Part shown: positions 1 to 64,000 of the stretch, piece after piece
How the letters are laid out: each line of letters begins with the position of its first letter
How positions within the stretch are numbered: position 1 is the first letter of the stretch
NCBI GenBank assembly: GCA_000010565.1
Contig: AP009389.1
Span: 744,001-808,000 of the forward strand
Source of the DNA: Pelotomaculum thermopropionicum SI
GTDB taxonomy: Bacteria > Bacillota > Desulfotomaculia > Desulfotomaculales > Pelotomaculaceae
Direction of reading: 5' to 3'
Length of the DNA: 64,000 bases
The notes under the pieces: generated by a model
What the model was told of the DNA's origin: nothing
Database searches by the model: none
Seen by the model: only the letters and a program-made list of their open reading frames with translations
Made by a program: the position numbers and the translations under genes

Positions 1-1
1 C

Positions 2-610
2 AAGGACGTTATCGTGATCGGCGGCGGCGACACCGGCACCGACTGCGTTGCCACCTCCATCCGGCATAAGTGCAGGAGTGTGCATCAGCTCGAGATCATG
101 CCCAGGCCACCTCTGGGACGCGCCCCGGACAATCCCTGGCCGCAGTTTCCCAGGGTGCTTAAAGTCGATTACGGCCAGGAGGAAGCAAAAGCCCTGTTCG
201 GGGCCGATCCCAGGCATTACTGCATTACCGCTAAAAAGTTTATTGGCGACGAATGCGGCCGGGTAAAAGGAGTTTTTACGGTGAACGTGGAATGGGTTGC
301 GGACGGCCAGGGCCGCCTGGTTCCAAGGGAGATTCCGGGCAGCGGAAAGGTGTGGCCGGCCCAGCTGGTGCTGCTGGCCATGGGCTTTGCCGGCCCGGAG
401 GAAGGCCTTCTCGAACAGCTCGGCGTGGAGCGTGACGAGAGAACCAACGCAAAGGCGGAGTACGGCGTGTTTGCCACCAACGTCAGGGGGGTTTTTGTCG
501 CCGGCGACATGCGCCGGGGGCAGAGCCTGGTGATATGGGCAATCAACGAAGGGCGCGGGGCGGCGCGGGAATGCGACCGTTACCTTAAGGGATATGCCTG
601 GCCGGAATAA
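2..610 (+). CDS. gltD: Glutamate synthase (NADPH) small subunit, C-terminal part
   Basis: The 5' end lies outside the window; 202 C-terminal residues are present against about 480 in the whole family. The product carries electrons from NADPH through FAD and Fe-S clusters to the large subunit, which makes glutamate from glutamine and 2-oxoglutarate. A second Rossmann motif GGGDTGTDC sits near residues 6-14 of the fragment. The C-terminal FAD motif is visible as [15 protein letters not shown] followed by NEGR. Reading continues in frame from base 2, so no start is called. A GC-rich hairpin with a T tract follows the stop. The same fold occurs in other NAD(P)H-dependent oxidoreductase beta subunits such as NfnB, but the GGGDTGTDC and QSLVIWAI pattern fits GltD best. 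Confidence 0.9.
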
Positions 611-631
611 GCTTTAAATATACCGTTGGCG

Positions 632-665
632 GGGGCGGCAGAACCGCCCCTGTTTTGCGTTTTTA
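632..665 (+). terminator. Rho-independent terminator after gltD
   Basis: GGGGCGG (632-638) and CCGCCCC (644-650) form a perfect 7-bp stem with a 5-nt loop, followed by TGTTTTGCGTTTTT. It lies 22 bases after the gltD stop. Confidence 0.75.
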
Positions 666-714
666 TGCGGACTGCCGGGCAGTTGCCCGGTAAATTTCCG
701 GGATTAATTTTTTA

Positions 715-742
715 TTGCGTGTACGCAAGCCCTGTTTATGAT
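715..742 (+). promoter_or_regulatory. Candidate ilvN promoter overlapping an inverted repeat
   Basis: TTGCGT (715-720), 16-bp spacer, TATGAT (737-742). The -35 hexamer is the left arm of the inverted repeat TTGCGT-GT-ACGCAA (715-728), so a repressor bound there would block the promoter. No T-box or leader peptide is visible. Confidence 0.45.
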
Positions 743-795
743 AAAATTTTAAAAACATGCTTTTCTTTTAAAAGAGGATTTTGGGGGGGCTTTTT

Positions 796-1290
796 GTGAA
801 GCATACGCTGGCGGTTCTGGTGGTAAACAAGCCGGGGGTCCTGGCGCGCATATCCGGGCTTTTAAGCCGGAGGGTTTTTAATATTGAGAGTATTGCTGCC
901 GGATACACGGAGGAGCCGGATGTAACCCGCATTACCCTGGTTATAAAGGGCGACACCCATATTCTCGACCAGGTGATGAAGCAGCTTTCAAAGCTGGTCG
1001 ATGTCATCAAGGTAGTCGAGCTGAAGTCGGAAGACTCGGTCGACCGCGAGCTTGCCCTGGTCAAGGTGAAGGCCGACGCGGCCAGGAGGTCCGACATCGT
1101 AAACCTCGTTTCGATATTCAGGGCCAATATTATTGATGTCAGCAAGGACACGCTGATCATTGAAATTCTGGGGGATGAAAAGAAAATAAACGCGTTTTGC
1201 GCCGTGCTCGAAGACTTCGGCATTGTGGAACTGGTCCGCACCGGCAAAGTGGCCCTTTCGCGGGGGCCGGGGGCGGTGAAATACCAGTAG
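796..1290 (+). CDS. ilvN: Acetolactate synthase small (regulatory) subunit
   Basis: This 164-residue protein is the regulatory subunit that stimulates the IlvB catalytic subunit and confers feedback inhibition by branched-chain amino acids. Residues about 4-75 form an ACT domain with the typical NKPGVLARI segment and a downstream IAAGYTEEPDVTRIT stretch. The remainder matches the C-terminal domain of the family in length. The GTG at 796 is chosen because a long G run (784-789) gives a ribosome site at normal distance; the reading frame is open to 781 but that start has no ribosome site. Oddly, no ilvB or ilvC is adjacent, so the gene stands apart from the usual ilvBNC cluster. It is transcribed alone from the promoter at 715-742. 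Confidence 0.9.
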   Translation: MKHTLAVLVVNKPGVLARISGLLSRRVFNIESIAAGYTEEPDVTRITLVIKGDTHILDQVMKQLSKLVDVIKVVELKSEDSVDRELALVKVKADAARRSDIVNLVSIFRANIIDVSKDTLIIEILGDEKKINAFCAVLEDFGIVELVRTGKVALSRGPGAVKYQ

Positions 1291-1312
1291 CCTGCAAAAG
1301 AAGTAGATGTTG

Positions 1313-1360
1313 TTGACATAATGAAGGCGGTAATGTATATAATAAGATATACTGGTATAC
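1313..1360 (+). promoter_or_regulatory. Promoter with palindromic operator of the first toxin-antitoxin operon
   Basis: TTGACA (1313-1318) is followed after 17 bp by TATATA (1336-1341), overlapping TATAAT (1338-1343). GTATAT (1335-1340) and ATATAC (1347-1352) form a perfect inverted repeat across the -10, and the palindrome GTATAC (1355-1360) lies just downstream. Autorepression by the antitoxin is the natural reading. Confidence 0.6.
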
Positions 1361-1384
1361 AGCACCATGAGGGAGGACCGCGCG

Positions 1385-1660
1385 GTGTCCCAGGTTAAAA
1401 GGATAATGATCAGCCTGCCCGATTCGCTGCTGGCGGAAGCGGACGGCATTGCGGCGGCCGAGCAGTTGAACCGGAGCGAGTTCATCAGGGAGGCCATGAA
1501 GCTATATATAGCGGAGCGCAAGAAAAGGCTTTTAAGAGAGCAGATGAAAAAGGGATACGTGGAGATGGCTAAAATCAACCTGGCCCTTGCGGTAGAACAC
1601 CACCGCCTGGAGGCAGAGGCAGTCCGTATCTGTGAAAAACCCGTGCCGGAGGTAAAATGA
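1385..1660 (+). CDS. Ribbon-helix-helix antitoxin (EndoAI/MazE type)
   Basis: A 91-residue protein whose N-terminus ([19 protein letters not shown]) is a ribbon-helix-helix DNA-binding fold: a short beta strand followed by two helices, with [13 protein letters not shown] as the second helix. The C-terminal half is charged and would be the part that wraps the toxin. The GTG at 1385 is chosen because GGGAGG (1371-1376) precedes it by 8 nt; an upstream in-frame ATG at 1367 overlaps that ribosome site. The stop codon overlaps the toxin start in an ATGA arrangement (1657-1660). Genes of this kind are the antitoxin of the Bacillus EndoA system. Autoregulation is likely through the palindrome over the promoter at 1335-1352. 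Confidence 0.85.
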
Positions 1661-2013
1661 GGATGGCTGTCCGCCGGGGGGATATATATTATGCCGATTT
1701 AAGCCCGGTTGTGGGTTCCGAGCAGGGGGGGACCAGGCCGGTGCTTATTATTCAGAACGACATTGGCAACCAGTACAGTCCCACCACCATTGTGGCAGCA
1801 ATAACCTCCCAGATTGACAAACCTAAATTGCCTACCCACGTTGCCATGCCGGCAAGTCCAGGCGGCCTGGAAAAAAACTCGGTAATCCTGCTTGAGCAGA
1901 TCAGGACCATTGACAAAAGCAGGCTCATGGAAAAGGTGACCGCCCTTGACAGCGAGATGATGGCCAGGGTTAACCAGGCCATCGAAATAAGCCTTGGCCT
2001 GGTCGATCTGTAA
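1657..2013 (+). CDS. mazF: MazF/EndoA-type mRNA interferase toxin
   Basis: The 118-residue length and the sequence [20 protein letters not shown] followed by RPVLIIQND are classic for the Bacillus EndoA (NdoA) branch of MazF, which cleaves single-stranded mRNA at short specific sequences. The conserved AAITSQ and [10 protein letters not shown] segments are also present; in the family the Arg of the first motif and the Thr/Ser of AITS are near the active site. It is translationally coupled to the upstream antitoxin by a 4-base overlap. In Bacillus relatives this pair is a chromosomal core module, so it is not by itself a sign of transfer. Cleavage specificity cannot be read from the sequence. 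Confidence 0.93.
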
Positions 2014-2092
2014 GCTTTTCAGAGTGCCGGAGAATTTCCCCTTTAATCCGGTTTTGACCTTAAAAAAGGGGTTTTATTTTTTTAAAAGGGGC

Positions 2093-2116
2093 GGTGACAC
2101 GAAGGGTGACACGAAG
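2093..2116 (+). repeat. Tandem 12-bp repeat upstream of the amidohydrolase
   Basis: GGTGACACGAAG occurs twice head to tail with no mismatch (2093-2104 and 2105-2116), 20 bases before the amidohydrolase start. It could be an operator or a chance slippage duplication. Confidence 0.6.
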
Positions 2117-2135
2117 CCGCTGACAGGAAAGGAAG

Positions 2136-3266
2136 ATGAAAATGATTGCTATTGCCGGGGGGAAAATTCTTACGATGGCCGGGCGCCCCGTAGACAAGGG
2201 CACGGTGCTTCTGGACGGGAGCAAAATTGCAGGGGTGGAGGAGGGTGTGGTTGTACCCGCGGGCGCCGAAGTGGTCGATGCTTCCGGCAAGGTGGTAATG
2301 CCGGGGATGATTGACGCCCACAGCCACCTCGGGGTTGTTGAGGAGATTTACCGCGAGGAAGGGGACGACGGCAACGAGACAACCGATCCGGTTACCCCCC
2401 ACCTGCGGGCCATTGATGCGGTAAACCCCTTTGACCTGGGGTTCCGGGACGCTCTCGCCGGGGGAGTGACGACGGTGGTAACCGGTCCTGGCAGCGCCAA
2501 CGTCATCGGCGGCGAGATGGCGGTCATAAAGACCAGCGGCACGGTGGTTGACGAAATGATCGTGCGCTTTCCGGCCGGCCTGAAGGCCGCCCTCGGCGAG
2601 AATCCCAAGCGCAGTTACGGCCGGGACAAAAAGTCGCCGGCTACGCGCATGGCGTCCGCAGCAATCCTGCGAGAGGCGCTTGCGCGGGCCCAGAACTATT
2701 TAAAGAAAGATTCACCGGAGCGGGATCTGAGGATGGAGGCCCTGGCCAGGGTTTTGAAGAGGGAGGTGCCCCTGAGGGTGCACGCCCACCGTGCAGACGA
2801 CATTATGACTGCCGTGCGGATCGCGGAGGAATTCGGGGTTGACCTGGTTATCGAGCACTGTACCGAAGGCCGCCTGGTAGCCAGGCAACTGGCCGAAAAA
2901 GGCATTCCGGCGGTAATCGGGCCGGTCATAACAAACAGGGCCAAGGTGGAGATGCAGGGAATAAGCCTGGAAACGGCGGGCATTCTGGCCGGGGCGGGAG
3001 TGAGGTTTGCAATTATGACCGATCACCCGGTCGTGCCGGTTCAATACCTGGCCGCTTCGGCCGCGCTGGCCGTGAAGGGGGGCCTTTCCGTGGAGCATGC
3101 CCTCCGGGCTGTGACCATTGACGCCGCTGCCATCCTGGGGCTGGAGAAGCGCCTGGGAAGCATTGAGCCGGGCAAAGATGCCGACATCGTCATTTGGGAC
3201 CGCCATCCTCTGGATATTTCTGCCCGGGTGGAGCAGGTTTACATTGACGGGGCAAGAGTGTTATAA
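2136..3266 (+). CDS. Metal-dependent amidohydrolase
   Basis: A 376-residue TIM-barrel amidohydrolase of the imidazolonepropionase/adenine-deaminase-like superfamily. The metal-binding motif DAHSHLG lies at about residues 60-66. Further probable ligands appear in VHAHRADD, IEHCTE and the Asp of MTDHPV. The C-terminal LGLEKRLGSIEPGKDADIVI is the usual composite-domain return strand. Substrate cannot be told; the close family is often annotated only as amidohydrolase, and imidazolonepropionase activity is not supported because no hut genes are near. Start ATG 2136 follows GGAAAGGAAG; ATG 2142 is also possible. It sits alone between the toxin-antitoxin pair and the spo0F-like gene. Confidence 0.85.
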   Translation: MKMIAIAGGKILTMAGRPVDKGTVLLDGSKIAGVEEGVVVPAGAEVVDASGKVVMPGMIDAHSHLGVVEEIYREEGDDGNETTDPVTPHLRAIDAVNPFDLGFRDALAGGVTTVVTGPGSANVIGGEMAVIKTSGTVVDEMIVRFPAGLKAALGENPKRSYGRDKKSPATRMASAAILREALARAQNYLKKDSPERDLRMEALARVLKREVPLRVHAHRADDIMTAVRIAEEFGVDLVIEHCTEGRLVARQLAEKGIPAVIGPVITNRAKVEMQGISLETAGILAGAGVRFAIMTDHPVVPVQYLAASAALAVKGGLSVEHALRAVTIDAAAILGLEKRLGSIEPGKDADIVIWDRHPLDISARVEQVYIDGARVL

Positions 3267-3314
3267 TTTGGTACATTTTTTGCGGGAAAGAAAATTAAAA
3301 AAGAACAAATAAAA

Positions 3315-3323
3315 TTTGTTAAA
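3315..3323 (+). promoter_or_regulatory. Candidate Spo0A box
   Basis: TTTGTTAAA differs at one base from the TTTGTCRAA consensus and lies immediately upstream of the sigma-H-like -35. The mismatch is at a usually conserved C, so the call is tentative. Confidence 0.3.
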
Positions 3324-3327
3324 TAAA

Positions 3328-3356
3328 AAAGGAAATTGTATACACGCGTCGAATAT
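3328..3356 (+). promoter_or_regulatory. Sigma-H-type promoter of the spo0F-like gene
   Basis: AAAGGAAAT (3328-3336), 11-bp spacer, GTCGAATAT (3348-3356). This matches RNAGGAWWW-N11/12-RNNGAATWW, the Bacillus sigma-H consensus, at every position. Bacillus spo0F is itself transcribed by sigma-H. Confidence 0.7.
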
Positions 3357-3422
3357 GTTATTGTCCTGGGAACCTTATACTTTAATGTTATAACGTGTCA
3401 TTTTTTGTCGTGGGGTGCAGGT

Positions 3423-3836
3423 ATGAGGCGAAAGCCAATGGAAATCCTTATCGTCGACGATCAGGCGGGAGTGCGTTATTTGTTGGAAATTATCGTGAGG
3501 GAGGCGGGGCACCGGGCACATACGGCGCAAAACGGGATGGAGGCCGTTTCACTGGCGCTTTCAATTCGCCCCCAGCTTATCTTCATGGATGTACGAATGC
3601 CCGTAATGGGCGGCCTGGAGGCGCTGGGCAAGATTAAAGCCGCGGCTCCCGAAATCGATGTTATTATTATGACGGCTTACGGCTCGGAAGAGACCGTATC
3701 CCAGGCTATGGAACTGGGAGCAATGTGCTGCCTGGCCAAGCCGTTTGATGTAAATGAAATTAAAGAAATTATTCTGGAATACATGTGGAGAAAGGCAAAC
3801 TCTTCCTCTTCCAGCATAACTGCTGCCAGCATGTAG
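3423..3836 (+). CDS. spo0F: Spo0F-like single-domain response regulator
   Basis: A 137-residue receiver domain without an output domain. Visible landmarks are the acidic pair D12-D13 (ILIVDDQAG), the phospho-acceptor D56 (IFMDVRMP), T84 (IIMTAYG) and K106 (LAKPFD). The LIVDDQ, MTAYGSEE and KPFDVNEI segments resemble Bacillus Spo0F closely; Spo0F passes phosphate from sporulation kinases to Spo0B and on to Spo0A. Start ATG 3423 follows GGGGTGCAGG; ATG 3438 is an alternative. The frame is open upstream to 3336, but that region is the promoter. The C-terminal serine-rich tail is longer than in Bacillus. No cognate kinase is adjacent, although an orphan kinase lies at 13.5 kb. Chemotaxis CheY-like function is less likely given the sigma-H promoter. 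Confidence 0.8.
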   Translation: MRRKPMEILIVDDQAGVRYLLEIIVREAGHRAHTAQNGMEAVSLALSIRPQLIFMDVRMPVMGGLEALGKIKAAAPEIDVIIMTAYGSEETVSQAMELGAMCCLAKPFDVNEIKEIILEYMWRKANSSSSSITAASM

Positions 3837-3983
3837 GAAAAAGCCTTTAGCTGCATAGGCGGTATTCTCCGGCACCCTGAATATGGCAGAGTGCAGTTTT
3901 AAGGACGGTCTGTGCCCTCCAGAGGGTTGGGGGGCTTTTGTTATTTCGGAGCATTTCCGGCTTTTTTTGCCGCCGGGGCGGTG

Positions 3984-4010
3984 TTGTGCAGGCGAGGGAA
4001 AGGTTATAAT
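3984..4010 (+). promoter_or_regulatory. Weak candidate promoter for tsaE
   Basis: TTGTGC (3984-3989) and TATAAT (4005-4010) with a short 15-bp spacer. The -10 is perfect but the spacing is poor. The rest of the 3837-4055 gap holds only small hairpins. Confidence 0.3.
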
Positions 4011-4055
4011 ATTGAAAGGTAAGCTGATATACATTTGCGGCGAGGTGCAGTTGCA

Positions 4056-4535
4056 TTGCCGGTAATAAAAACTTTTTCGCCGGAGGAGACCGCCGGGGTG
4101 GGTGAGAAACTGGCCGCACTGTTGCGGCCTGGGGATGTAATCTGCCTGAACGGCGATCTCGGCGCCGGCAAAACCAGGCTGGCGCAGGGCGTGGCCCGCG
4201 GCCTCGGCATAGAAGGCCCGGTGACCAGTCCTACTTTCACCTTAATTAACGAATATCAGGGCGGGCTGACCCTTTACCACATAGACGTCTATCGCCTTGA
4301 CAGCCCCGCGGAAATGGAAGATCTGGGCTGTGCGGAGTATTTTTACGGTGAAGGCGTTACCCTGGTGGAATGGGCCGATAAGGTAAAGGACCTGCTTCCA
4401 GGCGAAAGGCTTGATATATACATAAAAAGGAGCCCGGAAGGCGAAGACGTCCGGGAAATTATCGCGGTGCCGCGGGGAGAAAGATACCGGTACCTGGCCG
4501 AGGAGTTGACCAAAGTTGTACGTGCTGGGGATTGA
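4056..4535 (+). CDS. tsaE: tRNA t6A37 biosynthesis ATPase
   Basis: TsaE is the P-loop ATPase that works with TsaB and TsaD to place threonylcarbamoyl on A37 of ANN-decoding tRNAs. The Walker A motif GDLGAGKT is near residue 30, followed by the family signatures VTSPTFTLINEY and HIDVYRL, and VEWADK further on. At about 159 residues it has normal length. TTG 4056 is preferred because GAGG (4042-4045) lies at the right distance; a TTG at 4035 is in frame but lacks a ribosome site. The gene overlaps tsaB by 20 bases, so the two are translationally coupled. tsaD, which often follows rimI in Firmicutes, is absent here. Confidence 0.93.
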   Translation: MPVIKTFSPEETAGVGEKLAALLRPGDVICLNGDLGAGKTRLAQGVARGLGIEGPVTSPTFTLINEYQGGLTLYHIDVYRLDSPAEMEDLGCAEYFYGEGVTLVEWADKVKDLLPGERLDIYIKRSPEGEDVREIIAVPRGERYRYLAEELTKVVRAGD

Positions 4536-5244
4536 ATCCGCCACCCCGGTGGCGGCGGCGGCGGTGGCCGGCAGCGCAGGAATTCTGGCTGAAAGGATGG
4601 TGTGGAACAGCCGCACCCATTCTGTCAACCTGCTTCCCATGATTAAGGCGGTGCTGGAGGATTCCGGCGTCGGGCGCGAAAGCCTGGCCGGAATAGCTGT
4701 GTCGGGAGGGCCGGGGTCTTTTACCGGCCTTCGCATCGGCATGAGCACGGCCAAGGCCCTGGCCCAGGTGTGGGGCTTGCCTGTGGTTGGGATATCAACT
4801 TTGGAGGTGCTGGCCTATCCCCTGGCGGGGTGCGGCAGCCTGATCTGCCCCGTTCTGAACGCGCGCAAGGACGAGGTTTACAGCGCTGTTTACGAATATA
4901 GCGGCCCGGCCCCGGCCTGCCTGAAAGGGCCCATGGCCGTCAGCCCGGCGGAACTGGTTAAAATCCTTTCAGCGTTTGACAAGCCCGTAATGCTGGTGGG
5001 GGACGGCACTCTTGCATACGGTGCCGTTTTAAAGGCCGGCCTGGGGGAAGCAGCCCGGTTTGCCCCGCTTTCGGCAAATTTTCCCCGCGGGGCGGCGGTA
5101 GCCGAACTAGGCCTGATTGCAATAAGGGAAGGGCGCGGCATCGACCCCGCCGGCCTGCTGCCGGAATACATCAGGCCGTCCGCGGCGGAGGCGGCCTGGC
5201 AGAAAAAGCAGTCCGGGAGGCAAAACGGTGAACGTAACCTTTGA
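4516..5244 (+). CDS. tsaB: tRNA t6A37 threonylcarbamoyltransferase partner subunit
   Basis: A 242-residue ASKHA-fold protein that forms the scaffold for TsaD and TsaE in t6A synthesis. The N-terminus (YVLGIESATPVA) and the diagnostic GGPGSFTGLRIG motif near residues 63-74 identify TsaB. The NARKDEVY segment is also typical. TTG 4516 is used because AGGAG (4501-4505) precedes it. The reading frame overlaps tsaE at its start and the rimI frame at its end (5228-5244), a compact tsaE-tsaB-rimI operon. Confidence 0.93.
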   Translation: MYVLGIESATPVAAAAVAGSAGILAERMVWNSRTHSVNLLPMIKAVLEDSGVGRESLAGIAVSGGPGSFTGLRIGMSTAKALAQVWGLPVVGISTLEVLAYPLAGCGSLICPVLNARKDEVYSAVYEYSGPAPACLKGPMAVSPAELVKILSAFDKPVMLVGDGTLAYGAVLKAGLGEAARFAPLSANFPRGAAVAELGLIAIREGRGIDPAGLLPEYIRPSAAEAAWQKKQSGRQNGERNL

Positions 5245-5695
5245 GGAAATGCGCCTTGAGCACCTGGATCAGGTTGTTTAGATAGAGAACTTCTCCTTTC
5301 CATCCCCCTGGTCGCGCAGCGCATTTGCCTACGAAATCCTGCAGAACAGGTTTGCCTGCTACCTTGTAGCCGTGGCAGGCGGGACGGTGGTAGGGTACGG
5401 CGGGATGTGGCTTATACTCGACGAAGCGCACATCACCAACGTCGCGGTTCACCCTGAATACCGGAAAAATAATATCGGCAGGACGCTGATGCTGGAAATG
5501 ATGAGGCGTGCCGCCCTTATGGGAGCCGTCAGAATGACCCTTGAGGTCCGCCCTTCCAATGCCGCCGCCAGGCGCCTTTATGCCTCCCTGGGCTTTGAGG
5601 TGAAGGGCATTCGCAGGCGTTATTACACGGATACTAACGAGGATGCCATCATTATGTGGAAAGAGGACCTGACCGGGTGTGAAAACAGGGCCTGA
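5228..5695 (+). pseudogene. rimI: Ribosomal-protein-alanine acetyltransferase, interrupted by an amber codon
   Basis: RimI is a GNAT enzyme that acetylates the N-terminal alanine of ribosomal protein S18. Reading from GTG 5228 gives 17 normal residues ending MRLEHLDQVV, then TAG at 5279-5281, then IENFSFPSPWSRSAF and the rest of a normal GNAT domain. The acetyl-CoA-binding region EYRKNNIGRTLM and the C-terminal NAAARRLYASLGFE are intact. Homologues have one ordinary residue where the TAG stands, so only that codon is wrong. Without readthrough, translation could restart no earlier than about GTG 5372, which would drop about a third of the fold. A true nonsense mutation and a base-call error are both possible. 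It follows tsaB with overlap. Confidence 0.75.
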
Positions 5696-5713
5696 CTGGC
5701 CTGACTGCCATGG

Positions 5714-5732
5714 CCCGCCCTTTGCGGGCGGG
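5714..5732. other. GC-rich hairpin downstream of rimI
   Basis: CCCGCCC (5714-5720) pairs perfectly with GGGCGGG (5726-5732) around a 5-nt loop. No T tract follows, so intrinsic termination is uncertain. Confidence 0.5.
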
Positions 5733-5786
5733 AAGGGAATTTGGAGCATAAAACGGGGAGGGCAGCCCCGCGGCAGTTGGAAAATA

Positions 5787-5815
5787 TTGAAGGAACGGTC
5801 CGCATGGAGTATACT
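5787..5815 (+). promoter_or_regulatory. Sigma-A promoter of the FtsA-like gene
   Basis: TTGAAG (5787-5792), 17-bp spacer, TATACT (5810-5815), 33 bases before the start codon at 5848. Confidence 0.6.
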
Positions 5816-5847
5816 TTTAGTTGAGATTTGATTATGGTGGGCTGAAA

Positions 5848-7716
5848 ATGGGCAGAGTGGTTCCCTCGCCGGATAACTGCATATTTGCCCTGGATATCGG
5901 GACCAGAACGGTAATCGGGATTGTCGCTCTGGTCGAGTCGGGCCGGCTGCGGGTGGCGGCCCAGTATGCCGCCGAGCACGAAAGCCGCTCGATGTTTGAC
6001 GGGCAGATTCACGATATTGCCAGGGTGGCCGACACGGTGCTGGAGGTAAAAAGAAATTTGGAGGCAAAGGTGGGCTTCCGGCTGACCAGGGCGGCCATTG
6101 CCGCGGCCGGAAGGTCGCTGGTTACCAGGCAGTGCCGCGTTGAAATGGAAATTGACGGAGAAGCCGAAATTGACGCCGCCCTGGTAAACAGCCTGGAGAC
6201 CGCCGGGGTGAAAAACGCCCACAGGGAGGTTGAGTCCGCCGGGCCCGGCAGCGCTGAGAAGTATTTTTGTGTGGGCTACAGTGTGGTCAAATATTATTTA
6301 AACAACTATCCGATTACCAGCCTGATCGGCCACCGGGGCAGTTTAATTGGGGCCGACGTCCTGGCCACCTTCCTGCCGGATTCGGTGGTAAACGGGCTTT
6401 ATTCGGTCTTGCGGCGGGTCGGCCTGGAGCCGGTAAACCTCACCCTTGAGCCCATTGCCGCCGCCGAGGTGGTTATCCCGGAAAGCCTGCGGCTTTTGAA
6501 CCTGGCCCTGGTGGATATAGGCGCCGGCACCTCCGACATAGCCATCAGCAGGAAGGGAGCGGTTGTTTCTTACGGCATGGTTCCGGTGGCCGGCGACGAG
6601 ATTACCGAATCCATTTCAGAGGCCCTCCTGGTCGGATTTGACGAGGCCGAAAAGATCAAGCGGGCCCTGGAAAAGGGCGGGACAATAGGATACAAAGACA
6701 TTCTAGGCGTGGAAAATACGATCACGGCAGAGGAGGTTGCGGCCCTGATCGATCCGGCGCTGGACAGGCTGGCCGCGGAAATTGCGGCCGCGATCATTGA
6801 GCTAAACGGCAACGAACCGCCCAGGACGGCCTTCTGCATAGGCGGCGGCTCGCGCCTCCCCGGCCTGACGGGCAAACTGGCCGGCAAACTGGGCATCGAG
6901 CCGCAAAAGGTGGCGGTGAGGGGCAGGGAGGCCGTCGGGAACCTCATTGTTGACGAAGAAGGGCTGGAGGGCCCGGAAGGGGTTACAGTTGTCGGCATAG
7001 CCACGGTTGCCGTGCAAAGGCTGGGGCAGCAGTTCATCAAAATAAAGGTGGACGGCAAGGAGTTCAGCCTGTTTAATTCCGGCGGCCTGAGCGTTTCCAG
7101 CGCCCTGAGCATGGTGGAGTTCAACCCGAGGGACTTAATTGGCCGCAACGGCAGGAATTTAAAGTTCACTTTAAACGGCAGGCCCCAGGTTGTGTACGGC
7201 GGCCTGGCCAAACCGGCTGAAATACTGGTGAACGGCAGCAGGGCCACCCTTAAGACGCCCATAAAAGAAGGGGACGAAATAACGGTGCTGCGGGCCAGGG
7301 ACGGGGAGGATGCCAGGGCCTGGGTGCGGGATTTCCTGGAAAACCCCGGCGGCATCAGCGTTACCCTGAACGGCGAACCCAGGGTAATCCGGCCTGTTTG
7401 TATTTTAAACGGAGCGGAAGTGCCTTACGACAGCGAGATAAAGGAGGGCGACAGCCTGGATATTAAAACGGTCAGGACGGTTGGCGACCTGCTGGAAGGG
7501 ATGGACCTGCAGGATTATGCCATTATGGTCAACGGCGCTGCGGCAGGTCCCGGCTATGAGCTGAAAGACGGGGACAGTGTCAGCCTTTTTAAAAGAAGCT
7601 CTTCCGGAGCGGAAGAAGCATACAGGTTAATTGCCGAAAAAAAAGAAGAATCAGATCCGCCGGGCGGCCGGGAATGGATAACCGTCAGGGTTCAACGGCA
7701 GGCCGGTCCAGCTTGA
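5848..7716 (+). CDS. FtsA-like actin-fold ATPase with repeated C-terminal domains, frameshifted near its end
   Basis: The N-terminal 370 residues have the actin/FtsA ATPase motifs: phosphate-1 ALDIGTRTVIGIV, phosphate-2 LVDIGAGTSDIAI and the adenosine motif CIGGGSRLPGL. FtsA links the FtsZ ring to the membrane, but this protein is far longer than true FtsA and lacks an obvious terminal amphipathic helix. The C-terminal part repeats a pattern of VNG or LNG followed about 15 residues later by a GD-x-I/V turn (for example VNGSRATLK with EGDEITVL), resembling small beta-grasp or SLBB-like modules. The in-frame stop at 7714-7716 follows a frameshift at 7693: removing one C restores VNGRPVQLEGG and another repeat to 7894. 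ATG 5848 follows GGTGGG; TTG 5821 is in frame but less likely. Confidence 0.8.
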   Translation: MGRVVPSPDNCIFALDIGTRTVIGIVALVESGRLRVAAQYAAEHESRSMFDGQIHDIARVADTVLEVKRNLEAKVGFRLTRAAIAAAGRSLVTRQCRVEMEIDGEAEIDAALVNSLETAGVKNAHREVESAGPGSAEKYFCVGYSVVKYYLNNYPITSLIGHRGSLIGADVLATFLPDSVVNGLYSVLRRVGLEPVNLTLEPIAAAEVVIPESLRLLNLALVDIGAGTSDIAISRKGAVVSYGMVPVAGDEITESISEALLVGFDEAEKIKRALEKGGTIGYKDILGVENTITAEEVAALIDPALDRLAAEIAAAIIELNGNEPPRTAFCIGGGSRLPGLTGKLAGKLGIEPQKVAVRGREAVGNLIVDEEGLEGPEGVTVVGIATVAVQRLGQQFIKIKVDGKEFSLFNSGGLSVSSALSMVEFNPRDLIGRNGRNLKFTLNGRPQVVYGGLAKPAEILVNGSRATLKTPIKEGDEITVLRARDGEDARAWVRDFLENPGGISVTLNGEPRVIRPVCILNGAEVPYDSEIKEGDSLDIKTVRTVGDLLEGMDLQDYAIMVNGAAAGPGYELKDGDSVSLFKRSSSGAEEAYRLIAEKKEESDPPGGREWITVRVQRQAGPA

Positions 7717-7894
7717 GGGCGGCCGGGAGCACCTTTTCGTGGATATCTTCAACCACATCGACTTTGACCGCACGGTTCCCAGGGGCACTCTGGTCCTCAA
7801 GATAAACGGCGCCGCGGCCAGGTACACCGACGTCTTAAAAGATAACGACGACATTGAGATTTACTGGGAAGGCCATGATGAAAGAACTGACTAG
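7690..7894 (+). other. Out-of-frame 3' end of the FtsA-like gene
   Basis: After skipping the C at 7693, the sequence reads VNGRPVQLEGGREHLFVDI and continues with LKINGAAARYTDVLKDNDD to a TAG at 7892-7894. The NG...DND-x-I pattern is one more copy of the repeats in the preceding protein. The intact product would have about 681 residues. Confidence 0.75.
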
Positions 7895-7912
7895 ATTTTT
7901 AGGGGTGGCGGC

Positions 7913-8695
7913 ATGTTTTATATCGGTACGGCCGGCTACAGTTACCAGGACTGGGTGGGCACCGTCTACCCGGCGGGGACGAAGAAAGAGGACATGCTGA
8001 AGCTGTATGCCGGCGAATTCAATTTCAGCGAGATCAACTCCACCTACTACCACCTGCCGGGCCGGAGGATGACGGAGGCGCTGGCCGCAAAAACACCGCC
8101 CGGCTTTCGTTTTGCCGTCAAGGCATTTCAGCAGATGACCCATGCCAGGGACGGCGGGCCGGAAGTTTTCCGCCGGTTTGCCGAAGCCTTACGCCCTCTG
8201 GCCGGGTCCGGCAGGCTGGCCTGCGTGCTGGCCCAGTTCCCGTATTCCTTTCACAATACTCCGGAAAACCGCGATTACCTGAAGAAGTTCCGCCATCTGC
8301 TGCCGGACCTGCCGGTGGCGGTGGAGTTCCGCAATGCCCGCTGGGTGGCCGGAGAAACCTTTGAGCTTTTGAGGGAAGAGGGCCTGGCCTACGTTTGCGT
8401 CGACGAGCCGGCCCTGAAGGGCCTGGTGAGGGCTGTGGCGGTAGTGACGGCGCCTTTTGCCTACGTCCGTTTCCACGGGCGCAATGCCGCCAGGTGGTAC
8501 GACCATAAGGAGTCGTACCAGAGATATGATTACCTGTACACGGCGGACGAACTGAAGGAATGGCTGCCGCGGGTGGCCGCGCTGCGGGAAAAGGCCGGCG
8601 AGGTTTACATCAGCTTTAACAACCACTACCGCGGCCAGGCCGTGGCCAACGCCAGAATGTTCAGGGACATGATCGGCACGGCCGGAATTATCTAA
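7913..8695 (+). CDS. DUF72 (YecE-like) family protein
   Basis: A 260-residue protein of the widespread DUF72 family, a TIM-barrel fold with no settled function. Landmarks are the N-terminal YIGTAGYSYQDW, the EINSTYYHLP segment, RFAVKAFQ, the VEFRNARW strand, VCVDEP and the C-terminal YVRFHGRN. It starts at ATG 7913 behind AGGGGTGGCGG, 18 bases after the end of the FtsA-like frame, so it may be co-transcribed with it. A terminator follows at 8778. The length is normal and nothing is missing. Confidence 0.85.
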   Translation: MFYIGTAGYSYQDWVGTVYPAGTKKEDMLKLYAGEFNFSEINSTYYHLPGRRMTEALAAKTPPGFRFAVKAFQQMTHARDGGPEVFRRFAEALRPLAGSGRLACVLAQFPYSFHNTPENRDYLKKFRHLLPDLPVAVEFRNARWVAGETFELLREEGLAYVCVDEPALKGLVRAVAVVTAPFAYVRFHGRNAARWYDHKESYQRYDYLYTADELKEWLPRVAALREKAGEVYISFNNHYRGQAVANARMFRDMIGTAGII

Positions 8696-8777
8696 TCTTG
8701 ACCTGGGCAGGAGAATTTTCGGCAGGTACATTGATGAAAGTTGAAATGTAATGCCGTTGCTTCAAGAGTTTGAATCT

Positions 8778-8805
8778 CCGGCCTTAAAAAAGCCGGGTTT
8801 TTTTT
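8778..8805 (+). terminator. Rho-independent terminator
   Basis: CCGGC (8778-8782) pairs with GCCGG (8792-8796), with further A-T pairing inside, followed by eight T residues. It ends the DUF72 transcript. Confidence 0.8.
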
Positions 8806-8870
8806 GCCGGGGCGGGGGATAATACTTTAAAACTTTTTATTCAAGTGTTATTGAAGGGGGTTTGAAGGCA

Positions 8871-9812
8871 ATGCAGGGAGCGCCCGGGCGGAAAGTTGCG
8901 GTGGTAGGTGCCGGGGCGGTAGGGTCTGCCGCGGCCTATGCCCTGACCATAAGCGGCCTTGCCACCGAACTGCTGCTGGTCGACATCAACGAAGCTAAGG
9001 CCGAAGGGGAGGCAATGGACCTGGCGCACGCCGCCGCCTTCATCAAGCCGGTCAGGATTTACGCCGGCACATATGAAGACTGCCGGGATGCTTCAATTAT
9101 TATTTTTACCGCCGGGGCAAGCCAGAAGCCTGGTGAGTCAAGGCTGGACCTGCTTCACAAAAATTACGCCGTATTAAAGGAAACTCTGCCCAGAATTCTG
9201 CGCGGCGGCGAGAGCATACTCCTTATGGTCAGCAACCCGGTGGACGTGCTGACCTATGCCGCCTTGAAAATAACCGGCCTTCCGCCCGAAAGGGTTTTCG
9301 GCTCCGGGACGGTGCTGGACAGCTCCCGTTTCCGGCACAGCCTGAGCCGCCATTGCGGCGCCGCGCCGCGAAACATCCACGCCTATGTGGTGGGGGAGCA
9401 CGGAGACAGCGAGGTATTGCTGTGGAGCATTGCCAATGTTGCCGGCATAGGGATTGACCGTTACTGCGAGCTGGCCGGCATACCCCCGGTAAACCGCCGG
9501 GAAGTTGACAGGCAGGTCAGGAATGCAGGATACGAAATAATCAGCCGCAAGGGAGCCACCTATTATGCCGTAAGCCTGGCGGTAAAGCGGATCTGCGAAA
9601 GCATCATCCGGGACGAAAATACCGTTATGACCGTAAGCGGCCTGATTGACGGCCAGTACGGCATCAGGGACTGCTGCCTGAGCCTGCCCGCTGCAGTCAG
9701 CTCGAAAGGCCGCGGCCGCGCCCTGGAGCTTCCCCTGTCCGCGCATGAGGAGGAAGCCTTAAGGCGTTCGGCGGAAATTTTAAAAACCGCCATAAAAGAA
9801 ATAAATTTATAA
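8871..9812 (+). CDS. ldh: L-lactate dehydrogenase
   Basis: A 313-residue member of the lactate/malate dehydrogenase family, which interconverts pyruvate and L-lactate with NAD(H). The dinucleotide motif GAGAVG is at about residues 14-19, and the acidic LLVDIN marks NAD preference. The substrate loop reads ASQKPGESRLDLL: Gln at the specificity position indicates lactate dehydrogenase, where malate dehydrogenases have Arg. The catalytic VGEHGDSEV is intact. ATG 8871 is preferred because the GGGGG at 8856-8860 is well spaced; TTG 8862 is in frame but too close. No allosteric fructose-bisphosphate signature was judged. It is monocistronic, with a terminator upstream and an AT-rich gap downstream. 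Confidence 0.88.
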   Translation: MQGAPGRKVAVVGAGAVGSAAAYALTISGLATELLLVDINEAKAEGEAMDLAHAAAFIKPVRIYAGTYEDCRDASIIIFTAGASQKPGESRLDLLHKNYAVLKETLPRILRGGESILLMVSNPVDVLTYAALKITGLPPERVFGSGTVLDSSRFRHSLSRHCGAAPRNIHAYVVGEHGDSEVLLWSIANVAGIGIDRYCELAGIPPVNRREVDRQVRNAGYEIISRKGATYYAVSLAVKRICESIIRDENTVMTVSGLIDGQYGIRDCCLSLPAAVSSKGRGRALELPLSAHEEEALRRSAEILKTAIKEINL

Positions 9813-9953
9813 AATTTAAAACCACCCGCTTTTTTTCTTATTACCCTTCCTAATCATTTCCGGCAAAACGCTGCAACATTTTTATTCCCCGGTTTCTGAT
9901 AAATTTTAAAAATAAATAATTTTTTGAGAAAAAAAAGAAAATAATTCCATTGA

Positions 9954-9982
9954 CAAGGATTTTTTTACAAAACGACGAAATT
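9954..9982 (+). promoter_or_regulatory. Weak sigma-H-like promoter before the KaiC operon
   Basis: CAAGGATTT (9954-9962), 11-bp spacer, GACGAAATT (9974-9982). It matches the sigma-H pattern except for one base in each element. A TTGACA (9950-9955) is present without a convincing -10. The AT-rich gap 9813-10022 holds no gene. Confidence 0.3.
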
Positions 9983-10022
9983 AAGGGTTTGACAGCATGT
10001 TGCACAGAAAGGGGGCAGTCTG

Positions 10023-11405
10023 TTGGATAAGGTGCCTACTGGGATAAAAGGATTCGATGAGTTGCTGCTTGGCGGAATTGTACGGGGCAATGCGGTGCTG
10101 GTGGAAGGGGTTCCCGGCGCGGGCAAGACAACTTTTGGAATAGAATTTATCTACCGCGGTATTACCGAGTTCGGAGAGCCCGGGGTGATTGTCACCTGTG
10201 AGCAACTGCCGCAGTCCATGTACCGCGACGCACTCAACTTCGGCTGGGACCTTCGGGCTCTGGAAGAAGCCGGCAAGCTGCGCATTCTGTGCACCTCTCC
10301 GGAAGTGCTGGCAGATCCGGAGGTAAATCTGGTCGAAGAGGTTGCCCGGGAGGTGGGTGCCAGGCGGATTTTGGTTGACAGCATCAGCCATTTCCGGAGC
10401 GTTTTTGACGATCCGCTTTCGCTGCGCAGGCTGGTTTACGGCTTTTGCAACGGCCTGCGCCGCCTGGGGCTGACCGCCTTGCTGGTCAAGGAGCGGGAAA
10501 ATGAAGGCAACCGGGAGTACGCTTTTGAGGAATATGTGGTGGATGCGGTAATCCGCCTGGAGAACAAAGAAAGGCCGGGCCTGCATCGCCACCGGGTGCT
10601 GGAAATCAGCAAAACGCGGGGGCAGGAGCATATTCCGGGCAAACACACTTTTCGCATTACCGACGAAGGAATTAAGGTTTTTGCCCTGACCGGTACAAAA
10701 AATTTTACCGGCAGAGCACATGAAAATGAATTGCTACACACCGGCGTGCCGGGGCTCGATAACCTTTTGCGGGGCGGCCTGCCCCGGGGCGCTTGCGTCA
10801 CCGTGGTGGGCGGCTCGGGAACCGGCAAAACCTTGCTTGGGATGCAGTTCCTGGCCAGAGGAGCCCTGGATTACGGGGAGAAAGGGATTTTCTTGTCCCT
10901 GGAGGAAATACCGTCCCACATAATGGCTAACGCCCGCCATTTCAACTGGGATCTGCACACCCTTCAGGAGCAGGGGATGATTAAGATTATCTACATGCCT
11001 CTTTCTGAGATGGAAATTGACGAAACTATTATCGGTCTGGGCGAGCAGGCCGGGACTTTCGGGGCCAGCCGGCTGGTAATAGACTCAATTTACGGATTGC
11101 TTTCCCGCATTGACAATGCCGCCGTCCTGCATGAGAAATTGTACAGCCTTGTCACCCATTTAAACAGCCTCAACTGCACCACCCTGCTGATCAGCCCGGC
11201 TTGGGAGACTGCGGCCGGCGGAAAGGCCGAGGTTATTCACTCGGTGGTACAGGGTACGATCCTGCTCAAGTCCAATATGCTGCAGAACCGCCGGGTAAGG
11301 CAGTTGGAGATTTATAAGATGCGGGGGGTAAACCACGCTACGGGCAACCACCTGCTCGAGATCGGTGACTCAGGCATGCAAGTGTTCCCCCGGTTGGGAG
11401 GGTAG
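10023..11405 (+). CDS. Double-domain KaiC-like RecA-superfamily ATPase
   Basis: A 460-residue protein with two tandem KaiC/RadA-type domains. Walker A motifs are GVPGAGKT (residues 29-36) and GGSGTGKT (263-270); the Walker B strands are RRILVDSISH and SRLVIDSIYG. In cyanobacterial KaiC a Glu-Glu pair follows Walker A; here domain two keeps it (LSLEEIPSH) but domain one has CEQLPQ, so the two domains may differ in activity. The domain-two phosphorylation motif of clock KaiC is not seen, and no kaiA or kaiB is nearby. TTG 10023 follows AAAGGGGG. It is the first gene of a five-gene operon ending with a histidine kinase, so a signalling role is inferred. Confidence 0.85.
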   Translation: MDKVPTGIKGFDELLLGGIVRGNAVLVEGVPGAGKTTFGIEFIYRGITEFGEPGVIVTCEQLPQSMYRDALNFGWDLRALEEAGKLRILCTSPEVLADPEVNLVEEVAREVGARRILVDSISHFRSVFDDPLSLRRLVYGFCNGLRRLGLTALLVKERENEGNREYAFEEYVVDAVIRLENKERPGLHRHRVLEISKTRGQEHIPGKHTFRITDEGIKVFALTGTKNFTGRAHENELLHTGVPGLDNLLRGGLPRGACVTVVGGSGTGKTLLGMQFLARGALDYGEKGIFLSLEEIPSHIMANARHFNWDLHTLQEQGMIKIIYMPLSEMEIDETIIGLGEQAGTFGASRLVIDSIYGLLSRIDNAAVLHEKLYSLVTHLNSLNCTTLLISPAWETAAGGKAEVIHSVVQGTILLKSNMLQNRRVRQLEIYKMRGVNHATGNHLLEIGDSGMQVFPRLGG

Positions 11406-11411
11406 AATGCG

Positions 11412-12131
11412 ATGCAAAGAGCATTTTTTGGAGTAGAAGGCCTCGATCACAAGCTGGAAAAAGGGCTGGCTTACGGGTCTCAGATCATGGTGGAGGGGGA
11501 TTCAGGTGTCGGCAAGACCGTACTGGCGGGGGAGTTTATAAAAGAGGGCCTGCGCTGCGGCGATACCTGCATTTATGTGGCTTGTGACGAGCCTCCGGCG
11601 GTAATGCGCGAGCACCTGTTGAGCTTCAAGGTGGGAACTCCTGCTTACGAGGAAACGGGCAGGCTGATTTTCATCGATGCTTATGAAGAAAACGGCAGCA
11701 AGGAAAAGCATTCCCTTTCCGATCACCGCAACCTGGAAAAGTATTTTGCCCTGGAATCGGAGGTGCTGCACCGCTTGAGCGGGCGCAGGGTAAGGCTGGT
11801 GGTGGACAGTTTAAGCACCCTCTTTACCATGATTGATCCCGCTGACATACTTGATTTTCACCGCACCAGGATTAAGCAGCTCCGCAGAAACAGAATCCTG
11901 GCGATGGATATTTTCGTAAGCGGCGTTTTGGAACCCAGGCTGATGACCATAACCGGCCACCTTTACAATTTTATTCTGAAAATGAATTTCGGCGGGGCCA
12001 GGCACAGTTCCGTCCGCATAATGCAGATTGGCAAGGTAAAAAGCCAGCAGTTTGTATCGTCCCGTCATATTTTTACAATTAATCCCGTATACGGCATTTT
12101 AGTTTCTCCTGACATGGGGGTGATTGAATGA
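11412..12131 (+). CDS. Single-domain KaiC-like ATPase
   Basis: A 239-residue protein with one KaiC-type domain. Walker A is GDSGVGKT near residues 29-36 and Walker B is VRLVVDSLSTLF. The position of the KaiC Glu pair reads VACDEPPAV, that is Asp-Glu. Such single-domain proteins in archaea and bacteria are often called RAD55-like or circadian-clock-like ATPases without proven clock function. It begins 6 bases after the double-domain gene and overlaps the next gene in an ATGA arrangement, implying coupled synthesis. It may form mixed hexamers with the upstream protein or regulate it. Confidence 0.85.
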   Translation: MQRAFFGVEGLDHKLEKGLAYGSQIMVEGDSGVGKTVLAGEFIKEGLRCGDTCIYVACDEPPAVMREHLLSFKVGTPAYEETGRLIFIDAYEENGSKEKHSLSDHRNLEKYFALESEVLHRLSGRRVRLVVDSLSTLFTMIDPADILDFHRTRIKQLRRNRILAMDIFVSGVLEPRLMTITGHLYNFILKMNFGGARHSSVRIMQIGKVKSQQFVSSRHIFTINPVYGILVSPDMGVIE

Positions 12132-13150
12132 CCGGCAGTGGAGAAATTTCTAAAAAAATAATTAATTATTTATATATAAGCATTTGCAAGACGATGAAGC
12201 ATGTACCCTTCAGCGGCCGGCACTGGCTGGAGCAGATTATGATGGGCCCGGCCCAGTACGTCCTTGAGGAGTACAGAGACAGGCTGGAATTTGCTTCAAA
12301 AAAGCCCGTCGATATTTGCCGGACCTTTCTTGAATTCCTGCACGTCGAAGGTTTTTTGAACGTTGACGATTACCGCCTGGAGGAGTCGGGTGAAAAAATA
12401 CTGGTGGAGGTTAAGCGCGACAACTGTGTTTACCGGGACTACTGCATGCGTGCCACGGTCGAGGACTTATTGTTTTACTGCGCCCGGGTCGGCACCTTCC
12501 AGACGGTATTGCAAAATGTGCTGGGCACATATTATTCTGCTTCAATTAAGGTAGACGCGAAAGGAATCTGCCACGGCAAGCTTTTCCCCGACGCTGCGCC
12601 GAAAGAAGAAATCGTTTCGCGGGAAGGGCACGTCCTGAAGGTGGCCGGCCGGCGGGCGGTCCTTCTTCCCCAGGAATTATACGCCTACCTGATGATGTCG
12701 GTGCGGGATCACGCCCCCCATGCCTTAAGGCATGTTCTTTATGACGCCGGGTACCGGACGGGGCTGGGCTTAGCCCGTAAAACCATGAACTTATACTCAG
12801 ACAAGGAGGAGTGCTTACGGTTGCTGATGGAAGTAATTAAAAACGACGGGCTGGGCAGTACGGAACTGGTTTCCCTTAACCCGTCCCGCGGCAGGGCCAG
12901 GATCAGGTGTTATGATTCTTTCCAGGTAGCCATTTCAAGCGAGTATGGGCACCTCTACCGCGCACCGCAGGTGACCTGCGACCTGCTGCGCGGCGTGTTT
13001 GCCGCCTATCTGAGCGTTTTGTTTGAAAAAGAAATAATCTGCGAGGAGATGAGTTGTCAGTCAATAGGGGGAAATTACTGTGAATTTCTGGCCTTGCCCC
13101 TGCCTGATAACCTGGCGGAAAAGGGTGAGGCCAGTGGCAGGAAAAATTAA
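12128..13150 (+). CDS. V4R-domain protein
   Basis: A 340-residue soluble protein. The C-terminal 100 residues have the V4R (4-vinyl reductase) pattern: a DSFQVAISSE region, CDLLRGVFAAYL, then EEMSCQSIGGNYCEF with the paired cysteines. V4R domains bind small hydrophobic molecules or metals and are found in regulators next to sigma54 or kinase domains. The N-terminal 230 residues are not recognised; they contain several Cys residues (NCVYRDYCM) that could bind a cofactor. It overlaps the single KaiC gene by 4 bases and is overlapped by the wHTH gene. A sensory role feeding the KaiC ATPases or the kinase is inferred. Confidence 0.75.
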   Translation: MTGSGEISKKIINYLYISICKTMKHVPFSGRHWLEQIMMGPAQYVLEEYRDRLEFASKKPVDICRTFLEFLHVEGFLNVDDYRLEESGEKILVEVKRDNCVYRDYCMRATVEDLLFYCARVGTFQTVLQNVLGTYYSASIKVDAKGICHGKLFPDAAPKEEIVSREGHVLKVAGRRAVLLPQELYAYLMMSVRDHAPHALRHVLYDAGYRTGLGLARKTMNLYSDKEECLRLLMEVIKNDGLGSTELVSLNPSRGRARIRCYDSFQVAISSEYGHLYRAPQVTCDLLRGVFAAYLSVLFEKEIICEEMSCQSIGGNYCEFLALPLPDNLAEKGEASGRKN

Positions 13151-13448
13151 TGAAGAGCTGGATCAAATTTTGCAGAGCGTTGTCCGGATTGAACTGCTGA
13201 CCTTCTTCCAGGCCAATCCGCATACCCGCGACACTGCTGACGGTTTGGCCCTCCGCCTGCACCGTCCCCGGCACCAGGTGGAAATGGCCCTCAATGCCCT
13301 TAGCGCCCTCGGCATACTGGAAATGTCGAGTCGAAGGGTGACCATTTACCGCCTTCGCAACAGCGATTTGATCACCAGTTACTTACAGGAACAGGCCGGA
13401 AAGGACGTATCCGGGCCGACCTGCAGGCAGGATTGGACCTTTGGGTAA
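13134..13448 (+). CDS. Winged-helix transcriptional regulator
   Basis: A 104-residue protein with a winged helix at residues 15-80. The segment DTADGLALRLHRPRHQVEMAL is the helix-turn-helix, and ILEMSSRRVTIYRL forms the wing. It belongs to the broad ArsR/MarR-like group, but no metal-binding signature is seen. GTG 13134 follows GGTGAGG at a good distance; the frame is open upstream but only as a shadow of the V4R gene. It overlaps the V4R gene by 17 bases and the kinase follows directly. Its target is unknown; the AT-rich promoter region at 9.9 kb is a candidate. Confidence 0.75.
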   Translation: MAGKINEELDQILQSVVRIELLTFFQANPHTRDTADGLALRLHRPRHQVEMALNALSALGILEMSSRRVTIYRLRNSDLITSYLQEQAGKDVSGPTCRQDWTFG

Positions 13449-13461
13449 GGGAGGCGGTTGT

Positions 13462-14511
13462 ATGGCAGATTTAACAGATGATTGGTTGCGCCTGGCCGCT
13501 GAACAGATGCCGCTGGGTTTGCTGGCAGTTGACCGGGAGGGCCGGGTCAGGGTCTTTAACAGGGTATTGTCCGGGTTGACCGGATTAAGGCAGGATGAAG
13601 TCCTGGAGCGGCCGTTCCGGAAAGTCTTTGATTGCCGGGAGCCCGGCCTTAACAAACTTTTGCAAACCCTTGCCACCGGCAGGGAATTCAAGGATTTGCA
13701 GCCCCGTGCCATCATCCCGAACCTGGAACTTGCCAATTACACGGCGAGCACACATGCCATATCCGGTGAAGGCGGCCGTACAGCAGGTGCAATGGCCCTG
13801 TTCCTGCCGGCGGGGCGCCTGCAGGAACTGGAAAACGCCGTTATTAAAGCCGAAAGGCTGGCCATTTTAGGGCAACTGGCTGCGGGAATGGTGCATGAAA
13901 TCAGGAACCCGCTCACGGTAATCGGCGGATTTATGCAATTATTACAAAAATTATTGGACGGTAATCCCAAGGAAAAGTATATCCACATAATTCTGGCCGA
14001 ATTGAAACACGTAAACAATCTGATTTCAGAATTTTTGCAACTGGCCAAGCCGGGCTGTTCCAGGCGGGCTCCTTGTTCGATTGAAAAATTAATCAAAGAC
14101 GTGGTTATGCTGGTGGAAAGCGAGGCGTACCTGCGCAAGCTGGAAATCGACCTGGCCGTAACAGGCGGCATTCCGCCTGTAATGGGAGACGGTGAACAGT
14201 TAAAACAGGTTTTCCTGAATTTCATTAAAAACTCCTTTGACGCTCTTTCCCCCGGCGGGAAACTGGTTTTGGAAACCGCCTGGGACAGGCGGGAAGGGTT
14301 CGTGCGGATTGTATTCAAAGACAATGGGGCCGGCATGGACGAAGAAACATTAAAGAGCATATTTAATCCCTTTTTTACCACCAAGGAGAACGGTACCGGC
14401 CTGGGCATGTTCATAAACAAAAAAATTATTGACAATCACGGCGGCCGCATAGAGATTCAGAGCGAGCAGGGGAAGGGTACAACGGTAACGGTACTGTTGC
14501 CGGCAATTTAA
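13462..14511 (+). CDS. PAS-domain sensor histidine kinase (orphan)
   Basis: A 349-residue soluble kinase. A PAS domain spans about residues 9-118. The HisKA helix carries the phospho-acceptor H145 in GMVHEIRNPLT. The ATPase domain shows the N box (FLNFIKNSFDAL), the G1 box (DNGAGM) and GTGLGM. No membrane segment is present, so it senses an internal signal. The arrangement resembles Bacillus sporulation kinases such as KinA and KinE, and no response regulator follows it. The Spo0F-like protein at 3.4 kb is a possible partner, which is inference only. ATG 13462 is chosen behind GGGAGG; it is the last gene of the KaiC operon. Confidence 0.88.
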   Translation: MADLTDDWLRLAAEQMPLGLLAVDREGRVRVFNRVLSGLTGLRQDEVLERPFRKVFDCREPGLNKLLQTLATGREFKDLQPRAIIPNLELANYTASTHAISGEGGRTAGAMALFLPAGRLQELENAVIKAERLAILGQLAAGMVHEIRNPLTVIGGFMQLLQKLLDGNPKEKYIHIILAELKHVNNLISEFLQLAKPGCSRRAPCSIEKLIKDVVMLVESEAYLRKLEIDLAVTGGIPPVMGDGEQLKQVFLNFIKNSFDALSPGGKLVLETAWDRREGFVRIVFKDNGAGMDEETLKSIFNPFFTTKENGTGLGMFINKKIIDNHGGRIEIQSEQGKGTTVTVLLPAI

Positions 14512-14520
14512 AATTTGCCC

Positions 14521-14548
14521 TTGCGTTAAAGTTTCTTTTGGGTATAAT
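14521..14548 (+). promoter_or_regulatory. Promoter of tRNA-Arg(CCG)
   Basis: TTGCGT (14521-14526), 16-bp spacer, perfect TATAAT (14543-14548), about 31 bases before the tRNA. Confidence 0.7.
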
Positions 14549-14579
14549 AGTATAGTGACACCTTAAGAATTTAAATATT

Positions 14580-14654
<75 letters not shown>

Positions 14655-14665
14655 GTAAAACACCT

Positions 14666-14700
14666 GAAAGCCTTGAAAATCAAGGCTTTCTTAATTTTAG
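14666..14700 (+). terminator. Terminator of tRNA-Arg
   Basis: GAAAGCCTTG (14666-14675) and CAAGGCTTTC (14681-14690) form a perfect 10-bp stem, followed by TTAATTTT. Confidence 0.85.
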
Positions 14701-14722
14701 AACAGAAGAAAGGCCGGGCATA

Positions 14723-14750
14723 GGGTTCCGCAAGGAACCCTTATTTTATT
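14723..14750 (+). terminator. Second intrinsic terminator
   Basis: GGGTTCC (14723-14729), GNRA loop GCAA, GGAACCC (14734-14740), followed by TTATTTTATT. No gene lies between this and the tRNA terminator, so it may be left over from a lost gene. Confidence 0.7.
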
Positions 14751-14767
14751 GGGGTTTCCGTAACTAT

Positions 14768-14810
14768 GCAGACCAAGAGGCAGACCACAGGCAGACCAAA
14801 AGGCAGACCG
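14768..14810 (+). repeat. Four short GCAGACC repeats
   Basis: GCAGACCA or GCAGACCG occurs at 14768, 14780, 14791 and 14803, spaced 11-12 bases. Apart from this and the terminators, the stretch 14655-14926 holds no recognisable gene; one frame reads GRPKGRPNTR, which could be the tail of a lost recombinase. Confidence 0.55.
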
Positions 14811-14926
14811 AACACGCGGGCGTCCGGGCCGGGCGGGGCGCGGGTCCGGGGTGTTCGGGAAGAATAAAGAACCCCCCGCGCCAAGGTGAGTGGGGCTTTT
14901 TGTATAGTGCGGTCAATAAAGAGACT

Positions 14927-14964
14927 TTGCTTTTTCTTTTGCATAGTATATACTATGTATATAC
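14927..14964 (+). promoter_or_regulatory. Promoter and double palindromic operator of mazEF
   Basis: TTGCTT (14927-14932), 16-bp spacer, TATACT (14949-14954). The 8-bp palindrome GTATATAC occurs twice (14946-14953 and 14957-14964), one helical turn apart, over and just after the -10. This is a natural site for MazE or MazEF autorepression. Confidence 0.65.
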
Positions 14965-14982
14965 TAAAGGTGGTGAATAATA

Positions 14983-15219
14983 ATGCTGCAATCACGAATT
15001 GTAAAGTGGGGCAACAGTCTGGGGGTGCGCATCCCTGTATCGGTAGCTAAAAAAGTAGGCCTTGTCGAAGGTGCGGCAGTTGACTTCCAGGTTGAAAAAG
15101 ACGCTCTAATAATACGCCGTAAAAAATACTGCCTGGCAGAATTTCTATCCCGCATCACCCCCGAGAACGTGCATGGTGAAGTCGATACAGGAAGCCCGGT
15201 AGGTAGGGAAATATGGTAG
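14983..15219 (+). CDS. mazE: AbrB-fold MazE-type antitoxin
   Basis: A 78-residue protein beginning MLQSRIVKWGNSLGVRIP, the signature of the MazE branch of swapped-hairpin AbrB DNA-binding proteins. The C-terminal third (LSRITPENVHGEVDTGSP) matches the flexible toxin-binding tail of MazE. It starts at ATG 14983 behind AAAGGTGGTG and overlaps the toxin start by 7 bases. It probably represses its own promoter at the GTATATAC palindromes. The gene lies just after tRNA-Arg, in an accessory patch. Confidence 0.9.
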   Translation: MLQSRIVKWGNSLGVRIPVSVAKKVGLVEGAAVDFQVEKDALIIRRKKYCLAEFLSRITPENVHGEVDTGSPVGREIW

Positions 15220-15581
15220 CGTCTGGTGTTTATGTTCCTGAGCGGGGCGATGTTGTTTGGCTTCAATTCGACCCGCAGGCCGGACACGAACAGGCAGGCA
15301 AACGCCCCGCCCTGGTGATTTCCCCCAGGCCTTACAATGAGAAGGTGGGACTGGCGCTTATGTGCCCAATCACTTCCAGAGTAAAAGGCTACCCGTTTGA
15401 GGTTTCGCTGCCTGCTGACCTGGCGGTTTCCGGGGTCGTCCTGGCCGACCAGGTTAAGAGCCTTGACTGGCAGGCGCGCCGGGCGCAGTTTGCCTGCAAG
15501 GCCCCTGTGGAAGCAGTGGAGGATGTTGTTATGAAAATCCTGGTGCTTATATCGCCGGAAGAGATTAGACTGTTTGAGTAA
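15213..15581 (+). CDS. mazF: MazF/ChpB-type mRNA interferase toxin
   Basis: A 122-residue toxin with PERGDVVWLQFDPQAGHEQ and RPALVISPRPYN, closer to Escherichia coli MazF/ChpB than to the EndoA toxin at 1.7 kb. PITSRVKGYPFEV and LADQVKSLDW are further family motifs. It is coupled to mazE by overlap. Two different MazF toxins in one 14-kb interval, paired with antitoxins of different folds, is notable. A truncated transposase begins immediately downstream. Confidence 0.92.
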   Translation: MVASGVYVPERGDVVWLQFDPQAGHEQAGKRPALVISPRPYNEKVGLALMCPITSRVKGYPFEVSLPADLAVSGVVLADQVKSLDWQARRAQFACKAPVEAVEDVVMKILVLISPEEIRLFE

Positions 15582-15582
15582 A

Positions 15583-16341
15583 TTAGGGTTTGCTGAATAG
15601 CCATAAATTTCAGTAATACCAAAGGATTAAAGGTGTTTTTGTCGAATTATTCTCCAAGGAAAACGAGCAAAATCATGTAAAAAGCTTGCACTTGGAGGCG
15701 GAAAAATGTACCGGCGTCCCACTGGTCAGATGGTTATTGAAGACTTCCTACTTCCCTTCGAAGGAAAACTTGATGCCAACAACCGCTGGGTGAAACTGGC
15801 CAAGATAATACCCTGGGAGCAGATCGAAAATGAATATGCCGATCTTTTCCCGTCCAATACCGGTACAGTGGCAAAGCCCTTGCGTATGGCCCTGGGCGCC
15901 TTGATTATAAAAGAACGATGCGGTTTCACCGACAGGGAGACGGTGGAGCAGATCACCGAAAACCCCTATCTCCAGTATTTCATCGGGCTGGAGAAATACC
16001 AGATAGAACCGCCCTTCGATCCCTCGTTAATGGTCCATTTCCGGAAACGGTTGGATCAAAAGATCATAAAGAAAATTAACGAGCTGATCTGCCAGAGCGA
16101 AAAACACAAGGAACAAAAAGACAAGGACCCAAAAGACAAAGACCCAGGCAATCCATCAGGCTCCGGTAATTTTGAAGTATGGAAGCCGGAAGTGAACAAG
16201 GGCAAGCTGCTGCTTGACGCTACCTGCGCCCCGGCTGACATCCGGTATCCAACTGACCTCTCCCTTCTCAATGAGGCCAGGGAGAAAACGGAAAAGATGA
16301 TCGACACCCTGTACAATCAGGAACAGCGAAAAGGGATTTAA
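15583..16341 (+). mobile_element. Truncated insertion sequence (left part)
   Basis: The element starts directly after the mazF stop with GGGTTTGCTGAATAG, a plausible left terminal repeat, and runs through a non-coding leader into the transposase frame. No matching right end was seen before the methyltransferase, so the right part is lost. Confidence 0.55.
15706..16341 (+). pseudogene. Transposase N-terminal fragment (IS1182/IS5-like, DUF772)
   Basis: The 211 residues start with YRRPTGQMVIEDFLLPF and include the DUF772-type helix bundle (LRMALGALIIKERCGFTDRE). The segment LLLDATCAPADIRYPTD has the first catalytic Asp of the DDE triad. Full-length transposases of this family have about 450-550 residues; here the frame stops soon after REKTEKMIDTLYN, so the second and third catalytic residues are missing and the protein cannot transpose DNA. 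Start ATG 15706 follows TTGGAGGC. Confidence 0.8.
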
Positions 16342-16491
16342 ACAAGATTCTATTATTCGCCTTGGATTAATACAACCGTTTTTAAAAATCGATCTTGACG
16401 GGCCGGTGGGATGTCTACCAGATGACCAATTGGTTAATCTCGTTGCTTTAATGCTATATTTAATGGGTGTTGACCTGAGAAATAATGAATA
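16342..16491 (+). pseudogene. Unidentified coding remnant
   Basis: A frame without start codon runs from within the end of the transposase to TAA at about 16489-16491. It reads IIRLGLIQPFLKIDLDGP, then LPDDQLVNLVALMLYLMGV. It looks like the tail of a lost gene. No function is recognised. Confidence 0.35.
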
Positions 16492-16515
16492 AGGAAATTA
16501 CCCTATTTGGGGTTC

Positions 16516-16620
16516 ATGATAACAGCCGGGCACCCGCCCATCAACCAGGTAAAGGTTATTGAAAAAGCACTAAAGGAAGGTTTAATTGAAAAAAGGAAGT
16601 TCGTTTCGCTCAAAGATTAG
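16516..16620 (+). CDS. Small hypothetical or remnant ORF
   Basis: A 34-residue frame from ATG 16516 to TAG reads ITAGHPPINQVKVIEKALKE, then GLIEKRKFVSLKD. It resembles the C-terminal end of a DNA-binding or kinase-like helix bundle but is not identified. It has no clear ribosome site, so it is probably a remnant. Confidence 0.3.
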   Translation: MITAGHPPINQVKVIEKALKEGLIEKRKFVSLKD

Positions 16621-16629
16621 CTAATCAGC

Positions 16630-16653
16630 GCCGGGCCATTGCGCCCGGCTTTT
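16630..16653 (+). terminator. Terminator between remnant genes and methyltransferase
   Basis: GCCGGGC (16630-16636) pairs with GCCCGGC (16643-16649), followed by TTTTC. Confidence 0.65.
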
Positions 16654-16690
16654 CGCATTGGCCCTGATGCTAAGAGGCAGGGGACTGATT

Positions 16691-17638
16691 ATGGAATCTG
16701 TTAAGGAAAGCATTTTTGCGGCTGATAGGAGGTTTGGGCAGCGAGTGAGAAAACAGAGCACCAAAACCAGCTCTTTTGGAACTCCAGGCAGGGTGAACCA
16801 TGACTCATCGCCTTTTTATAACAGCATGTTGTATGAAGGTCTTCCCAAAGAAAAGAAGATGCCTTACGTCGAAAATCAGGTGCCGGAAAAATTTTTAGAC
16901 AATATTTTATGCAAGACTTGCGAAAACATGGAAGAGCTTCCAGACAGCAGCGTTCATTTAATGGTGACTTCCCCGCCTTATAACGCAGGCAAAGATTACG
17001 ATAAAAACTTAACCCTCAGCCAGTACAGGGATTTTTTAAAAAGGGTGTGGAAAGAGGTTTACAGGGTTTTGGTTCCCGGCGGACGGGCCTGTATAAATGT
17101 GGCGAATTTGGGCCGGAAGCCTTACATTCCTATTCACACCTGCATTACCGAAGATATGCAGGACCTGGGATTTTTGATGAGAGGGGAAATAATATGGAAT
17201 AAAGCGTCCAGTGCAAGCCCCTCAACGGCTTGGGGGAGTTGGCTTTCAGCCGCTAACCCCACTTTGAGGGACGTTCACGAATATATATTGGTGTTTTCAA
17301 AAGACGCCTTTACCAGAAAAAACCCTTACTGCAGAGAAAGCACTATCACCAAAGAACAATTTTTGGAGTACACAAAAAGCGTTTGGACATTCCCGGCGGA
17401 ACAGGCAAAAAAAATCGGGCACCCGGCGCCTTTTCCCGTCGAGCTCCCTTACAGGCTGATACAGCTTTATACGTTTAAAGGAGAGGTTGTCCTCGATCCT
17501 TTCCTTGGCAGCGGCCAAACGGCGATAGCTGCGCTGAAAGCCGGCAGGCGTTACGTTGGTTATGAAATCGACGGCAATTATGTCGGCCTGGCCAAAAGAC
17601 GAATAGACGTATTTAAGAACTTCTCTGCGCAGATATAA
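16691..17638 (+). CDS. Orphan DNA methyltransferase, beta class
   Basis: A 315-residue amino-methyltransferase that transfers a methyl group from S-adenosylmethionine to an adenine N6 or cytosine N4. The catalytic motif TSPPYNAG (motif IV) precedes the AdoMet-binding motif LDPFLGSGQT (motif I), which is the beta-class order. SPPY rather than DPPY leans towards cytosine N4, though SPPY enzymes that modify adenine also exist. ATG 16691 follows AGGCAGGGG; the conserved region begins only near ATG 16860, so a shorter start is possible. No restriction endonuclease gene is adjacent. The gene is visibly richer in A and T than its core neighbours and sits in the post-tRNA accessory patch, suggesting transfer. 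Confidence 0.88.
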   Translation: MESVKESIFAADRRFGQRVRKQSTKTSSFGTPGRVNHDSSPFYNSMLYEGLPKEKKMPYVENQVPEKFLDNILCKTCENMEELPDSSVHLMVTSPPYNAGKDYDKNLTLSQYRDFLKRVWKEVYRVLVPGGRACINVANLGRKPYIPIHTCITEDMQDLGFLMRGEIIWNKASSASPSTAWGSWLSAANPTLRDVHEYILVFSKDAFTRKNPYCRESTITKEQFLEYTKSVWTFPAEQAKKIGHPAPFPVELPYRLIQLYTFKGEVVLDPFLGSGQTAIAALKAGRRYVGYEIDGNYVGLAKRRIDVFKNFSAQI

Positions 17639-17647
17639 AAATAGCGC

Positions 17648-17675
17648 AGCTGTACCGCTCTGACCTGGTACAGCT
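17648..17675. other. Inverted repeat downstream of the methyltransferase
   Basis: AGCTGTACC (17648-17656) and GGTACAGCT (17667-17675) form a 9-bp stem with a 10-nt loop. No T tract follows, so it may be a processed or regulatory hairpin rather than a terminator. Confidence 0.5.
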
Positions 17676-17768
17676 TAGGCGGTGCCAAGGCCATGTTCAA
17701 CCGGCCGGGCCTTCCTGTGATGGAAAGGCCTTATAATATGGCGATAAATAAAAAATTTAGATAAATAC

Positions 17769-17797
17769 TTGATTTATTGTCTAATTATACCGATAAT
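17769..17797 (+). promoter_or_regulatory. Promoter of the envelope operon
   Basis: TTGATT (17769-17774), 17-bp spacer, GATAAT (17792-17797), 26 bases before the ATG at 17823. Confidence 0.6.
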
Positions 17798-17822
17798 TGA
17801 TTTATGAGATTGGGGTGACATC

Positions 17823-19085
17823 ATGCTAGAATATCTAGCCATGTTGCTGGCTGTCAATCTTATTTTGATTGCCTTATTTCAGGTTGCAAGAAAAAGAATT
17901 CCGCTTAATCCCCTTGTAATTTACGGCACCGTAATAATTTCTTTCATTTTGGAAGCAATTTTCCCCTTGGTCATTTCTAATTTTACAGTGGGCAAAGCGG
18001 CGGGAATTTACCTGGGATTAATCGTATTTTCCGCAGTCGCCTTAATTTACGTTGAGGGCAGGGTTAGTCTGAAGATTAATACTGCTCCGGCTAAAGTAAC
18101 GGAACAGGAGACCCGAAATAATTTAATAACGGGCGAAAAAACTGAGGAAACAGATGTACATGGTACGGAATTAACGACAACCTTTCTAAATCAGGTTTCG
18201 CCTGCCGGGGCGGAAGAAGTGTCTGCTCCTGTGGCGGAACATCCTGCCAGTGGGGAAGATCCCTCTGCGGCCGGGACTTTGCAGGAAACGGAAGAGACCA
18301 CCTACGGTGAACCCGAACGGCCGCATGCCGCCGGTATGCCGGCTCTGTCTGAGGAAATGGCAGGGCGGCCGGTTCCGGCCGCCGACCGGGCTTTTGACGC
18401 TGCGCCTGAAGCAGACATGCCGCCGGTCGGGGCGGAGGAGGCGCCTGTTGAAGGGCACGTTTTAAGCGATGAAGAGCCTGCTTTGAAATTTTTGCAGGAA
18501 CCGGAAGGTGCCCCTGCCGGGCCTGGGGAGCTGCAGGCGGCGGATGAGTCGCTCGGGCCTGAGGGGTTGCCGGAAGAACCGGTTCCGGCCGCTGACCGGG
18601 CTTTTGAAGCTGCGCCTGAAGCGGACATGCCGCCGGTCGGGGCGGAGGATGAGCGCGTTGCCGCAACTTATGCGGCCCTTGAAGAGACAATAAAGGACTG
18701 CATCACGTCGGGCTTTGCAGCAAAAGCCGAAGGCAGGCTGGAAGCGGCTTTGGGTTGTTTTCTAAAGGCGCTGCGATTAACTAAAAGTCAGCAGGTACTT
18801 TTATTGCTGGCTATGGAAATATGCGCGGTTTACCGTGAACTGGGGCAGTACCGTCAGGCCAGGATGTTTATAAATGCCATTTTAAAGCATGAAAACTTGA
18901 TTAATAGTTTTGACTTAAAGCAAAAACTCAGAAGTCAGCTTGTTTATCTTGATACACTTGTTGAAATTCTGGAGGTTGCCAGAATACCGGACGCTCCTTA
19001 TTCAAAGATACCTAATTTTATAAAAATAAAAGCAAGCAACGATGCTTTTATAAAATTAGAAAAATTTAAAAAGGAGGCAGGTTAA
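17823..19085 (+). CDS. Membrane protein with acidic repeat linker and TPR-like C-terminus
   Basis: A 420-residue protein of unknown function. The N-terminal 80 residues hold three hydrophobic segments (about 2-20, 30-52, 58-77). Residues about 90-280 are a Pro-, Ala- and Glu-rich low-complexity linker in which PVPAADRAFDAAPEADMPPV occurs twice with one change. The last 130 residues (AAKAEGRLEAALGCFLKAL and RELGQYRQARMFINAIL) look like two or three TPR helices. The protein probably anchors a cytoplasmic or surface TPR platform to the membrane. It is followed with no gap by the PRC-barrel gene and then vanW, suggesting a shared envelope role. Confidence 0.7.
   Translation: MLEYLAMLLAVNLILIALFQVARKRIPLNPLVIYGTVIISFILEAIFPLVISNFTVGKAAGIYLGLIVFSAVALIYVEGRVSLKINTAPAKVTEQETRNNLITGEKTEETDVHGTELTTTFLNQVSPAGAEEVSAPVAEHPASGEDPSAAGTLQETEETTYGEPERPHAAGMPALSEEMAGRPVPAADRAFDAAPEADMPPVGAEEAPVEGHVLSDEEPALKFLQEPEGAPAGPGELQAADESLGPEGLPEEPVPAADRAFEAAPEADMPPVGAEDERVAATYAALEETIKDCITSGFAAKAEGRLEAALGCFLKALRLTKSQQVLLLLAMEICAVYRELGQYRQARMFINAILKHENLINSFDLKQKLRSQLVYLDTLVEILEVARIPDAPYSKIPNFIKIKASNDAFIKLEKFKKEAG
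18369..18649 (+). repeat. Two 71-bp direct repeats inside the linker
   Basis: 18369-18439 and 18579-18649 are nearly identical (a few base differences) and encode the duplicated PVPAADRAF(D/E)AAPEAD segment. They are in the same frame, 210 bases apart. Confidence 0.85.
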
Positions 19086-19892
19086 TTGAAAAAGAGCCAA
19101 CAAATTTTAGGATTGCCGGTTTTGAGCATAGAGGAAGGCAAGCAGATTGGCGCAGTGAAGCATCTGGTTCTGAGCCCGGAAAACGGGGCCGTAAAATATA
19201 TTCTTGTGGAAGATGATGCATGGTATTCAGGTTTTAAAGCAGTTCCTTTCGAAAAAGTATTGGGGATTGGGGAATTCGGCCTTACCGTCGAAAGCCGTTC
19301 TTCTCTGTCGGCGGTAACTGATATGCCTGAAGCGGTCGAACTGCTTAAGAAAGACATCCGCCTTCCCGGCATAAGGGTTTTAAGCAAAAAGGGCCGTTTG
19401 GTGGGCACAGTCGGCGATTTTATTGTAGACGAGAGAACTGCTGAAATTGCAGGCTGTCAGCTCATCCCCGCCGGCGGTGAAAAAACAGCCGGAGTTATCC
19501 CGAGAAAACTTATCCTTACTTTTGGCCGCGATTTTCTTGTGGTTGAAGAAGGAACAGAAAGCATGCTGGTGTCCGACGTGCAGGAAACTTTTCAAAATAA
19601 TGCTTACGGCGAGGAAGCAGGCCGCGACAGGTTGGAGGCCCATCCGGATGCGCCGGCCGCAACTGCTCAAAGCACGCCGGTTGCAGAAAATAAAGAACAG
19701 CCGCTGGATGTGTTGGAACATTTTGAGGAACAGCAACGGAAATACATACTTGGCAAAAAAGTGACCATGAGGATTGTTGCCGACAGCGGCGAAGTGATAG
19801 CAGAAGAAGGCAGCATTGTTACCGATGAAATGATTGAACGCGCCAAGGCAACCAACACTTACCTGCGGCTTACACTGAATATACGCGATTGA
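19086..19892 (+). CDS. PRC-barrel domain protein
   Basis: A 268-residue soluble protein with two PRC-barrel domains. The first is at residues 4-80 (ILGLPVLSIEEGKQIGAVKH) and the second at about 90-165 (GIRVLSKKGRLVGTVGDFIV). PRC barrels occur in RNA maturation (RimM) and in photosynthetic reaction centre subunits; in Firmicutes similar proteins accompany sporulation or envelope genes. The C-terminal 70 residues form a further region ending VTDEMIERAKATNTYLRLTL. TTG 19086 follows AAGGAGGCAGG, directly after the stop of the preceding gene. Specific function is unknown. Confidence 0.8.
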   Translation: MKKSQQILGLPVLSIEEGKQIGAVKHLVLSPENGAVKYILVEDDAWYSGFKAVPFEKVLGIGEFGLTVESRSSLSAVTDMPEAVELLKKDIRLPGIRVLSKKGRLVGTVGDFIVDERTAEIAGCQLIPAGGEKTAGVIPRKLILTFGRDFLVVEEGTESMLVSDVQETFQNNAYGEEAGRDRLEAHPDAPAATAQSTPVAENKEQPLDVLEHFEEQQRKYILGKKVTMRIVADSGEVIAEEGSIVTDEMIERAKATNTYLRLTLNIRD

Positions 19893-19905
19893 AAACCGGG
19901 ATACC

Positions 19906-21273
19906 ATGCCGCCTTCTAAAAAGGTACTGATTCTGTTGTTGTTTCTTGTGCTCCAATCCGGCGCCGGCATTATCGGAGCGGCTGTTGCCCTTGACAGCAA
20001 GTATACGGATGTTATTCAGCAGGGCGTTACCGTCAAAGGTATCCAGCTCGGCGGGCTAAGCCGGGCTGAGGCCTTGTTGAAATTGCAAAACGCATTGCCT
20101 CCCCTGCCAGACCAAAACTTGACGATCAGCAATGAAGAGCGTATCAGTTTCATCAATTTGCATGAACTGGACGGGAGTTATGATTACCTGTCATCTGTAA
20201 ATGAAGCGCTGTCTTACGGTAAAACGGGCGGGGCTCTTAACCGGCTGATATCTGTCCTCCGGCTCAAGGCCGCACCGGTTGACCTGAAGGTTAGCATCAA
20301 TTTTTCAGAAGGAAAGCTGTCTGAAAAGATAAAAAGCATTCAAACGGAATGGGATACTCCACCCGGCGATGCGGAAATCAAGCTGGTGAACGGCAGCGCG
20401 GCTATTATACCTGAAAAGAAGGGTTACAGGCTCGATTTTGAGAAAACCCTGGAAAGGGCGCGCCAGGCACTTGCCAGGGGGGATTTGGCCATTGCTGCCG
20501 CGGGCCAGGTACTGGAACCGGCGGTTACTGCGGCTGACCTGGAAGAAATCCGGATCCTGCTGTCCGAGTACGTTACTTTCTATGATCCCGGCGATCAGAA
20601 CAGGGCGCATAATATTGCCGTGGCCAGCGCAGCGATAAACGCCACCCTGTTAAAACCGGGAGAAATATTCTCGCTTAATCAGAAACTGGGCCCCCGCCTG
20701 GCGGAAACAGGGTACCTGAAGGCCCCCGTATATATCGGCGGCCGCCTTGCCCAGGACATCGGCGGAGGGGTGTGCCAGGTCGCCACGACATTGTATAATG
20801 CGGTGCTGCTTGCGGATTTGGCAGTTGTGGAGCGCCATCCGCACCCGAAGCCGGTAGCTTATGTTCCCATAGGCCTGGATGCTACCATAGCCGGCGATTA
20901 TTACGACCTGAAATTTATGAACAACTTAAGTTCCCCTGTATACCTGTCCAGCACGGCTGAAGGAGGGAAGTTAACGGTCCGTATTTTCGGCGCCGTGAAA
21001 AAAGAGGGGTGCTCGGTACGGATCACCTCGGAGAGCACCGCAATCGATCCGGATATCGTTACATATCATGATGATACGTTGCCGGAAGGCGAAACCAGGA
21101 TAAAACACCTCGGTAAGGCAGGGTACAAAGCATGGGTATACCGGGAGTTGATTGTAGATAACCAGGTTGTGTCGAAAACCCTGATTTCAAGCGACTACTA
21201 TGAATCTGAAGACAGGGTTATTGTTACCGGTAAAAAGGCAAAAGAAAACCCGCCAGGAGATGAAGACAAGTAA
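19906..21273 (+). CDS. VanW family exported protein
   Basis: A 455-residue protein with an N-terminal signal or membrane anchor (residues 6-28). The N-terminal half contains a peptidoglycan-binding-like region (GGLSRAEALLKLQNAL). The VanW domain spans about residues 225-370 with the diagnostic GGGVCQVATTLYNAVLLADL and VERHPHPKPVAY. The tail resembles a G5-like beta domain (PDIVTYHDDTLPEGETRI). VanW proteins were first seen in vancomycin-resistance clusters but are widespread in sporeformers with unknown role in the cell envelope. No other van genes are near, so resistance is not implied. It closes the operon starting at 17823. Confidence 0.88.
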   Translation: MPPSKKVLILLLFLVLQSGAGIIGAAVALDSKYTDVIQQGVTVKGIQLGGLSRAEALLKLQNALPPLPDQNLTISNEERISFINLHELDGSYDYLSSVNEALSYGKTGGALNRLISVLRLKAAPVDLKVSINFSEGKLSEKIKSIQTEWDTPPGDAEIKLVNGSAAIIPEKKGYRLDFEKTLERARQALARGDLAIAAAGQVLEPAVTAADLEEIRILLSEYVTFYDPGDQNRAHNIAVASAAINATLLKPGEIFSLNQKLGPRLAETGYLKAPVYIGGRLAQDIGGGVCQVATTLYNAVLLADLAVVERHPHPKPVAYVPIGLDATIAGDYYDLKFMNNLSSPVYLSSTAEGGKLTVRIFGAVKKEGCSVRITSESTAIDPDIVTYHDDTLPEGETRIKHLGKAGYKAWVYRELIVDNQVVSKTLISSDYYESEDRVIVTGKKAKENPPGDEDK

Positions 21274-21340
21274 CAGCAATTTTGCTTTTTGTTGCCGGGG
21301 ATGATAATGTTTTTCCCGGTAAACAGAGTTTTCCATTTAC

Positions 21341-21375
21341 ATATGAGGAACTCAAGAGCAGGCCCGCACCTTGAG
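21341..21375 (+). pseudogene. Fragment of a lipoprotein gene
   Basis: Reads TYEELKSRPAP then stop. The 27 bases from 21341 match 38172-38198, inside the lipoprotein gene at 36.9 kb, with one mismatch. It appears to be a scrap of a lost paralogue; the rest of 21274-21480 holds nothing else recognisable. Confidence 0.4.
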
Positions 21376-21480
21376 CCTATTCGCCGGGCGAGTTGACCTG
21401 GGTAAACAAGAAGCAACTTGAATCAGGCCCGGTAAAACGCATAGTAACTTTTAAGAAACTTGTTTTCGGATGTAAGCCCG

Positions 21481-21891
21481 CTAGGTACCGATCCAGATAA
21501 TTTCCACGCCAATTTCCCTGGCGGAGGCTAGAATTTCGGGATCTCCGGTGACCACCGGCGCATTTAGTTCTTTGCCTAACGCGAGTACAAAGGAGTCGGC
21601 ATAGGACAACCCCCCTTTTGCTTTAATCCGGGCGGCATCTTTTACCTTTTTCCAGGTTGCTTCGACAAGAATAAGCGATTCTTCAGCGAAAATGTTTTTT
21701 ACCACTTCCTCAGCCGCCTGCTCACTCTTCTTGCGCAAAAGGATGTAATAAATCTCTCCCAGACTAATAATGCTCATGAAAAGTTCCGGCTCTTGATCGG
21801 TGATGATTTCAGCTATGGTTTGTGCGCCTGGTTCGTCTTCAATTAAGGCGAGGATGGCATAGGCATCAAATACGTATCTTTTTTGGCTCAA
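21481..21891 (-). CDS. vapC: PIN-domain toxin (VapC family)
   Basis: A 136-residue PIN-domain ribonuclease. The four acidic metal-binding residues are visible in order: FDAYAIL (Asp), SLGEIYY (Glu), LSYADSF (Asp) and VTGDPE (Asp). VapC toxins cleave specific tRNAs or rRNA. It overlaps the upstream antitoxin by 4 bases on the minus strand. The sequence GGLSYADSFVLALGKELNAPVVTGDPE is typical of the branch paired with AbrB-type antitoxins. Confidence 0.9.
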   Translation of the reverse strand: MSQKRYVFDAYAILALIEDEPGAQTIAEIITDQEPELFMSIISLGEIYYILLRKKSEQAAEEVVKNIFAEESLILVEATWKKVKDAARIKAKGGLSYADSFVLALGKELNAPVVTGDPEILASAREIGVEIIWIGT

Positions 21892-22130
21892 TGCTTCTCC
21901 TGCTTCCTTTCTGTCCTGCGCTCTTTAAGCAAAGTATCCGTCAATTTTTCGTCTTCGCTCATGTATTTACCCCTAATGCTCAACAGAGGGTTTTTGGGTA
22001 AAGGCCGTAGTACTATTGATCCATCAATTTCTTCGATAGCCAGTTTATCCCCTTTTTTTAAACCATATCGTTTTCGTAAGAAAGCAGGGATAGATATTTG
22101 ACCTTTTTCTGAAATAGTAACCTTCCGCAT
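21888..22130 (-). CDS. vapB: AbrB-fold antitoxin (VapB type)
   Basis: An 80-residue protein starting MRKVTISEKGQISIPAFLRK, the swapped-hairpin AbrB DNA-binding fold, followed by KKGDKLAIEEIDGSIVLRP. The charged C-terminal tail (LLKERRTERKQEKH) would bind the toxin. ATG at 22130 is chosen because GGAGG lies 8 bases upstream on the minus strand; the frame is open to 22151. It is coupled to vapC and probably represses the promoter at 22168-22196. Confidence 0.88.
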   Translation of the reverse strand: MRKVTISEKGQISIPAFLRKRYGLKKGDKLAIEEIDGSIVLRPLPKNPLLSIRGKYMSEDEKLTDTLLKERRTERKQEKH

Positions 22131-22167
22131 TAATTTTACCTCCGGTAACAATCTTACTTTTTAATAA

Positions 22168-22196
22168 ATTGTACTACTTCTATTGTTTTAAAACAA
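22168..22196 (-). promoter_or_regulatory. vapBC promoter inside a palindrome
   Basis: On the minus strand, TTGTTT (22196-22191), 17-bp spacer, TACAAT (22173-22168). The -35 is part of a perfect 14-bp palindrome TTGTTTTAAAACAA (22183-22196), the likely antitoxin operator. Confidence 0.6.
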
Positions 22197-22368
22197 ATAA
22201 TTGTGCATGCCGGTCACGGCCTGGCAAGTAGCAACAGGCGAGGTTAAGAGTACCCTGCCTCGTTTATAAACCATCCTCCTGCTCTATTAATGTGAAACAA
22301 ATGTCTTGTTTTTGGTACATTACCTTTGAACGGAAGTTATCAAAAAAGTAAATCTGGAGGTGGCTGAG

Positions 22369-23466
22369 ATGATTAAATCCGGCAAGACTGCCGTTTTTCC
22401 GGTTATATTTTTACTAATTTTCACCCTTTTCGCCGGGTTGGCCGGCAAACCCCAGGAGGTTTGGGCCGCCGGACAAAGCCGGCTTGCAGGCGGGGCCGGA
22501 GCGGCGGCAGCAGGCGAATCAAATTAAACCGCCTTTATCGGTATCTTTAAGCTGCGAGCGGGTAAAGCTGCCAATTCTATGGATCAAGTCAACTTTTGCC
22601 CCGGTCAAATCATTCGGGTTGTTGATGCGGGCAGCCAAAACAGGATCATAGACGCCCTGGTTAAGCTGATGACAGACGAGCAGGACCAGGTACCGGTCAG
22701 AATTGGCGCCCCATGTGATAAGCGCCAATATTTTTAGCCAGTTGAGAAACCCTACAACCACAGCCTGCCGTATTTCCAGCAGGTCTACCAGGATCCGTCC
22801 TCTGCGGCGGAGCTAAAGGCCAGGGCGCTTTACTCCACCGGCCTTTGTTACATCGGCCTGGAGGAGTGGGGAGAAGACGCCTCGTTCGCCTTCAACTTAT
22901 CTGAGATTCAGGGGAAAATCATCTCTACTTACCAGCAATTTGTCAAAGAATACCCGGCCAGCTCCATGGCCGATGACGCGCTGCTGGCACTCGGCGCTTA
23001 CACCGGTGACGCCGCTTACCCGCAAAGAATATTGGAAGAGTACCCTGAAAGCGACACAATCGAAAAAGCAAAAAACCTGATAAAAGATATGGGATCGCCG
23101 TATTACAGACCTGTCAACGCGCATGGATACTCAGTACCCTTCAAGATCACATCACTGGATGACGAAAGTGTCCCGCAAGAAATCAAGGAATGGGCGGCCG
23201 CCAGCGTCTTGCAGCCTTTTACCGGCTCGAAAACCCTGGGTGAATGGAGCTATTTACTTATCGCCGCGGGGGAAAAACCAACGGCCGGTTACAGTGTGGG
23301 GGTTAACAGTATCTCTGGCAGTTCAGATAAGTTAAAAGTTTATTACCGGGTTGACGGCCCGGCGCCCGGTCAGGCGGCAGCGCAGGTGATCACCTGCCCG
23401 TCTGTTCTGGTGCGGATCCCGGCAAGCGATGCGGCGGTGGAATTCGTGGAGGGAAGCCCGTTATGA
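22369..23466 (+). pseudogene. Broken secreted TPR / PrcB-like protein
   Basis: ATG 22369, behind CTGGAGGTGG, opens a clean signal peptide (VIFLLIFTLFAGLAGKP) and stops at TAA 22525-22527. The same frame is closed again by TAG 22735-22737, then runs open to 23466. That later part reads as TPR-like helices (LKARALYSTGLCYIG and FVKEYPASSMADDALLALGA) followed by a PrcB-type C-terminal domain (LLIAAGEKPTAGYSVGV, VYYRVDGPAPGQ). Between the stops lie about 210 bases that do not look like the rest, possibly an old insertion. A shorter protein could start at ATG 22966, but it would lack the signal peptide. PrcB-like domains occur in secreted protease complexes of bacteria. Confidence 0.65.
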
Positions 23467-23542
23467 AAAATCGCTTTTTGTCTCAAAGACAATAATGAAC
23501 AACATAGGCCGTAGATTAGGCTGTGAATGGAAGGAGATTAGC

Positions 23543-24523
23543 TTGAAAAGATACTTATTTATTATTCTCTTGGTTACAGTTATCTTGTTAACCCCTGTAT
23601 CGGCCCTGGCCGCCATAAACGCTGCCGGAAATTTAAACTACAGCCCTGCCAATGCCAAGGTCTTTTTGAACGGCAAGCAATTGACTTTCGACCAGGAACC
23701 AGTTTTAGTTGAAAACAGAATTTTGGTCCCTTTGCGCATAATTGCCGAGTCTCTCGGCGCTACCGTGGAATGGACCGGATTGAGACCTCAGGTGACAGTG
23801 CAAAAAGGTGACACAGTGATTGGTTTGAACATTGGTTCAAATGAGGGTTTTACAAATAGCCGGCAGATATTTTTTCTGGAACAACCACCTGTACTTGTTA
23901 ACGGTCGGACAATGGTACCTTTGCGTTTTCTAGCGGAAACGCTGGGAGCAAAAGTTGATTGGGATGAGAAGAGCAGAATCGTCTCTATTTCAGATGGGGA
24001 TTTTATGAAGTCTGATTTCCCGGAAGTGACGGAGAACGGGCAGGGGAAGCCTGGCGCAGACAAATACTATAAGTTGTATGATCTAATGGTTGGACCTAAT
24101 TATGGTCCTCCTGTTGAGGAAGCAAAAGCATACGTCTTAGAACAGGGGCTATTGAAGATCGTAAAAGATGTGCAATTCACGCCCACCCGGTTTATTGAAT
24201 ATGGGCCCACTGACACGATGGTTATTGGAAACGATGAGTCAGGGCGGGAGAAAACTGTTTGGTTGACAAAGAACACATATACCGGGGACATTTCTCTCAC
24301 GGGTTCTGTTCTTATGAATGACGGAGTGTTTAAAGAAACCATCTATTCTAAACTGGAGGAAAAGGGCATTAGTCGTGAAAGTGTTCAAAAGATTTACATT
24401 GCTCCGTATGAAAAAAACCAGATATACTGGTTTGTGTTTGCAGAGCAAGAGAATAAAAGATATTATTACTGTTTCGATTACAAGACTGGAGAAATGGTAA
24501 TTGAGAACATTTTTGGACAATAG
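23543..24523 (+). CDS. Secreted protein with copper-amine-oxidase N-terminal (stalk) domain
   Basis: About 326 residues. The N-terminus (LKRYLFIILLVTVILLTPVS) is a signal peptide. Two copies of the stalk unit follow at about residues 35-150: ILVPLRIIAESLGATVEWTG and MVPLRFLAETLGAKVDWDE. This PF07833-type domain is abundant in surface proteins of Peptococcaceae. The C-terminal 180 residues are unrecognised and aromatic. TTG 23543 is chosen behind AAGGAG; the frame is open upstream through the end of the preceding pseudogene. It probably sits on the outside of the membrane. Confidence 0.8.
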   Translation: MKRYLFIILLVTVILLTPVSALAAINAAGNLNYSPANAKVFLNGKQLTFDQEPVLVENRILVPLRIIAESLGATVEWTGLRPQVTVQKGDTVIGLNIGSNEGFTNSRQIFFLEQPPVLVNGRTMVPLRFLAETLGAKVDWDEKSRIVSISDGDFMKSDFPEVTENGQGKPGADKYYKLYDLMVGPNYGPPVEEAKAYVLEQGLLKIVKDVQFTPTRFIEYGPTDTMVIGNDESGREKTVWLTKNTYTGDISLTGSVLMNDGVFKETIYSKLEEKGISRESVQKIYIAPYEKNQIYWFVFAEQENKRYYYCFDYKTGEMVIENIFGQ

Positions 24524-24684
24524 CTTGTTATTTAAGATATTCGTATGATAACCGCTTATATGATCAAAAGTTTTGGCTTACTTACCAAGATGGAGTAACG
24601 CCGAAAGGCGATTTAAAAACATCCGCGAAGGTTTATTTGTTTGATGGAGTTAGCTTTATACAAGAGTTTTACAACTTCCTCTAA
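24523..24684 (+). pseudogene. C-terminal fragment of an unidentified protein
   Basis: A frame without start codon reads CYLRYSYDNRLYDQKFWLTY, then QDGVTPKGDLKTSAKVYLFD and GVSFIQEFYNFL, ending in TAA at 24682-24684. It directly follows the stalk-protein stop in another frame. Its stop overlaps the stop of the convergent SLH gene. It looks like the end of a secreted protein whose 5' part was lost. Confidence 0.45.
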
Positions 24685-26591
24685 GGCTGATACCATGCCA
24701 TAATATCCCGGTACGAAGTATAACCGTAAAAACCGAAGAGGTCCCCCTCTTCAGAGAACAGTTCCAGTATCTTTTCCGGCTGCCCGCCGCCGGCCCCGAT
24801 TATCCAGAGGGCGTTGTCCCGCACATACAGGATGTGTTCCCCGTCTTTCGACCAGGCCGGCTGGTACACACCCGCTCCTGCGGACCTCAGGGGATGAGCA
24901 CCGGAGCCGTCCGGATTACCGATCCAGAGTGTGCGCGTGGCCACCCAGGCGGCCAGTTCCCCATCGTTATCAAAGCCCCATACGTTACCTCCCAGGTCCT
25001 TTGCGGCAACGAAGGCAATCCGGCTGCCGTCCGGAGAGAAAGAGGGGTCGATAGCGACGCTGCCCTCGGGGTTCTTAAGCTCCCGGACGCTGCCCGATGC
25101 CAGGTCTATAGTCGCCAGGCTCTTTCCCGCCCAGACTATGCGCCCACCCCCTTCTACCATAAGCAGGCTACCCTGCGGTGACAGGGACTGCCACCCCCGG
25201 TGGGCAAGACCACTGGTGAGAAGTTTTGGCCCGGTGTCACCCAACCGGAGGCTCCACAGGCCCATTCCGTCAGCCGCCAGGGAAGCTGAGTGTAATGGAT
25301 CCAACCAGTACAGCAACCCTTTACCGTCGGGCCACCAGGCGGCAACCTGGATTCCGGCCTGCGGGGCCGTCAGATGCCGCACGGGCCGGCCGCCGTCCAC
25401 GTCAACTGTATACAGCGCATCGCTGCGGGCCTGCGGTTCCCCGGACGGCAGGGTAACATTGAAGGCCAGGGCTTTGCCGTCGGGAGACCAGGCCAGACTG
25501 ACCGTTCCTTCGCTCCCGGCCAGCCGGCGCGGCTCGCCTTCCGCCGGCACCAGCCAGACACCGTCTGGCATAGCCACCGCCAGCACGTTGGCGGCGGGCG
25601 ACCAGCAAAATCTTTCGCGGCCGGCCAGCCCGGGCAGGCCCTGCACCTGGCGGACCTGCGAGCCGTCCCAGCGCGCCAGCCAGAGCTGGCCGTTACCGGC
25701 ATCCTGGCCGGTAACGCGGATAAACGCCAGCCACCGGCCGTCGTGCGACCAGGCCGGGTGCAACGCCCTGCCTGACCCGGTCAGTTGCCTGACCTCTCCC
25801 GTTTTGCCATCAAGTGTATAGAGCAGGTCCTGCCGGACGAAGGCCAGATCGCCCTGACCCTTAAAGGCGGCAGCATTAACATCCGGCAGATTTATTGCCG
25901 GATTGCCGGAACCCGGTGAGCTTCCCGGTTCCGCCTCCTGGGCAGGCGTGGCGACGGTCAGGGTTTTTAAGGTCCGGTTCAAGATGCCCGCCAGTTCGGC
26001 CCGGGTTATTTTTTCATAAGGTTTGAATTCCCTGCCGTCGTACTTCATTATGCCGGTGTTAAAGACAAAGCTGATGCCGGATTGCTGTTTTTGGGTCAAG
26101 TTCTTTATGTCAATATAGTCCGGCCAGATCATGGTGGTAATAACCGACAGCTTTTTCGCGGCAAAAGAGCCGGCTATCGCGCTGGCCGCTTCTGCTCTGG
26201 TAACAGCTTCATGCGGCTTAAATTTTCTGCCGGTGACTTCGAAAATTTTTTTGTAGCCTGCAATTATTGCAGCCCTGCTGTACCACGTGCTGTCTTCCAC
26301 GTCGTCGTACAGGTCAGAGGGAGCGGGCGCTTTGACAAAGTTTAAGCCGTCGAGATTTAAGTCAAAGGTTCTGACCAGGCATACGGCCAGTTGCGCCCGG
26401 TCCACAAATTCGTCCGGGCTGAATTTGCCGGGCGCCGTGCCGATCATTATCCCTTTTTCGTAAACGGCTTCAATGTCGGCCGCGGCCTGGTGCGCTTGAA
26501 TGTCGTCAAAGGGCGCGCCGGCATAACCTGCGGGCGGGGCCATGAGAAGTGTTGCTGCAAGCAAAAACATAAACAACAAAACTCTTTTCAT
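24681..26591 (-). CDS. S-layer-homology protein with a beta-propeller
   Basis: About 636 residues. A signal peptide (KRVLLFMFLLAATLLMAPP) is followed by three SLH domains at about residues 30-215, with KGIMIGTAPGKFSPDEFVDR, RKFKPHEAVTRAEAASAI and REFKPYEKITRAELAGIL. SLH domains bind pyruvylated cell-wall polymers and hold proteins on the surface. The C-terminal 400 residues contain repeated TolB/PD40 blades: PAWSHDGRWLAFIR, LAWSPDGKALAF, PSFSPDGSRIAFVA and PAWSKDGEHILYV. ATG 26591 is chosen because GGAAGGAAG precedes it; the frame is open to 26648. Two other propeller proteins (29.1 and 36.9 kb) lie nearby. The ligand is unknown. Confidence 0.88.
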   Translation of the reverse strand: MKRVLLFMFLLAATLLMAPPAGYAGAPFDDIQAHQAAADIEAVYEKGIMIGTAPGKFSPDEFVDRAQLAVCLVRTFDLNLDGLNFVKAPAPSDLYDDVEDSTWYSRAAIIAGYKKIFEVTGRKFKPHEAVTRAEAASAIAGSFAAKKLSVITTMIWPDYIDIKNLTQKQQSGISFVFNTGIMKYDGREFKPYEKITRAELAGILNRTLKTLTVATPAQEAEPGSSPGSGNPAINLPDVNAAAFKGQGDLAFVRQDLLYTLDGKTGEVRQLTGSGRALHPAWSHDGRWLAFIRVTGQDAGNGQLWLARWDGSQVRQVQGLPGLAGRERFCWSPAANVLAVAMPDGVWLVPAEGEPRRLAGSEGTVSLAWSPDGKALAFNVTLPSGEPQARSDALYTVDVDGGRPVRHLTAPQAGIQVAAWWPDGKGLLYWLDPLHSASLAADGMGLWSLRLGDTGPKLLTSGLAHRGWQSLSPQGSLLMVEGGGRIVWAGKSLATIDLASGSVRELKNPEGSVAIDPSFSPDGSRIAFVAAKDLGGNVWGFDNDGELAAWVATRTLWIGNPDGSGAHPLRSAGAGVYQPAWSKDGEHILYVRDNALWIIGAGGGQPEKILELFSEEGDLFGFYGYTSYRDIMAWYQP

Positions 26592-26842
26592 TTTGATACA
26601 CTTCCTTCCGTCCAGCTCAAGGCAAAAAACGGATGAAACCGTATGCACTTGAGCTTATTTTATTTAAAGCACAACCTGTATTTATATTATTGGACGGCAG
26701 AAAGCGTCAAAAGGTTCGCCATGCCGTGGTGACTTGGAGGACTTGAAGCGTCTTGGAAGCAGATGAATAAGTCCCTGTCTGTCTGCGCTTGTCCAACCCG
26801 GTAAACTGTTGTAAACTGGGTAGTTGAAAGGGGAGAACAACC

Positions 26843-26918
26843 TTGGTCCTGTTGCAGGCGGCGCAAATTTCAAAATCCTTCGGCTCTCACAAGGTTTTTA
26901 CCGGCCTCAGCCTCACCA
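26843..26918 (+). pseudogene. 5' remnant of an ABC-F ATPase gene
   Basis: TTG 26843, behind GAAAGGGGAG, opens a frame reading VLLQAAQISKSFGSHKVF and then TGLSLT, the start of an ABC-F (EttA/Uup-like) ATPase. After about residue 25 the similarity ends abruptly and no Walker A follows, so only the first 75 bases survive. The rest of the gap 26649-26990 holds no gene. Confidence 0.55.
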
Positions 26919-26990
26919 ACCTGCGCAGAGACTTCTGCACAAGGCCTCTTATGGTTAGGAATAATAAATGCATGAGGAAGGTATCAGGTT

Positions 26991-28223
26991 ATGAACGGCG
27001 AATCCAAGAATTGTTTTTCGCCGGCAGTTACGGTCATTATTATATTCGGCATTATCAGCATGCTGGGGGATGTGGTGTATGAGGCTGCCCGCAGCGCAAA
27101 CAGCCAATACTTGAATCTGCTGAACGTCAGTGCGGCACAAGTTGGTTTGGTCTTTGGCATCGGAGAGTTTCTGGGTTACTCCCTGAGGCTGATTGCCGGT
27201 GTCATGTCAGACAGGAGCGGCAGGCACTGGCTTTTCATGTTTTTAGGCTATGGCATGCTGCTGGTAGTGCCGCTTATGGGCTTAACCATGAACTGGAATA
27301 TCCTTATCGTCCTTATTCTTATGGAGAGAATAGGCAAAACCCTGCGCAATCCCGCAAAGGATACTATTTTATCTGGAGTTGCTGAAAATCAAGTTGGCGT
27401 AGGATTTGCCTTCGGCCTCCAGGAAGCCCTCGATCAGATCGGTGCCTTTGCCGGGCCGCTGATTTTTACCATGGTTTTTTATCTGACAGGAAAAAACGGA
27501 ACTCCACAGTATCAGTCAGGCTACAAATTACTGACTGTTCCTTTTGGTCTTTTGATGCTATTTTTGATCTATGCCTACCGCAGAATCAAGCGTGGAAACT
27601 TGATTCCTGAAACTGCAAAAAAGGAATTCCAATCGGAGAACCTCAAGCTGGTATTCTGGCTTTATACGGCTTTCACATTTTTCTGCACGTTGGGATTTGT
27701 AAATTTCAGCGTGGTAGGCTATCATTTAAAGGCCGAAAATCTGATGTCCGACGGGAACATTACCCTGCTGTACTCGGCTGCAATGATTGTGGATGCCTTA
27801 ACCGCGCTGCTTATCGGAAAAGCCTACGACCGTATAAAAAAGAAAACAGAAATAAAAACCGGAGGACTTTTGGTTTTGACGGTTGTTCCGTTTATTACAC
27901 TGCTGCTGCCATTTTTGACTCTGAGCGGCTCTACCGCGCTGATTGTTGTTGGAATGGTTGTTTTCGGCATTGTCATGGGAACGCATGAAACCGTCATGCG
28001 CTCGGCCATCGCAGATATCACGCCCTTTAATAAGCGCGGAACCGGTTATGGCGTTTTCAACACAAGCTACGGTCTTGCCCTTCTTGGCGGAGCGGCGCTG
28101 ATGGGCTTGCTGTACGACATGGGCAGGCCGGATATCATTATTGCCTTCACCTGTGTCGCGGAAGCAATTGCCCTATTGATGTATTTCAAAATAAATCGGA
28201 CGGTTAAAACAATATGGCAATAA
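26991..28223 (+). CDS. Major facilitator superfamily transporter
   Basis: A 410-residue integral membrane protein with about 10-12 hydrophobic segments. The loop between helices two and three reads GVMSDRSGRHW, the MFS motif A. The second half shows a related GKAYDRIKKKTE loop. The substrate is unknown; relatives are annotated as multidrug or sugar transporters. ATG 26991 follows AGGAAGG. The gene is richer in A and T than its neighbours and is flanked by an ABC-F remnant and a short ORF, so recent acquisition is possible. Confidence 0.85.
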   Translation: MNGESKNCFSPAVTVIIIFGIISMLGDVVYEAARSANSQYLNLLNVSAAQVGLVFGIGEFLGYSLRLIAGVMSDRSGRHWLFMFLGYGMLLVVPLMGLTMNWNILIVLILMERIGKTLRNPAKDTILSGVAENQVGVGFAFGLQEALDQIGAFAGPLIFTMVFYLTGKNGTPQYQSGYKLLTVPFGLLMLFLIYAYRRIKRGNLIPETAKKEFQSENLKLVFWLYTAFTFFCTLGFVNFSVVGYHLKAENLMSDGNITLLYSAAMIVDALTALLIGKAYDRIKKKTEIKTGGLLVLTVVPFITLLLPFLTLSGSTALIVVGMVVFGIVMGTHETVMRSAIADITPFNKRGTGYGVFNTSYGLALLGGAALMGLLYDMGRPDIIIAFTCVAEAIALLMYFKINRTVKTIWQ

Positions 28224-28306
28224 AGGAAAAGCAAATGGATTTGATAGAAAAAGCAAAAGCCTTGAAAATATATATTGCCTGGATGATTGTTAATTATTTA
28301 TTCTGA
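28214..28306 (+). CDS. Small ORF overlapping the transporter end
   Basis: A 30-residue frame reads AIKEKQMDLIEKAKALKIYI then AWMIVNYLF. The first part is a charged helix and the end is hydrophobic. It overlaps the MFS stop by 10 bases. It may be a small membrane peptide or the truncated start of a DUF1232-like gene. The remaining gap to 28548 has no recognisable gene. Confidence 0.3.
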   Translation: MAIKEKQMDLIEKAKALKIYIAWMIVNYLF

Positions 28307-28463
28307 CAGCCGGTTTTGATAACAGGATGGTGAAGCAGCGCTGGCTTGATAAGCTGCAACCTTACGGGGAGCGCGGATACAATCAGAGACGAGGTTAGAG
28401 TGTCGGAAGCCGTCTGCGCTGAGAATAAATCCCGGACGCAGGATAGTTGCTTCTTTTGTTTTC

Positions 28464-28492
28464 AGTTACATTTTGCACGTCCGGCTCGTCTA
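28464..28492 (+). promoter_or_regulatory. Candidate ECF-type promoter
   Basis: AGTTACA (28464-28470) lies 16 bases before CGTCTA (28487-28492). CGTC-type -10 elements are usual for ECF sigma factors, and autoregulation is common. The match is weak. Confidence 0.25.
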
Positions 28493-28608
28493 AAGGGTAG
28501 AAGATCAGTCAGGAAGTTGGCCCGGGCAATTCCAGGTTTTCACAGTCTGTGAATGTGATGACGGAATTCCACGGGTGGTATCCGGCAGGATGCGGGGAGT
28601 GTTTTGGG

Positions 28609-29160
28609 GTGAAAGCGGAGGCCGGGAAGAAACACAGCGCGGGAACGTCTTTTGCGGAGCTTTACGACCGGTATTTTGACGCCGTGAACCGCTACCTGCG
28701 CTACCGGTTAAACAACTCCTGGGATGCCGACGACCTTACAGCGGCGGTATTCTTGAAGGCGCTGGAGAACTTCCACAAGTACCGGGGTGACGCCCCCTTT
28801 GCGGTGTGGCTGTTTCGCATCGCCCACAACGCTTACGTCGACTACCTGCGGGGGCGCCGGGAGAGAGTTTTTTCGGAAGAAGAAATGGCGCACCTCGGAT
28901 CCGCGCCGTCAGGCCCCGAAGAGGAACTGCTGCGCAATGAAGAGGTGAGGCAGCTGAAAGATATGTTGTGGCGGCTGTCCCCGGAACAACGGGACGTTGT
29001 TTCCCTGAGGTACGCCGGGGAACTAAAGTTCAGCCAGATTGCCCTGGTGCTGGAGAAATCGGAACCGGCCGTCCGGATGATCCATTACCGGGCGCTTAAG
29101 GCACTGAGGACCGGTTACTCAAGTAATAAAGAGCGGGGTGAAAGAATTGCCCGGGGGTGA
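28609..29160 (+). CDS. ECF-subfamily RNA polymerase sigma factor
   Basis: About 183 residues. Region 2 reads FAELYDRYFDAVNRYLRYRL and WDADDLTAAVFLKALENF, followed by FRIAHNAYVDYLRGR. Region 4 reads LSPEQRDVVSLRYAGELKFS and SEPAVRMIHYRALKAL. GTG 28609 is preferred because GGGGAG precedes it by 9 bases; GTG 28549 and ATG 28558 are in frame but lack good ribosome sites. The stop overlaps the next gene, a membrane protein with a cytoplasmic N-terminus that would be its anti-sigma factor. It heads a five-gene operon ending with an ABC transporter. Confidence 0.87.
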   Translation: MKAEAGKKHSAGTSFAELYDRYFDAVNRYLRYRLNNSWDADDLTAAVFLKALENFHKYRGDAPFAVWLFRIAHNAYVDYLRGRRERVFSEEEMAHLGSAPSGPEEELLRNEEVRQLKDMLWRLSPEQRDVVSLRYAGELKFSQIALVLEKSEPAVRMIHYRALKALRTGYSSNKERGERIARG

Positions 29161-30577
29161 CAGAAAAAACGGTAAAGAGCTGGGGAAAGTTACTCCACTC
29201 AATGTGTATTGCGACAACGGTGAAAACCGGCCGGAGCCTGCGCCCGGCGGGGGCTCCCTGGGTGAACTTTTGGACCATATGCGGCGGGTGAGGCAGGCAA
29301 TACCGGTCAACGAGCGGCTCAGGGAAGAGTTAAGGGCGCGGTTGACCGGAATGCAGGCTGATATCGGGGAAAACCAAAGCCCGGCTGCTTCGGCCGCAGC
29401 CGGGGAAGGCGGGACGGTATCCCTCTTTGCCGGAGACGGCCGGGGCCGGCGGCCGAAATATTTATGGCTGTTCCCGGCAGCGCTGTTGTTAGTAGCCGTT
29501 TACTGGATGTGGTGGTCGGCGGCAGCGCCTAAAACGCTGGAGGCGGGGCCTACCAGGGAAATAAGCCGCTTTTGGCTGGAAGACACACCGCTGGATTTTG
29601 CATGTGTACCTGGCGGACGGGGTTTTTTAGCCGTAAGGGGCGGCTCCTTGCATTTGCTGGACCAGTACGGTAATCAAACCGGCACGGTCAAGCCCCCCGG
29701 TGGGCAGTCCTACGCTTCGCCGGCCCTGTCCGGAGCCGGTGATAAACTGGCGCTGGTAAGGCGTCACGAGGCAGGGGGCGAGGAGATTATCACGGCCGTT
29801 ATGCCCTCAGTTCCGCTGGAGCCCGGCGCCGCGCAACTGGTGGAAACGGCTTTGGCCAGGGCCGAAGTGCTGCTGAAGGTGGAACAGGGGAAAAGCCTGT
29901 CCGGCCTTGCCTGGTCGCCCGACGGGCAAACCCTGGCCTGCTCCCTTAGTGGACCCGGAGGGGAAAATGAAATCTACCTGCTGGCAAAGGGCAGGGAACC
30001 GGTGTCCCTGGGCGCGGGAAGACATCCCGCCTGGGCCCCGGACGGCTCCCGGCTGGTGGTGGAACGGATTGGCGGTTCCGGACAGCCGGAACTCTGGCTG
30101 ACCGGTCCGGGCGGCGGTGAAGCACGCCTCACGGAAGGGGAGCGGCCGGCGTGGAGTCCCCGGGGGTACCTGGCCTTTATCAGGGTTAAAACAACCGAGC
30201 GGGTGCTCACCTACAGCCCGGACGGTTCACCCCTGTTTACAGTGCAGCAGCGCCAGGGGGAGATCAGGGCCATCAACGCGGGGCGCAAGGGCGACCTTCT
30301 CCTCAAACAGCCGGACGGGCGCATGCTTTTGGGCGACCGGCTGCTGCTGGCTCCGGATACCAGGCCGGGGGGAGAGGAACTGAACTGGTTGCGCAGGCTG
30401 GAGTCGGAAGGTGTACGGGAACCACGGGCGCTCTTGCTGGAGCCGTTAAGCAATTTTCAGGACATAAACTTCAGCCCGGACGGCAAAACCCTGCTGGTGG
30501 CCCGCCGGGACGGGGGGACGGTGGCGCTGGTGCAGGTGGGTTTGCATGAAAGGTTGACCAGGTGGGGTGATCGGTAA
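29138..30577 (+). CDS. Membrane anti-sigma-like protein with external beta-propeller
   Basis: A 479-residue protein. Residues 1-105 are hydrophilic and include LGELLDHMRRVRQAIPVNER followed by LREELRARL, a possible sigma-binding helical region. One membrane segment follows at about 108-126 (YLWLFPAALLLVAVYWMWW). The outside part is a TolB/PD40-like propeller with LAWSPDGQTLACSL, PAWAPDGSRLVVE, AWSPRGYLAFI and NFSPDGKTLLV. The ZAS zinc motif (HxxxCxxC) of many anti-sigma factors is absent. It overlaps the sigma gene by 23 bases. Sensing of an external ligand by the propeller and release of the sigma factor is an inference. Confidence 0.75.
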   Translation: MKELPGGDRKNGKELGKVTPLNVYCDNGENRPEPAPGGGSLGELLDHMRRVRQAIPVNERLREELRARLTGMQADIGENQSPAASAAAGEGGTVSLFAGDGRGRRPKYLWLFPAALLLVAVYWMWWSAAAPKTLEAGPTREISRFWLEDTPLDFACVPGGRGFLAVRGGSLHLLDQYGNQTGTVKPPGGQSYASPALSGAGDKLALVRRHEAGGEEIITAVMPSVPLEPGAAQLVETALARAEVLLKVEQGKSLSGLAWSPDGQTLACSLSGPGGENEIYLLAKGREPVSLGAGRHPAWAPDGSRLVVERIGGSGQPELWLTGPGGGEARLTEGERPAWSPRGYLAFIRVKTTERVLTYSPDGSPLFTVQQRQGEIRAINAGRKGDLLLKQPDGRMLLGDRLLLAPDTRPGGEELNWLRRLESEGVREPRALLLEPLSNFQDINFSPDGKTLLVARRDGGTVALVQVGLHERLTRWGDR

Positions 30578-32865
30578 TGAGGAAAAGAATTGTATTATAC
30601 AGCAATATTTTATTGTGCGCTCTGGCTCTAGCTGTTGTCGCCGCGGCTTTCCCTTCTTCCGCCGCGGCTGCGGTGGGAATGAAAGTGCGGCCCGGGCTGG
30701 GCGGCCTGTACAAGACGGAACAACCCCTGGAGCTGTTGATAACCGTGCAAAATTCCGGCCCGGGGTTCGAAGGGGCCATCCTGGTCAGGCAGGATGAAGA
30801 GCAGCCGGAAAGGCGCCGTCCCAACCTGGCCCAATTCATATTAAATGTCAAGGTGCCGGCGGACGCCCGCGAGCAGTTCCGCATGGTGATACCAGGAGAA
30901 CTGGCCTCCGTGAATCCGGTGGTTGAGCTCGTTTCCGGCGGCCTGGTCCTGGCCGAATCCCGGGTGGAAGGCGTTGCGGTGGGCGGGGTCCGGGTGGTCC
31001 TGGCCTTAAGCGAGGAAATAATGGAGCAGGCCTGGCAGTCGAAAAGCCCCGGAACCGAAATGCAATTGAAATACCTGTCTCCGGGGGAATTGCCGGAAGA
31101 AAGCCTGCTCCTTGCTGCCGCGGACGCGATCTTAATCGACCCTTCAAGCGTATCTTCTTTGAACGGGCGGCAGGTCCGGGCGCTTAAAGAATGGGTGCAC
31201 CTCGGAGGCACGCTGTCGCTGATGGGCGGCGCGGGCGCCGGTGTTGACGGGGTGTTTTCTGATGTCAGCCCGGTCCGTGCCACTGGCAGGAGGACGGTTG
31301 ACGGAAAACTCGCCGGCCTGCGTTCGGGCGGGCCGCTGGATGTGGCTTCCGGCGAACTGGTGGCCGGGAGAGCTATAGCGCTGGAAAACGGCGTGCCGGT
31401 GCTGGCCCGGCGTGAACTGGGGCGGGGGCAGGTGTTATATTGCGGTGCTTCACCCGGTGATTTGGGCGCGGATGCCCGCGGTGTCTGGTCCACTTTGTTC
31501 GGCGCTTCCGCTGAACCGGAAAATAAAAGCCTGTCATTCAGACCGATGGGTTACATGGGCCCGCTCCTTCACGCCAGTTCCTACATACCGCAGCTGTCGG
31601 GACCACCGGTGCCGGTGCTGGTATTGTTATGGCTGATTTACGTGGCAGCCGTGGGGCCGCTGCTCTACTTCATCCTGCGCCGCGCGGACCGGAGGGACTG
31701 GGCCTGGGTGCTGGTGCCTGCGGGGGCGCTGGTTGCCGCCGGCAGTTTCTACCTTCTGTCGCCCGCCAACCGGCTGCAGAATTACCTGGCGCAAACGCTC
31801 GCCACGGTTGAGATTTTTTCGCCGGAACTGGCCGAGGTCCGGGCGGGCGCGACCGTTGTGGTTGCCCGGGGTGGCGGCCTTGCCGTCCGGGCTGCGGACA
31901 ATATGTACTGCGTACCGTCCGGCAACAACGACAGTCCAGATGGCCAGCCTGCCCTGGTCCAGCAGGGTGAAGGGAAGACTGTCGTCAACTTTGGCGGGGT
32001 TCAATACGGCTCCTTGCGGCAGGTTTATGCTTACGGGCTGCGGCAGGGAATGGGGAGCATCGAAGGCAGGCTTTACCTTGATGGCAAAAGCGTAAAAGGA
32101 GACCTGGTCAATAAAACCGGCCTGGACCTGCGGGACAGCAGGCTGGTCCTGGGCGGCCGGGTGATCCGGATTGGCAATCTCCCCGCCGGGGGTACGGTGC
32201 ACGTCGAGGAAACACTGGAAAAGATGAATATTCCGGCCGGCCAGGAAATGCTTTTAGCGGAGCTGGGAGGCAGGGGAAACCGGCCGGGAGATCCCTTTTA
32301 CCGGGAACGGCAGATGTTGTCTGAAAATGTATACGGGGAATCCGGGCGGCCGGCAGGCATCCAGTTTATCGGATGGCACGATGGACCGCCGGGGGTTTTT
32401 GAGGTGGCGGGAAAGCCCGGCCAAAGGGAAGACTGCGGCCTGGTCCTGGTTAAACAGGCAATTAAGATGGATATAGCCGCCGGCAGGTTCCACCTCCCGG
32501 CAGGGTTTATTATGCCGCGCCGCGGAGATCTTAAATATACAGCTGTGACTGGCGCCGAGTCAAAAGTAATCTATGACGGCCATGTCAGCCTGGTTTACAA
32601 TATCGATGACGCGGGGATACGGAGTAATTTCAAGATCGAAGCTCTTGATTTTCAGTACGCCCGGGGGCAGTTCACCTACCCGGTGGAAATATACAACCAC
32701 CAGCAGGATAAGTGGGAGCAGCTTCCGGACGGTGGGAGAAAAATTACGGCGGACGAGCTGTCCCGCTACCTGGATGATAATAAAGTCTGGCTCAAGGTGG
32801 CGGGGGAATCTCCGGGCCCTTATCCGGTTTGGCCGGGTTTGGCGGTGGAAGGGGTGGTGTCCTGA
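30577..32865 (+). CDS. Large exported membrane protein of the sigma/ABC operon
   Basis: A 762-residue protein with a signal peptide (residues 1-31) and two adjacent hydrophobic segments at about 348-368 and 376-396 (VLVLLWLIYVAAVGPLLYFI and WVLVPAGALVAAGSFYLL). The first 340 residues include a Rossmann- or GATase1-like part (AILIDPSSVSSLNGRQV, GGTLSLMGGAGAG and LGRGQVLYCG). The segment between and after the membrane helices is beta-rich. Comparable proteins lie beside ABC-2 exporters in Firmicutes. It overlaps both neighbours by 1 base, so it is translated together with them. Function is unknown. Confidence 0.7.
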   Translation: MRKRIVLYSNILLCALALAVVAAAFPSSAAAAVGMKVRPGLGGLYKTEQPLELLITVQNSGPGFEGAILVRQDEEQPERRRPNLAQFILNVKVPADAREQFRMVIPGELASVNPVVELVSGGLVLAESRVEGVAVGGVRVVLALSEEIMEQAWQSKSPGTEMQLKYLSPGELPEESLLLAAADAILIDPSSVSSLNGRQVRALKEWVHLGGTLSLMGGAGAGVDGVFSDVSPVRATGRRTVDGKLAGLRSGGPLDVASGELVAGRAIALENGVPVLARRELGRGQVLYCGASPGDLGADARGVWSTLFGASAEPENKSLSFRPMGYMGPLLHASSYIPQLSGPPVPVLVLLWLIYVAAVGPLLYFILRRADRRDWAWVLVPAGALVAAGSFYLLSPANRLQNYLAQTLATVEIFSPELAEVRAGATVVVARGGGLAVRAADNMYCVPSGNNDSPDGQPALVQQGEGKTVVNFGGVQYGSLRQVYAYGLRQGMGSIEGRLYLDGKSVKGDLVNKTGLDLRDSRLVLGGRVIRIGNLPAGGTVHVEETLEKMNIPAGQEMLLAELGGRGNRPGDPFYRERQMLSENVYGESGRPAGIQFIGWHDGPPGVFEVAGKPGQREDCGLVLVKQAIKMDIAAGRFHLPAGFIMPRRGDLKYTAVTGAESKVIYDGHVSLVYNIDDAGIRSNFKIEALDFQYARGQFTYPVEIYNHQQDKWEQLPDGGRKITADELSRYLDDNKVWLKVAGESPGPYPVWPGLAVEGVVS

Positions 32866-33806
32866 TGATTAGATTTAATGGAGTAAGCAAGCACTTCGGG
32901 GCCACCAGGGCGCTTGACGGTTTTAGCCTGGAGGTACGCGAAGGCCTGGTTTACGGGCTGATCGGGCCGAACGGCGCCGGCAAAACCACGGCCATGAGCA
33001 TCCTGGCCACCCTCCTTCTGCCCGATGCGGGCACAGCCACGGTGGACGGCCTGGACGTGGTCAGGGAAGCGCGGGAGGTGCGGGGCAGGATCGGGTATAT
33101 GCCCGATTTCTTCGGAGTTTACGACGGCCTGCGGGCTGCCGAGTACCTGGAGTTCTTCGCCGCCGCCTACCACATTCCCCCGGAAGAGCGGCGGCGCCTG
33201 GCAAAGATGCTGCTTGAGCTGGTCAACCTCCCGGATAAGGCCGACGTTTATGTGGACTCCCTTTCCAGGGGGATGAAACAAAGGCTGGCGCTGGCGCGTT
33301 GCCTGGTCCACGACCCCAAGGTGCTGATCCTGGACGAGCCGGCTTCTGGCCTTGACCCCAGGGCCAGGGCCGAGATGAAGGAAATCATCAGGCACTTGAA
33401 GCATTTAAATAAGACTGTTTTAATCAGCTCCCACATCCTGCCGGAGCTTGCGGAGATTTGCGACGAGGTGGCCATTATGGACGCAGGAAGGCTCGTCGCC
33501 TGCGGGACGGTGGCGGAGATAACCGCAGTATCCCGCGGTGCCAGGAAGATGAGGGTGGAAGTACTGGACAGGGCGGAGGAACTGGCGGGTTTCCTGGCTT
33601 CCCGGCCTGGCGTCGGTGAAGCCTTTGTAGACGGGCCGGAGGTCAGGTTTTTCTTCGGCGGGGGTCAGGCAGAACAGGCCGGGCTTCTGCAGGCGATAGT
33701 CAACGGCGGCTGGCCTGTTGTTGAATTCGGGGAAGTCAGGCGCAACCTGGAAGAGGCCTTTATGGCCGTAACCGGCGAGGGAGGCGAAGACATTGAAGGA
33801 AATTAA
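32865..33806 (+). CDS. ABC transporter ATP-binding protein
   Basis: A 313-residue ATPase. Walker A is GPNGAGKTT, the signature reads DSLSRGMKQRL (Arg where most have Gly-Gly), Walker B is VLILDEPASGLDP and the switch His is in LISSHIL. The C-terminal 90 residues are the extension common to ABC-2 exporters. ATG 32865 overlaps the previous stop (TGATG) behind GGAAGGGGTGG. It pairs with the permease that follows with 14-base overlap. Confidence 0.92.
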   Translation: MIRFNGVSKHFGATRALDGFSLEVREGLVYGLIGPNGAGKTTAMSILATLLLPDAGTATVDGLDVVREAREVRGRIGYMPDFFGVYDGLRAAEYLEFFAAAYHIPPEERRRLAKMLLELVNLPDKADVYVDSLSRGMKQRLALARCLVHDPKVLILDEPASGLDPRARAEMKEIIRHLKHLNKTVLISSHILPELAEICDEVAIMDAGRLVACGTVAEITAVSRGARKMRVEVLDRAEELAGFLASRPGVGEAFVDGPEVRFFFGGGQAEQAGLLQAIVNGGWPVVEFGEVRRNLEEAFMAVTGEGGEDIEGN

Positions 33807-34638
33807 CCCGGTTTTGCTGAAAGAACTGCGCCAGCGGTTCCGCACTCCAAAAACGTCGTGGCTGCTGGCCCTTTACCTGCTGGTCATCGGCGCTTTCGTC
33901 CTGGGGTTCATGTATTTGAGCTGGCGCCATTCTCCCGGCATCTTTCAACCTTCCCGCAGCCGGGAACTTTTCATAATGTTAAGCGTTACCCAACTGGTCT
34001 TGCTGGCCTTCGTCACACCCGGGCTGACCGCCGGGGTCATCAGCGGGGAGCGGGAGCGTCAGACGCTTAACATCCTGCTTGCCACCCGGCTCACAGCCTG
34101 GCAGATCATCTGGAGCAAGCTGGTTTCCTCCAGCGCCTTTGTGGTGCTGCTGGTGGTGGCCACCCTGCCGCTATACAGCATAGTGTTCTTGTACGGCGGC
34201 GTCGCCCCGGAACAGATATTGGCGGTATTCGGTTTCTACCTGGTCACTATGTTCATCTTTGCCTGCATCGGTGTGGCCTGCTCCTCTTTTTTCAAAAGGA
34301 CGGGCGTAAGCACCGTCACGGCCTACGGCCTGGCCTTCGCCCTGTCGGCAGGCACCGGCTTCCTGGCGGTGTTCCTGTATGAAATGGGCCGTTTCCAGCG
34401 CCAGGAAGCCTGGAACCCGGCGGCCTGGTCCTCGGGCTTTATTGCAGGTGCCGTGGAATTTTTGCAAAATATCAACCCGGTATTTGTATTGATGAAAATA
34501 TTGGGGCAGGGCGGGATTGATACGGGTGTATACCTGGGCCTGCCTTACTGGGGCATCTATACTGTGTTTTACCTGGCCTCAGGCGTCCTGCTCCTGTACT
34601 GGAGCGCCCGCCTGCTTTCCATGCGGAAAAGACAATAA
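33793..34638 (+). CDS. ABC-2 type permease
   Basis: A 281-residue membrane protein with about six transmembrane segments. The segment GVISGERERQTLNILLATRLTAW is the conserved cytoplasmic loop of ABC-2 permeases of the NatB/GldF type. TTG 33793 lies inside the end of the ATPase gene. It is the last gene of the sigma-factor operon. The transported substrate cannot be read from the sequence; surface polymers or peptides are common in the family. Confidence 0.88.
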   Translation: MKEINPVLLKELRQRFRTPKTSWLLALYLLVIGAFVLGFMYLSWRHSPGIFQPSRSRELFIMLSVTQLVLLAFVTPGLTAGVISGERERQTLNILLATRLTAWQIIWSKLVSSSAFVVLLVVATLPLYSIVFLYGGVAPEQILAVFGFYLVTMFIFACIGVACSSFFKRTGVSTVTAYGLAFALSAGTGFLAVFLYEMGRFQRQEAWNPAAWSSGFIAGAVEFLQNINPVFVLMKILGQGGIDTGVYLGLPYWGIYTVFYLASGVLLLYWSARLLSMRKRQ

Positions 34639-34838
34639 ATTGTCGGGAAGCTGTTGACAAAACACCTTGAGGTTGAAACGCTCGCTTAAGCGCTTCACGT
34701 TGCAAACCGCTCAAGTGGTTATTTTTAGCCTATTTTGCGCGGGACTTTTTTATGGTAATATATATCAAAGCAAATTAATATTTTCCAGGGGTTGTTTCAA
34801 AGCGTACGTGCAACAATAAAATTATGGGAGGTAATTCC
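34639..34838 (+). other. Intergenic region without gene
   Basis: An AT-rich stretch. TTGCGC (about 34737) with TATATA (about 34760) may be a weak promoter, and GGGAGG before 34839 is the ribosome site of the next gene. Nothing else is recognised. Confidence 0.4.
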
Positions 34839-36161
34839 ATGAAAAAATTCAGGTTTTTTCTCCTGGCAATCTCCATGATCTTGTGTGCCGTTATCATCGC
34901 TTTCACTGCAAGCGCGGAAACCCCGCTTTCAGCAAAACAACTTTTCCTCGACAAATTACAAAGCTACGGTTTGAATGCGGAAAATGACCTTGCCAAAACT
35001 TCCTCGGGCACAACCAGTTACCGGATTAAGGCGCTTGACGGAATACTGGCCTCAAGTATTGAACCTGTTAAAAGTTTGGCGGGTGCAGAGCTCAAATTGG
35101 ATTACAAGCTTAACTCTCCCCAAAAAAAGTTTGAAGCGAATTACAACCTGGCCTGGGATAAGAACAATTACCAGGGCAGCATGTTTATGGATAACGACAA
35201 GCTGATATTTACCACGGAATTTGTGTCATTAATCAAACAATTCGATCCAGGCTTTGATCTTGGGAAAGAAGAGATCCCCCCATATTTTTATATCTCTGAC
35301 CAAAACTTGAACAAGTCCTGGGAAAACACGGTCAAGGGGCAGTATATTCCGCCGGAGTTAAAGGACCTGTTAATTTTTGTATTAGAAGCAGTGCCCGACA
35401 AGTATTTCACCGTCTCGTTAGCTGACCAGAAAATAATCTTCCAGATTGACCGGAACGGATTTGAGGAAACAATGCTGGCGGTGATGCAAAAGGTGAAGGG
35501 CGAAAGAGAGAGATTTGCGGAGCTGATCGCGAACCTGGCTGTTGCATTTGACCCGTCTCAAGACGGCGGTGAAATTAAAAAAGAGTTTTTAGAGAGTCTT
35601 GAGGAAAGCATAAACAGCGGCGATTACCCCGACAGCCCCGGCAAAATACGGAAGCTGCTGGATGGTAAATTTGCTTTAAATGAGCTGAAATATGAGGCCT
35701 CCCTTTTGCCGTCCGGTAAGAGCAGCCTGATCTTGAATGCTGATTTTGGCGGCAGCCGGGAATTCGGCGGAGAAGTGTCATTGAAAACTGAATTTACCGG
35801 AGGCAAGGAAAATTTGGAAGGAGCTTATGTGCTGGATTTGACGGCAAGGGATAACAACCAGAAAATTAGAATTGACGGTCAGATCAGCGGTGAGTTTAGG
35901 CAGACCTCCTCCGATGCCAGGTCGGGCGGTTTAATAAAAGCAGATGTAAAAGATTTAAATGGAAACGTCACGCTGTTGCAATTTGAGATTCAGTCGGATT
36001 CCGAATCCAGAGTTGACCGGAACGTCGTTGTAAAAGTACCGGTTTTGAACGAATCGAACAGTATAAATTTTGAAAAGCCGGACGAGTTTTATCACCCCCT
36101 GCCTTTTCCCGGCGAACAGGTGAGGGATGTCAGATCTGTTGGCGACAACTTTATATTGTAG
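34839..36161 (+). CDS. Exported protein of unknown function
   Basis: About 440 residues with a clear signal peptide (FRFFLLAISMILCAVIIAFT, then ASA). The mature part is polar and beta-rich, with no recognised domain. Its pattern (LNELKYEASLLPSGKSSLI and ARDNNQKIRIDGQISGEF) is like surface proteins that carry stalk domains in this bacterial group, but the stalk itself is absent. ATG 34839 follows GGGAGG. The next gene, a lipoprotein, starts at the last base of the stop codon, so they form a two-gene unit. Both are richer in A and T than the operon before them. Confidence 0.65.
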   Translation: MKKFRFFLLAISMILCAVIIAFTASAETPLSAKQLFLDKLQSYGLNAENDLAKTSSGTTSYRIKALDGILASSIEPVKSLAGAELKLDYKLNSPQKKFEANYNLAWDKNNYQGSMFMDNDKLIFTTEFVSLIKQFDPGFDLGKEEIPPYFYISDQNLNKSWENTVKGQYIPPELKDLLIFVLEAVPDKYFTVSLADQKIIFQIDRNGFEETMLAVMQKVKGERERFAELIANLAVAFDPSQDGGEIKKEFLESLEESINSGDYPDSPGKIRKLLDGKFALNELKYEASLLPSGKSSLILNADFGGSREFGGEVSLKTEFTGGKENLEGAYVLDLTARDNNQKIRIDGQISGEFRQTSSDARSGGLIKADVKDLNGNVTLLQFEIQSDSESRVDRNVVVKVPVLNESNSINFEKPDEFYHPLPFPGEQVRDVRSVGDNFIL

Positions 36162-36676
36162 TGTCTTTGTTAATTTTAATATCTTTCGCATCTTTAGTTG
36201 CCGGCTGCGCCAATAGGGCAAATAAACCCGAAGAGCCAGCTGCGGCTAATGAATTGGAGTTCAACCTTGTCTTTAAATACGGTATTGGAGCAAAAAATGT
36301 TTTAAACACCTGCGACGGGACTTATACAAAAGATATGGTTGCAGGGCCGCCTGTTACGACACATCTCTCTTTGTCCAGAGATGAACTGAGCACTATATAC
36401 AATAAAATGGTTGAGATTGACTTCTTTAACTATCCCGACAAATTTGCCGTTCATGTTCCCCCTGGGGAACCTGTTTGCATGGTGACGCCGCATGAAAGCT
36501 ATTACTTCAAGGTCGAGCATGGTTCTGAGATTAAAGAGCTGTCATGGGAAGACAGCGTAACCAATCCAAATAAAGACGCTGATAGATTGAGAGAACTGAT
36601 CCGGTGTATACGAGACATTGTGGAATCTAAAAGGGAATACAAAAAGCTACCGCCACCCAGAGGCGGCTATGACTGA
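36161..36676 (+). CDS. Lipoprotein of unknown function
   Basis: A 171-residue protein with a short hydrophobic start and lipobox LVAGC at about residues 12-16, so the Cys would be lipidated and held on the outer face of the membrane. The mature part has no recognised domain (HLSLSRDELSTIYNKMVEID). GTG 36161 shares one base with the preceding stop. It probably works with the exported protein upstream. Confidence 0.65.
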   Translation: MSLLILISFASLVAGCANRANKPEEPAAANELEFNLVFKYGIGAKNVLNTCDGTYTKDMVAGPPVTTHLSLSRDELSTIYNKMVEIDFFNYPDKFAVHVPPGEPVCMVTPHESYYFKVEHGSEIKELSWEDSVTNPNKDADRLRELIRCIRDIVESKREYKKLPPPRGGYD

Positions 36677-36869
36677 GGTATGGGCAGTATTTAAATAAGG
36701 AAGAGCGCAGAATAGACATGTTAATTGAGGAGACTTTAATGGAGAAAGGACTCGCTTTAAAGACAAACTTTACAGTTTGATATTCCTGCTGTAGATGATA
36801 ATGTTTTACCCGCCATTCTTAATTGAAGTACATTTTGGTAATCTAGTAGTCGACGGGTCAGTTATATAT

Positions 36870-36898
36870 TTGACATTATTGTTCAGTGGCAATAATAA
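36870..36898 (+). promoter_or_regulatory. Sigma-A promoter of the propeller lipoprotein
   Basis: Perfect TTGACA (36870-36875), 17-bp spacer, TAATAA (36893-36898), 33 bases before the start at 36931. The rest of 36677-36869 holds only a tiny frame (36718-36780). Confidence 0.7.
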
Positions 36899-36930
36899 GT
36901 TAGAAAACAGTAATCTGGAGGGATGGCTTA

Positions 36931-38781
36931 GTGCGGCTGAAGGTGACCTGTTTGGCGGTGTTACTGGCGCTGGCTTTAATTGCCGCCGGATGTGCGGGAC
37001 GGACGGAAAAGAGTGCGGACGTTGAAAACCGGGGGCAAAACGGCCTGCCGTCATTAGCGGCAAAATCGCCCGGTGTGCCGGAAGTGGACGGTTTGAACCC
37101 CGGCGACATGCCGCTCTGTTACGGTCCGGACCTGAAGACTGTTTACGTCATGAATTATTCCCTTCAGGATCAAGAGTCCGGGGTTATTCTCGGTGATTAT
37201 ACAAAACCGGTGGATCTCTACCGGCTGGACAGAGGCCGGAGGACGAAAGTGGCCTCCGGCATTTCTTTCATCACCCAGGCCCGGTGGTCCCCCGACGGCA
37301 GATACCTGGGGATGGCGGGAGGCCGTCAACTGCACGTGCTTGATTCCGCAAATGACAGCCTGAACCCGGTGAACGAGCTGGTAAACCTCCCCTCGGCAGT
37401 GTTTTTCGGCTGGTCGCCCGACGGCAGGACGGTTTATGTAGAGCACGAAAACGTTGTGAACGGCGCCGTGTTTAACGTGGAAAGCCGCGAGGGGCTGCCG
37501 TCGTACAAGATTAAAGACAATCCCCCCTTTTTCAAGGCGCAGCTGTCCGGCAACCTGTTCATCGGAACAGTAGCGAATGAACCTTCGGCGTCTGAAACGG
37601 TCCTTTTGGATGGGGAAGGGCAGGTGCAAAAAAGCGTCGGCGAGGGAAAATTCCGTGACGCGGACGGAAACAGCATCCTGCAGGTGGGCAAAGGCGACTT
37701 CGGCCTCGCCTATTACGCCGATGTGAATACCCCCGAAGGCGTGCTCCTGACGGATAAGTTCATCTACCAGTGCCGGTTTCTTCCCCGGGGCGGCATTATC
37801 TATACCACGCCGGGGGAGACAGGCGCAGAATTGAACTACGACCTGACCGTGGTCACACAGGAGGGGCAAAAGACGGTCAAGGTTTCCGGCCCGCACTTTA
37901 ACGTCTGGCCCGACGGCAGGTTCGTGGATATCTGCGGCTACCGGACAGAAAGGTTGAGCCTGCCTGAGCTGGCCGTCGTGCAGCAGCAAGACCACCCTCT
38001 CTACGAAGAAGAAAAGGACAAAATCATTGCCTGTGCGAGGGGGGCGATAACCACCTATATCGAGTATTACCACCGTTTTAAAAACCCGGATGATCAGGCG
38101 CTGAAGCAAGAGTTGAGCCGGTATTATGTGGATACCCGGGAGCCGGTGGAGCAGGTGGCTTTAACCGATATATATGAAGAACTCAAGAGCAGGCCCGCGC
38201 TGTCCCACCTGCGGTCGGGTGTCCACCATCTCAACGGGCAGATAAAATCCGTGGAAATTCACGGCGACAGGGCCGCACTGGTGGCAGGCTTTTCATCCAG
38301 GCACGCAGTCATCCGCTCCGACGACACGGACCCCTGGTCTTTGTTCCGCTCCACTGCCGGCGGCTGGGCTTTTGAGACCGCCTACGAAATGATCAAACTG
38401 GACGGGAAATGGTACGTAACGGGTTTGAGCACTTTTCCCCGTTCCCGGGAGAGGAGCGAGATTGCGGAACTGGTGGACGGCTTCATCAGTTCCTGCCGGG
38501 GGAACGGCCCCGCCCCCGCCCTGGACGAACAGAGCCGGCAGTTCTATGAGCAGATCAGGGGGAAAGAGATCAGGGCGGGACAAATTCAGTTCTGGAACAT
38601 GAGCGAGCCCACCGCTCTTCCAGCGCCGAGCATTCGATGTACGCCGTTGTTTGCCTGTACGCCGGGGAGGCAAGATACAAACTGGTTTTCAGCCGCGAGC
38701 GGACTCCGGACTGGCAAATTGAAAGACTGGGGGATTTCAGCCGCCCGGGATTGTTTTAAAAGACTTGTTCCAACCCCTTAA
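36931..38781 (+). CDS. Propeller-like lipoprotein, 3' end frameshifted
   Basis: The frame encodes 616 residues. The signal peptide ends in lipobox LIAAGC (about residues 16-21). The middle has TolB-like blades (ARWSPDGRYLGMA and FGWSPDGRTVYV). The C-terminal 200 residues contain an NTF2- or DUF-like region (GVHHLNGQIKSVEIHGDRAA). Near 38615-38620 the frame changes: the given frame continues into an unlikely Pro/Arg-rich tail to 38781. A -1 base event would continue as SSSAEHSMYAVVCLYAGEAR and end at 38757-38759. The latter looks like true coding. GTG 36931 follows CTGGAGGGATGG. Confidence 0.75.
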   Translation: MRLKVTCLAVLLALALIAAGCAGRTEKSADVENRGQNGLPSLAAKSPGVPEVDGLNPGDMPLCYGPDLKTVYVMNYSLQDQESGVILGDYTKPVDLYRLDRGRRTKVASGISFITQARWSPDGRYLGMAGGRQLHVLDSANDSLNPVNELVNLPSAVFFGWSPDGRTVYVEHENVVNGAVFNVESREGLPSYKIKDNPPFFKAQLSGNLFIGTVANEPSASETVLLDGEGQVQKSVGEGKFRDADGNSILQVGKGDFGLAYYADVNTPEGVLLTDKFIYQCRFLPRGGIIYTTPGETGAELNYDLTVVTQEGQKTVKVSGPHFNVWPDGRFVDICGYRTERLSLPELAVVQQQDHPLYEEEKDKIIACARGAITTYIEYYHRFKNPDDQALKQELSRYYVDTREPVEQVALTDIYEELKSRPALSHLRSGVHHLNGQIKSVEIHGDRAALVAGFSSRHAVIRSDDTDPWSLFRSTAGGWAFETAYEMIKLDGKWYVTGLSTFPRSRERSEIAELVDGFISSCRGNGPAPALDEQSRQFYEQIRGKEIRAGQIQFWNMSEPTALPAPSIRCTPLFACTPGRQDTNWFSAASGLRTGKLKDWGISAARDCFKRLVPTP

Positions 38782-38820
38782 AAAAAGAGGGTAACGGCGA
38801 GGAATATGAGAACCTTCCGT

Positions 38821-38900
38821 TACGCTCCTCGTCGTCAAACAATTTTAACAGCAAGGGCAAAAAACAGGCGGTCCGTCCAAAAACATTCAGGGTAGCCCCT
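38821..38900. repeat. Dispersed repeat, copy B
   Basis: ACGCTCCTCG, then CAA..AATTTTAA, CAAGGGCAAAA and GTCCAAAAAC appear in the same order and spacing as at 55373-55445. The two are diverged copies of about 75 bp in intergenic DNA, probably remains of a mobile element end. Confidence 0.45.
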
Positions 38901-38930
38901 AACCATTGCTCGGCGCCGTTAAGAAAGAAA

Positions 38931-39755
38931 TTACTCCGCCCTGCTGAAGGACAGTGAGCCGAGAAAGGCCAGCCCCAGGGCAAAGGCGGTCATTACCCCG
39001 ATGTCCAGGCCGAGGTTCCAGCACACCAGGCCGGCCTGGCGGGCAACTTCCACCAGCGGTACCTGGATGCCCGGCCCGGTATAAATAAGGGTTTTTGAAA
39101 AAACAACGCTCCGGATGGCGTCCACGCCGTAAGTAAGCGGGTCGATCACCATGAGGGTTTTCATCCAGGCGGGGGCGGTGCTGATGGGGAACATGCCGCC
39201 GCTGAGAAAGTAAAGGGGCATCACCAGGAAGTTCATGATCATCTGGAAGCCCTGCATGGACTCCATGCGGGCGGCAATCATCACCCCGAAGCCCGTCACG
39301 GCAAAGCTCATCAAAAACGCCAGCAGCAGCAGTTCGGCCACCATTATAAAAGAGAAGCTGATCCCGGCGAAAGGCGCCAGGGCAATCAAAATTACCGACT
39401 GGATTGTCGATACCGTGGAGCCCCCCAGTATTTTCCCCACGGCCACCGCCCAGCGGGGTACCGGAGCCACCAGGACCTCTTTTAAAAAGCCGAACTCCCT
39501 GTCCCATATAATGGAAACGGCGGAGAATATGGAGGTGAAGAGGACCGACATGCCGATAATCCCCGGGTACATGAACTTCAGGTAATCCATTCCGCCGGGG
39601 GCGTTGTTCAGGCTCATGCCGCTGGTAATCCCCTTGCCCACGATGAGCAGGTAGAGCAGGGGCTGTCCAATCATTCCCACAATTCTCGATCTTTCGCGGA
39701 TGAAGGTTTTGAATTCGCGGAGCCAGATAGTGTATATGACTTTTAACGCCGCCAT
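38931..39755 (-). CDS. ABC-2 type permease (DrrB-like)
   Basis: A 274-residue membrane protein with six predicted segments. IWDREFGFLKEVLVAPVPRW is the conserved loop of the DrrB/NodJ family, and FLVMPLYFLSGGMFP is the usual segment near helix five. It follows the ATPase gene by 4 bases. DrrAB-type exporters remove drugs or lipids; with a MarR regulator in front, drug or stress-induced export is a reasonable inference. Confidence 0.9.
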   Translation of the reverse strand: MAALKVIYTIWLREFKTFIRERSRIVGMIGQPLLYLLIVGKGITSGMSLNNAPGGMDYLKFMYPGIIGMSVLFTSIFSAVSIIWDREFGFLKEVLVAPVPRWAVAVGKILGGSTVSTIQSVILIALAPFAGISFSFIMVAELLLLAFLMSFAVTGFGVMIAARMESMQGFQMIMNFLVMPLYFLSGGMFPISTAPAWMKTLMVIDPLTYGVDAIRSVVFSKTLIYTGPGIQVPLVEVARQAGLVCWNLGLDIGVMTAFALGLAFLGSLSFSRAE

Positions 39756-39759
39756 GATT

Positions 39760-40731
39760 TTAATGCCTCCCCCTGCGGCTTAGCAGGCGCTGCCGCATGA
39801 TGTCCTTGACGGAGCCTTCTTCATCGCGGATGGCCCGGCCGGTAAGGTGCAAGAACACGTCGTCCAGGCTGGGCTCTTTCACCTGAATCGACTTGATCCG
39901 TCCGTTAAAGTCGGAAACCACCAGGGGCACGAACTCCGCCCCGCCCCGCACCAGGAAGTGGCATTCGCCGTCTGCCTCCCGGACTGCTATGCCGTACCTG
40001 GCCTCCAGGTCTTTTTGCAGTGCGGGGTCTCCTCTTACGATGATCTTGTCCCCGCCCAGCATCCGCTTTAAGGCTGCGGGGGAGTCTATAGCCTGGATGG
40101 CGCCGTGGTCGATGACGGCGATCCGGTCGCAGTTTTCGGCTTCATCCATGTAATGGGTGGTCATAAAAACCGTAATGCCGGTTTCGTCCCGCAGTTTCCG
40201 CACGTGCTCCCATATGGCGTTGCGGGTCTGGGGGTCCAGGCCGGCCGTCGGTTCGTCCAGGAACAGCACTTTAGGGCGGTGCAGCAGTCCCCGGGCAATC
40301 TCCAGGCGGCGCTTCATACCGCCGGAGAAAGTCTTTACCAGCGAACGGCGCCGGTCGGCCAAATCGACTATTTCCAGCACCTGGTCTATGCGCGGCCGGA
40401 TCAGGTTTGCCGGCACGTTGTAGAGCATGGCGTGAAAGAGCAGGTTTTCTTCGGCCGTCAGCCTGTTGTCCAGGGAAGGGTCCTGAAAGACCATGCCGAT
40501 GGAGCGGCGCACCTCGTTGGGGTGGGCGACCACGTCATAACCGGCCAGTTCCGCCTTTCCGGAAGTGGGCTTTAAAAGGGTGGACAGAATCTTTATGGTG
40601 GTTGACTTTCCGGCGCCGTTTGGCCCCAGGAAGCCGAAAATTTCCCCTTCGCTTACGGAAAAGCTGATGCCTCTGACGGCGGCAAAATTGCCAAATTTTT
40701 TAACCAGGTTTTCGATGTTAATAATGGACAT
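39760..40731 (-). CDS. ABC transporter ATP-binding protein (DrrA-like)
   Basis: A 323-residue ATPase. Walker A GPNGAGKST, signature TFSGGMKRRLEIARG, Walker B VLFLDEPTAGLDP and the H-loop FMTTHYMDEA are all intact. The last 90 residues are the DUF4162-type extension typical of DrrA. ATG 40731 overlaps the marR stop (ATGA). It forms the exporter with the permease downstream. Confidence 0.93.
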   Translation of the reverse strand: MSIINIENLVKKFGNFAAVRGISFSVSEGEIFGFLGPNGAGKSTTIKILSTLLKPTSGKAELAGYDVVAHPNEVRRSIGMVFQDPSLDNRLTAEENLLFHAMLYNVPANLIRPRIDQVLEIVDLADRRRSLVKTFSGGMKRRLEIARGLLHRPKVLFLDEPTAGLDPQTRNAIWEHVRKLRDETGITVFMTTHYMDEAENCDRIAVIDHGAIQAIDSPAALKRMLGGDKIIVRGDPALQKDLEARYGIAVREADGECHFLVRGGAEFVPLVVSDFNGRIKSIQVKEPSLDDVFLHLTGRAIRDEEGSVKDIMRQRLLSRRGRH

Positions 40732-41177
40732 CAATCCCGCTCCTTCCTTCCCGCCTGCTTTAATGCCTGGTGGATTTCCTGCAGGCATTCGACCAGTTCG
40801 GCCGCCCTGTTTTCGGAAATGCAGGAGAGCATGCTGCCGAGCCGCTTTCTGATGTCTGCCTTTATGGCTGCCAGGAGGGTGCGGGCTGAATCTGTCAGAT
40901 AAAGGCGCAAAATCCTGTGGTCGGCAGGGTCCCCGCGTTTTTCCACCCACCCCTGCCGGCTTAGCTCCTCGACGACGCCGGATACGTTTGACTTGGCAAA
41001 GCCCGTCTTCCTGGCCAGTTCGCTTACGGTAATGCCCGGTTCGGCCATGATCTTGCGCATGATCACCACGGCTGCCGCAGGTATTTTGCGCCCGGCCAGG
41101 GTGTCCTTGATATGGTTGCCCAGGCTCCGGTTGACTTCGCGGAGCAGTTCGACGAGCAGTTCCTGTTGCGTCAGCAT
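40731..41177 (-). CDS. MarR-family transcriptional regulator
   Basis: A 148-residue winged-helix protein. The recognition region reads TVSELARKTGFAKSNVSGVV, followed by the wing GDPADHRILRLYLT with the conserved Asp-Arg pair. MarR proteins usually repress the exporter gene next to them until a phenolic or drug ligand binds. ATG 41177 lies behind AAAGGTGG. It is the first gene of the marR-drrA-drrB-like operon. Confidence 0.9.
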   Translation of the reverse strand: MLTQQELLVELLREVNRSLGNHIKDTLAGRKIPAAAVVIMRKIMAEPGITVSELARKTGFAKSNVSGVVEELSRQGWVEKRGDPADHRILRLYLTDSARTLLAAIKADIRKRLGSMLSCISENRAAELVECLQEIHQALKQAGRKERD

Positions 41178-41245
41178 GGTTTCACCACCTTTTAGCAAAG
41201 GGGGGAGGGTTCCCCGGAATTTGCAGGGAATAAATTGTTTCCAAT

Positions 41246-41255
41246 AGAACGTTCT
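41246..41255. promoter_or_regulatory. Candidate MarR operator
   Basis: AGAACGTTCT is a perfect 10-bp palindrome, with another GTTCTGAAAAGAAC-like arrangement beside it on the minus strand, 70 bases before the marR start. Confidence 0.4.
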
Positions 41256-41344
41256 TTTCAGAACTATTTTATTTCTTCCGGCGGCGGTTTGCAACCGTTT
41301 TTTATTTTAACGGGAGCGGGAAGCTGGCTGCCGGCGCAAAAATA

Positions 41345-41371
41345 CCGGGGGCCGGTTGATCCGGCCCCCGG
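41345..41371 (-). terminator. Terminator of the hcp operon
   Basis: CCGGGGGCCGG and CCGGCCCCCGG form a perfect 11-bp stem with a 5-nt loop. Read on the minus strand it is followed by TATTTTTG, just after the hcp stop. Confidence 0.85.
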
Positions 41372-41385
41372 TGCTGGGTTGAGTT

Positions 41386-42948
41386 TTAGCCGAGGATTGC
41401 TTTTAAGTCTTCTTCGGGGGTGCTGATCGGCTTGATGTTGAATTTCTCGACCAGGACATTCAGCACGTTCGGGTAGATGAAGGCCGGCAGCGTCGGGCCC
41501 AGGTACATATTCTTGAGGCCCAGCGACAGGAGCGTCAGCAAGATGCTTACGGCCTTCTGCTCGTACCACGAGAGCACCAGGGTCAGGGGCAGATCGTTGA
41601 CTCCGCAGTTAAAGGCGTTGGCAAGGGCAACTGCCACCTGGATGGCGGAATAAGCGTCGTTGCACTGGCCCATGTCGATAATGCGCGGCAGGCCGCCGAT
41701 CTCGCCGATATTGAGGTCGTTAAAGCGGTACTTGCCGCAGGCAAGGGTTAGAATGACGGTGTCCGGTGGGGCTTTCTTGACGAATTCGGTGTAGTAGTTC
41801 CGGCCGGCCCTGGCTCCGTCGCAGCCGCCCACCAGGAAGAAATGCTTGATGGCGCCGGCTTTAACCGCCTCGATGATCTTATCGGCAACGCCCAGCACGG
41901 TGTTGCGGGCAAAGCCGGTCATCAGCTCGGATCCGCCGTTGACGCCGGTGAACTTCTTGTCTTCCGGCCAGCCGCCCAGTTCAAGGGCCTTGTTAATTAC
42001 CGGGGTGAAGTCTTTCTTGCCGTTTACTGCAGGTATGTGCTGCACGCCGGGGAAACCAACGGCGTCGGTGGTGAAGACCCGGTCGATATATGAGGGCCTT
42101 GGCGGCATCAGGCAGTTCGTGGTGAATACAACCGGGGCCGGTATGCCGTCAAGCTCCTTCTGCTGGTTCTGCCAGGCGGTTCCGAAATTGCCCTTCAGGT
42201 GCGGGTACTTCTTCAGTTCGGGGTAGCCGTGGGCAGGCAACATTTCGCCGTGCGTGTAAATGTTTATGCCTTTGCCCTCGGTTTGCTCGAGAAGCTGTTT
42301 TAAGTCATGCAGGTCGTGGCCGGAAATAACGATGAACGGCCCTTTTTCAACGGTGGTGGTTACCTTCACCGGTACCGGGTGTCCGTAAGCAGCGGTGTTG
42401 GCCTCATCAAGCAGGGCCATGCACTTGAGGTTGGCCTGGCCCAGGTCCAACAGCAAGCCCAGCCATTCCTCCACGGTATGTTCCTCGCCGATGGCGCGCA
42501 GGCCCTTGTAAAGCCAGGAGGTCACCTCGTCGCTTGTTTTGCCCAGCACGCAGGCGTGCCAGGCATAGGCGGCCATGCCGCGCACCCCCAGAAGCAGGGT
42601 GGAGCGGAGGGACACTATGTCGGGGTCGCCCTTCCAGAGGGTAGCCGGGTCAAGGTCTGCGGCTCCTCCCAGCTTTTCTTTCTCGGCCTGGACAAGCTTT
42701 TTCAGCTCGTCAATGCGGCTTCCGTCGAAATTAACATTGGTAAGCGTGGCAAAAAGCCCTTGCATCAGCAATTCGTCCGCTGCCTTGCCGGTGGACTTGC
42801 CCTGCGCGGCGCGGGCAAGCCCGACCAGAGCGCAGGTAAGTTCGTCCTGCTTGATTGCAACGTCCGGCTGCTTGCCGCAGACACCTGCCTTGGTGCAGCC
42901 TTTGCCGCCTGCCGTTTGCTCACACTGAAAACAAAACATCCCGCTCAT
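41386..42948 (-). CDS. hcp: Hybrid cluster protein (hydroxylamine reductase / NO detoxification)
   Basis: A 520-residue protein with a [4Fe-4S] cluster bound by C6, C9, C18 and C24 (MFCFQCEQTAGGKGCTK, then AGVCG) and a Fe-S-O hybrid cluster further on. VISGHDLHDLKQLLEQTEGK, FTTNCLMPPRPSY, FFLVGGCDGAR and LTLACGKYRFN are the usual ligand-bearing segments. Hcp reduces nitric oxide or hydroxylamine under nitrosative stress. ATG 42948 follows GGAGGAG. It is preceded by a ferredoxin-type gene that likely supplies electrons, and a Crp/Fnr regulator lies divergently. Confidence 0.95.
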   Translation of the reverse strand: MSGMFCFQCEQTAGGKGCTKAGVCGKQPDVAIKQDELTCALVGLARAAQGKSTGKAADELLMQGLFATLTNVNFDGSRIDELKKLVQAEKEKLGGAADLDPATLWKGDPDIVSLRSTLLLGVRGMAAYAWHACVLGKTSDEVTSWLYKGLRAIGEEHTVEEWLGLLLDLGQANLKCMALLDEANTAAYGHPVPVKVTTTVEKGPFIVISGHDLHDLKQLLEQTEGKGINIYTHGEMLPAHGYPELKKYPHLKGNFGTAWQNQQKELDGIPAPVVFTTNCLMPPRPSYIDRVFTTDAVGFPGVQHIPAVNGKKDFTPVINKALELGGWPEDKKFTGVNGGSELMTGFARNTVLGVADKIIEAVKAGAIKHFFLVGGCDGARAGRNYYTEFVKKAPPDTVILTLACGKYRFNDLNIGEIGGLPRIIDMGQCNDAYSAIQVAVALANAFNCGVNDLPLTLVLSWYEQKAVSILLTLLSLGLKNMYLGPTLPAFIYPNVLNVLVEKFNIKPISTPEEDLKAILG

Positions 42949-42997
42949 TCAATCTCCTCCTTAATTTTTATTTTAATTAATTAATCTGGTCTGACGG

Positions 42998-43735
42998 CTA
43001 CTCTTCCACGATGTTTCCGTTTGTGGAAATGGTAACGATCCGCCAGGGGATCATCTTCCCGCTGTTGACCAGCGCTTGTTTGACCGCTCCGGCAATGCCG
43101 CCGCAGCAGGGCACCTCCATGCGGAGCACGGTGATGCTTTTCAGTTCATGCGCCTTTAAAATTTCCGTCAATTTTTCGGCGTAATTGAAGTTGTCCAGCT
43201 TGGGGCAGCCGATCAGGGTAACTTTGTTGCGCATGAAGTCCTGGTGGATGCCGGCGTAGGCATAGGCGGTGCAGTCGGCGGCCACAAGCAGGTGGGCCTG
43301 GTCGAAATAAGGCGCGTTGACCGGCACCAGCCTGATCTGGCAGGGCCACTGGCGAAGCTGCGACACCGCAGGTGCCGGCCCTGCCGCTGCGGGGGCGGCT
43401 GCCGGCGCTGCCTCCGCCTGCCTCTCAATTGCCCTGGCATGGGTGCCGGGGCACCCGCAGGCAAGATGCTCCTGCTCTGGAACGTGGCTTTGTTTCTCCA
43501 TTTGCTTTTTCACAGCCTCCTCATCAAACGGGGCGGCCTCGCGCTTCTCAATGGTGATGGCGCCGGCCGGGCATTCCGGCAGGCAGGCGCCGAGACCGTC
43601 GCAGTAACTTTCCGATACAAGCTTTGCCTTTCCGTTTACAAGCTGCAGTGCGCCTTCGTGACAGGCTTTGACACAAAGCCCGCAGCCGTTGCACTTATCT
43701 TCATCAATCCTGACAATTTTTCTAATCAACTGCAA
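42998..43735 (-). CDS. 4Fe-4S ferredoxin-type partner of Hcp
   Basis: A 245-residue protein. Two clusters are bound near the N-terminus: CNGCGLCVKACHEGAL and a second set CDGLGACLPECPAGAI. After a short Ala/Pro linker (EAAPAAAPAAAGPAPA) comes a domain with HLLVAADCTAYAY, TLIGCPKLDN and EVPCCGGIAGAV, which may bind a further metal site. Proteins of this kind are regularly found beside hcp in Clostridia. TTG 43735 is the start, behind GAGGGGG. It is first in the hcp operon, 49 bases before hcp. Confidence 0.88.
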   Translation of the reverse strand: MQLIRKIVRIDEDKCNGCGLCVKACHEGALQLVNGKAKLVSESYCDGLGACLPECPAGAITIEKREAAPFDEEAVKKQMEKQSHVPEQEHLACGCPGTHARAIERQAEAAPAAAPAAAGPAPAVSQLRQWPCQIRLVPVNAPYFDQAHLLVAADCTAYAYAGIHQDFMRNKVTLIGCPKLDNFNYAEKLTEILKAHELKSITVLRMEVPCCGGIAGAVKQALVNSGKMIPWRIVTISTNGNIVEE

Positions 43736-43768
43736 AAGCCCCCTCTTTTCAGTTTCTAAAAGTTTTTA

Positions 43769-43797
43769 TTGCATTACTTTCACGCTTATTTTACTAT
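43769..43797 (+). promoter_or_regulatory. Promoter of the Crp/Fnr-family gene
   Basis: TTGCAT (43769-43774), 17-bp spacer, TACTAT (43792-43797). The palindrome at 43815-43830 lies just after the expected start site, so bound regulator would repress. Confidence 0.5.
43788..43793 (-). promoter_or_regulatory. Candidate -10 of the hcp operon
   Basis: TAAAAT on the minus strand. The transcript would start near 43781, which places the palindrome centre (43822.5) about 41.5 bases upstream, the usual distance for Crp/Fnr activation overlapping the -35. Confidence 0.45.
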
Positions 43798-43814
43798 ATA
43801 AAAAAAGGAAAATT

Positions 43815-43830
43815 GGTAACCGCGGTTACC
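43815..43830. promoter_or_regulatory. Perfect 16-bp palindrome, regulator operator
   Basis: GGTAACCGCGGTTACC is fully symmetric and lies between the divergent hcp operon and the Crp/Fnr gene. It fits a GTAAC-N4-GTTAC pattern that I recall for HcpR-type regulators of Clostridia. Confidence 0.75.
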
Positions 43831-43851
43831 AAAATTAGAGGAGAGTCAAAA

Positions 43852-44544
43852 ATGATTAAAAATTATCTGAAAACATTGTCGAAATGTGTCTTATTCAGGG
43901 GAATAGGGCCGGCCGAGCTGAATGCCGTGCTGGAATGCCTCAAGCCCAAGGTGAACAGCTACAAGAAGAACGACTGGGTTACCCTGGCAGGCCAGGCCTT
44001 TGACGGCCTGGGAATAGTACTTTCCGGCGAAATTGTGGTTACCAGGGAAAATGCGGCGGGCAACCGGGTAATCATCTCGGTGAACGGCCCAGGCGAGATA
44101 TTCGGAGAGATAGCCGCCTTTTCCGGGGAAGGCGTGTGGCCAGCCACGGTGGCGGCGCGGGAATCCTGCACGGTGATGTTCCTGCCGGCCGGCAAAATAG
44201 CAGGCAGTTGTGAAAATTCGTGCTCCAGCCACAAGCAGCTGATCATGAACATGCTCAAGATTATTTCCGACAAGGCGCTTATGCTCAGCAAAACAGTTGA
44301 ATATCTGTCCATTAAGAGTATAAGGGGCAAGATCAGCAATTTCCTGCTGGAGCAGTACCAGAAGGACGGCAGGTCCATGTTCATGCTGCCGCTAAAGCGC
44401 GATGAACTGGCCGATTTCCTGAATGTTTCCCGTCCTTCCCTGTCCCGCGAACTGGGCAGGATGAGAGATGAGGGGGTTATTGAATTTCACAGGTCGTCCG
44501 TAAAGATTCTGGACCTGGACGCCTTAAAGAGGATGGCCCAGTAG
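43852..44544 (+). CDS. Crp/Fnr-family regulator, HcpR-like
   Basis: A 230-residue protein. Residues about 10-120 form the cyclic-nucleotide-type sensor barrel (LSKCVLFRGIGPAELNAVL and GPGEIFGEIAAFSGEG). The C-terminal helix-turn-helix reads LKRDELADFLNVSRPSLSRE followed by LGRMRDEGVI. The Cys residues of Fnr Fe-S binding are not arranged as in Fnr, but CENSCSSH at about 122-129 is noteworthy. HcpR proteins of this family sense nitric oxide and switch on hcp. ATG 43852 follows GAGGAGAG. It is divergent from hcp with a shared palindrome. Confidence 0.85.
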   Translation: MIKNYLKTLSKCVLFRGIGPAELNAVLECLKPKVNSYKKNDWVTLAGQAFDGLGIVLSGEIVVTRENAAGNRVIISVNGPGEIFGEIAAFSGEGVWPATVAARESCTVMFLPAGKIAGSCENSCSSHKQLIMNMLKIISDKALMLSKTVEYLSIKSIRGKISNFLLEQYQKDGRSMFMLPLKRDELADFLNVSRPSLSRELGRMRDEGVIEFHRSSVKILDLDALKRMAQ

Positions 44545-44615
44545 AGAGGGGGCCGGCGGGAGGCAGGGCGGCGCACCGCTGCCAGCGCATGTTTTGAAGC
44601 GGCCGGGGGCAAAAT

Positions 44616-45029
44616 ATGAAAAAAGCGAGGTGGCTTGACATGCAGCTTGCGCCCGGCGAGCGTTCCATCCTTTCCTATTTTCCTTCCAGCGAAAAGGCGC
44701 AGGAGGCCGCAAGGGCCCTGAAGGAGGCTGGTGTGAACGAAGTCAGGGTGGACCGGGTGTCCCGTTACGGCACCACTTTTGATGATAACTTTAACAACCC
44801 CCTTAACCATGCCGCGACGATAACCGGTGTAACGCTGTATTCCGGGGGAGCAGGAGATCTGAACGATGCTGCGAGGGTGCTTTTGGGCGCAGATCCTTCG
44901 GTCAGCGGCTACGGCATGGAGAATTACGGCACGGCCGGCCAAAGGGCATTTCTGGTGACAGCGGTTACCGGCGAGGAGCACCTGGACCGTGCCGTGGAAA
45001 TAATTAAGCAGCATGGCGGCGAAGTTTAG
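44616..45029 (+). CDS. Conserved hypothetical protein
   Basis: A 137-residue soluble protein without recognised domain. It contains FPSSEKAQEAARALKEAGVN, then VRVDRVSRYG, a pattern like the alpha-beta unit of general-stress or SPOR-like proteins found in sporeformers. It starts at ATG 44616 behind a GGGGGC run and ends before a terminator. Function is unknown. Confidence 0.7.
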   Translation: MKKARWLDMQLAPGERSILSYFPSSEKAQEAARALKEAGVNEVRVDRVSRYGTTFDDNFNNPLNHAATITGVTLYSGGAGDLNDAARVLLGADPSVSGYGMENYGTAGQRAFLVTAVTGEEHLDRAVEIIKQHGGEV

Positions 45030-45061
45030 CTTTAAACCGCCTAAAGGCTTGCAAGGTTTTA

Positions 45062-45092
45062 AACCCCGCGCTGTGGGCACGGGGTTAATTTT
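45062..45092 (+). terminator. Rho-independent terminator
   Basis: AACCCCG (45062-45068) pairs with CGGGGTT (45080-45086), followed by AATTTTG. A further inverted pair TTGTGC / GCACAA (45091-45112) overlaps its end. Confidence 0.65.
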
Positions 45093-45138
45093 GTGCGCAA
45101 AAATGTGCACAATTTGCCGCGGGTTTGGCCTTTGAAGG

Positions 45139-45167
45139 TTGTATTTTTAGCTTTTTTTGGATACAAT
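45139..45167 (+). promoter_or_regulatory. Promoter of the quinate-dehydrogenase-like operon
   Basis: TTGTAT (45139-45144), 17-bp spacer, TACAAT (45162-45167), about 50 bases before the start at 45218. Confidence 0.6.
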
Positions 45168-45217
45168 GGTATGGGAATGGCCGGGATAACGGTCCCGACG
45201 GATCGGAGGTTTTTGTT

Positions 45218-46129
45218 TTGAAGCGGGTGGTCAGCGTAAGCCTTGGCTCTTCCAGGCGGGACCACAAGGTTGAAGTGGAACTGCTGGGGGAAAAGTTTGA
45301 AATAGCGCGCAAGGGCACGGACGGGGACTTTGACCGCGCCCTTGAGCTGTTGAAAGAGCTGGACGGAAAGGTTGATGCCATAGGCCTGGGTGGGATCGAC
45401 GTATACCTTTTTGTCAGGCAGAAGCGTTACGCCATCAGGGACGGCCTGAAGCTTATGGAAGCGGTTAAGGTAACTCCTGTGGTTGACGGCAGCGGCTTGA
45501 AAAACACCCTGGAAAGGGAAGTGGTGCGCTTCCTGGCCGGGGAGACGGGGCTTATCAAAAAGGGCACCAGGGTGCTGATGGTCAGTTCCGTGGACCGCTT
45601 CGGCATGGCCGAGGCCCTTTGCGAGGCAGGTTGCGATGTGACCTTCGGCGACCTGATCTTTGCTGCCGGCATTCCGTATCCGATCAAAACAATGGACGAA
45701 CTGGAAGATATAGCCAACAAGACGTTGCCGGAAATGGTTAAGATGCCCTTTCACATGATTTACCCCACCGGCAAGAAACAAGAAAGCCAGGATGAGGCCA
45801 AGGTTCAGAAATTTGCCCGCTATTACCACGATGCCGAGGTAATTGCCGGCGATTTTCACCTGATCAGGCGATTCATGCCATCCGGCCTGAAGGGCCAGGT
45901 CATCCTGACCAACACCACCACCGGTGAAGACGTTGGGTTTTTAAGGGAAAAGGGGGCTGGCACCCTGGTGACCACTACCCCGGAGTACGGCGGAAGGTCT
46001 TTCGGCACCAACGTTATGGAAGCCGTTCTGGTGGCTATCCTGGGCAAACCGTGGAGCGAGATTACCGCTGAGGATTACCTGGACATGCTCAAAAAGCTCG
46101 ATTTCCGGCCCCGGATACTAAAGTTATAG
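45218..46129 (+). CDS. Quinate 5-dehydrogenase-like protein
   Basis: About 303 residues. The start RVVSVSLGSSRRDHKVEVEL, then GIGGIDVY-like GLGGIDVYLF and the C-terminal TTTPEYGGRSFGTNVMEA are shared by a Clostridial family usually annotated quinate 5-dehydrogenase. A proper NAD-binding GxGxxG is not obvious; ILTNTTTGEDVGFLREKGAG is conserved in the group. The annotation is by family name and the reaction is not confirmed. TTG 45218 follows GGAGG. It leads an operon with an SCP2 protein and an amino-acid permease, none of which suggests quinate use. Confidence 0.6.
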   Translation: MKRVVSVSLGSSRRDHKVEVELLGEKFEIARKGTDGDFDRALELLKELDGKVDAIGLGGIDVYLFVRQKRYAIRDGLKLMEAVKVTPVVDGSGLKNTLEREVVRFLAGETGLIKKGTRVLMVSSVDRFGMAEALCEAGCDVTFGDLIFAAGIPYPIKTMDELEDIANKTLPEMVKMPFHMIYPTGKKQESQDEAKVQKFARYYHDAEVIAGDFHLIRRFMPSGLKGQVILTNTTTGEDVGFLREKGAGTLVTTTPEYGGRSFGTNVMEAVLVAILGKPWSEITAEDYLDMLKKLDFRPRILKL

Positions 46130-46143
46130 GAGGCTTTCGGGTT

Positions 46144-46497
46144 TTGGCTACGCACGAGGAAATTGCAGGCAGCCTGCAGGCTTTTGCGGACAGCTACAAC
46201 AAAAACGAGCGTCTGAAAATAATGAACAGGGACTGGGACCGGGTGGTTCAGATTAAGGCGACCGATGTGGAATCGGTGCACACTTTGATATTGAAGGACG
46301 GCGTGCTCTCACTGGTGGAGGGCGCCGCGGGCAGCCCGGACCTGACCGTTATTTCGGACAGCGAGACCCTGGCCGATATATTTTACGGCGACATTACTCC
46401 CACCGAGCCTTACAATAACGGTACGCTGAGGATAATGGGCTCCGAGGACGACATAATCCGTTTGGACTTTATTTCCCTGATGATCTGGGGTGAATAG
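46144..46497 (+). CDS. SCP2 sterol-carrier-domain protein
   Basis: A 117-residue single-domain protein. The pattern LILKDGVLSLVEGAAGSPDL and VISDSETLADIFYGDITPTE is the SCP2 lipid-binding fold (PF02036-like). In bacteria such proteins bind hydrophobic molecules or fatty acyl chains. TTG 46144 lies 14 bases after the preceding gene, behind AGGAGG. The next gene overlaps or follows at once, so the three are co-transcribed. Confidence 0.8.
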   Translation: MATHEEIAGSLQAFADSYNKNERLKIMNRDWDRVVQIKATDVESVHTLILKDGVLSLVEGAAGSPDLTVISDSETLADIFYGDITPTEPYNNGTLRIMGSEDDIIRLDFISLMIWGE

Positions 46498-46498
46498 A

Positions 46499-47857
46499 TT
46501 GCAATTAAAAAGGGTGCTAACCCTGCGCACAGTGGTGGCTACCAGCGCTGGCCTGACCTTGGCCAGTTCGTCTTTTGTTGCGGCGGTGCAGGTGGCCAAC
46601 TACCTTCTGGGCGATACCGCCTGGATTGCCATCCTGGCCGGCGGGGCCCTTTGCTTTCTTGCGGCCGCCTGTTTTTCCGAATTAAACGGCCTGCTGCCCA
46701 CGGCAGCGGGAATCCGCCTTTACTTCAGCCGCGCCTTCAACGAGCAGGTTTCGCTGATAATTTCCATATTATACATGCTCGTTGTGATCATTGGAGTGGT
46801 CGGCGCGGAGAGCTACGTTATATCAGCGGTTTTAAACGAAGCCTTTCCCGCTGTTCCGTCCTATGCCTGGATTGTGTTCATGCTGGCGCTGGTAACCCTG
46901 ATGAACCTCAGGGGAATTAAAATTGCAGGAGTTTTTCAGGATATAATTACCTACGGTCTGTTGACATCAATGGTTTTATTCGGCCTGATTGCCCTGGTCA
47001 GGGTGAACTTCCAGCTTGACGCGCCGCTTGCCCCCGGCGGTTTGACGGGAGTTATCAGCGCCGTGGCGGTGGGGGTTTTCCTTTTTGTCGGGTTCGAATG
47101 GGTAACGCCCCTGGCGGAGGAGGTTACCCAGATAAGGCAGATATCCAGGGGCATGATGATTGCCATCGGCCTTTTAAGTGTTGCCTACGCCGTTTTTACC
47201 GTGGCCATGACCGCCGCCGTGCCCAAAGAGGCTCTGGCCGGCTCGGCCGCTCCCCAGGTGCTGTTTGCCAGAACGGTCATGGGCGGCGCAGGTGCGGCCT
47301 GGATGACTTTAATCAGCCTGGCGGCTACGATAACCACTTTCAATGCCGGCATGATCAGCGTTTCCCGGTTTATGTACGCCTCTGCCAGGGAACACGTCCT
47401 GCCGGCCGTATTCAGCAGGGTAAGTATGCGCTTTTTTACGCCCTGGGTGGCAATAGTGACCCTTTTTTTCATCGGCCTGGCCGTTGCCGCCGTAATCCTG
47501 CTGACCGGACGCTACATCGTCCTGGTGGAACTGGCCGCCGCCATGGAATCCCTGGTGTATGCGCTGGCCGGCCTGGCGGTAATCAGCCTGCGCCGCAGGA
47601 TGCCTGAGCAGCCCCGCCCGTACCTGATCCGGGGCGGTTATACCGTCCCTGTGCTGACCGTGCTGGTATTTGCCGTTCTGGCCGCTGCCGTACTGGTTGC
47701 CAGCGGCTGGGTGCTGGTAAACCTGGCTGCGGCCTTCCTGGCCTGTCTTATTTACGTGAATACCGCCGTTCCATATTTGAAAAAGAAGCACAGCGCCCGC
47801 CGAACGGGGGCCAGGCGCCGCCCGGGAAGGCCGGCGGGGGAGGCCGGAGGGGATTGA
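46499..47857 (+). CDS. APC-family amino-acid permease
   Basis: About 452 residues with 12 hydrophobic segments. The first helix region (TVVATSAGLTLASSSFVAAV), FSELNGLLPTAAGIRLYFSR in segment two-three and GFEWVTPLAEEVTQ in segment six are family landmarks. The C-terminal tail is strongly basic (RRTGARRRPGRP). TTG 46499 is preferred, with GGGGTG as ribosome site; GTG 46490 is in frame but overlaps that site. Substrate is unknown, but amino acids or amines are typical. Confidence 0.85.
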   Translation: MQLKRVLTLRTVVATSAGLTLASSSFVAAVQVANYLLGDTAWIAILAGGALCFLAAACFSELNGLLPTAAGIRLYFSRAFNEQVSLIISILYMLVVIIGVVGAESYVISAVLNEAFPAVPSYAWIVFMLALVTLMNLRGIKIAGVFQDIITYGLLTSMVLFGLIALVRVNFQLDAPLAPGGLTGVISAVAVGVFLFVGFEWVTPLAEEVTQIRQISRGMMIAIGLLSVAYAVFTVAMTAAVPKEALAGSAAPQVLFARTVMGGAGAAWMTLISLAATITTFNAGMISVSRFMYASAREHVLPAVFSRVSMRFFTPWVAIVTLFFIGLAVAAVILLTGRYIVLVELAAAMESLVYALAGLAVISLRRRMPEQPRPYLIRGGYTVPVLTVLVFAVLAAAVLVASGWVLVNLAAAFLACLIYVNTAVPYLKKKHSARRTGARRRPGRPAGEAGGD

Positions 47858-47930
47858 GAGCGGCCCGGCGGCCTGCCGGCAATGCCGCAAATAAGCGCAG
47901 AAGGGAACAATTTGATATCTAACATAGTCT

Positions 47931-47991
47931 AACCACATGAGAGTTGAAGTGACAGAACTTCCAAAACTTCAACAGCATGTGGTTTTGTTTT
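47931..47991 (+). terminator. Long two-part terminator hairpin
   Basis: AACCACATG (47931-47939) pairs with CATGTGGTT (47976-47984), and inside it GTTGAAGT (47943-47950) pairs with ACTTCAAC (47966-47973). TTGTTTT follows. Confidence 0.8.
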
Positions 47992-48085
47992 CCCTGCCCT
48001 GGAGGATTTTTGATGGAGTATGTCGAAGGTAAAACTTAAGCTAGTTAACTATATTTTAACTGCCGCGGTTTAAGGAGGACTGAGA

Positions 48086-49849
48086 ATGCGCTTCAGGGTT
48101 CGTTCCTTTTCAACGGTGCTGTTATTAATGCTGCTTCTTGGTATATTCCTCTGCCATTCAAGGCCGTCTGCCGCCGGAGAAACCGCTGTGGTGGCGGCCG
48201 AGGTGGTCAACGTGCGCGGCGGTCCGGGCACAGGCTATGCAGTAATCTCCCAGGCAGGCCTTAACGAGCGCCTTGCTGTTTTAAGCAAAACGGGCGAATG
48301 GTACCAGGTGCGGTTAAGCGACGGCCGGAACGGCTGGGTGGCCGGCTGGCTGGTTAATATTGAAAATTCCGTGCCGCAGGGCGGTGGACAGGCCGTCTTG
48401 ATTAACGGCGATTTGGTCAACATCCGGAGCGGTCCCGGAACCGGTTACGGCGTGGTTGCCCAGGCCGGGCGCGGCGAGCGTTTCCCGGTTCTGGAAGAAT
48501 CGGCCGGCTGGTACAAAGTGCGCCTTGGCACGGGCGCGGCAGGCTGGGTGGCCGGCTGGCTGGTTAGCCTGGAAACCTCTGCTGTGCCGGTTGCTCCGGT
48601 AATTCCGCCTTCTTCTCCCGGGGCCGGCGGTGCGGCGGCGGACGGGAAAACGGCTGTGGTCACCGCTTCGGTGCTCAACGTGCGGAGCGGGCCGGGTACC
48701 TCCAGTGGTATTATCGGCCAGGCAGTTCAGGGTGACAGCCTGTCCATCCTGGGGCAATCGGGCGACTGGTACCGGGTAAGGCTTTCGGATGGCAAAACCG
48801 GCTGGGTAGCCGGCTGGCTGGTAAGCGTACGGGATGCGGAGCGTGCTCAGGGCGTGCCCCCGGCACAACAAAATGAAAACCAGGAAGCCCCGGCAGGGCC
48901 GGTCGGTAACCAGGCGGGCAAGGTGCTGTCCCTGCAGATAACTGATTCCGGCGATAAGACCAGCACCGTGGTAAAGGCCGACGCGCCGTTTGATTATACC
49001 TCCTTCTTCTTGAGCAATCCCGAACGGCTGGTTGTCGATTTGAAGGGCGTAGCCATCGGCACCCTGCCGCCTAAAACCACGGTTAACTCTAAATCTGTGC
49101 AGCAGGTGCGGGCCGGGTACTACCAGAAAAATCCCGACGTGACCAGGCTGGTTTTCGATCTTTCCGGCGGCGTCCAGTACGTTGCTTCCCTGTCGGGGGA
49201 CCGTAAAACCCTGACCGTGGAGACCTATATTCCCGATATCAGCAGCTCCTTCAAGGGCAAGGTGATCGCGGTGGACGCCGGGCACGGCAGTCCCGATCCC
49301 GGAGCCATTGGCCCCAAGGGCACCAAGGAGAAGGATATTACCCTGGATGTGGCCAAGAAAGCGGCGAAACTGCTGGAATCCCGCGGGGCTAAGGTGGTTA
49401 TGACCAGGCCGGGCGACAAGGAGACCGGCCTGTACGAAAGGGCCGGCATGGCAAACAAGGCCGGGGCCGACGTTTTCGTGAGCATTCACATCAATGCCAA
49501 TCATGATCCGGCGCTGGGCGGTACCAGCACCTACATATACAGCGGCAGCAGCGAGCCCGGGCAGGCTGCCAGGGTTCAGGAAAGCAGGCGCCTGGCAAAC
49601 TATGTCCAGTCCGAACTGCTCAAAACTCTGGGGCTTAGGGACGCCGGGGTGAGGGAAGCCGACTTTGCCGTGCTCAGGACCACAAACATGCCGGCCGTTC
49701 TGATTGAGCTGGCCTTTATCTCCAATCCCGCCGAGGAAAAACTGATGAATACGGACAGCTTCCGGAACAAGGCCGCCGAAGCAATAGTAAAGGGTATCGG
49801 GCTTTATTTCTCCGAGAAAAGGACGGCCTACAGCAACAATAGGAGTTAA
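48086..49849 (+). CDS. N-acetylmuramoyl-L-alanine amidase with three SH3b domains
   Basis: A 587-residue cell-wall hydrolase that cuts the bond between MurNAc and L-Ala. A signal peptide (residues 1-30) is followed by three bacterial SH3 domains at about 34-92, 103-162 and 190-248, each ending in GWVAGWLV. An AMIN domain lies at about 275-370. The catalytic Amidase_3 domain is at about 388-575: zinc ligands are seen in VDAGHGSPDPG (His), EKDITL (Glu) and SIHINAN (His), with the catalytic Glu in VLIELAFISN. ATG 48086 follows AAGGAGGAC. It is monocistronic after a strong terminator. Confidence 0.95.
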   Translation: MRFRVRSFSTVLLLMLLLGIFLCHSRPSAAGETAVVAAEVVNVRGGPGTGYAVISQAGLNERLAVLSKTGEWYQVRLSDGRNGWVAGWLVNIENSVPQGGGQAVLINGDLVNIRSGPGTGYGVVAQAGRGERFPVLEESAGWYKVRLGTGAAGWVAGWLVSLETSAVPVAPVIPPSSPGAGGAAADGKTAVVTASVLNVRSGPGTSSGIIGQAVQGDSLSILGQSGDWYRVRLSDGKTGWVAGWLVSVRDAERAQGVPPAQQNENQEAPAGPVGNQAGKVLSLQITDSGDKTSTVVKADAPFDYTSFFLSNPERLVVDLKGVAIGTLPPKTTVNSKSVQQVRAGYYQKNPDVTRLVFDLSGGVQYVASLSGDRKTLTVETYIPDISSSFKGKVIAVDAGHGSPDPGAIGPKGTKEKDITLDVAKKAAKLLESRGAKVVMTRPGDKETGLYERAGMANKAGADVFVSIHINANHDPALGGTSTYIYSGSSEPGQAARVQESRRLANYVQSELLKTLGLRDAGVREADFAVLRTTNMPAVLIELAFISNPAEEKLMNTDSFRNKAAEAIVKGIGLYFSEKRTAYSNNRS

Positions 49850-50049
49850 GCGCTTTGGGCTGTCACCTGTCCGGTTTCGCCTTCTGGCGAAAGCCGGCAC
49901 ATTTTTTTTAAAAACAAAAAGAGGAACCTTTGCCGTGCCGGGGAATATTAGATTATTGTTCCATGCCAAAAAACACTGCCTCCTTAAGCAGATTGCACCG
50001 GAAGAAATGCGCCGGCAATTTTTGCCTGCATTTTAAGGAGGGTAGACTA

Positions 50050-50850
50050 TTGAGGAAAACGGGAGCGATAGGCCTTTTCGACTCCGGTATCGGGGGCCTT
50101 ACGGTTGCAGTAGAAGTTTACCGGCAGCTGCCCGCAGAATCGACCATTTATTTCGGCGACACGGCGCATGTACCCTATGGTTCGCGCAACCCGGGCGAGC
50201 TGTACCGTTTTGCCTCCCGCATCGTCGACTTCCTGGAGGGCGAGGGGGCTAAATATATAATATTTGCCTGCAACACCAGTTCATCCCTTTCCCTGCCCAT
50301 TTTGCAGGAGCGCAAAGCGGTGCCGATGATCGGGCTGATTAAACCGGGAGTGGCCGCTGCCCTGCAGAAGACGGTTAACCGGAGGATCGGCGTGATTGCC
50401 ACCGAAGCTACCGTTAAAAGCGGGGCGTATGAGAGGGAGCTGAAAAGGCAGGATGAAAACGTTCAGGTATTCTGCCAGGCGGCGTCCCGCCTGGTTCCCC
50501 TGGTGGAGGCAGGAGAGACCGGCACTCCAGCGGCCGCGGAGGCCGTGCGGGAGTACCTGTTCCCTTTGAAGGAGGCCGGCATTGATACGTTGATTCTGGG
50601 TTGCACCCACTACCCTTTTCTAAAACCGTTGATTGCCGGTGAAATGGGGCCGGGCGTTCAACTGGTAGACCCGGCCGCGGCCACGGTAGAAGAGGCCGGA
50701 AAGGAACTGCAGCGGCTGGGCCTTGCCGCCGGCGGGCCGGCGGTGCCGGAGCACCGCTTTGTCGTCAGCGGCGACCCGGCCGCCTTCCAAAAGGCGGCCC
50801 GCCGGTTTCTGGGAAGAAATATTGGGCCTGTCGGAAGAGTGGAATTGTGA
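50050..50850 (+). CDS. murI: Glutamate racemase
   Basis: A 266-residue enzyme making D-glutamate for peptidoglycan. The two catalytic cysteines lie in FACNTSS and LGCTHYPFL; the N-terminal IGLFDSGIGGLTV and GDTAHVPYGSR are family signatures. TTG 50050 follows AAGGAGGG; the frame is open to 49930 without a ribosome site. Length is normal. It follows the amidase gene by 200 bases and may share a cell-wall theme. Confidence 0.94.
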   Translation: MRKTGAIGLFDSGIGGLTVAVEVYRQLPAESTIYFGDTAHVPYGSRNPGELYRFASRIVDFLEGEGAKYIIFACNTSSSLSLPILQERKAVPMIGLIKPGVAAALQKTVNRRIGVIATEATVKSGAYERELKRQDENVQVFCQAASRLVPLVEAGETGTPAAAEAVREYLFPLKEAGIDTLILGCTHYPFLKPLIAGEMGPGVQLVDPAAATVEEAGKELQRLGLAAGGPAVPEHRFVVSGDPAAFQKAARRFLGRNIGPVGRVEL

Positions 50851-50907
50851 GCAGAGGGCATAATTATTTATAGGCCGGGCAAAGAGCAAAACAGGCGGGG
50901 TGAGAGA

Positions 50908-51885
50908 TTGCCGAAAGTAGGGATTACCACCACGGTGCCGGTAGAGGTAATTTACGCCGCAGGCTGGGTCCCGGTGGACTTGAACAACCTTTTCATTACG
51001 GACGAAAATCCCCAGTCCCTGGTGGAGGAGGCCGAACTGGCCGGCTACCCGCGCAACCTGTGCGCCTGGATCAAGGGGATTTACAGCATTGCCCTGAAAA
51101 ACCGGGACATACGCACCATTATTGCGGTTACCCAGGGCGACTGCAGCAACACCCACGCTCTGATGGAAACGCTGCAGCTTGCCGGGGTTGAAATCGTTCC
51201 GTTTGCCTTTCCTTACGACCGCGATTCCGACTTGCTGCGCCTCCAGATGGAAAAGATGATGTCCTACTTTGGGGTTTCCTGGAAACAGGTCGGTGAGGCA
51301 AAGGAAAGGCTGGATCGGGTCAGGAGCAGGGTTTGGGAACTGGACCGGCTGACCTGGGCGGAAAATCGCGTAGGCGGCTGGGAGAATCACCTTTACCAGG
51401 TCTGCTGCAGCGATTTTAACGGCGATCCGGAAAGGTTTGCGGCGGAAGTTGACGAAATTCTGAAGGAGAGGCGCTCCGCCCCGGCCAGGAAGGAAGAGCT
51501 GAGGCTGGGCTACATCGGCGTGCCGCCGATTGTAGGGGAGCTGTACCAGTACCTTGAGGAACGCGGGGCGCGGGTGGTGTATAACGAGGTTCAGCGGCAG
51601 TTTACCATGCCCTTTGAGACGCCGGACCTGGTCGAGCAGTACCGGCTTTACACCTACCCCTACGGAATTTTTTTTCGCCTGGAGGATATCTGCCGGGAGG
51701 CAGCCCGCAGGAGGCTGGACGGAATTATCCACTACGCCCAGAGCTTTTGCTTCCGCCAGATAGAGGACCTGATCATCAGGCAGAAGCTCGGCCTGCCCGT
51801 GCTGACCCTGGAGGGAGACAAGCCCAGCCGCCTGGATGCCCGCACCAGGATGCGCCTGGACGTTTTTCTGGATATGTTGAGGTGA
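50908..51885 (+). CDS. 2-hydroxyacyl-CoA dehydratase-type subunit (HgdB/FldC family)
   Basis: A 325-residue protein of the 2-hydroxyglutaryl-CoA dehydratase D-component family. Conserved cysteines that would bind a [4Fe-4S] cluster appear in VTQGDCSNTHAL, HLYQVCCSDF and YAQSFCFRQIEDL. The usual dehydratase has two such subunits; only one is here, paired with the activator that follows 4 bases later. So it may be a single-subunit reductase-like enzyme rather than a true dehydratase. TTG 50908 follows GCGGGGTGAGAG. Substrate is unknown. Confidence 0.82.
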   Translation: MPKVGITTTVPVEVIYAAGWVPVDLNNLFITDENPQSLVEEAELAGYPRNLCAWIKGIYSIALKNRDIRTIIAVTQGDCSNTHALMETLQLAGVEIVPFAFPYDRDSDLLRLQMEKMMSYFGVSWKQVGEAKERLDRVRSRVWELDRLTWAENRVGGWENHLYQVCCSDFNGDPERFAAEVDEILKERRSAPARKEELRLGYIGVPPIVGELYQYLEERGARVVYNEVQRQFTMPFETPDLVEQYRLYTYPYGIFFRLEDICREAARRRLDGIIHYAQSFCFRQIEDLIIRQKLGLPVLTLEGDKPSRLDARTRMRLDVFLDMLR

Positions 51886-51889
51886 ACTG

Positions 51890-52651
51890 ATGTTTTTAGG
51901 TATAGACCTGGGCAGCCGCAGCGTGAAGGTTGTTTTGATGGACGGAGAAGGCAACCTGCAGCGGCAAAAGTTCGATACGATGGAATTTTATCGTAAATAT
52001 GGAGAAAAAGAAGAGGACAGGCTGGTGATTGACGTATCCGTCCTGGCCGTCCCGCCCGCAGGCGCCGTTACGGCCACCGGCTACGGGCGGCAGGCCGTCG
52101 GGGTGAAAGGCGCCAGGGCTATTCCGGAAGTAATGGCCCACGTTAAAGGTGCTGTGTACCTTACCGGGCTAAAGGATTTCACCCTGCTGGACCTGGGAGG
52201 GCAGGACAGCAAGGTGGCCCTGGTGCGCGGCGGGCGCGTGGTTGACTTTACCGCTAACGACAAATGCGCCGCCAGCACCGGCCGCTACCTGGAGAACATG
52301 GCGGCGGCCCTGAACATAAGCCTTGAAGAACTGGGCAGCCATCGCCGGGATCCGGCCGAACTGACCTCCACCTGCGCTGTTTTCGGGGAAAGTGAGCTGA
52401 TCGGCAAAATTGTGGAGGGCTGTTCCATTCCCTCCCTGGCAGCAGGGGTCAACTACAGCATTTTTAAAAGGATTTTGCCCATGCTGAACAGGCTGCCCAG
52501 CGCGGTGATCGTTTTTACCGGCGGGGTGGCCTATAACCGGTCGCTCAGGGAGATTATCGGCGAAGAAACGGGTGCCCGGCTAGTAGTCCCGGAAGGCCCA
52601 GAATATGCCGGGGCGGTGGGCTGCTGCGTCGATGCGGCCGGAATTTTATAG
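51890..52651 (+). CDS. CoA-substrate-specific enzyme activase (HgdC-like)
   Basis: A 253-residue ASKHA-fold ATPase that hands a high-energy electron to its partner. FLGIDLGSRSVKVVLMD is the phosphate-1 motif, LLDLGGQDSKVALV the phosphate-2 motif and VFTGGVAYNRSL the adenosine motif. The cluster cysteines are in NDKCAASTGRYLE and LTSTCAVFGESE. It is complete. The upstream dehydratase-type subunit is its likely target. Confidence 0.92.
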   Translation: MFLGIDLGSRSVKVVLMDGEGNLQRQKFDTMEFYRKYGEKEEDRLVIDVSVLAVPPAGAVTATGYGRQAVGVKGARAIPEVMAHVKGAVYLTGLKDFTLLDLGGQDSKVALVRGGRVVDFTANDKCAASTGRYLENMAAALNISLEELGSHRRDPAELTSTCAVFGESELIGKIVEGCSIPSLAAGVNYSIFKRILPMLNRLPSAVIVFTGGVAYNRSLREIIGEETGARLVVPEGPEYAGAVGCCVDAAGIL

Positions 52652-52671
52652 ACTTTTTCGGGGGGGTATTT

Positions 52672-53448
52672 ATGGAACTGGTAGTTTTGGGCTGCTGGGC
52701 CCCTTATCCCCGGGCAGGTGGGGCCTGCTCCGGCTACCTCCTTCGCGCCGGCGGCCTTAATGTGCTTCTTGACTCGGGGAACGGAACCTTGAGCCGGATG
52801 ATGTCATTTATCGACTTTCGCAGCCTGGACGCGGTGATTATCAGCCACCTTCACCACGACCATTACCTAGATCTCTTTTCCCTGCGGCACGCCGTTGAGG
52901 GGGCCAGAAGGGCGGGTACCCTGGCCGGCCCGCTCAGGCTGTTCATTCCTCCGGTACCGGAGACCGATTTTGAAACTCTGGCCGGCTACAAGAAAGCTTT
53001 TGAGACTACGCCGATTGAATCCCTTCCCGCTGAGAAAGTGGCCGGCGGGTTCACCGCCCGCAGGCTTGACCTGAAAAGGCTGGTTTTCCGGTTCGTTCCG
53101 GCCAGGCACGCCCTGCCGGGGTATTCCGTTTCGGTGGAAGGAGACGGCAAGCTGGTTTATTCCGGCGATACCGTCAGAACGGAGGAGCTTGTTGCCCTCG
53201 CCTCCGGCGCCGGCTTGTTCCTTTGCGAGGCCAGCGGCTTGAACAGCGACGCCGAATATCTTAAAGACAACCATCTTACCGCCGGCCAGGCCGGGGAGTT
53301 GGCCCGGGAGGCAGGGGTCAGGCGGCTGTTGCTTACTCATTTCTGGCCTGAATACGATCCGGCCGTGCTCGTCGGGCAGGCTGCCGCTGCTTTCGGCGGC
53401 CGGGTGGAGGCGGCCGTGGAAGGGAATATGTACCGGCTTGATGGTTAA
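52672..53448 (+). CDS. Metallo-beta-lactamase-fold hydrolase (RNase Z/YhfI-like)
   Basis: A 258-residue protein. The zinc motif is SHLHHDHYLD (about residues 58-67). Further ligands are in VPARHALPG (His), VYSGDT (Asp) and LLTHFWPEYD (His). The family includes RNase Z and cAMP phosphodiesterase-like enzymes; the YhfI branch has no firm function. ATG 52672 follows GGGGGGG, 20 bases after the activase gene, and rph follows 60 bases later. Confidence 0.87.
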   Translation: MELVVLGCWAPYPRAGGACSGYLLRAGGLNVLLDSGNGTLSRMMSFIDFRSLDAVIISHLHHDHYLDLFSLRHAVEGARRAGTLAGPLRLFIPPVPETDFETLAGYKKAFETTPIESLPAEKVAGGFTARRLDLKRLVFRFVPARHALPGYSVSVEGDGKLVYSGDTVRTEELVALASGAGLFLCEASGLNSDAEYLKDNHLTAGQAGELAREAGVRRLLLTHFWPEYDPAVLVGQAAAAFGGRVEAAVEGNMYRLDG

Positions 53449-53508
53449 CCGGCGGTTGCTGCAGGCCTGCCGGCAGTATACAACGGCCGGCAATGAAAGG
53501 AGATAACC

Positions 53509-54282
53509 ATGGAAAGAATCGATGGAAGAAAACCGGACCAGTTGCGGCCGGTGCGCATAACCAGGAACTATATCAAGCACGCCGAAGGTTCGGTGCTGAT
53601 TGAAATTGGCGACACCAGGGTGATCTGCACTGCCACGGTGGAGGATAAGGTCCCCCTGTTTTTAAAAGGTGAGGGGAAGGGATGGATTACCGCCGAATAC
53701 GGTATGCTGCCGCGCTCTACCGGGGTAAGGACGCCGAGGGAGGCCGCCAGGGGCAAGATAGGGGGGCGCACCTGCGAAATCCAGCGCCTGATCGGCCGGT
53801 CCCTGCGGTCGGTGGTGGATCTGGCGGCGCTCGGGGAGCGGACCGTATGGCTGGATTGCGACGTTATCCAGGCCGACGGCGGCACCCGGACGGCCTCCAT
53901 AACAGGTGCTTTCGTGGCCCTCGTCGATGCCCTGAACAGGTTAAAGGAGCAGGGCCAGATCGACCGGATTCCCGTTTCGGATTTTGTTGCGGCCACCAGC
54001 GTGGGGAGGCTGAACGGCAGGATTTATCTGGATTTGTGCTATGAGGAGGACTCGGCGGCGGAGGTGGACATGAACATTGTGATGACCGGTTCGGGCCGTT
54101 TTGTGGAAGTGCAGGGCACCGGGGAGGAAGCCTCTTTTACCCGCCAGGAAATGGACAGCATGATCGAGCTGGCCGCGCAGGGAATCAGCCGGTTGATTTT
54201 GCACCAGAAAGAAGCGCTGGGGGCCGCAGCGGCAGGCATAGGAGGGGATAGTGTTGAAGCTGGTGCTGGCAACCAGAAATAA
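53509..54282 (+). CDS. rph: Ribonuclease PH
   Basis: A 257-residue phosphorolytic exoribonuclease that trims tRNA 3' ends. [36 protein letters not shown]-like [12 protein letters not shown] and [20 protein letters not shown] are diagnostic; the last carries the phosphate- and metal-binding Asp residues. ATG 53509 follows AAAGGAG. It overlaps rdgB, the usual Firmicute order rph-rdgB-yfcE. Confidence 0.96.
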
Positions 54283-54862
54283 GAATAAGATTAAGGAGAT
54301 GATAGAGCTCCTGGCCCCATCCGGGATTGAGGCGTTATCCCTGGATCAGTTTCCCCGGATAGGCAGAATAGAGGAAGACGGCAGGACGTTCAGGGAAAAC
54401 GCCGTCAAAAAAGCCTCGGCCGTCTGCGAGCAAACGGGAATGATGGCGCTGGCCGACGATTCCGGCCTGGAGGTCGACTGCCTGGACGGTGCTCCGGGAG
54501 TTTTTTCCTCCCGCTTTGCCGGGGAGGGCAGCGACGACCGGGCGAATAACGAAAAACTGCTGGAGTTGTTGACCGGCGTCCCTCCGGAGCAGCGCCGCGC
54601 CCGCTTCCGCTGCGTTATCGCCATAGCAGCGCCTGACGGCTTTGTCTACACCGCCGAGGGAACCTGTGAGGGGTATATTGCCGAAGAGTTGCGGGGAGAA
54701 GGGGGATTTGGCTACGACCCGCTTTTTTACCTGCCGGAGTTCGGGAAAACCCTGGCCGAGCTGGACCTGAAGACCAAAAACAAAGTCAGCCACCGCGGTA
54801 AGGCTCTTTTAGGGGCTCTGGACATCCTGGCGGAGCTGAAGGCAATGGAAGAGCAGGAGTGA
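54251..54862 (+). CDS. rdgB: XTP/dITP diphosphatase
   Basis: A 203-residue house-cleaning nucleotide phosphatase that removes ITP and XTP. Its start [33 protein letters not shown] and the C-terminal [12 protein letters not shown] and SHRGKAL are the family motifs. GTG 54251 and TTG 54254 are both possible starts. It overlaps rph by 32 bases, so the pair is translationally coupled. Confidence 0.95.
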
Positions 54863-54869
54863 ACGGCCG

Positions 54870-55343
54870 TTGCGGGTTATTGTTTTCAGCGACAGCCACG
54901 GTGTTTTGAGATTTGCCCGACGTGCCCTGGAAGAAGCTGGCCGGGTGGATTTACTGCTGCACGCCGGGGATTTCTGCCGGGACGGCCTCAGGTTGGCCGG
55001 CGAGGCCGGTTTGCCGGTAAGGACCGTACGCGGCAACTGTGACGACCCCGGCGAAGGACCGCTGGAGGAAGTGGTCGAGGCATCCGGATGCCGCATCCTG
55101 CTGGCCCACGGGCACATGGGCGGGCCGGAGCGGTGGCTGGAAAGGCTCCTGGCCAAGGCCGCGGAGTGCGGCGCTGGGGCCGTAGTTTTTGGGCACACCC
55201 ACACCGCGGAAATCTTTAAAGAGAAGGGAATACTGTTCTTCAACCCCGGCAGCATTGCCAGGCCGCGCGACTACGACCGGCCGAGCTACGGCATCCTGGA
55301 AATCGGTTCCAAGGGGCTGTCTCCTTTCCTGCACCGCATCTGA
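54870..55343 (+). CDS. yfcE: YfcE/MJ0936-family phosphodiesterase
   Basis: A 157-residue metallophosphoesterase. The metal-binding motifs are VFSDSHG, HAGDFC, RGNCD, LLAHGHMGG and FGHTHTAE, followed by FNPGSIARPR. Enzymes of this family cleave phosphodiesters in vitro and the natural substrate is unclear. TTG 54870 starts 8 bases after rdgB. It closes the rph operon. Confidence 0.92.
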   Translation: MRVIVFSDSHGVLRFARRALEEAGRVDLLLHAGDFCRDGLRLAGEAGLPVRTVRGNCDDPGEGPLEEVVEASGCRILLAHGHMGGPERWLERLLAKAAECGAGAVVFGHTHTAEIFKEKGILFFNPGSIARPRDYDRPSYGILEIGSKGLSPFLHRI

Positions 55344-55372
55344 AAAAGGGAGCTGTTTTCACACCTGCCATG

Positions 55373-55445
55373 TACGCCCCTCGCTAAGCAATAATTTTAG
55401 CCCACATGTCAAGGGTAAAACGAGCAGCCGTCCAAAGACGAGCTT
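55373..55445. repeat. Dispersed repeat, copy A
   Basis: Shares ordered blocks with 38821-38900: ACGCCCCTCG, CAATAATTTTAG, CAAGGGTAAAA and GTCCAAAGAC. It lies right after yfcE and before the GGGTGACAT repeats, in DNA without a gene. Confidence 0.45.
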
Positions 55446-55451
55446 AGGGGT

Positions 55452-55497
55452 GGGTGACATTTTCATAGAAATATTTCAGGGTGACATTATCACAGAA
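55452..55497. repeat. Two 19-bp direct repeats, probable insertion-sequence end
   Basis: GGGTGACATTTTCATAGAA (55452-55470) and GGGTGACATTATCACAGAA (55479-55497) match at 17 of 19 bases. Such repeated GTGACATTNTCA blocks occur at ends of IS21/IS481-like elements, but no transposase is present. Confidence 0.45.
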
Positions 55498-55523
55498 TGA
55501 ACACACAAACGCCCCGGTCAGCC

Positions 55524-55552
55524 TTGACAACAACTTTGTTATTTGCTAAGAT
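55524..55552 (+). promoter_or_regulatory. Promoter of the tRNA His-Gln-Lys operon
   Basis: Perfect TTGACA (55524-55529), 17-bp spacer, TAAGAT (55547-55552). Confidence 0.75.
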
Positions 55553-55595
55553 ATCACTTGCGAAGCCAGGAATGTACCGGCAACAGCAACAACGC

Positions 55596-55673
55596 GGTGG
55601 ATGTAGCTCAGCTGGTTAGAGTACCAGATTGTGGCTCTGGGGGTCGTGGGTTCGAATCCCATCATCCACCCCA
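55596..55673 (+). tRNA. tRNA-His (GTG anticodon)
   Basis: Acceptor GTGGATG/CATCCAC is complete, with the extra G at -1 (55596) opposite C73, the histidine identity pair. The anticodon loop is TTGTGGC and CCA is encoded. Confidence 0.95.
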
Positions 55674-55680
55674 ACAAAAC

Positions 55681-55756
55681 TGGGGCGTAGCCAAGCGGTA
55701 AGGCACCGGTCTTTGGAACCGGCATTTCGTTGGTTCGAATCCAGCCGCCCCAGCCA
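55681..55756 (+). tRNA. tRNA-Gln (TTG anticodon)
   Basis: Acceptor TGGGGCG/CGCCCCA, anticodon loop CTTTGGA, T loop GTTCGAATC, CCA encoded. It lies 7 bases after tRNA-His. Confidence 0.95.
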
Positions 55757-55785
55757 ATTATTTTTTATGATTTGTCTTTAAACAC

Positions 55786-55861
55786 GGGCCATTAGCTCAG
55801 TCGGTAGAGCACCTGACTTTTAATCAGGGTGTCGGTGGTTCGAGTCCACCATGGCTCACCA
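55786..55861 (+). tRNA. tRNA-Lys (TTT anticodon)
   Basis: Acceptor GGGCCAT/ATGGCTC with one G-U pair, anticodon loop CTTTTAA, CCA encoded (55859-55861). Confidence 0.95.
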
Positions 55862-55868
55862 TTAAAAA

Positions 55869-55903
55869 AGGCCGAAGCCTTTAAGGTTTTGGCTTTTTTT
55901 TAG
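55869..55903 (+). terminator. Terminator of the tRNA operon
   Basis: GGCCGAAGCCTT pairs with AAGGTTTTGGCT, with G-U pairs, followed by eight T residues. Confidence 0.75.
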
Positions 55904-55972
55904 CTCTTCTTTGCCGGTCTTCCCGGTTCCGCCTGTTGCCGCCGCTATAAGGCTTTTAGCCGGGCCGATATC

Positions 55973-56001
55973 TTGACGCTCCGGGCTTTCTGTGCTAAAT
56001 T
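55973..56001 (+). promoter_or_regulatory. Promoter of tRNA-Leu
   Basis: TTGACG (55973-55978), 17-bp spacer, TAAATT (55996-56001), 38 bases before the tRNA. Confidence 0.65.
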
Positions 56002-56039
56002 ATTTTCACAGCTTCAAACATCAGGCCAAAAGTAAACAT

Positions 56040-56124
56040 GCGGGCGTGGCGGAACGGCAGACGCGCTGGACTTAGGATCCAGTGGGCATCCCCCGTGCGG
56101 GTTCAACTCCCGCCGCCCGCACCA
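56040..56124 (+). tRNA. tRNA-Leu (TAG anticodon)
   Basis: Acceptor GCGGGCG/CGCCCGC, anticodon loop CTTAGGA, a long variable arm as in leucine tRNAs, T loop GTTCAACTC, CCA encoded. Confidence 0.95.
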
Positions 56125-56136
56125 GAAATGACAAAG

Positions 56137-56156
56137 GCCTCCGGAAAACCGGAGGC
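56137..56156. terminator. Hairpin terminator between tRNA-Leu and the convergent gene
   Basis: GCCTCCGG (56137-56144), loop AAAA, CCGGAGGC (56149-56156). The flanks are ATTATATT downstream on the plus strand and TTTGTC on the minus strand, so it may serve both directions. Confidence 0.75.
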
Positions 56157-56171
56157 ATTATATTGCATCCT

Positions 56172-56963
56172 TTAGCAGCCCTTAAAAGAAGGCTTGCGTT
56201 TGTTCAAAAAAGCATCAATTCCTTCCTGATAATCCTGGGTCAAAGAAGCTTCCAGAACGCCCCGGCGTTCCACCTCCAGATGACGCTCCAGCAGGGTTAA
56301 AAGAGCGTGGTTTAAATCGGCCTTGGCAATGGCAAACGACCGGGTCGGCCCGGCAGCCAGTTGTTCGGCTAGCTGACGGGTTTCCGCAGCAAACCTGTCC
56401 GGATCAACCACTTTGTGGACCAGTCCCATGGCGTAAGCCTGCCCGGCGTCGTATACGGGATCCAGAAAAACCATTTCGCAGGCCTTCGAAAAGCCGGCCA
56501 ACAAGCTGATAAACAGGGTGCATCCGCTGTCGGGTGCCAGGCCGATGCTGGTAAAAGCCTGCTTGAACCTTGCCTGGGCGGAAGCTATGCGCAGGTCGCA
56601 GGAAAGTGCCAGAGGCAGTCCGGCGCCGCCTACCGCACCGTTTATCGCAGCCAGCACCGGCTTGGGCATCTGCCTAATGTCCAGAATTATCCTGCGCACG
56701 GGCTCGAGCAACTGGCGGACGGGCTCGGTAGGTTTGGTCTTTGCATATTTCTCAAAGAATCTTATGTCGCCTCCGGAGCAAAAGGCTTTTCCGCTGCCGG
56801 TCAGCACAACCGCCCTGACCTCCCGGTCGCTGCGGCACATTTCCAGCGCTTCAACAATCTCGCCGGACATATTCAAGTTCAGGGCATTAAAGCTCTCCGG
56901 CCGGTTTAAGGTAATTGTTGCAACCGCTCCTTCCTTGCTGAAAAGAATATCTTTAAAAGCCAC
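56172..56963 (-). CDS. Enoyl-CoA hydratase/isomerase family protein (PaaG-like)
   Basis: A 263-residue crotonase-fold protein. The oxyanion-hole segments are KAFCSGGDIR and NGAVGGAGLPLALSCDLR. The catalytic region reads FKQAFTSIGLAPDSG: an Asp as in PaaG-type isomerases in place of the Glu of true hydratases. So isomerisation of an unsaturated or epoxy acyl-CoA is more likely than water addition. ATG 56963 lies behind AAGGAGAGG on the minus strand. No beta-oxidation partners are adjacent. Confidence 0.87.
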   Translation of the reverse strand: MAFKDILFSKEGAVATITLNRPESFNALNLNMSGEIVEALEMCRSDREVRAVVLTGSGKAFCSGGDIRFFEKYAKTKPTEPVRQLLEPVRRIILDIRQMPKPVLAAINGAVGGAGLPLALSCDLRIASAQARFKQAFTSIGLAPDSGCTLFISLLAGFSKACEMVFLDPVYDAGQAYAMGLVHKVVDPDRFAAETRQLAEQLAAGPTRSFAIAKADLNHALLTLLERHLEVERRGVLEASLTQDYQEGIDAFLNKRKPSFKGC

Positions 56964-57054
56964 TTTTAACCTCTCCTTCGTTTTATCTTAATTTTTTGAA
57001 ACATTCGGCAGGAAGGGCAGCTTTTCCTTCCCGGAAGCCTGCACTTAAACTTAA

Positions 57055-57078
57055 AAGCCCCGCCTGAAGGCAGGGCTT
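57055..57078 (-). terminator. Terminator of the minus-strand HIT transcript
   Basis: AAGCCCCGCC (57055-57064) pairs with GGCAGGGCTT (57069-57078), with a mismatch, and read on the minus strand is followed by TTAAGTTT. Confidence 0.55.
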
Positions 57079-57081
57079 AAA

Positions 57082-57225
57082 TTATTTTCCCGGCCGGTTC
57101 GCGGGACAAGCAGTTTCTTCTTCTCCGGCGTAAGCCGGGAACACCCATTCCGGAGGATAATAGGCTGCCTCGAAGCCCGGCAGAATTTTCATTTCCCAGC
57201 CTGAAACCTTATCCCTCACTGCCAT
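57082..57225 (-). CDS. Small hypothetical protein
   Basis: A 47-residue frame, AVRDKVSGWEMKILPGFEAA, then YYPPEWVFPAYAGEEETA. GAGGTG lies directly before ATG 57225 and 6 bases before the GTG at codon three (57219), which is the more likely start. It ends just before a terminator, 60 bases downstream of the HIT gene. Not recognised. Confidence 0.5.
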   Translation of the reverse strand: MAVRDKVSGWEMKILPGFEAAYYPPEWVFPAYAGEEETACPANRPGK

Positions 57226-57284
57226 CACCTCAAAGCTATTATCCGCCGGAAGGGGCGTTATTAATCATGCCGGGCGGCTGATTT

Positions 57285-57776
57285 TTATTTCTTTTCTGCC
57301 AGCTTTTCCAGCGCTTCTTTTAGCTTTTTATAGGTTATTTCCAGGGATTCGGATACTACCTTGACATTCCCCAGAACAGGCATGAAGTTCGTGTCCCCGC
57401 TCCACCGCGGCACCACGTGCACGTGGAAATGGCCCGGCACTCCCGCTCCGGCTACCCTGCCGACGTTGGCGCCCACGTTAAAGCCCTCCGGATTAAAAGA
57501 ACGAAGCGCCTTAATCATCTTTTGAGTCATTTTAAATATTTCCATCATCTCCTCGCCGGTCAGGTCCTCAATTTCTCCGGTGTGCCTGTTCGGCGCAATC
57601 AACAGGTGCCCGTTGTTATAAGGGTAAAGGTTCATAATCACAAAGGCGCTATTGCCCCGCAAAAGGACCAGGTTGTCTTCGTCCCGGTCCGATTCAAGCT
57701 TCTCGCAAAAAAAACATTTGCCCCCGTGGTTTCCGCCGATATAAACGGAGCGCCACGGCGCCCAAATCTGTTTCAA
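57285..57776 (-). CDS. HIT-family hydrolase (Ap4A phosphorylase-like)
   Basis: A 163-residue protein with the His triad in HFHVHVVPRW near residues 113-122. The start KQIWAPWRSVYI and CFFCEKL, with Cys residues that can bind zinc, place it in the branch related to diadenosine tetraphosphate phosphorylases. NGHLLIAPNRHTGE is the second family motif. It hydrolyses nucleoside phosphate bonds. ATG 57776 is the start. It is transcribed away from the chemoreceptor gene. Confidence 0.9.
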   Translation of the reverse strand: MKQIWAPWRSVYIGGNHGGKCFFCEKLESDRDEDNLVLLRGNSAFVIMNLYPYNNGHLLIAPNRHTGEIEDLTGEEMMEIFKMTQKMIKALRSFNPEGFNVGANVGRVAGAGVPGHFHVHVVPRWSGDTNFMPVLGNVKVVSESLEITYKKLKEALEKLAEKK

Positions 57777-57946
57777 CGCCAGACCACCTCTTGTAAAAAA
57801 TATTTTTTATTTTTTGCTTGGAAAATAACTTTATTCTATAGGAATCCTTCAACGCGGCCCAAAATTTTTCCTTTTGCCTGCCCAAAATTATTTCCGGCAA
57901 AACCATTATTAAAAACTAGAAACATGATAAAAAAACATAAAAAGCG

Positions 57947-57975
57947 TTGAAATATGGAAATATTTAATCTATAAT
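57947..57975 (+). promoter_or_regulatory. Strong sigma-A promoter in the HIT-chemoreceptor gap
   Basis: TTGAAA (57947-57952), 17-bp spacer, perfect TATAAT (57970-57975). Transcription would start near 57982. The rest of 57777-58163 is AT-rich. Confidence 0.7.
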
Positions 57976-57981
57976 GTATCT

Positions 57982-58067
57982 GGGCCAATTTTAAAAAATT
58001 AATTTTCTTTTAAATATTTAAAATAAAGCAATAGATGCGGTTTTCCTTCCGGAAAAAGGAATTTTTT
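57982..58067 (+). ncRNA. Candidate small RNA or attenuated leader
   Basis: The strong promoter is followed about 60 bases later by a complete terminator: TTCCTT (58043-58048), AAGGAA (58056-58061), then six T. The transcript of about 86 nt would end before the chemoreceptor start at 58164. It may be a free small RNA or a leader with attenuation; no known riboswitch fold is seen in it. Confidence 0.4.
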
Positions 58068-58163
58068 CGTGCACCTGCTTGTTCGTAAGTTCACTAATGC
58101 TCTTTGACAATTTAAAAACCATTACCAAAATCACTATCCGGAAAGCAAGGAGGAAAACCTGTA

Positions 58164-59723
58164 ATGACCATCCGTTTCAAACTTGCCGTTTTGACTTCGC
58201 TGATCATGGTTTTGCTGGTGGCTTCCATCTGCGCCTATTCTGTCAAATCCATGCACGACAGGCTAATCGAGTCCGTCCAGATCAAGCTTAAGTCTGACCT
58301 GGGCATGAGCAGGAGCCTTATCGAAAGCATGTATCCAGGCCAGTGGTCGATCAGGGACGGGGCACTCTATAAAGGCGGCATAAAAGTAAACGAGAACTAC
58401 GAACTGGTGGATTTAATCGGTAACCTGACCAGCGACACCGTGACCATCTTCCAGGGGGACATGCGGGTATCCACCAACGTGAAAAATCCTGACGGGCAGC
58501 GGGCTATTAATACCAGGGCGGCGGAAGAAGTGGCTACGGCCGTTTTGAAGGAAGGCAAAACATATATAGGCAAGGCCCAGGTAGTGGGAAAGTGGAACCA
58601 GACCGCCTACGAGCCGATCCGGGACGGGCAGGGCAATCCAATCGGCATGCTTTACGTAGGAGTTCCCAACAACCTTTACGACCAGACGGTTAAAAAGTTC
58701 GCCTACAGCTCCATAACGGTAGGAATTGCCGGAATTATTATAAGTATTATCATATGCTTAATCGCCCTCCAACAGCTTTTCGGAAAGCCTTTTGCCAGGT
58801 TTGTCGATTTTTCGGAAGTCATCTCGCAAGGTGACCTGACCAGGGAAATTGAGTACAAATCCCATGACGAACTGGGCAAGCTGGCCAAATCGTTCAATAA
58901 TATGGTCAACAGCCTGAAAGAGCTGATCGGGCATGCTACCGTTACCAGCGCCCGGGTGTCGGGTACCGCCAAAGCCCTGACGGCCCAGGCCGATCAGACC
59001 ACCGCAACCGCCACCGAAAACGCCTCAACCGTAACTGAAATTTCCGCCACCCTGGACAACGTGGTGGAAAACATAAAAGCCGTATCCAGAGAGGCCGAAG
59101 AAGCCAGCAGGCAGGCCGGCCAGGGACAGCATAACATCAATACGGTTGTGGAGACGATGCGGGAAATAGAAGCTTCTGTCAACCACGTGGCAACGTCCGT
59201 GGAAAAGCTCAATCAGGCCATAGAAAAAATCGGGCAGTTCGTCGATACAATTGACGGCATTGCTGAGCAGACCAACCTGCTGGCCTTAAACGCCGCCATT
59301 GAAGCGGCACGGGCGGGAGAAGCCGGCAAAGGGTTTGCCGTTGTGGCGGAAGAGGTGCGCAAGCTGGCCGAGAACTCCGCCATGTCGGCAAAGGAAGTCG
59401 GCCGGATCATCGCCGAGGTGCAGGAGCAGTCGGCGCAGGCAGTCAGCGACATGGAAGGCAGCAAAAATAAAGTGTCCCATGGCGACCGGGTGGTGCAGGA
59501 AGTCAGCCGCTCGCTGAACACAATTATAGAACTGGTGCAAAACCTGAACCTGAAAGCCCAGGCCGTTGCCTCCTCCGCCGCCCAGGTAGCCGCAGCAGTG
59601 CATAATGTGGCAGCTACAACCGAAGAGCAGACTGCAGCCATGGAAGAAGTCTCTGCCTCGGCAATAGAACTCAACAACACGGCCCTGGAAATGGACAGTC
59701 TGCTAACCAGGTTTAAGGTGTAG
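58164..59723 (+). CDS. Methyl-accepting chemotaxis protein
   Basis: A 519-residue receptor. The first membrane segment is at residues 5-27. The outer sensor (about 30-180) has the single-Cache form with [17 protein letters not shown] and [12 protein letters not shown]. The second membrane segment is at about 188-208, then HAMP ([18 protein letters not shown]) and the signalling hairpin tip [19 protein letters not shown]. Cytoplasmic methylation regions look normal. ATG 58164 follows AAGGAGG. No che genes are near, and no sigma-D promoter was found; the sigma-A promoter at 57947 or an unseen one is used. Confidence 0.93.
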
Positions 59724-59732
59724 GATCGGGTG

Positions 59733-59764
59733 AAAGGCCTTGCTCAAAAAGCAGGGCCTTTAAA
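59733..59764 (+). terminator. Terminator of the chemoreceptor gene
   Basis: AAAGGCC (59733-59739) pairs with GGCCTTT (59755-59761) and the inner TTGCT with AGCAG, followed by AAAATT. Confidence 0.65.
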
Positions 59765-59868
59765 ATTCGGACATTTTTTCACAAATTTATCCACAGCTCC
59801 CTGAAACCTGTTAATAAAATGTTTATAAATCAGTCAATCCAGAACATGCAGTTTGCACAGACAGGAGC

Positions 59869-59970
59869 CTAATCTTCTTCCTTCCCCGCAAAGAAATCGC
59901 ACGCCGGCGTGCTGCCTTCAAAAGACAGCGAGCAAAAGCCGCATACCAGGGGCATGCTGCAGCCGCCCAC
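59869..59970 (-). CDS. Small cysteine-rich protein
   Basis: A 33-residue frame, GGCSMPLVCGFCSLSFEGST then PACDFFAGKEED, with four Cys including a CGFC pair. GTG 59970 follows AGGAGGGCGGTAACT, a strong ribosome site. It lies 36 bases after the XRE regulator on the same strand. It may bind zinc or a disulfide partner, and it is not recognised. Confidence 0.5.
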   Translation of the reverse strand: MGGCSMPLVCGFCSLSFEGSTPACDFFAGKEED

Positions 59971-60006
59971 AGTTACCGCCCTCCTGTTTTTTAGTATAAA
60001 AAAGCT

Positions 60007-60351
60007 CTACCTTTTGCAGTGCAGGTTTAAATAGACCTTTAACACTTCTTTTAAAAATATTACATGTTTTATCTCCCCCATTTCGTTGAGCATGTTCACC
60101 AGCACAATCAACTCTTCCTCAAACTCATCCCTGGAAGGGATTAAAAGAAGATACGGCTGTACCTCCAAAGTTTTAGCAATTTCCGCCAGAGCCAGCAGCG
60201 AGGGATTCCGCTGGCCTCTTTCCAGATACCCCAGGTAGGCGCCTGTGATGTTCAAGCCGCGGGACATTTGTTTTAAGGTAAGGCCCTTCATCTTTCGGTA
60301 CTGCCGGACGTTTTTCCCAAACACCTTTAAAATATCATCGGTATTTATCAT
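60007..60351 (-). CDS. XRE-family helix-turn-helix regulator
   Basis: A 114-residue protein. The helix-turn-helix spans about residues 15-65: LTLKQMSRGLNITGAYLGYL followed by ERGQRNPSLLALAEIAKTL. The C-terminal 40 residues (FEEELIVLVNMLNEMGEIKH) would dimerise. The pattern resembles SinR-like regulators. Target genes are not evident; the riboswitch operon is divergent, 350 bases away. Confidence 0.88.
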   Translation of the reverse strand: MINTDDILKVFGKNVRQYRKMKGLTLKQMSRGLNITGAYLGYLERGQRNPSLLALAEIAKTLEVQPYLLLIPSRDEFEEELIVLVNMLNEMGEIKHVIFLKEVLKVYLNLHCKR

Positions 60352-60487
60352 TATTCCCCCTCAGGGCATCATTTCCCGAATTTCCACGCTGACTTTCCCG
60401 TCTTCAGCATAAATTATTCCCGCCCGGAGTTTTTTTAAAATTTAAAAATAATTTCTTTGATCATTATTGCTACCGAGATAGTAGGGA

Positions 60488-60516
60488 TTGATAATGTAAA
60501 CAGATAGTTGTATAAT
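60488..60516 (+). promoter_or_regulatory. Promoter of the c-di-GMP operon
   Basis: TTGATA (60488-60493), 17-bp spacer, perfect TATAAT (60511-60516). The transcript would begin near 60523, just before the riboswitch. Confidence 0.75.
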
Positions 60517-60543
60517 TGTTGAAGAATGTCAAAAAATCATATT

Positions 60544-60645
60544 CACTGTTTCCTAAAAGGGCAAACCATTCGAAAGAATGGGACGCAAAACCTTGGGTCT
60601 AAGGCAGCAAAGCTGCTATGATTGCCAGGTTGCAGGAAAAAGTGT
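60544..60645 (+). ncRNA. Cyclic di-GMP-I riboswitch (GEMM) aptamer
   Basis: The core matches the family: GGGCAAACCATTCGAAAGAA, then TGGGACGCAAAACC, TCTAAGGC, and TGCCAGGTTG in place of the tetraloop-receptor arm end. P1 pairs CACT.TTTCCT (60544-60554) with AGGAAA.AGTG (60634-60644). The CGAAAG tetraloop and the GGGACGCAAA block are nearly exact family consensus. It precedes an HD-GYP-like and a GGDEF gene. Confidence 0.92.
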
Positions 60646-60706
60646 GAAGTTCTTTTCCTTTTGCCCTTTCCGGAACAGAAGCCTATATTTTGCTTGAAGG
60701 AAAGGG
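60635..60706 (+). promoter_or_regulatory. Riboswitch expression platform
   Basis: CCCTTTCC (60664-60671) is perfectly complementary to GGAAAGGG (60699-60706), the ribosome site. The overlapping TTTGCCCTTT (60660-60669) is perfectly complementary to AAAGGGCAAA (60556-60565) in the aptamer core. GGAAAA (60635-60640) could also pair with TTTTCC (60653-60658). These pairings exclude one another. Confidence 0.6.
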
Positions 60707-61357
60707 ATGTTTTTGCGGGTGCACCGGGAACTAAACAAATTGCTCAGTCTTATTAAAAATTACTGCCGCGATACTTACCGCCATTCTGTTAACGTTAGTT
60801 TAATTGCGTCCAGGATAGCCGCCCACCTGAATCTATCTGAAACACAGGTAGATTTGATAAAAGTTGCAGGACTGCTCCATGATGTCGGCAAAATCAAAAT
60901 TGAGAAGGAAATAATCAACAAGCCGGGTAAATTAACCCGCGATGAATGGAATATCGTCAAGAAACACCCTGAATACGGCGTTGACATACTTTTGCCTCAT
61001 TCCTGGGCAAAACCTTTTCTTCAATGGGTCTATTGCCATCACGAAAGATGGGACGGCAACGGGTATTTCGGCATAAAGGGGTACGATATTCCTCTGGAAG
61101 CAAGAATCCTTGCTCTGGCCGACGCTTTTGACGCAATAACTTCTTCGCGCCCCTACCAGAAAAAGAAAAACTGGCAGGAAAGCCTGAACGAAGTAAAAAG
61201 GTGCAGCGGCACACAGTTCGACCCATTCCTGGCGCAGGAGCTCATTCAATTCCCGGACAAAATCTTAAAGCCGCATGCTTTAATAGGGGACGGTGGTGCA
61301 GAGTTTGGAACTCAACAACGTAACCGATTCGGGGAGGAAGGCGCAGATTACAATTAA
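60707..61357 (+). CDS. HD-GYP-like domain protein
   Basis: A 216-residue single-domain protein. The HD pair is H58-D59 (LLHDVGK), followed by KKHPEYGVDIL, H111-H112 in CHHERWDGNGYFGIKGYDIP and ADAFDAITSSRPYQ. The eponymous GYP is GYF here (119-121), which may reduce or alter c-di-GMP hydrolysis. HD-GYP enzymes break c-di-GMP to GMP. ATG 60707 directly follows the ribosome site; TTG 60713 is better spaced. It heads the operon and overlaps the next gene by 65 bases. Confidence 0.88.
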   Translation: MFLRVHRELNKLLSLIKNYCRDTYRHSVNVSLIASRIAAHLNLSETQVDLIKVAGLLHDVGKIKIEKEIINKPGKLTRDEWNIVKKHPEYGVDILLPHSWAKPFLQWVYCHHERWDGNGYFGIKGYDIPLEARILALADAFDAITSSRPYQKKKNWQESLNEVKRCSGTQFDPFLAQELIQFPDKILKPHALIGDGGAEFGTQQRNRFGEEGADYN

Positions 61358-61661
61358 GCTGTCCGAGTTTGAAATACCGCCAATTCAGGACGTGCTGCTC
61401 GTCGGCAGAAGAGCACCAATCGGCCCCGAAGCCGTTCAGAGAATGGTAGACATTTTAAGCCCGGACCAGTATGAAGTGCTGAGAGTTGAAGAAGGCCCTT
61501 TTGAAGCTATTGTCGTTCGCAAGTCGCTGTGCAATTTAATTACGCGGGAAAAACTGCTGGAAATTATTATGGAAGAGGGAGTAAAGGTTGCTTCTGAAAC
61601 AGCGGTGCTGAAAGCCCAGGTAAACGTGGTTTTAAACATCAATATCGAGGTTGAGCTGTAA
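61293..61661 (+). CDS. Conserved hypothetical protein in the c-di-GMP operon
   Basis: A 122-residue protein. KAQITIKLSEFEIPPIQDVLLV and the C-terminal AVLKAQVNVVLNINIEVEL are strands in an alpha-beta fold; the middle has a helix LITREKLLEIIMEEGVKVA. No domain is recognised. GTG 61293 is used; the last base of its stop is the first base of the CBS-GGDEF start. It may be a c-di-GMP effector, which is inference from position only. Confidence 0.75.
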   Translation: MVQSLELNNVTDSGRKAQITIKLSEFEIPPIQDVLLVGRRAPIGPEAVQRMVDILSPDQYEVLRVEEGPFEAIVVRKSLCNLITREKLLEIIMEEGVKVASETAVLKAQVNVVLNINIEVEL

Positions 61662-62506
61662 TGCTTAGGGTTTCCGATATAATGTCCAGGCCGGTAATTA
61701 CAGTCGATATTCTGGATAGCGTGGCCAAAGCGGCCTTGCTAATGGAAAAGCACGGCATAGGCGGGCTCCCCGTTTTAAACGATGACAAGCTTTGCGGCAT
61801 CATAACCTCCAGAGACGTGCGCCGGGCCCACCCCAACCGCATTGTGGCCGATGCCATGTCCAAAAATGTCATTTCTGTCAACAGCAACGAATCCTTACTG
61901 AACGCAATGAACATAATTGGGGAGAAAAAGGTCGAAAGGCTGCCGGTGCTGGAAGACTGCAGGCTGGTGGGAATCATAACAAAAACCGATATACTCCTCG
62001 AAATAGGCAAGCACACCGATCCGCTGACCGGCCTGAAATCTGGAGCCTACATAAGATCCCTGGCCGAGAATATAATGTCGGAAGGCAAAGAAATAGCGGT
62101 AATTTTTTTCGACATCAACGATTTCGGGATTATTAACAAAGCCTTTGGGCACGTCTACGGCGACCTCTGCCTGAAAGCAATCGGCCGGGTGCTGGCCGAA
62201 AGCGCAGGAGGCGCGCCCTATTTTCCGGGCCGCTATGCCGGGGACGAGTTTATTGTGGTAACAACCGAAGATTTGAAGCAGGCCGGTAAATGGACGGCCG
62301 GGATTATAAAAAAGGTAAGCGATATTACAAAAGAACACGGGATGCCGGTTACCATCGTGGCCGGCATTGCCGGGGGGCGCAGAAGCGGCTCACGCGCCGA
62401 ATCTCACCTTCCGGCAACCGTGGACGACTTGATAAACATGGCCAGCCTGGCCTCCACCTTGGCTAAAAAGGAAAACCGCCTGATTGCCTTTGCCAAGAAA
62501 ACTTAA
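61661..62506 (+). CDS. CBS-pair and GGDEF domain protein (diguanylate cyclase-like)
   Basis: A 281-residue protein. Two CBS motifs at about residues 1-115 (DIMSRPVITVDILDSVAKAA and AMSKNVISVNSNESLLNAMN) could bind an adenine nucleotide. The GGDEF domain follows at about 118-280: DPLTGLKSGAYI, FFDINDFGIINKAFGHVYGD and RYAGDEF (193-197). AGDEF in place of GGDEF is a tolerated variant in some active cyclases. ATG 61661 shares one base with the previous stop. It would make c-di-GMP, opposite to the HD-GYP gene of the same operon. Confidence 0.9.
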   Translation: MLRVSDIMSRPVITVDILDSVAKAALLMEKHGIGGLPVLNDDKLCGIITSRDVRRAHPNRIVADAMSKNVISVNSNESLLNAMNIIGEKKVERLPVLEDCRLVGIITKTDILLEIGKHTDPLTGLKSGAYIRSLAENIMSEGKEIAVIFFDINDFGIINKAFGHVYGDLCLKAIGRVLAESAGGAPYFPGRYAGDEFIVVTTEDLKQAGKWTAGIIKKVSDITKEHGMPVTIVAGIAGGRRSGSRAESHLPATVDDLINMASLASTLAKKENRLIAFAKKT

Positions 62507-62589
62507 AAGCTACAAATCACCGCCGGACGGCTGCTTTGACGCCAGAACCGGGCCAAAGAACAACTAAATTTAATTGAAAACTGGCTGTT

Positions 62590-62625
62590 ACCCCTACGGG
62601 AGCCCTCGTTGGGGTTTTTATTTTC
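62590..62625 (+). terminator. Terminator of the c-di-GMP operon
   Basis: ACCCC (62590-62594) pairs with GGGGT (62611-62615) around an inner CGGG/CCCTCG helix, followed by TTTTATTTT. Confidence 0.8.
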
Positions 62626-62700
62626 AAGAAAATTGCTTGCAGGAAAACTTCGCCATGGTGTTTAATAATTCTATACCCGACAAAGAGGAGGATTCCACCC

Positions 62701-63189
62701 ATGCCCGATAATAATGAATTGGTTAATCTGCTCCGCGCCGTTATTCAGGAGGAAATACAGTCCGTCCGGCAGGAGGTCCGGGCTATCGTACAGGAAGAAT
62801 TAAAGCCTGTCCGCCAGGAACTGCAACAGGTTAACACCCGCCTTGACATCCTGGAAGCGGGGCAGGCCGAGTTAAGAAATGATGTACAAGATCTAAGAGC
62901 GGGGCAGGCCGAGTTAAGAAATGATGTACAAGATCTAAGAGCAGGGCAGGCCGAGTTAAGAAATGACGTACAAGATCTAAGAGCGGGGCAGGCCGAGTTA
63001 AGAAATGACGTACAAGAACTAAGAGCGGGGCAGCAGGAATTAAAGAAAGGCCAGGCTGCCATTGAAGCCGCCCTAAATGATTTAAGGACCATAAACCGGC
63101 GGACACATAAGGAAGTGTTTGGTCAACTCAATGCTATTTGGGACGACATTAAGCTCCTTTCTTCTAAAGGGGAAAAGGCTATCAGATAA
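62701..63189 (+). CDS. Coiled-coil protein with 14-residue repeats
   Basis: A 162-residue protein that is helical throughout. The central part repeats AGQAELRNDVQDLR four times exactly, then a partial fifth copy AGQQELKKGQ. A heptad pattern (two heptads per unit) predicts a long coiled coil. The N-terminus (ELVNLLRAVIQEEIQSVRQE) is also helical. Similar short proteins with variable repeat number occur in Peptococcaceae, function unknown. ATG 62701 follows AGAGGAGG. Confidence 0.8.
   Translation: MPDNNELVNLLRAVIQEEIQSVRQEVRAIVQEELKPVRQELQQVNTRLDILEAGQAELRNDVQDLRAGQAELRNDVQDLRAGQAELRNDVQDLRAGQAELRNDVQELRAGQQELKKGQAAIEAALNDLRTINRRTHKEVFGQLNAIWDDIKLLSSKGEKAIR
62857..63024 (+). repeat. Four tandem 42-bp repeats
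   Basis: Units start at 62857, 62899, 62941 and 62983 and differ by only one or two bases; a partial fifth follows at 63025. They encode the 14-residue unit. The near identity in DNA indicates recent expansion. Confidence 0.92.
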
Positions 63190-63192
63190 GCA

Positions 63193-63214
63193 CCCGGCCA
63201 CAGGGCCGGGATTT
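63193..63214 (+). terminator. Hairpin terminator after the coiled-coil gene
   Basis: CCCGGCC (63193-63199), loop ACAG, GGCCGGG (63204-63210), followed by ATTTAACTTTT. Confidence 0.6.
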
Positions 63215-63278
63215 AACTTTTAACGAATGGAAAGGGCACCGGAAAATCTCCTGGCCGCCGTGTGGCTACGATTAAAAA

Positions 63279-63298
63279 CGCCGCAAACCCTTGCGGCG
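63279..63298 (-). terminator. Terminator of the minus-strand tRNA operon
   Basis: CGCCGCAA and TTGCGGCG form an 8-bp stem; on the minus strand it is followed by TTTTTAATC. Confidence 0.75.
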
Positions 63299-63310
63299 CC
63301 TGGTTTTCAC

Positions 63311-63387
63311 TGGCGTCCCAGGAGGGATTCGAACCCCCGGCCTACGGATTAGAAGTCCGTTGCTCTGTCCGGCTGAGCTACTGGGAC
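63311..63387 (-). tRNA. tRNA-Arg (TCT anticodon)
   Basis: On the minus strand the acceptor is GTCCCAG/CTGGGAC with anticodon TCT in the loop CTTCTAA; T loop GTTCGAATC; CCA encoded (63313-63311). Confidence 0.95.
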
Positions 63388-63394
63388 AATTATA

Positions 63395-63468
63395 TGGAGC
63401 GGGTGATGGGAATCGAACCCACGTACCCGGCTTGGAAGGCCGGTGCTCTACCATTGAGCTACACCCGC
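63395..63468 (-). tRNA. tRNA-Gly (TCC anticodon)
   Basis: On the minus strand the acceptor is GCGGGTG/CACCCGC with anticodon TCC in the loop CTTCCAA; T loop GTTCGATTC; CCA encoded (63397-63395). It is transcribed before tRNA-Arg. Confidence 0.95.
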
Positions 63469-63502
63469 TTGAGAAAAGCATATTTTTTTCAAGGCAATTA
63501 AT

Positions 63503-63531
63503 ATTATAACTAAAATTATGCCCGCCGTCAA
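63503..63531 (-). promoter_or_regulatory. Promoter of the tRNA-Gly-Arg operon
   Basis: On the minus strand TTGACG (63531-63526), 17-bp spacer, perfect TATAAT (63508-63503). Confidence 0.75.
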
Positions 63532-63687
63532 AGTTTTTTGACCGGCGATGTGTTCATCCTCCGGCAATATTGCCTAAAAATCTTCTGAAAAAGTCATCCC
63601 TTTGGCAGAATGAAAGAGTAATATTATCAGTGGAGTGGATGCCAGATAAAATAAAGTTAATTTTAGGACGCTTTCAGGATCACCTTA

Positions 63688-63716
63688 TTGATAATTTGCA
63701 AAGGTATAGATATAAT
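63688..63716 (+). promoter_or_regulatory. Promoter upstream of tig
   Basis: TTGATA (63688-63693), 17-bp spacer, perfect TATAAT (63711-63716). The leader to 63890 is about 170 nt, with no known riboswitch fold; the rest of 63532-63890 holds no gene. Confidence 0.65.
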
Positions 63717-63890
63717 TGATAGGTAACGCTTTTGTATTTTAATCGGCCTTGAAGGAAAATATAAGGCGCTGTAGAAATAATTAGTCGATTTTGGTTAAAA
63801 TACTACTGTTGCCTGGAGCTTGAAATGGCAAGAGCACGCTTTTCTAATAGCAATTGCTTTTTTAACTTAACCGTATAAGGGGGAGAATAT

Positions 63891-64000
63891 ATGAAAGCCA
63901 ACGCGGAAAGGATAGAAAAGAATACCGTACTTCTGGAAATAGAGGTGGACGCCGAACAGCTCTCCCAGGCTATGGAAAGGGCCTACCGCAAGCTCGTTAA
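63891..64000 (+). CDS. tig: Trigger factor, N-terminal part
   Basis: The gene runs off the window after 36 residues. It reads KANAERIEKNTVLLEIEVDA then EQLSQAMERAYRKLV, which matches the ribosome-binding domain start of trigger factor, the ribosome-associated folding chaperone and prolyl isomerase. ATG 63891 follows AAGGGGGAG. In Firmicutes tig often precedes clpP and clpX, which would lie outside the window. Confidence 0.85.
   Translation, partial: MKANAERIEKNTVLLEIEVDAEQLSQAMERAYRKLV

Follow-up and report, generated by a model that had tools for sequence, protein, structure and literature searches.

Pelotomaculum thermopropionicum SI, whose 3.03-Mb genome is a single contig of 3,025,375 bp, carries a second, separately conserved Spo0F-type receiver that by its sequence is divergent from the true Spo0F family. 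Its gene lies in the window, i.e., the whole stretch of 64,000 nucleotides analysed here (744,001 to 808,000 of the contig), and the family it represents is referred to below as group A. According to Pfam, Response_reg is the sole domain and covers residues 8–117, which is most of the 137-aa protein, so the receiver stands alone as Spo0F does. In a PDB sequence search, the top matches are B. subtilis Spo0F structures (E 6e-28), compared to 6e-19 for the best CheY. Pfam gives no Spo0F-specific assignment, and none of the 25 NCBIfam families shown matches above its cut-off. The coordinates of the receiver gene and of the surrounding features are collected in Table 1.

Table 1. Features of the receiver locus and of the nearby kinase gene (positions in the window).
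Feature	Position	Strand	Evidence
Amidohydrolase gene, upstream conserved neighbour	2136..3266	+	Pfam; matched in 43/48 group-A loci
-35 element AGGAAAT of the sigma-H-type promoter	3330..3336	+	Sequence; AGGA-N17/18-GAA in 33/46 orthologous upstream regions
-10 element GTCGAAT; its first six bases (GTCGAA, 3348-3353) are also a Spo0A-box core	3348..3354	+	Sequence; orthologues
Conserved leader block TGG..TTATACT..TGTTA	3367..3390	+	Alignment of 41 upstream regions
Second Spo0A-box-like site TTTGTCG, immediately 5' of the ribosome-binding site	3404..3410	+	TGTCG in orthologues
Stand-alone Spo0F-type receiver, 137 aa (group A), from its ATG to the end of the stop codon	3423..3836	+	Pfam, PDB sequence search, trees, residues
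Terminator-like hairpin followed by TTTT	3914..3935	+	2 found in 901 bases vs 1.2 expected, weak
tsaE, downstream conserved neighbour	4056..4535	+	Pfam; neighbourhood comparison
Orphan HisKA kinase, Spo0F-type specificity residues TVGFQL	13441..14511	+	HisKA search, specificity residues

Receivers are abundant in this genome (28 matches), and the lack of a Spo0F-specific profile could speak for an ordinary CheY-like or NtrC-type receiver that happens to lie beside a chance sigma-H-like sequence. We consider this reading very improbable, as the trees part the window protein from the receivers of both kinds that were included. In a tree of 111 rows, 45 group-A receivers form one side of a branch (100/94). 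Another branch (99/93) has group A, B. subtilis Spo0F and 40 canonical-type receivers on one side and, on the other, 23 further receivers of the P. thermopropionicum genome, CheY-like ones and Spo0A among them, plus two NtrC-type receivers. Group A also holds (97/87) in a tree of 79 rows with more families, where two multi-domain receivers on long branches, both from other phyla, stand at the base of its branch and B. subtilis Spo0F, together with an fba-linked row and the Bacillus receiver L235, falls weakly on the canonical side (83/36). The support values of both trees are not settled, their roots are midpoints, and with about 120 alignment columns the deep branching order is uncertain. The CheY-like receiver encoded beside fliM in the same genome (L006) lies outside the Spo0F grouping in both trees; group A shares the stand-alone receiver fold with CheY but sits inside that grouping. 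The first-pass annotation had called the protein Spo0F-like and had allowed that it might instead group with CheY; the PDB search and the trees agree with the former, and the trees, with the receivers sampled, contradict the latter.

The gene is not, however, the genome's own spo0F. That gene is found at 2.94 Mb, between CTP synthase-S49 peptidase-Yip1 on one side and fructose-bisphosphate aldolase-transaldolase on the other, and its product is 40% identical to the window protein. This is the fba/tal/pyrG neighbourhood in which Davidson 2018 looked for Spo0F (PMC6136694); the window gene lies elsewhere and another receiver occupies that place. A presence search for canonical Spo0F scored 60/60 genomes at 1e-18, a count that is uninformative because other receivers match as well. 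A record titled Armatimonadetes (L237) likewise has a canonical spo0F, whose neighbours are yip1, fba, tal and rho; it is probably a misassigned contig in a bin named for another phylum.

In group A, the phosphorylation residues D10, D11, D54 and K104 are present in 46/46 proteins, position 82 is T in 43 and S in three, and P105 and F106 are again found in all 46. The Spo0F docking signature is likewise retained (Q12 in 44/46, G14 in 43/46, L18 in 44/46 and D107 in 45/46), so that group A shares with B. subtilis Spo0F the stand-alone architecture, the active site and the Q-x-G-[IV]-R-x-L-L and KPFD motifs. It differs from it by a separate clade, another gene neighbourhood and the loss of Glu21. 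The latter residue occurs in 31/31 syntenic canonical Spo0F proteins vs 0/46 in group A, where the position is never acidic (I 39, V 3, M 2, T 1, A 1). Position 21 was compared among the seven positions behind the specificity strings in Table 1 of Davidson 2018 (PMC6136694), of which the remaining ones are largely shared. Instead of the QGILEVD type with Glu21, the window protein reads QGVLIID. In the genome taken as Desulfotomaculum acetoxidans (G047), the fba-linked receiver (L082) has the published Dt0F string QGILEVD and the group-A receiver (L069) has QGVLIID. The split also extends beyond the order, with Glu21 in 16/16 fba-linked loci and in 0/12 of the group-A loci shown.

Two observations on other receivers bear on the sorting of these families. 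The Spo0F-like stand-alone receiver of Bacillus sp. FJAT-49711 (L235, 4001-4333) has Ala at position 21, and its 8.3-kb locus contains no match to fba, tal or pyrG. Although it served as a second Bacilli Spo0F in the 79-row tree, it is therefore unverified as a Spo0F and is a possible exception to a simple Glu21 rule. Eight further Spo0F-like stand-alone receivers (L083 of G047, L101, L102, L103, L109, L118, L121 and L123) lie outside both neighbourhoods and mostly combine Asn at position 12 (Arg in L083) with Glu at position 21. They possibly represent a third receiver type.

Position 21 of Spo0F is predicted to be a partner-choice site, and besides it 17 columns separate group A from canonical Spo0F (overlap under 0.15). 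Such a divergence could mean that group A is a sporulation-time receiver with an output of its own outside the phosphoryl route to Spo0A, fed by a different kinase and controlling a partner by binding. That the synteny of group A is independent of spo0F, outside the order as well, would fit such a role. We nevertheless regard it as improbable: the docking signature is retained at Q12, G14, L18 and KPFD, and the orphan HisKA kinases of the genome, described below, offer no candidate of another class.

The control sequences upstream of the gene form a second line of evidence. The sigma-H consensus consists of AGGAWWT and RNNGAAT, 11 bp apart, and a Spo0A box is a TGTCGAA-type site; B. subtilis spo0F is under sigma-H control. 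The full-consensus promoter sequence reported by the first-pass annotation is indeed there, as AGGAAAT and GTCGAAT are separated by 11 bp. The Spo0A box that it placed nearby is present as well in the form of TTTGTCG, although a better core, GTCGAA, lies inside the -10 element. Taken alone, the single promoter match in the window is weak evidence, since AGGAWWT-N13-15-GAAT is found 85 times in the 3.03-Mb genome (vs 21 in the backward control), a frequency that would suit an ordinary receiver with a chance match. Eight of these 85 matches start with one repeated word, AGGAATTGAAAC (G000:C1 1990122-2025805), which is probably a CRISPR-type repeat array that inflates the count.

A chance match is rejected because the placement is conserved in orthologues. 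The full consensus AGGAWWT-N13-15-GAAT is not widely kept (6/47 orthologous upstream regions; 0.2 in simple shuffles) and AGGAWWT-N13-15-GAA is present in 18/46 (shuffle 0.52), but the core spacing AGGA-N17/18-GAA occurs 60–150 nt 5' of the DD codon in 33/46 group-A regions, compared to a mean of 0.56 and at most 2 in 50 dinucleotide shuffles; as the regions share descent, such counts are not independent events. Canonical clostridial Spo0F (Dt0F), which resides in the same genomes, has the core spacing too (19/31; shuffle 0.24). What sets the two apart is the Spo0A-type sequence. GTCGAA is found within 150 nt upstream in 29/46 group-A genes (shuffle 1.3) vs 2/31 canonical spo0F genes (0.3), and the joined form AGGA-N14/15-GTCGAA in 21/46 vs 0/31. 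TGTCG at -65 to -25, the region of the second site, occurs in 27/46 (shuffle mean 1.0) vs 0/31. The full TGTCGAA or its complement is present in 17/46 group-A regions; the window site reads CGTCGAA, and Spo0A binding to it is a prediction. Outside the order, the looser GGA-N16-18-GAA is found in 15/17 group-A loci and GTCGAA in 12/17, figures that stand without a shuffle control. Sigma-H-type promoter sequences are thus common to both receivers, and a Spo0A-box core inside the -10 element is a feature of group A only.

In seven of the 46 group-A upstream regions (L036, L037, L038, L047, L048, L050 and L051) TTGCA-N17/18-TATAAT occurs, with GTCGAA in the spacer of six; L050 keeps an AGGA-N-GAA match besides. 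The six of these seven loci that were included in the 111-row tree form one clade (98/80), and a sigma-A promoter has apparently been swapped for the sigma-H promoter around the box in this subclade. The leader block downstream of the promoter is partly an inverted repeat in some relatives, most clearly in L081, and is possibly a further operator or second promoter element.

The gene had also been described as isolated. This may hold for its transcription, given the hairpin that follows it, though that signal is weak; in terms of gene order it does not hold, as the neighbours are conserved among group-A loci. Several relatives share the order ilvN, RHH, mazF, gatase, amidohydrolase, receiver, thiE, thiC, thiL-like, tsaE and tsaB, with the three thi genes standing between the receiver and tsaE. 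In the window, a ribbon-helix-helix gene followed by a PemK/MazF-type gene (1367-2013), probably a toxin-antitoxin pair, is kept beside the receiver locus in many relatives. In one relative (L078 4283-5890, genome G037) the group-A receiver is fused to ThiD2 and thiamine monophosphate synthase domains; the ThiE-type partner is a separate downstream gene in several others, and the fusion gave no functional lead.

Within the order, 47 of 60 genomes (own included) contain a group-A match with an E value of 2.4e-32 or lower, and synteny adds one more (G059). Group A was not found in the other 12, three of which are less than 90% complete. All 12 have a Spo0B-like match at 1e-6, and group A thus seems dispensable in genomes that have spo0F. 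Across 398 sampled genomes of the phylum, with the ten best candidates per genome scored, at least 31 genomes match at 1e-28, comprising 11 from the order and 20 from outside. Seventeen of these 20 have group-A neighbours and three are fba-linked. Among the candidates set aside, G094 and G325 proved to be fba-linked, and L318 (G418), fba-linked and with Glu21, is canonical. An fba-linked copy is also held by 15/17 out-of-order group-A genomes, and in G178 and G352 no canonical match was found at 1e-15.

The other parts of a phosphorelay are encoded in the same genome. Spo0B, which the first-pass annotation proposed to look for, is present: the genes for ribosomal proteins L21 and L27 are directly followed by one for a SPOB_a protein, and the gene after that resembles obg by eye. 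A genome devoid of Spo0B is thus ruled out. The specificity string of this Spo0B, QVGLQL, equals that of D. acetoxidans Spo0B in Table 1 of Davidson 2018 (PMC6136694). There is one Spo0A_C match, corresponding to Spo0A. Among 16 HisKA matches, four orphan kinases, defined by the absence of a receiver match within 10 kb, read TAGFQL, TVGFQL, TTGFQL and, by eye, TAGFQI; no orphan of another specificity class was seen in this survey of HisKA kinases, which counts against a separate input for group A. One of the four lies 10 kb from the receiver gene, has PAS matches just below the Pfam cut-off and is a possible phosphodonor of the window receiver. The earlier suggestion of a phosphorelay in this lineage was therefore right, given Spo0B, Spo0A and orphan sporulation-type kinases, but it is not new. 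The premise behind it, that Clostridia are devoid of Spo0F and Spo0B, is out of date: Davidson 2018 predicted Spo0F for 17 spore-forming clostridia and reconstituted the phosphorelay of D. acetoxidans in vitro (PMC6136694).

Our preferred reading, held tentatively and with a little less than even confidence, is that the Spo0 phosphorelay has in group A a further Spo0F-type receiver, not orthologous to spo0F, which serves as an intermediate in parallel to Spo0F or in its place. At the onset of sporulation, sigma-H would transcribe the group-A gene, whose expression would be tuned by Spo0A~P bound to the GTCGAA box of the -10 element and near the ribosome-binding site. The protein would be phosphorylated on Asp54 (Spo0F numbering) by the same orphan T-x-G-F-Q kinases that serve Spo0F, and would exchange the phosphoryl group with Spo0B; the loss of Glu21 would shift its partner preferences. 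It would thus act parallel to Spo0F and be able to replace it. We infer the transcription by sigma-H, the binding of Spo0A and every phosphotransfer step from the sequences described above.

The residue at position 21 also argues for caution. The Spo0A strings in Table 1 of Davidson 2018 have Glu or Asp there (PMC6136694), and since it is non-acidic in group A, the partner-choice site differs and exchange with Spo0B may be poor. The main rival builds on this point and sees group A as a phosphate sink or brake that takes phosphoryl groups from the sporulation kinases or from Spo0B~P and passes little on; Spo0A~P and sigma-H would then switch on a competitor, and the decision to sporulate would be delayed or sharpened by it. 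A complete active site combined with the loss of an acidic residue common to Spo0F and Spo0A fits such a role, a Spo0A-box core in the -10 element suits feedback, and the 12 of 60 genomes in which group A was not found are in line with it. We nonetheless judge it unlikely, owing to a genome in which canonical spo0F is lost while group A and Spo0B are retained, a pattern that a pure sink would not explain.

In that genome (G036; L279 5-2349), spo0F is absent: directly after yip1 comes the 225-aa gene that otherwise stands between spo0F and fba. Searched with a canonical query at 1e-7, the genome yields 15 receivers, among which the only near stand-alone one belongs to group A; the next stand-alone receiver (128 aa) follows at E 4.6e-13, and no other close one was found by this search. 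Spo0B is open (191 aa) and Spo0A is present. The group-A string is QGILMVD, which differs from the B. subtilis string QGILEVD at position 21 only. G036 hence represents a lineage where spo0F has been lost without loss of Spo0B, and to judge from its gene content group A seems to have replaced Spo0F there. The retention of group A, Spo0B and Spo0A without spo0F favours a relay role over a sink, albeit from a single lineage with a 99% complete assembly in about 150 contigs.

Parts of this picture have surfaced before. Passages of Galperin 2012 describe single-domain regulators of Peptococcaceae that, like group A, are nearer to Spo0F than to CheY, and judge them probably not related to sporulation, as Spo0B was thought absent (PMC3533761); the two families are not separated in the passages concerned. 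A 2024 review states, in the section concerned, that some Clostridia have a phosphorelay (PMC11210211). Two spo0F loci appear by automatic annotation in one Desulfofundulus genome, without discussion in the relevant part of that paper (PMC11206085). A term search of the main text of Davidson 2018 found neither 'Pelotomaculum' nor 'second Spo0F' (PMC6136694), and our literature searches found no published study of a second Spo0F family. What is new, as far as sequence can tell, is a second conserved Spo0F-type receiver that combines sigma-H/Spo0A-type control sequences with an altered partner-choice residue.

The Spo0 pathway is a model case for the question of how phosphorelays acquire and lose their components. 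A second receiver of this kind would be missed by a survey based on the fba/tal/pyrG neighbourhood, and these bacteria may run a two-receiver relay. A broader picture is possible, though on the doubtful side, in which the Spo0 phosphorelay has an ancient and promoter-coupled second arm. Group A would then be a separate Spo0F-type family kept in synteny across many families of the phylum, distinct at residue 21 and induced by sigma-H and Spo0A. Its members would route, store or drain phosphoryl groups and could step in if spo0F is lost. The D. acetoxidans relay was rebuilt with one Spo0F found by its neighbourhood, and the genome taken as that species also has the second receiver. Whether the latter feeds, drains or replaces Spo0F can therefore be tested with existing proteins.
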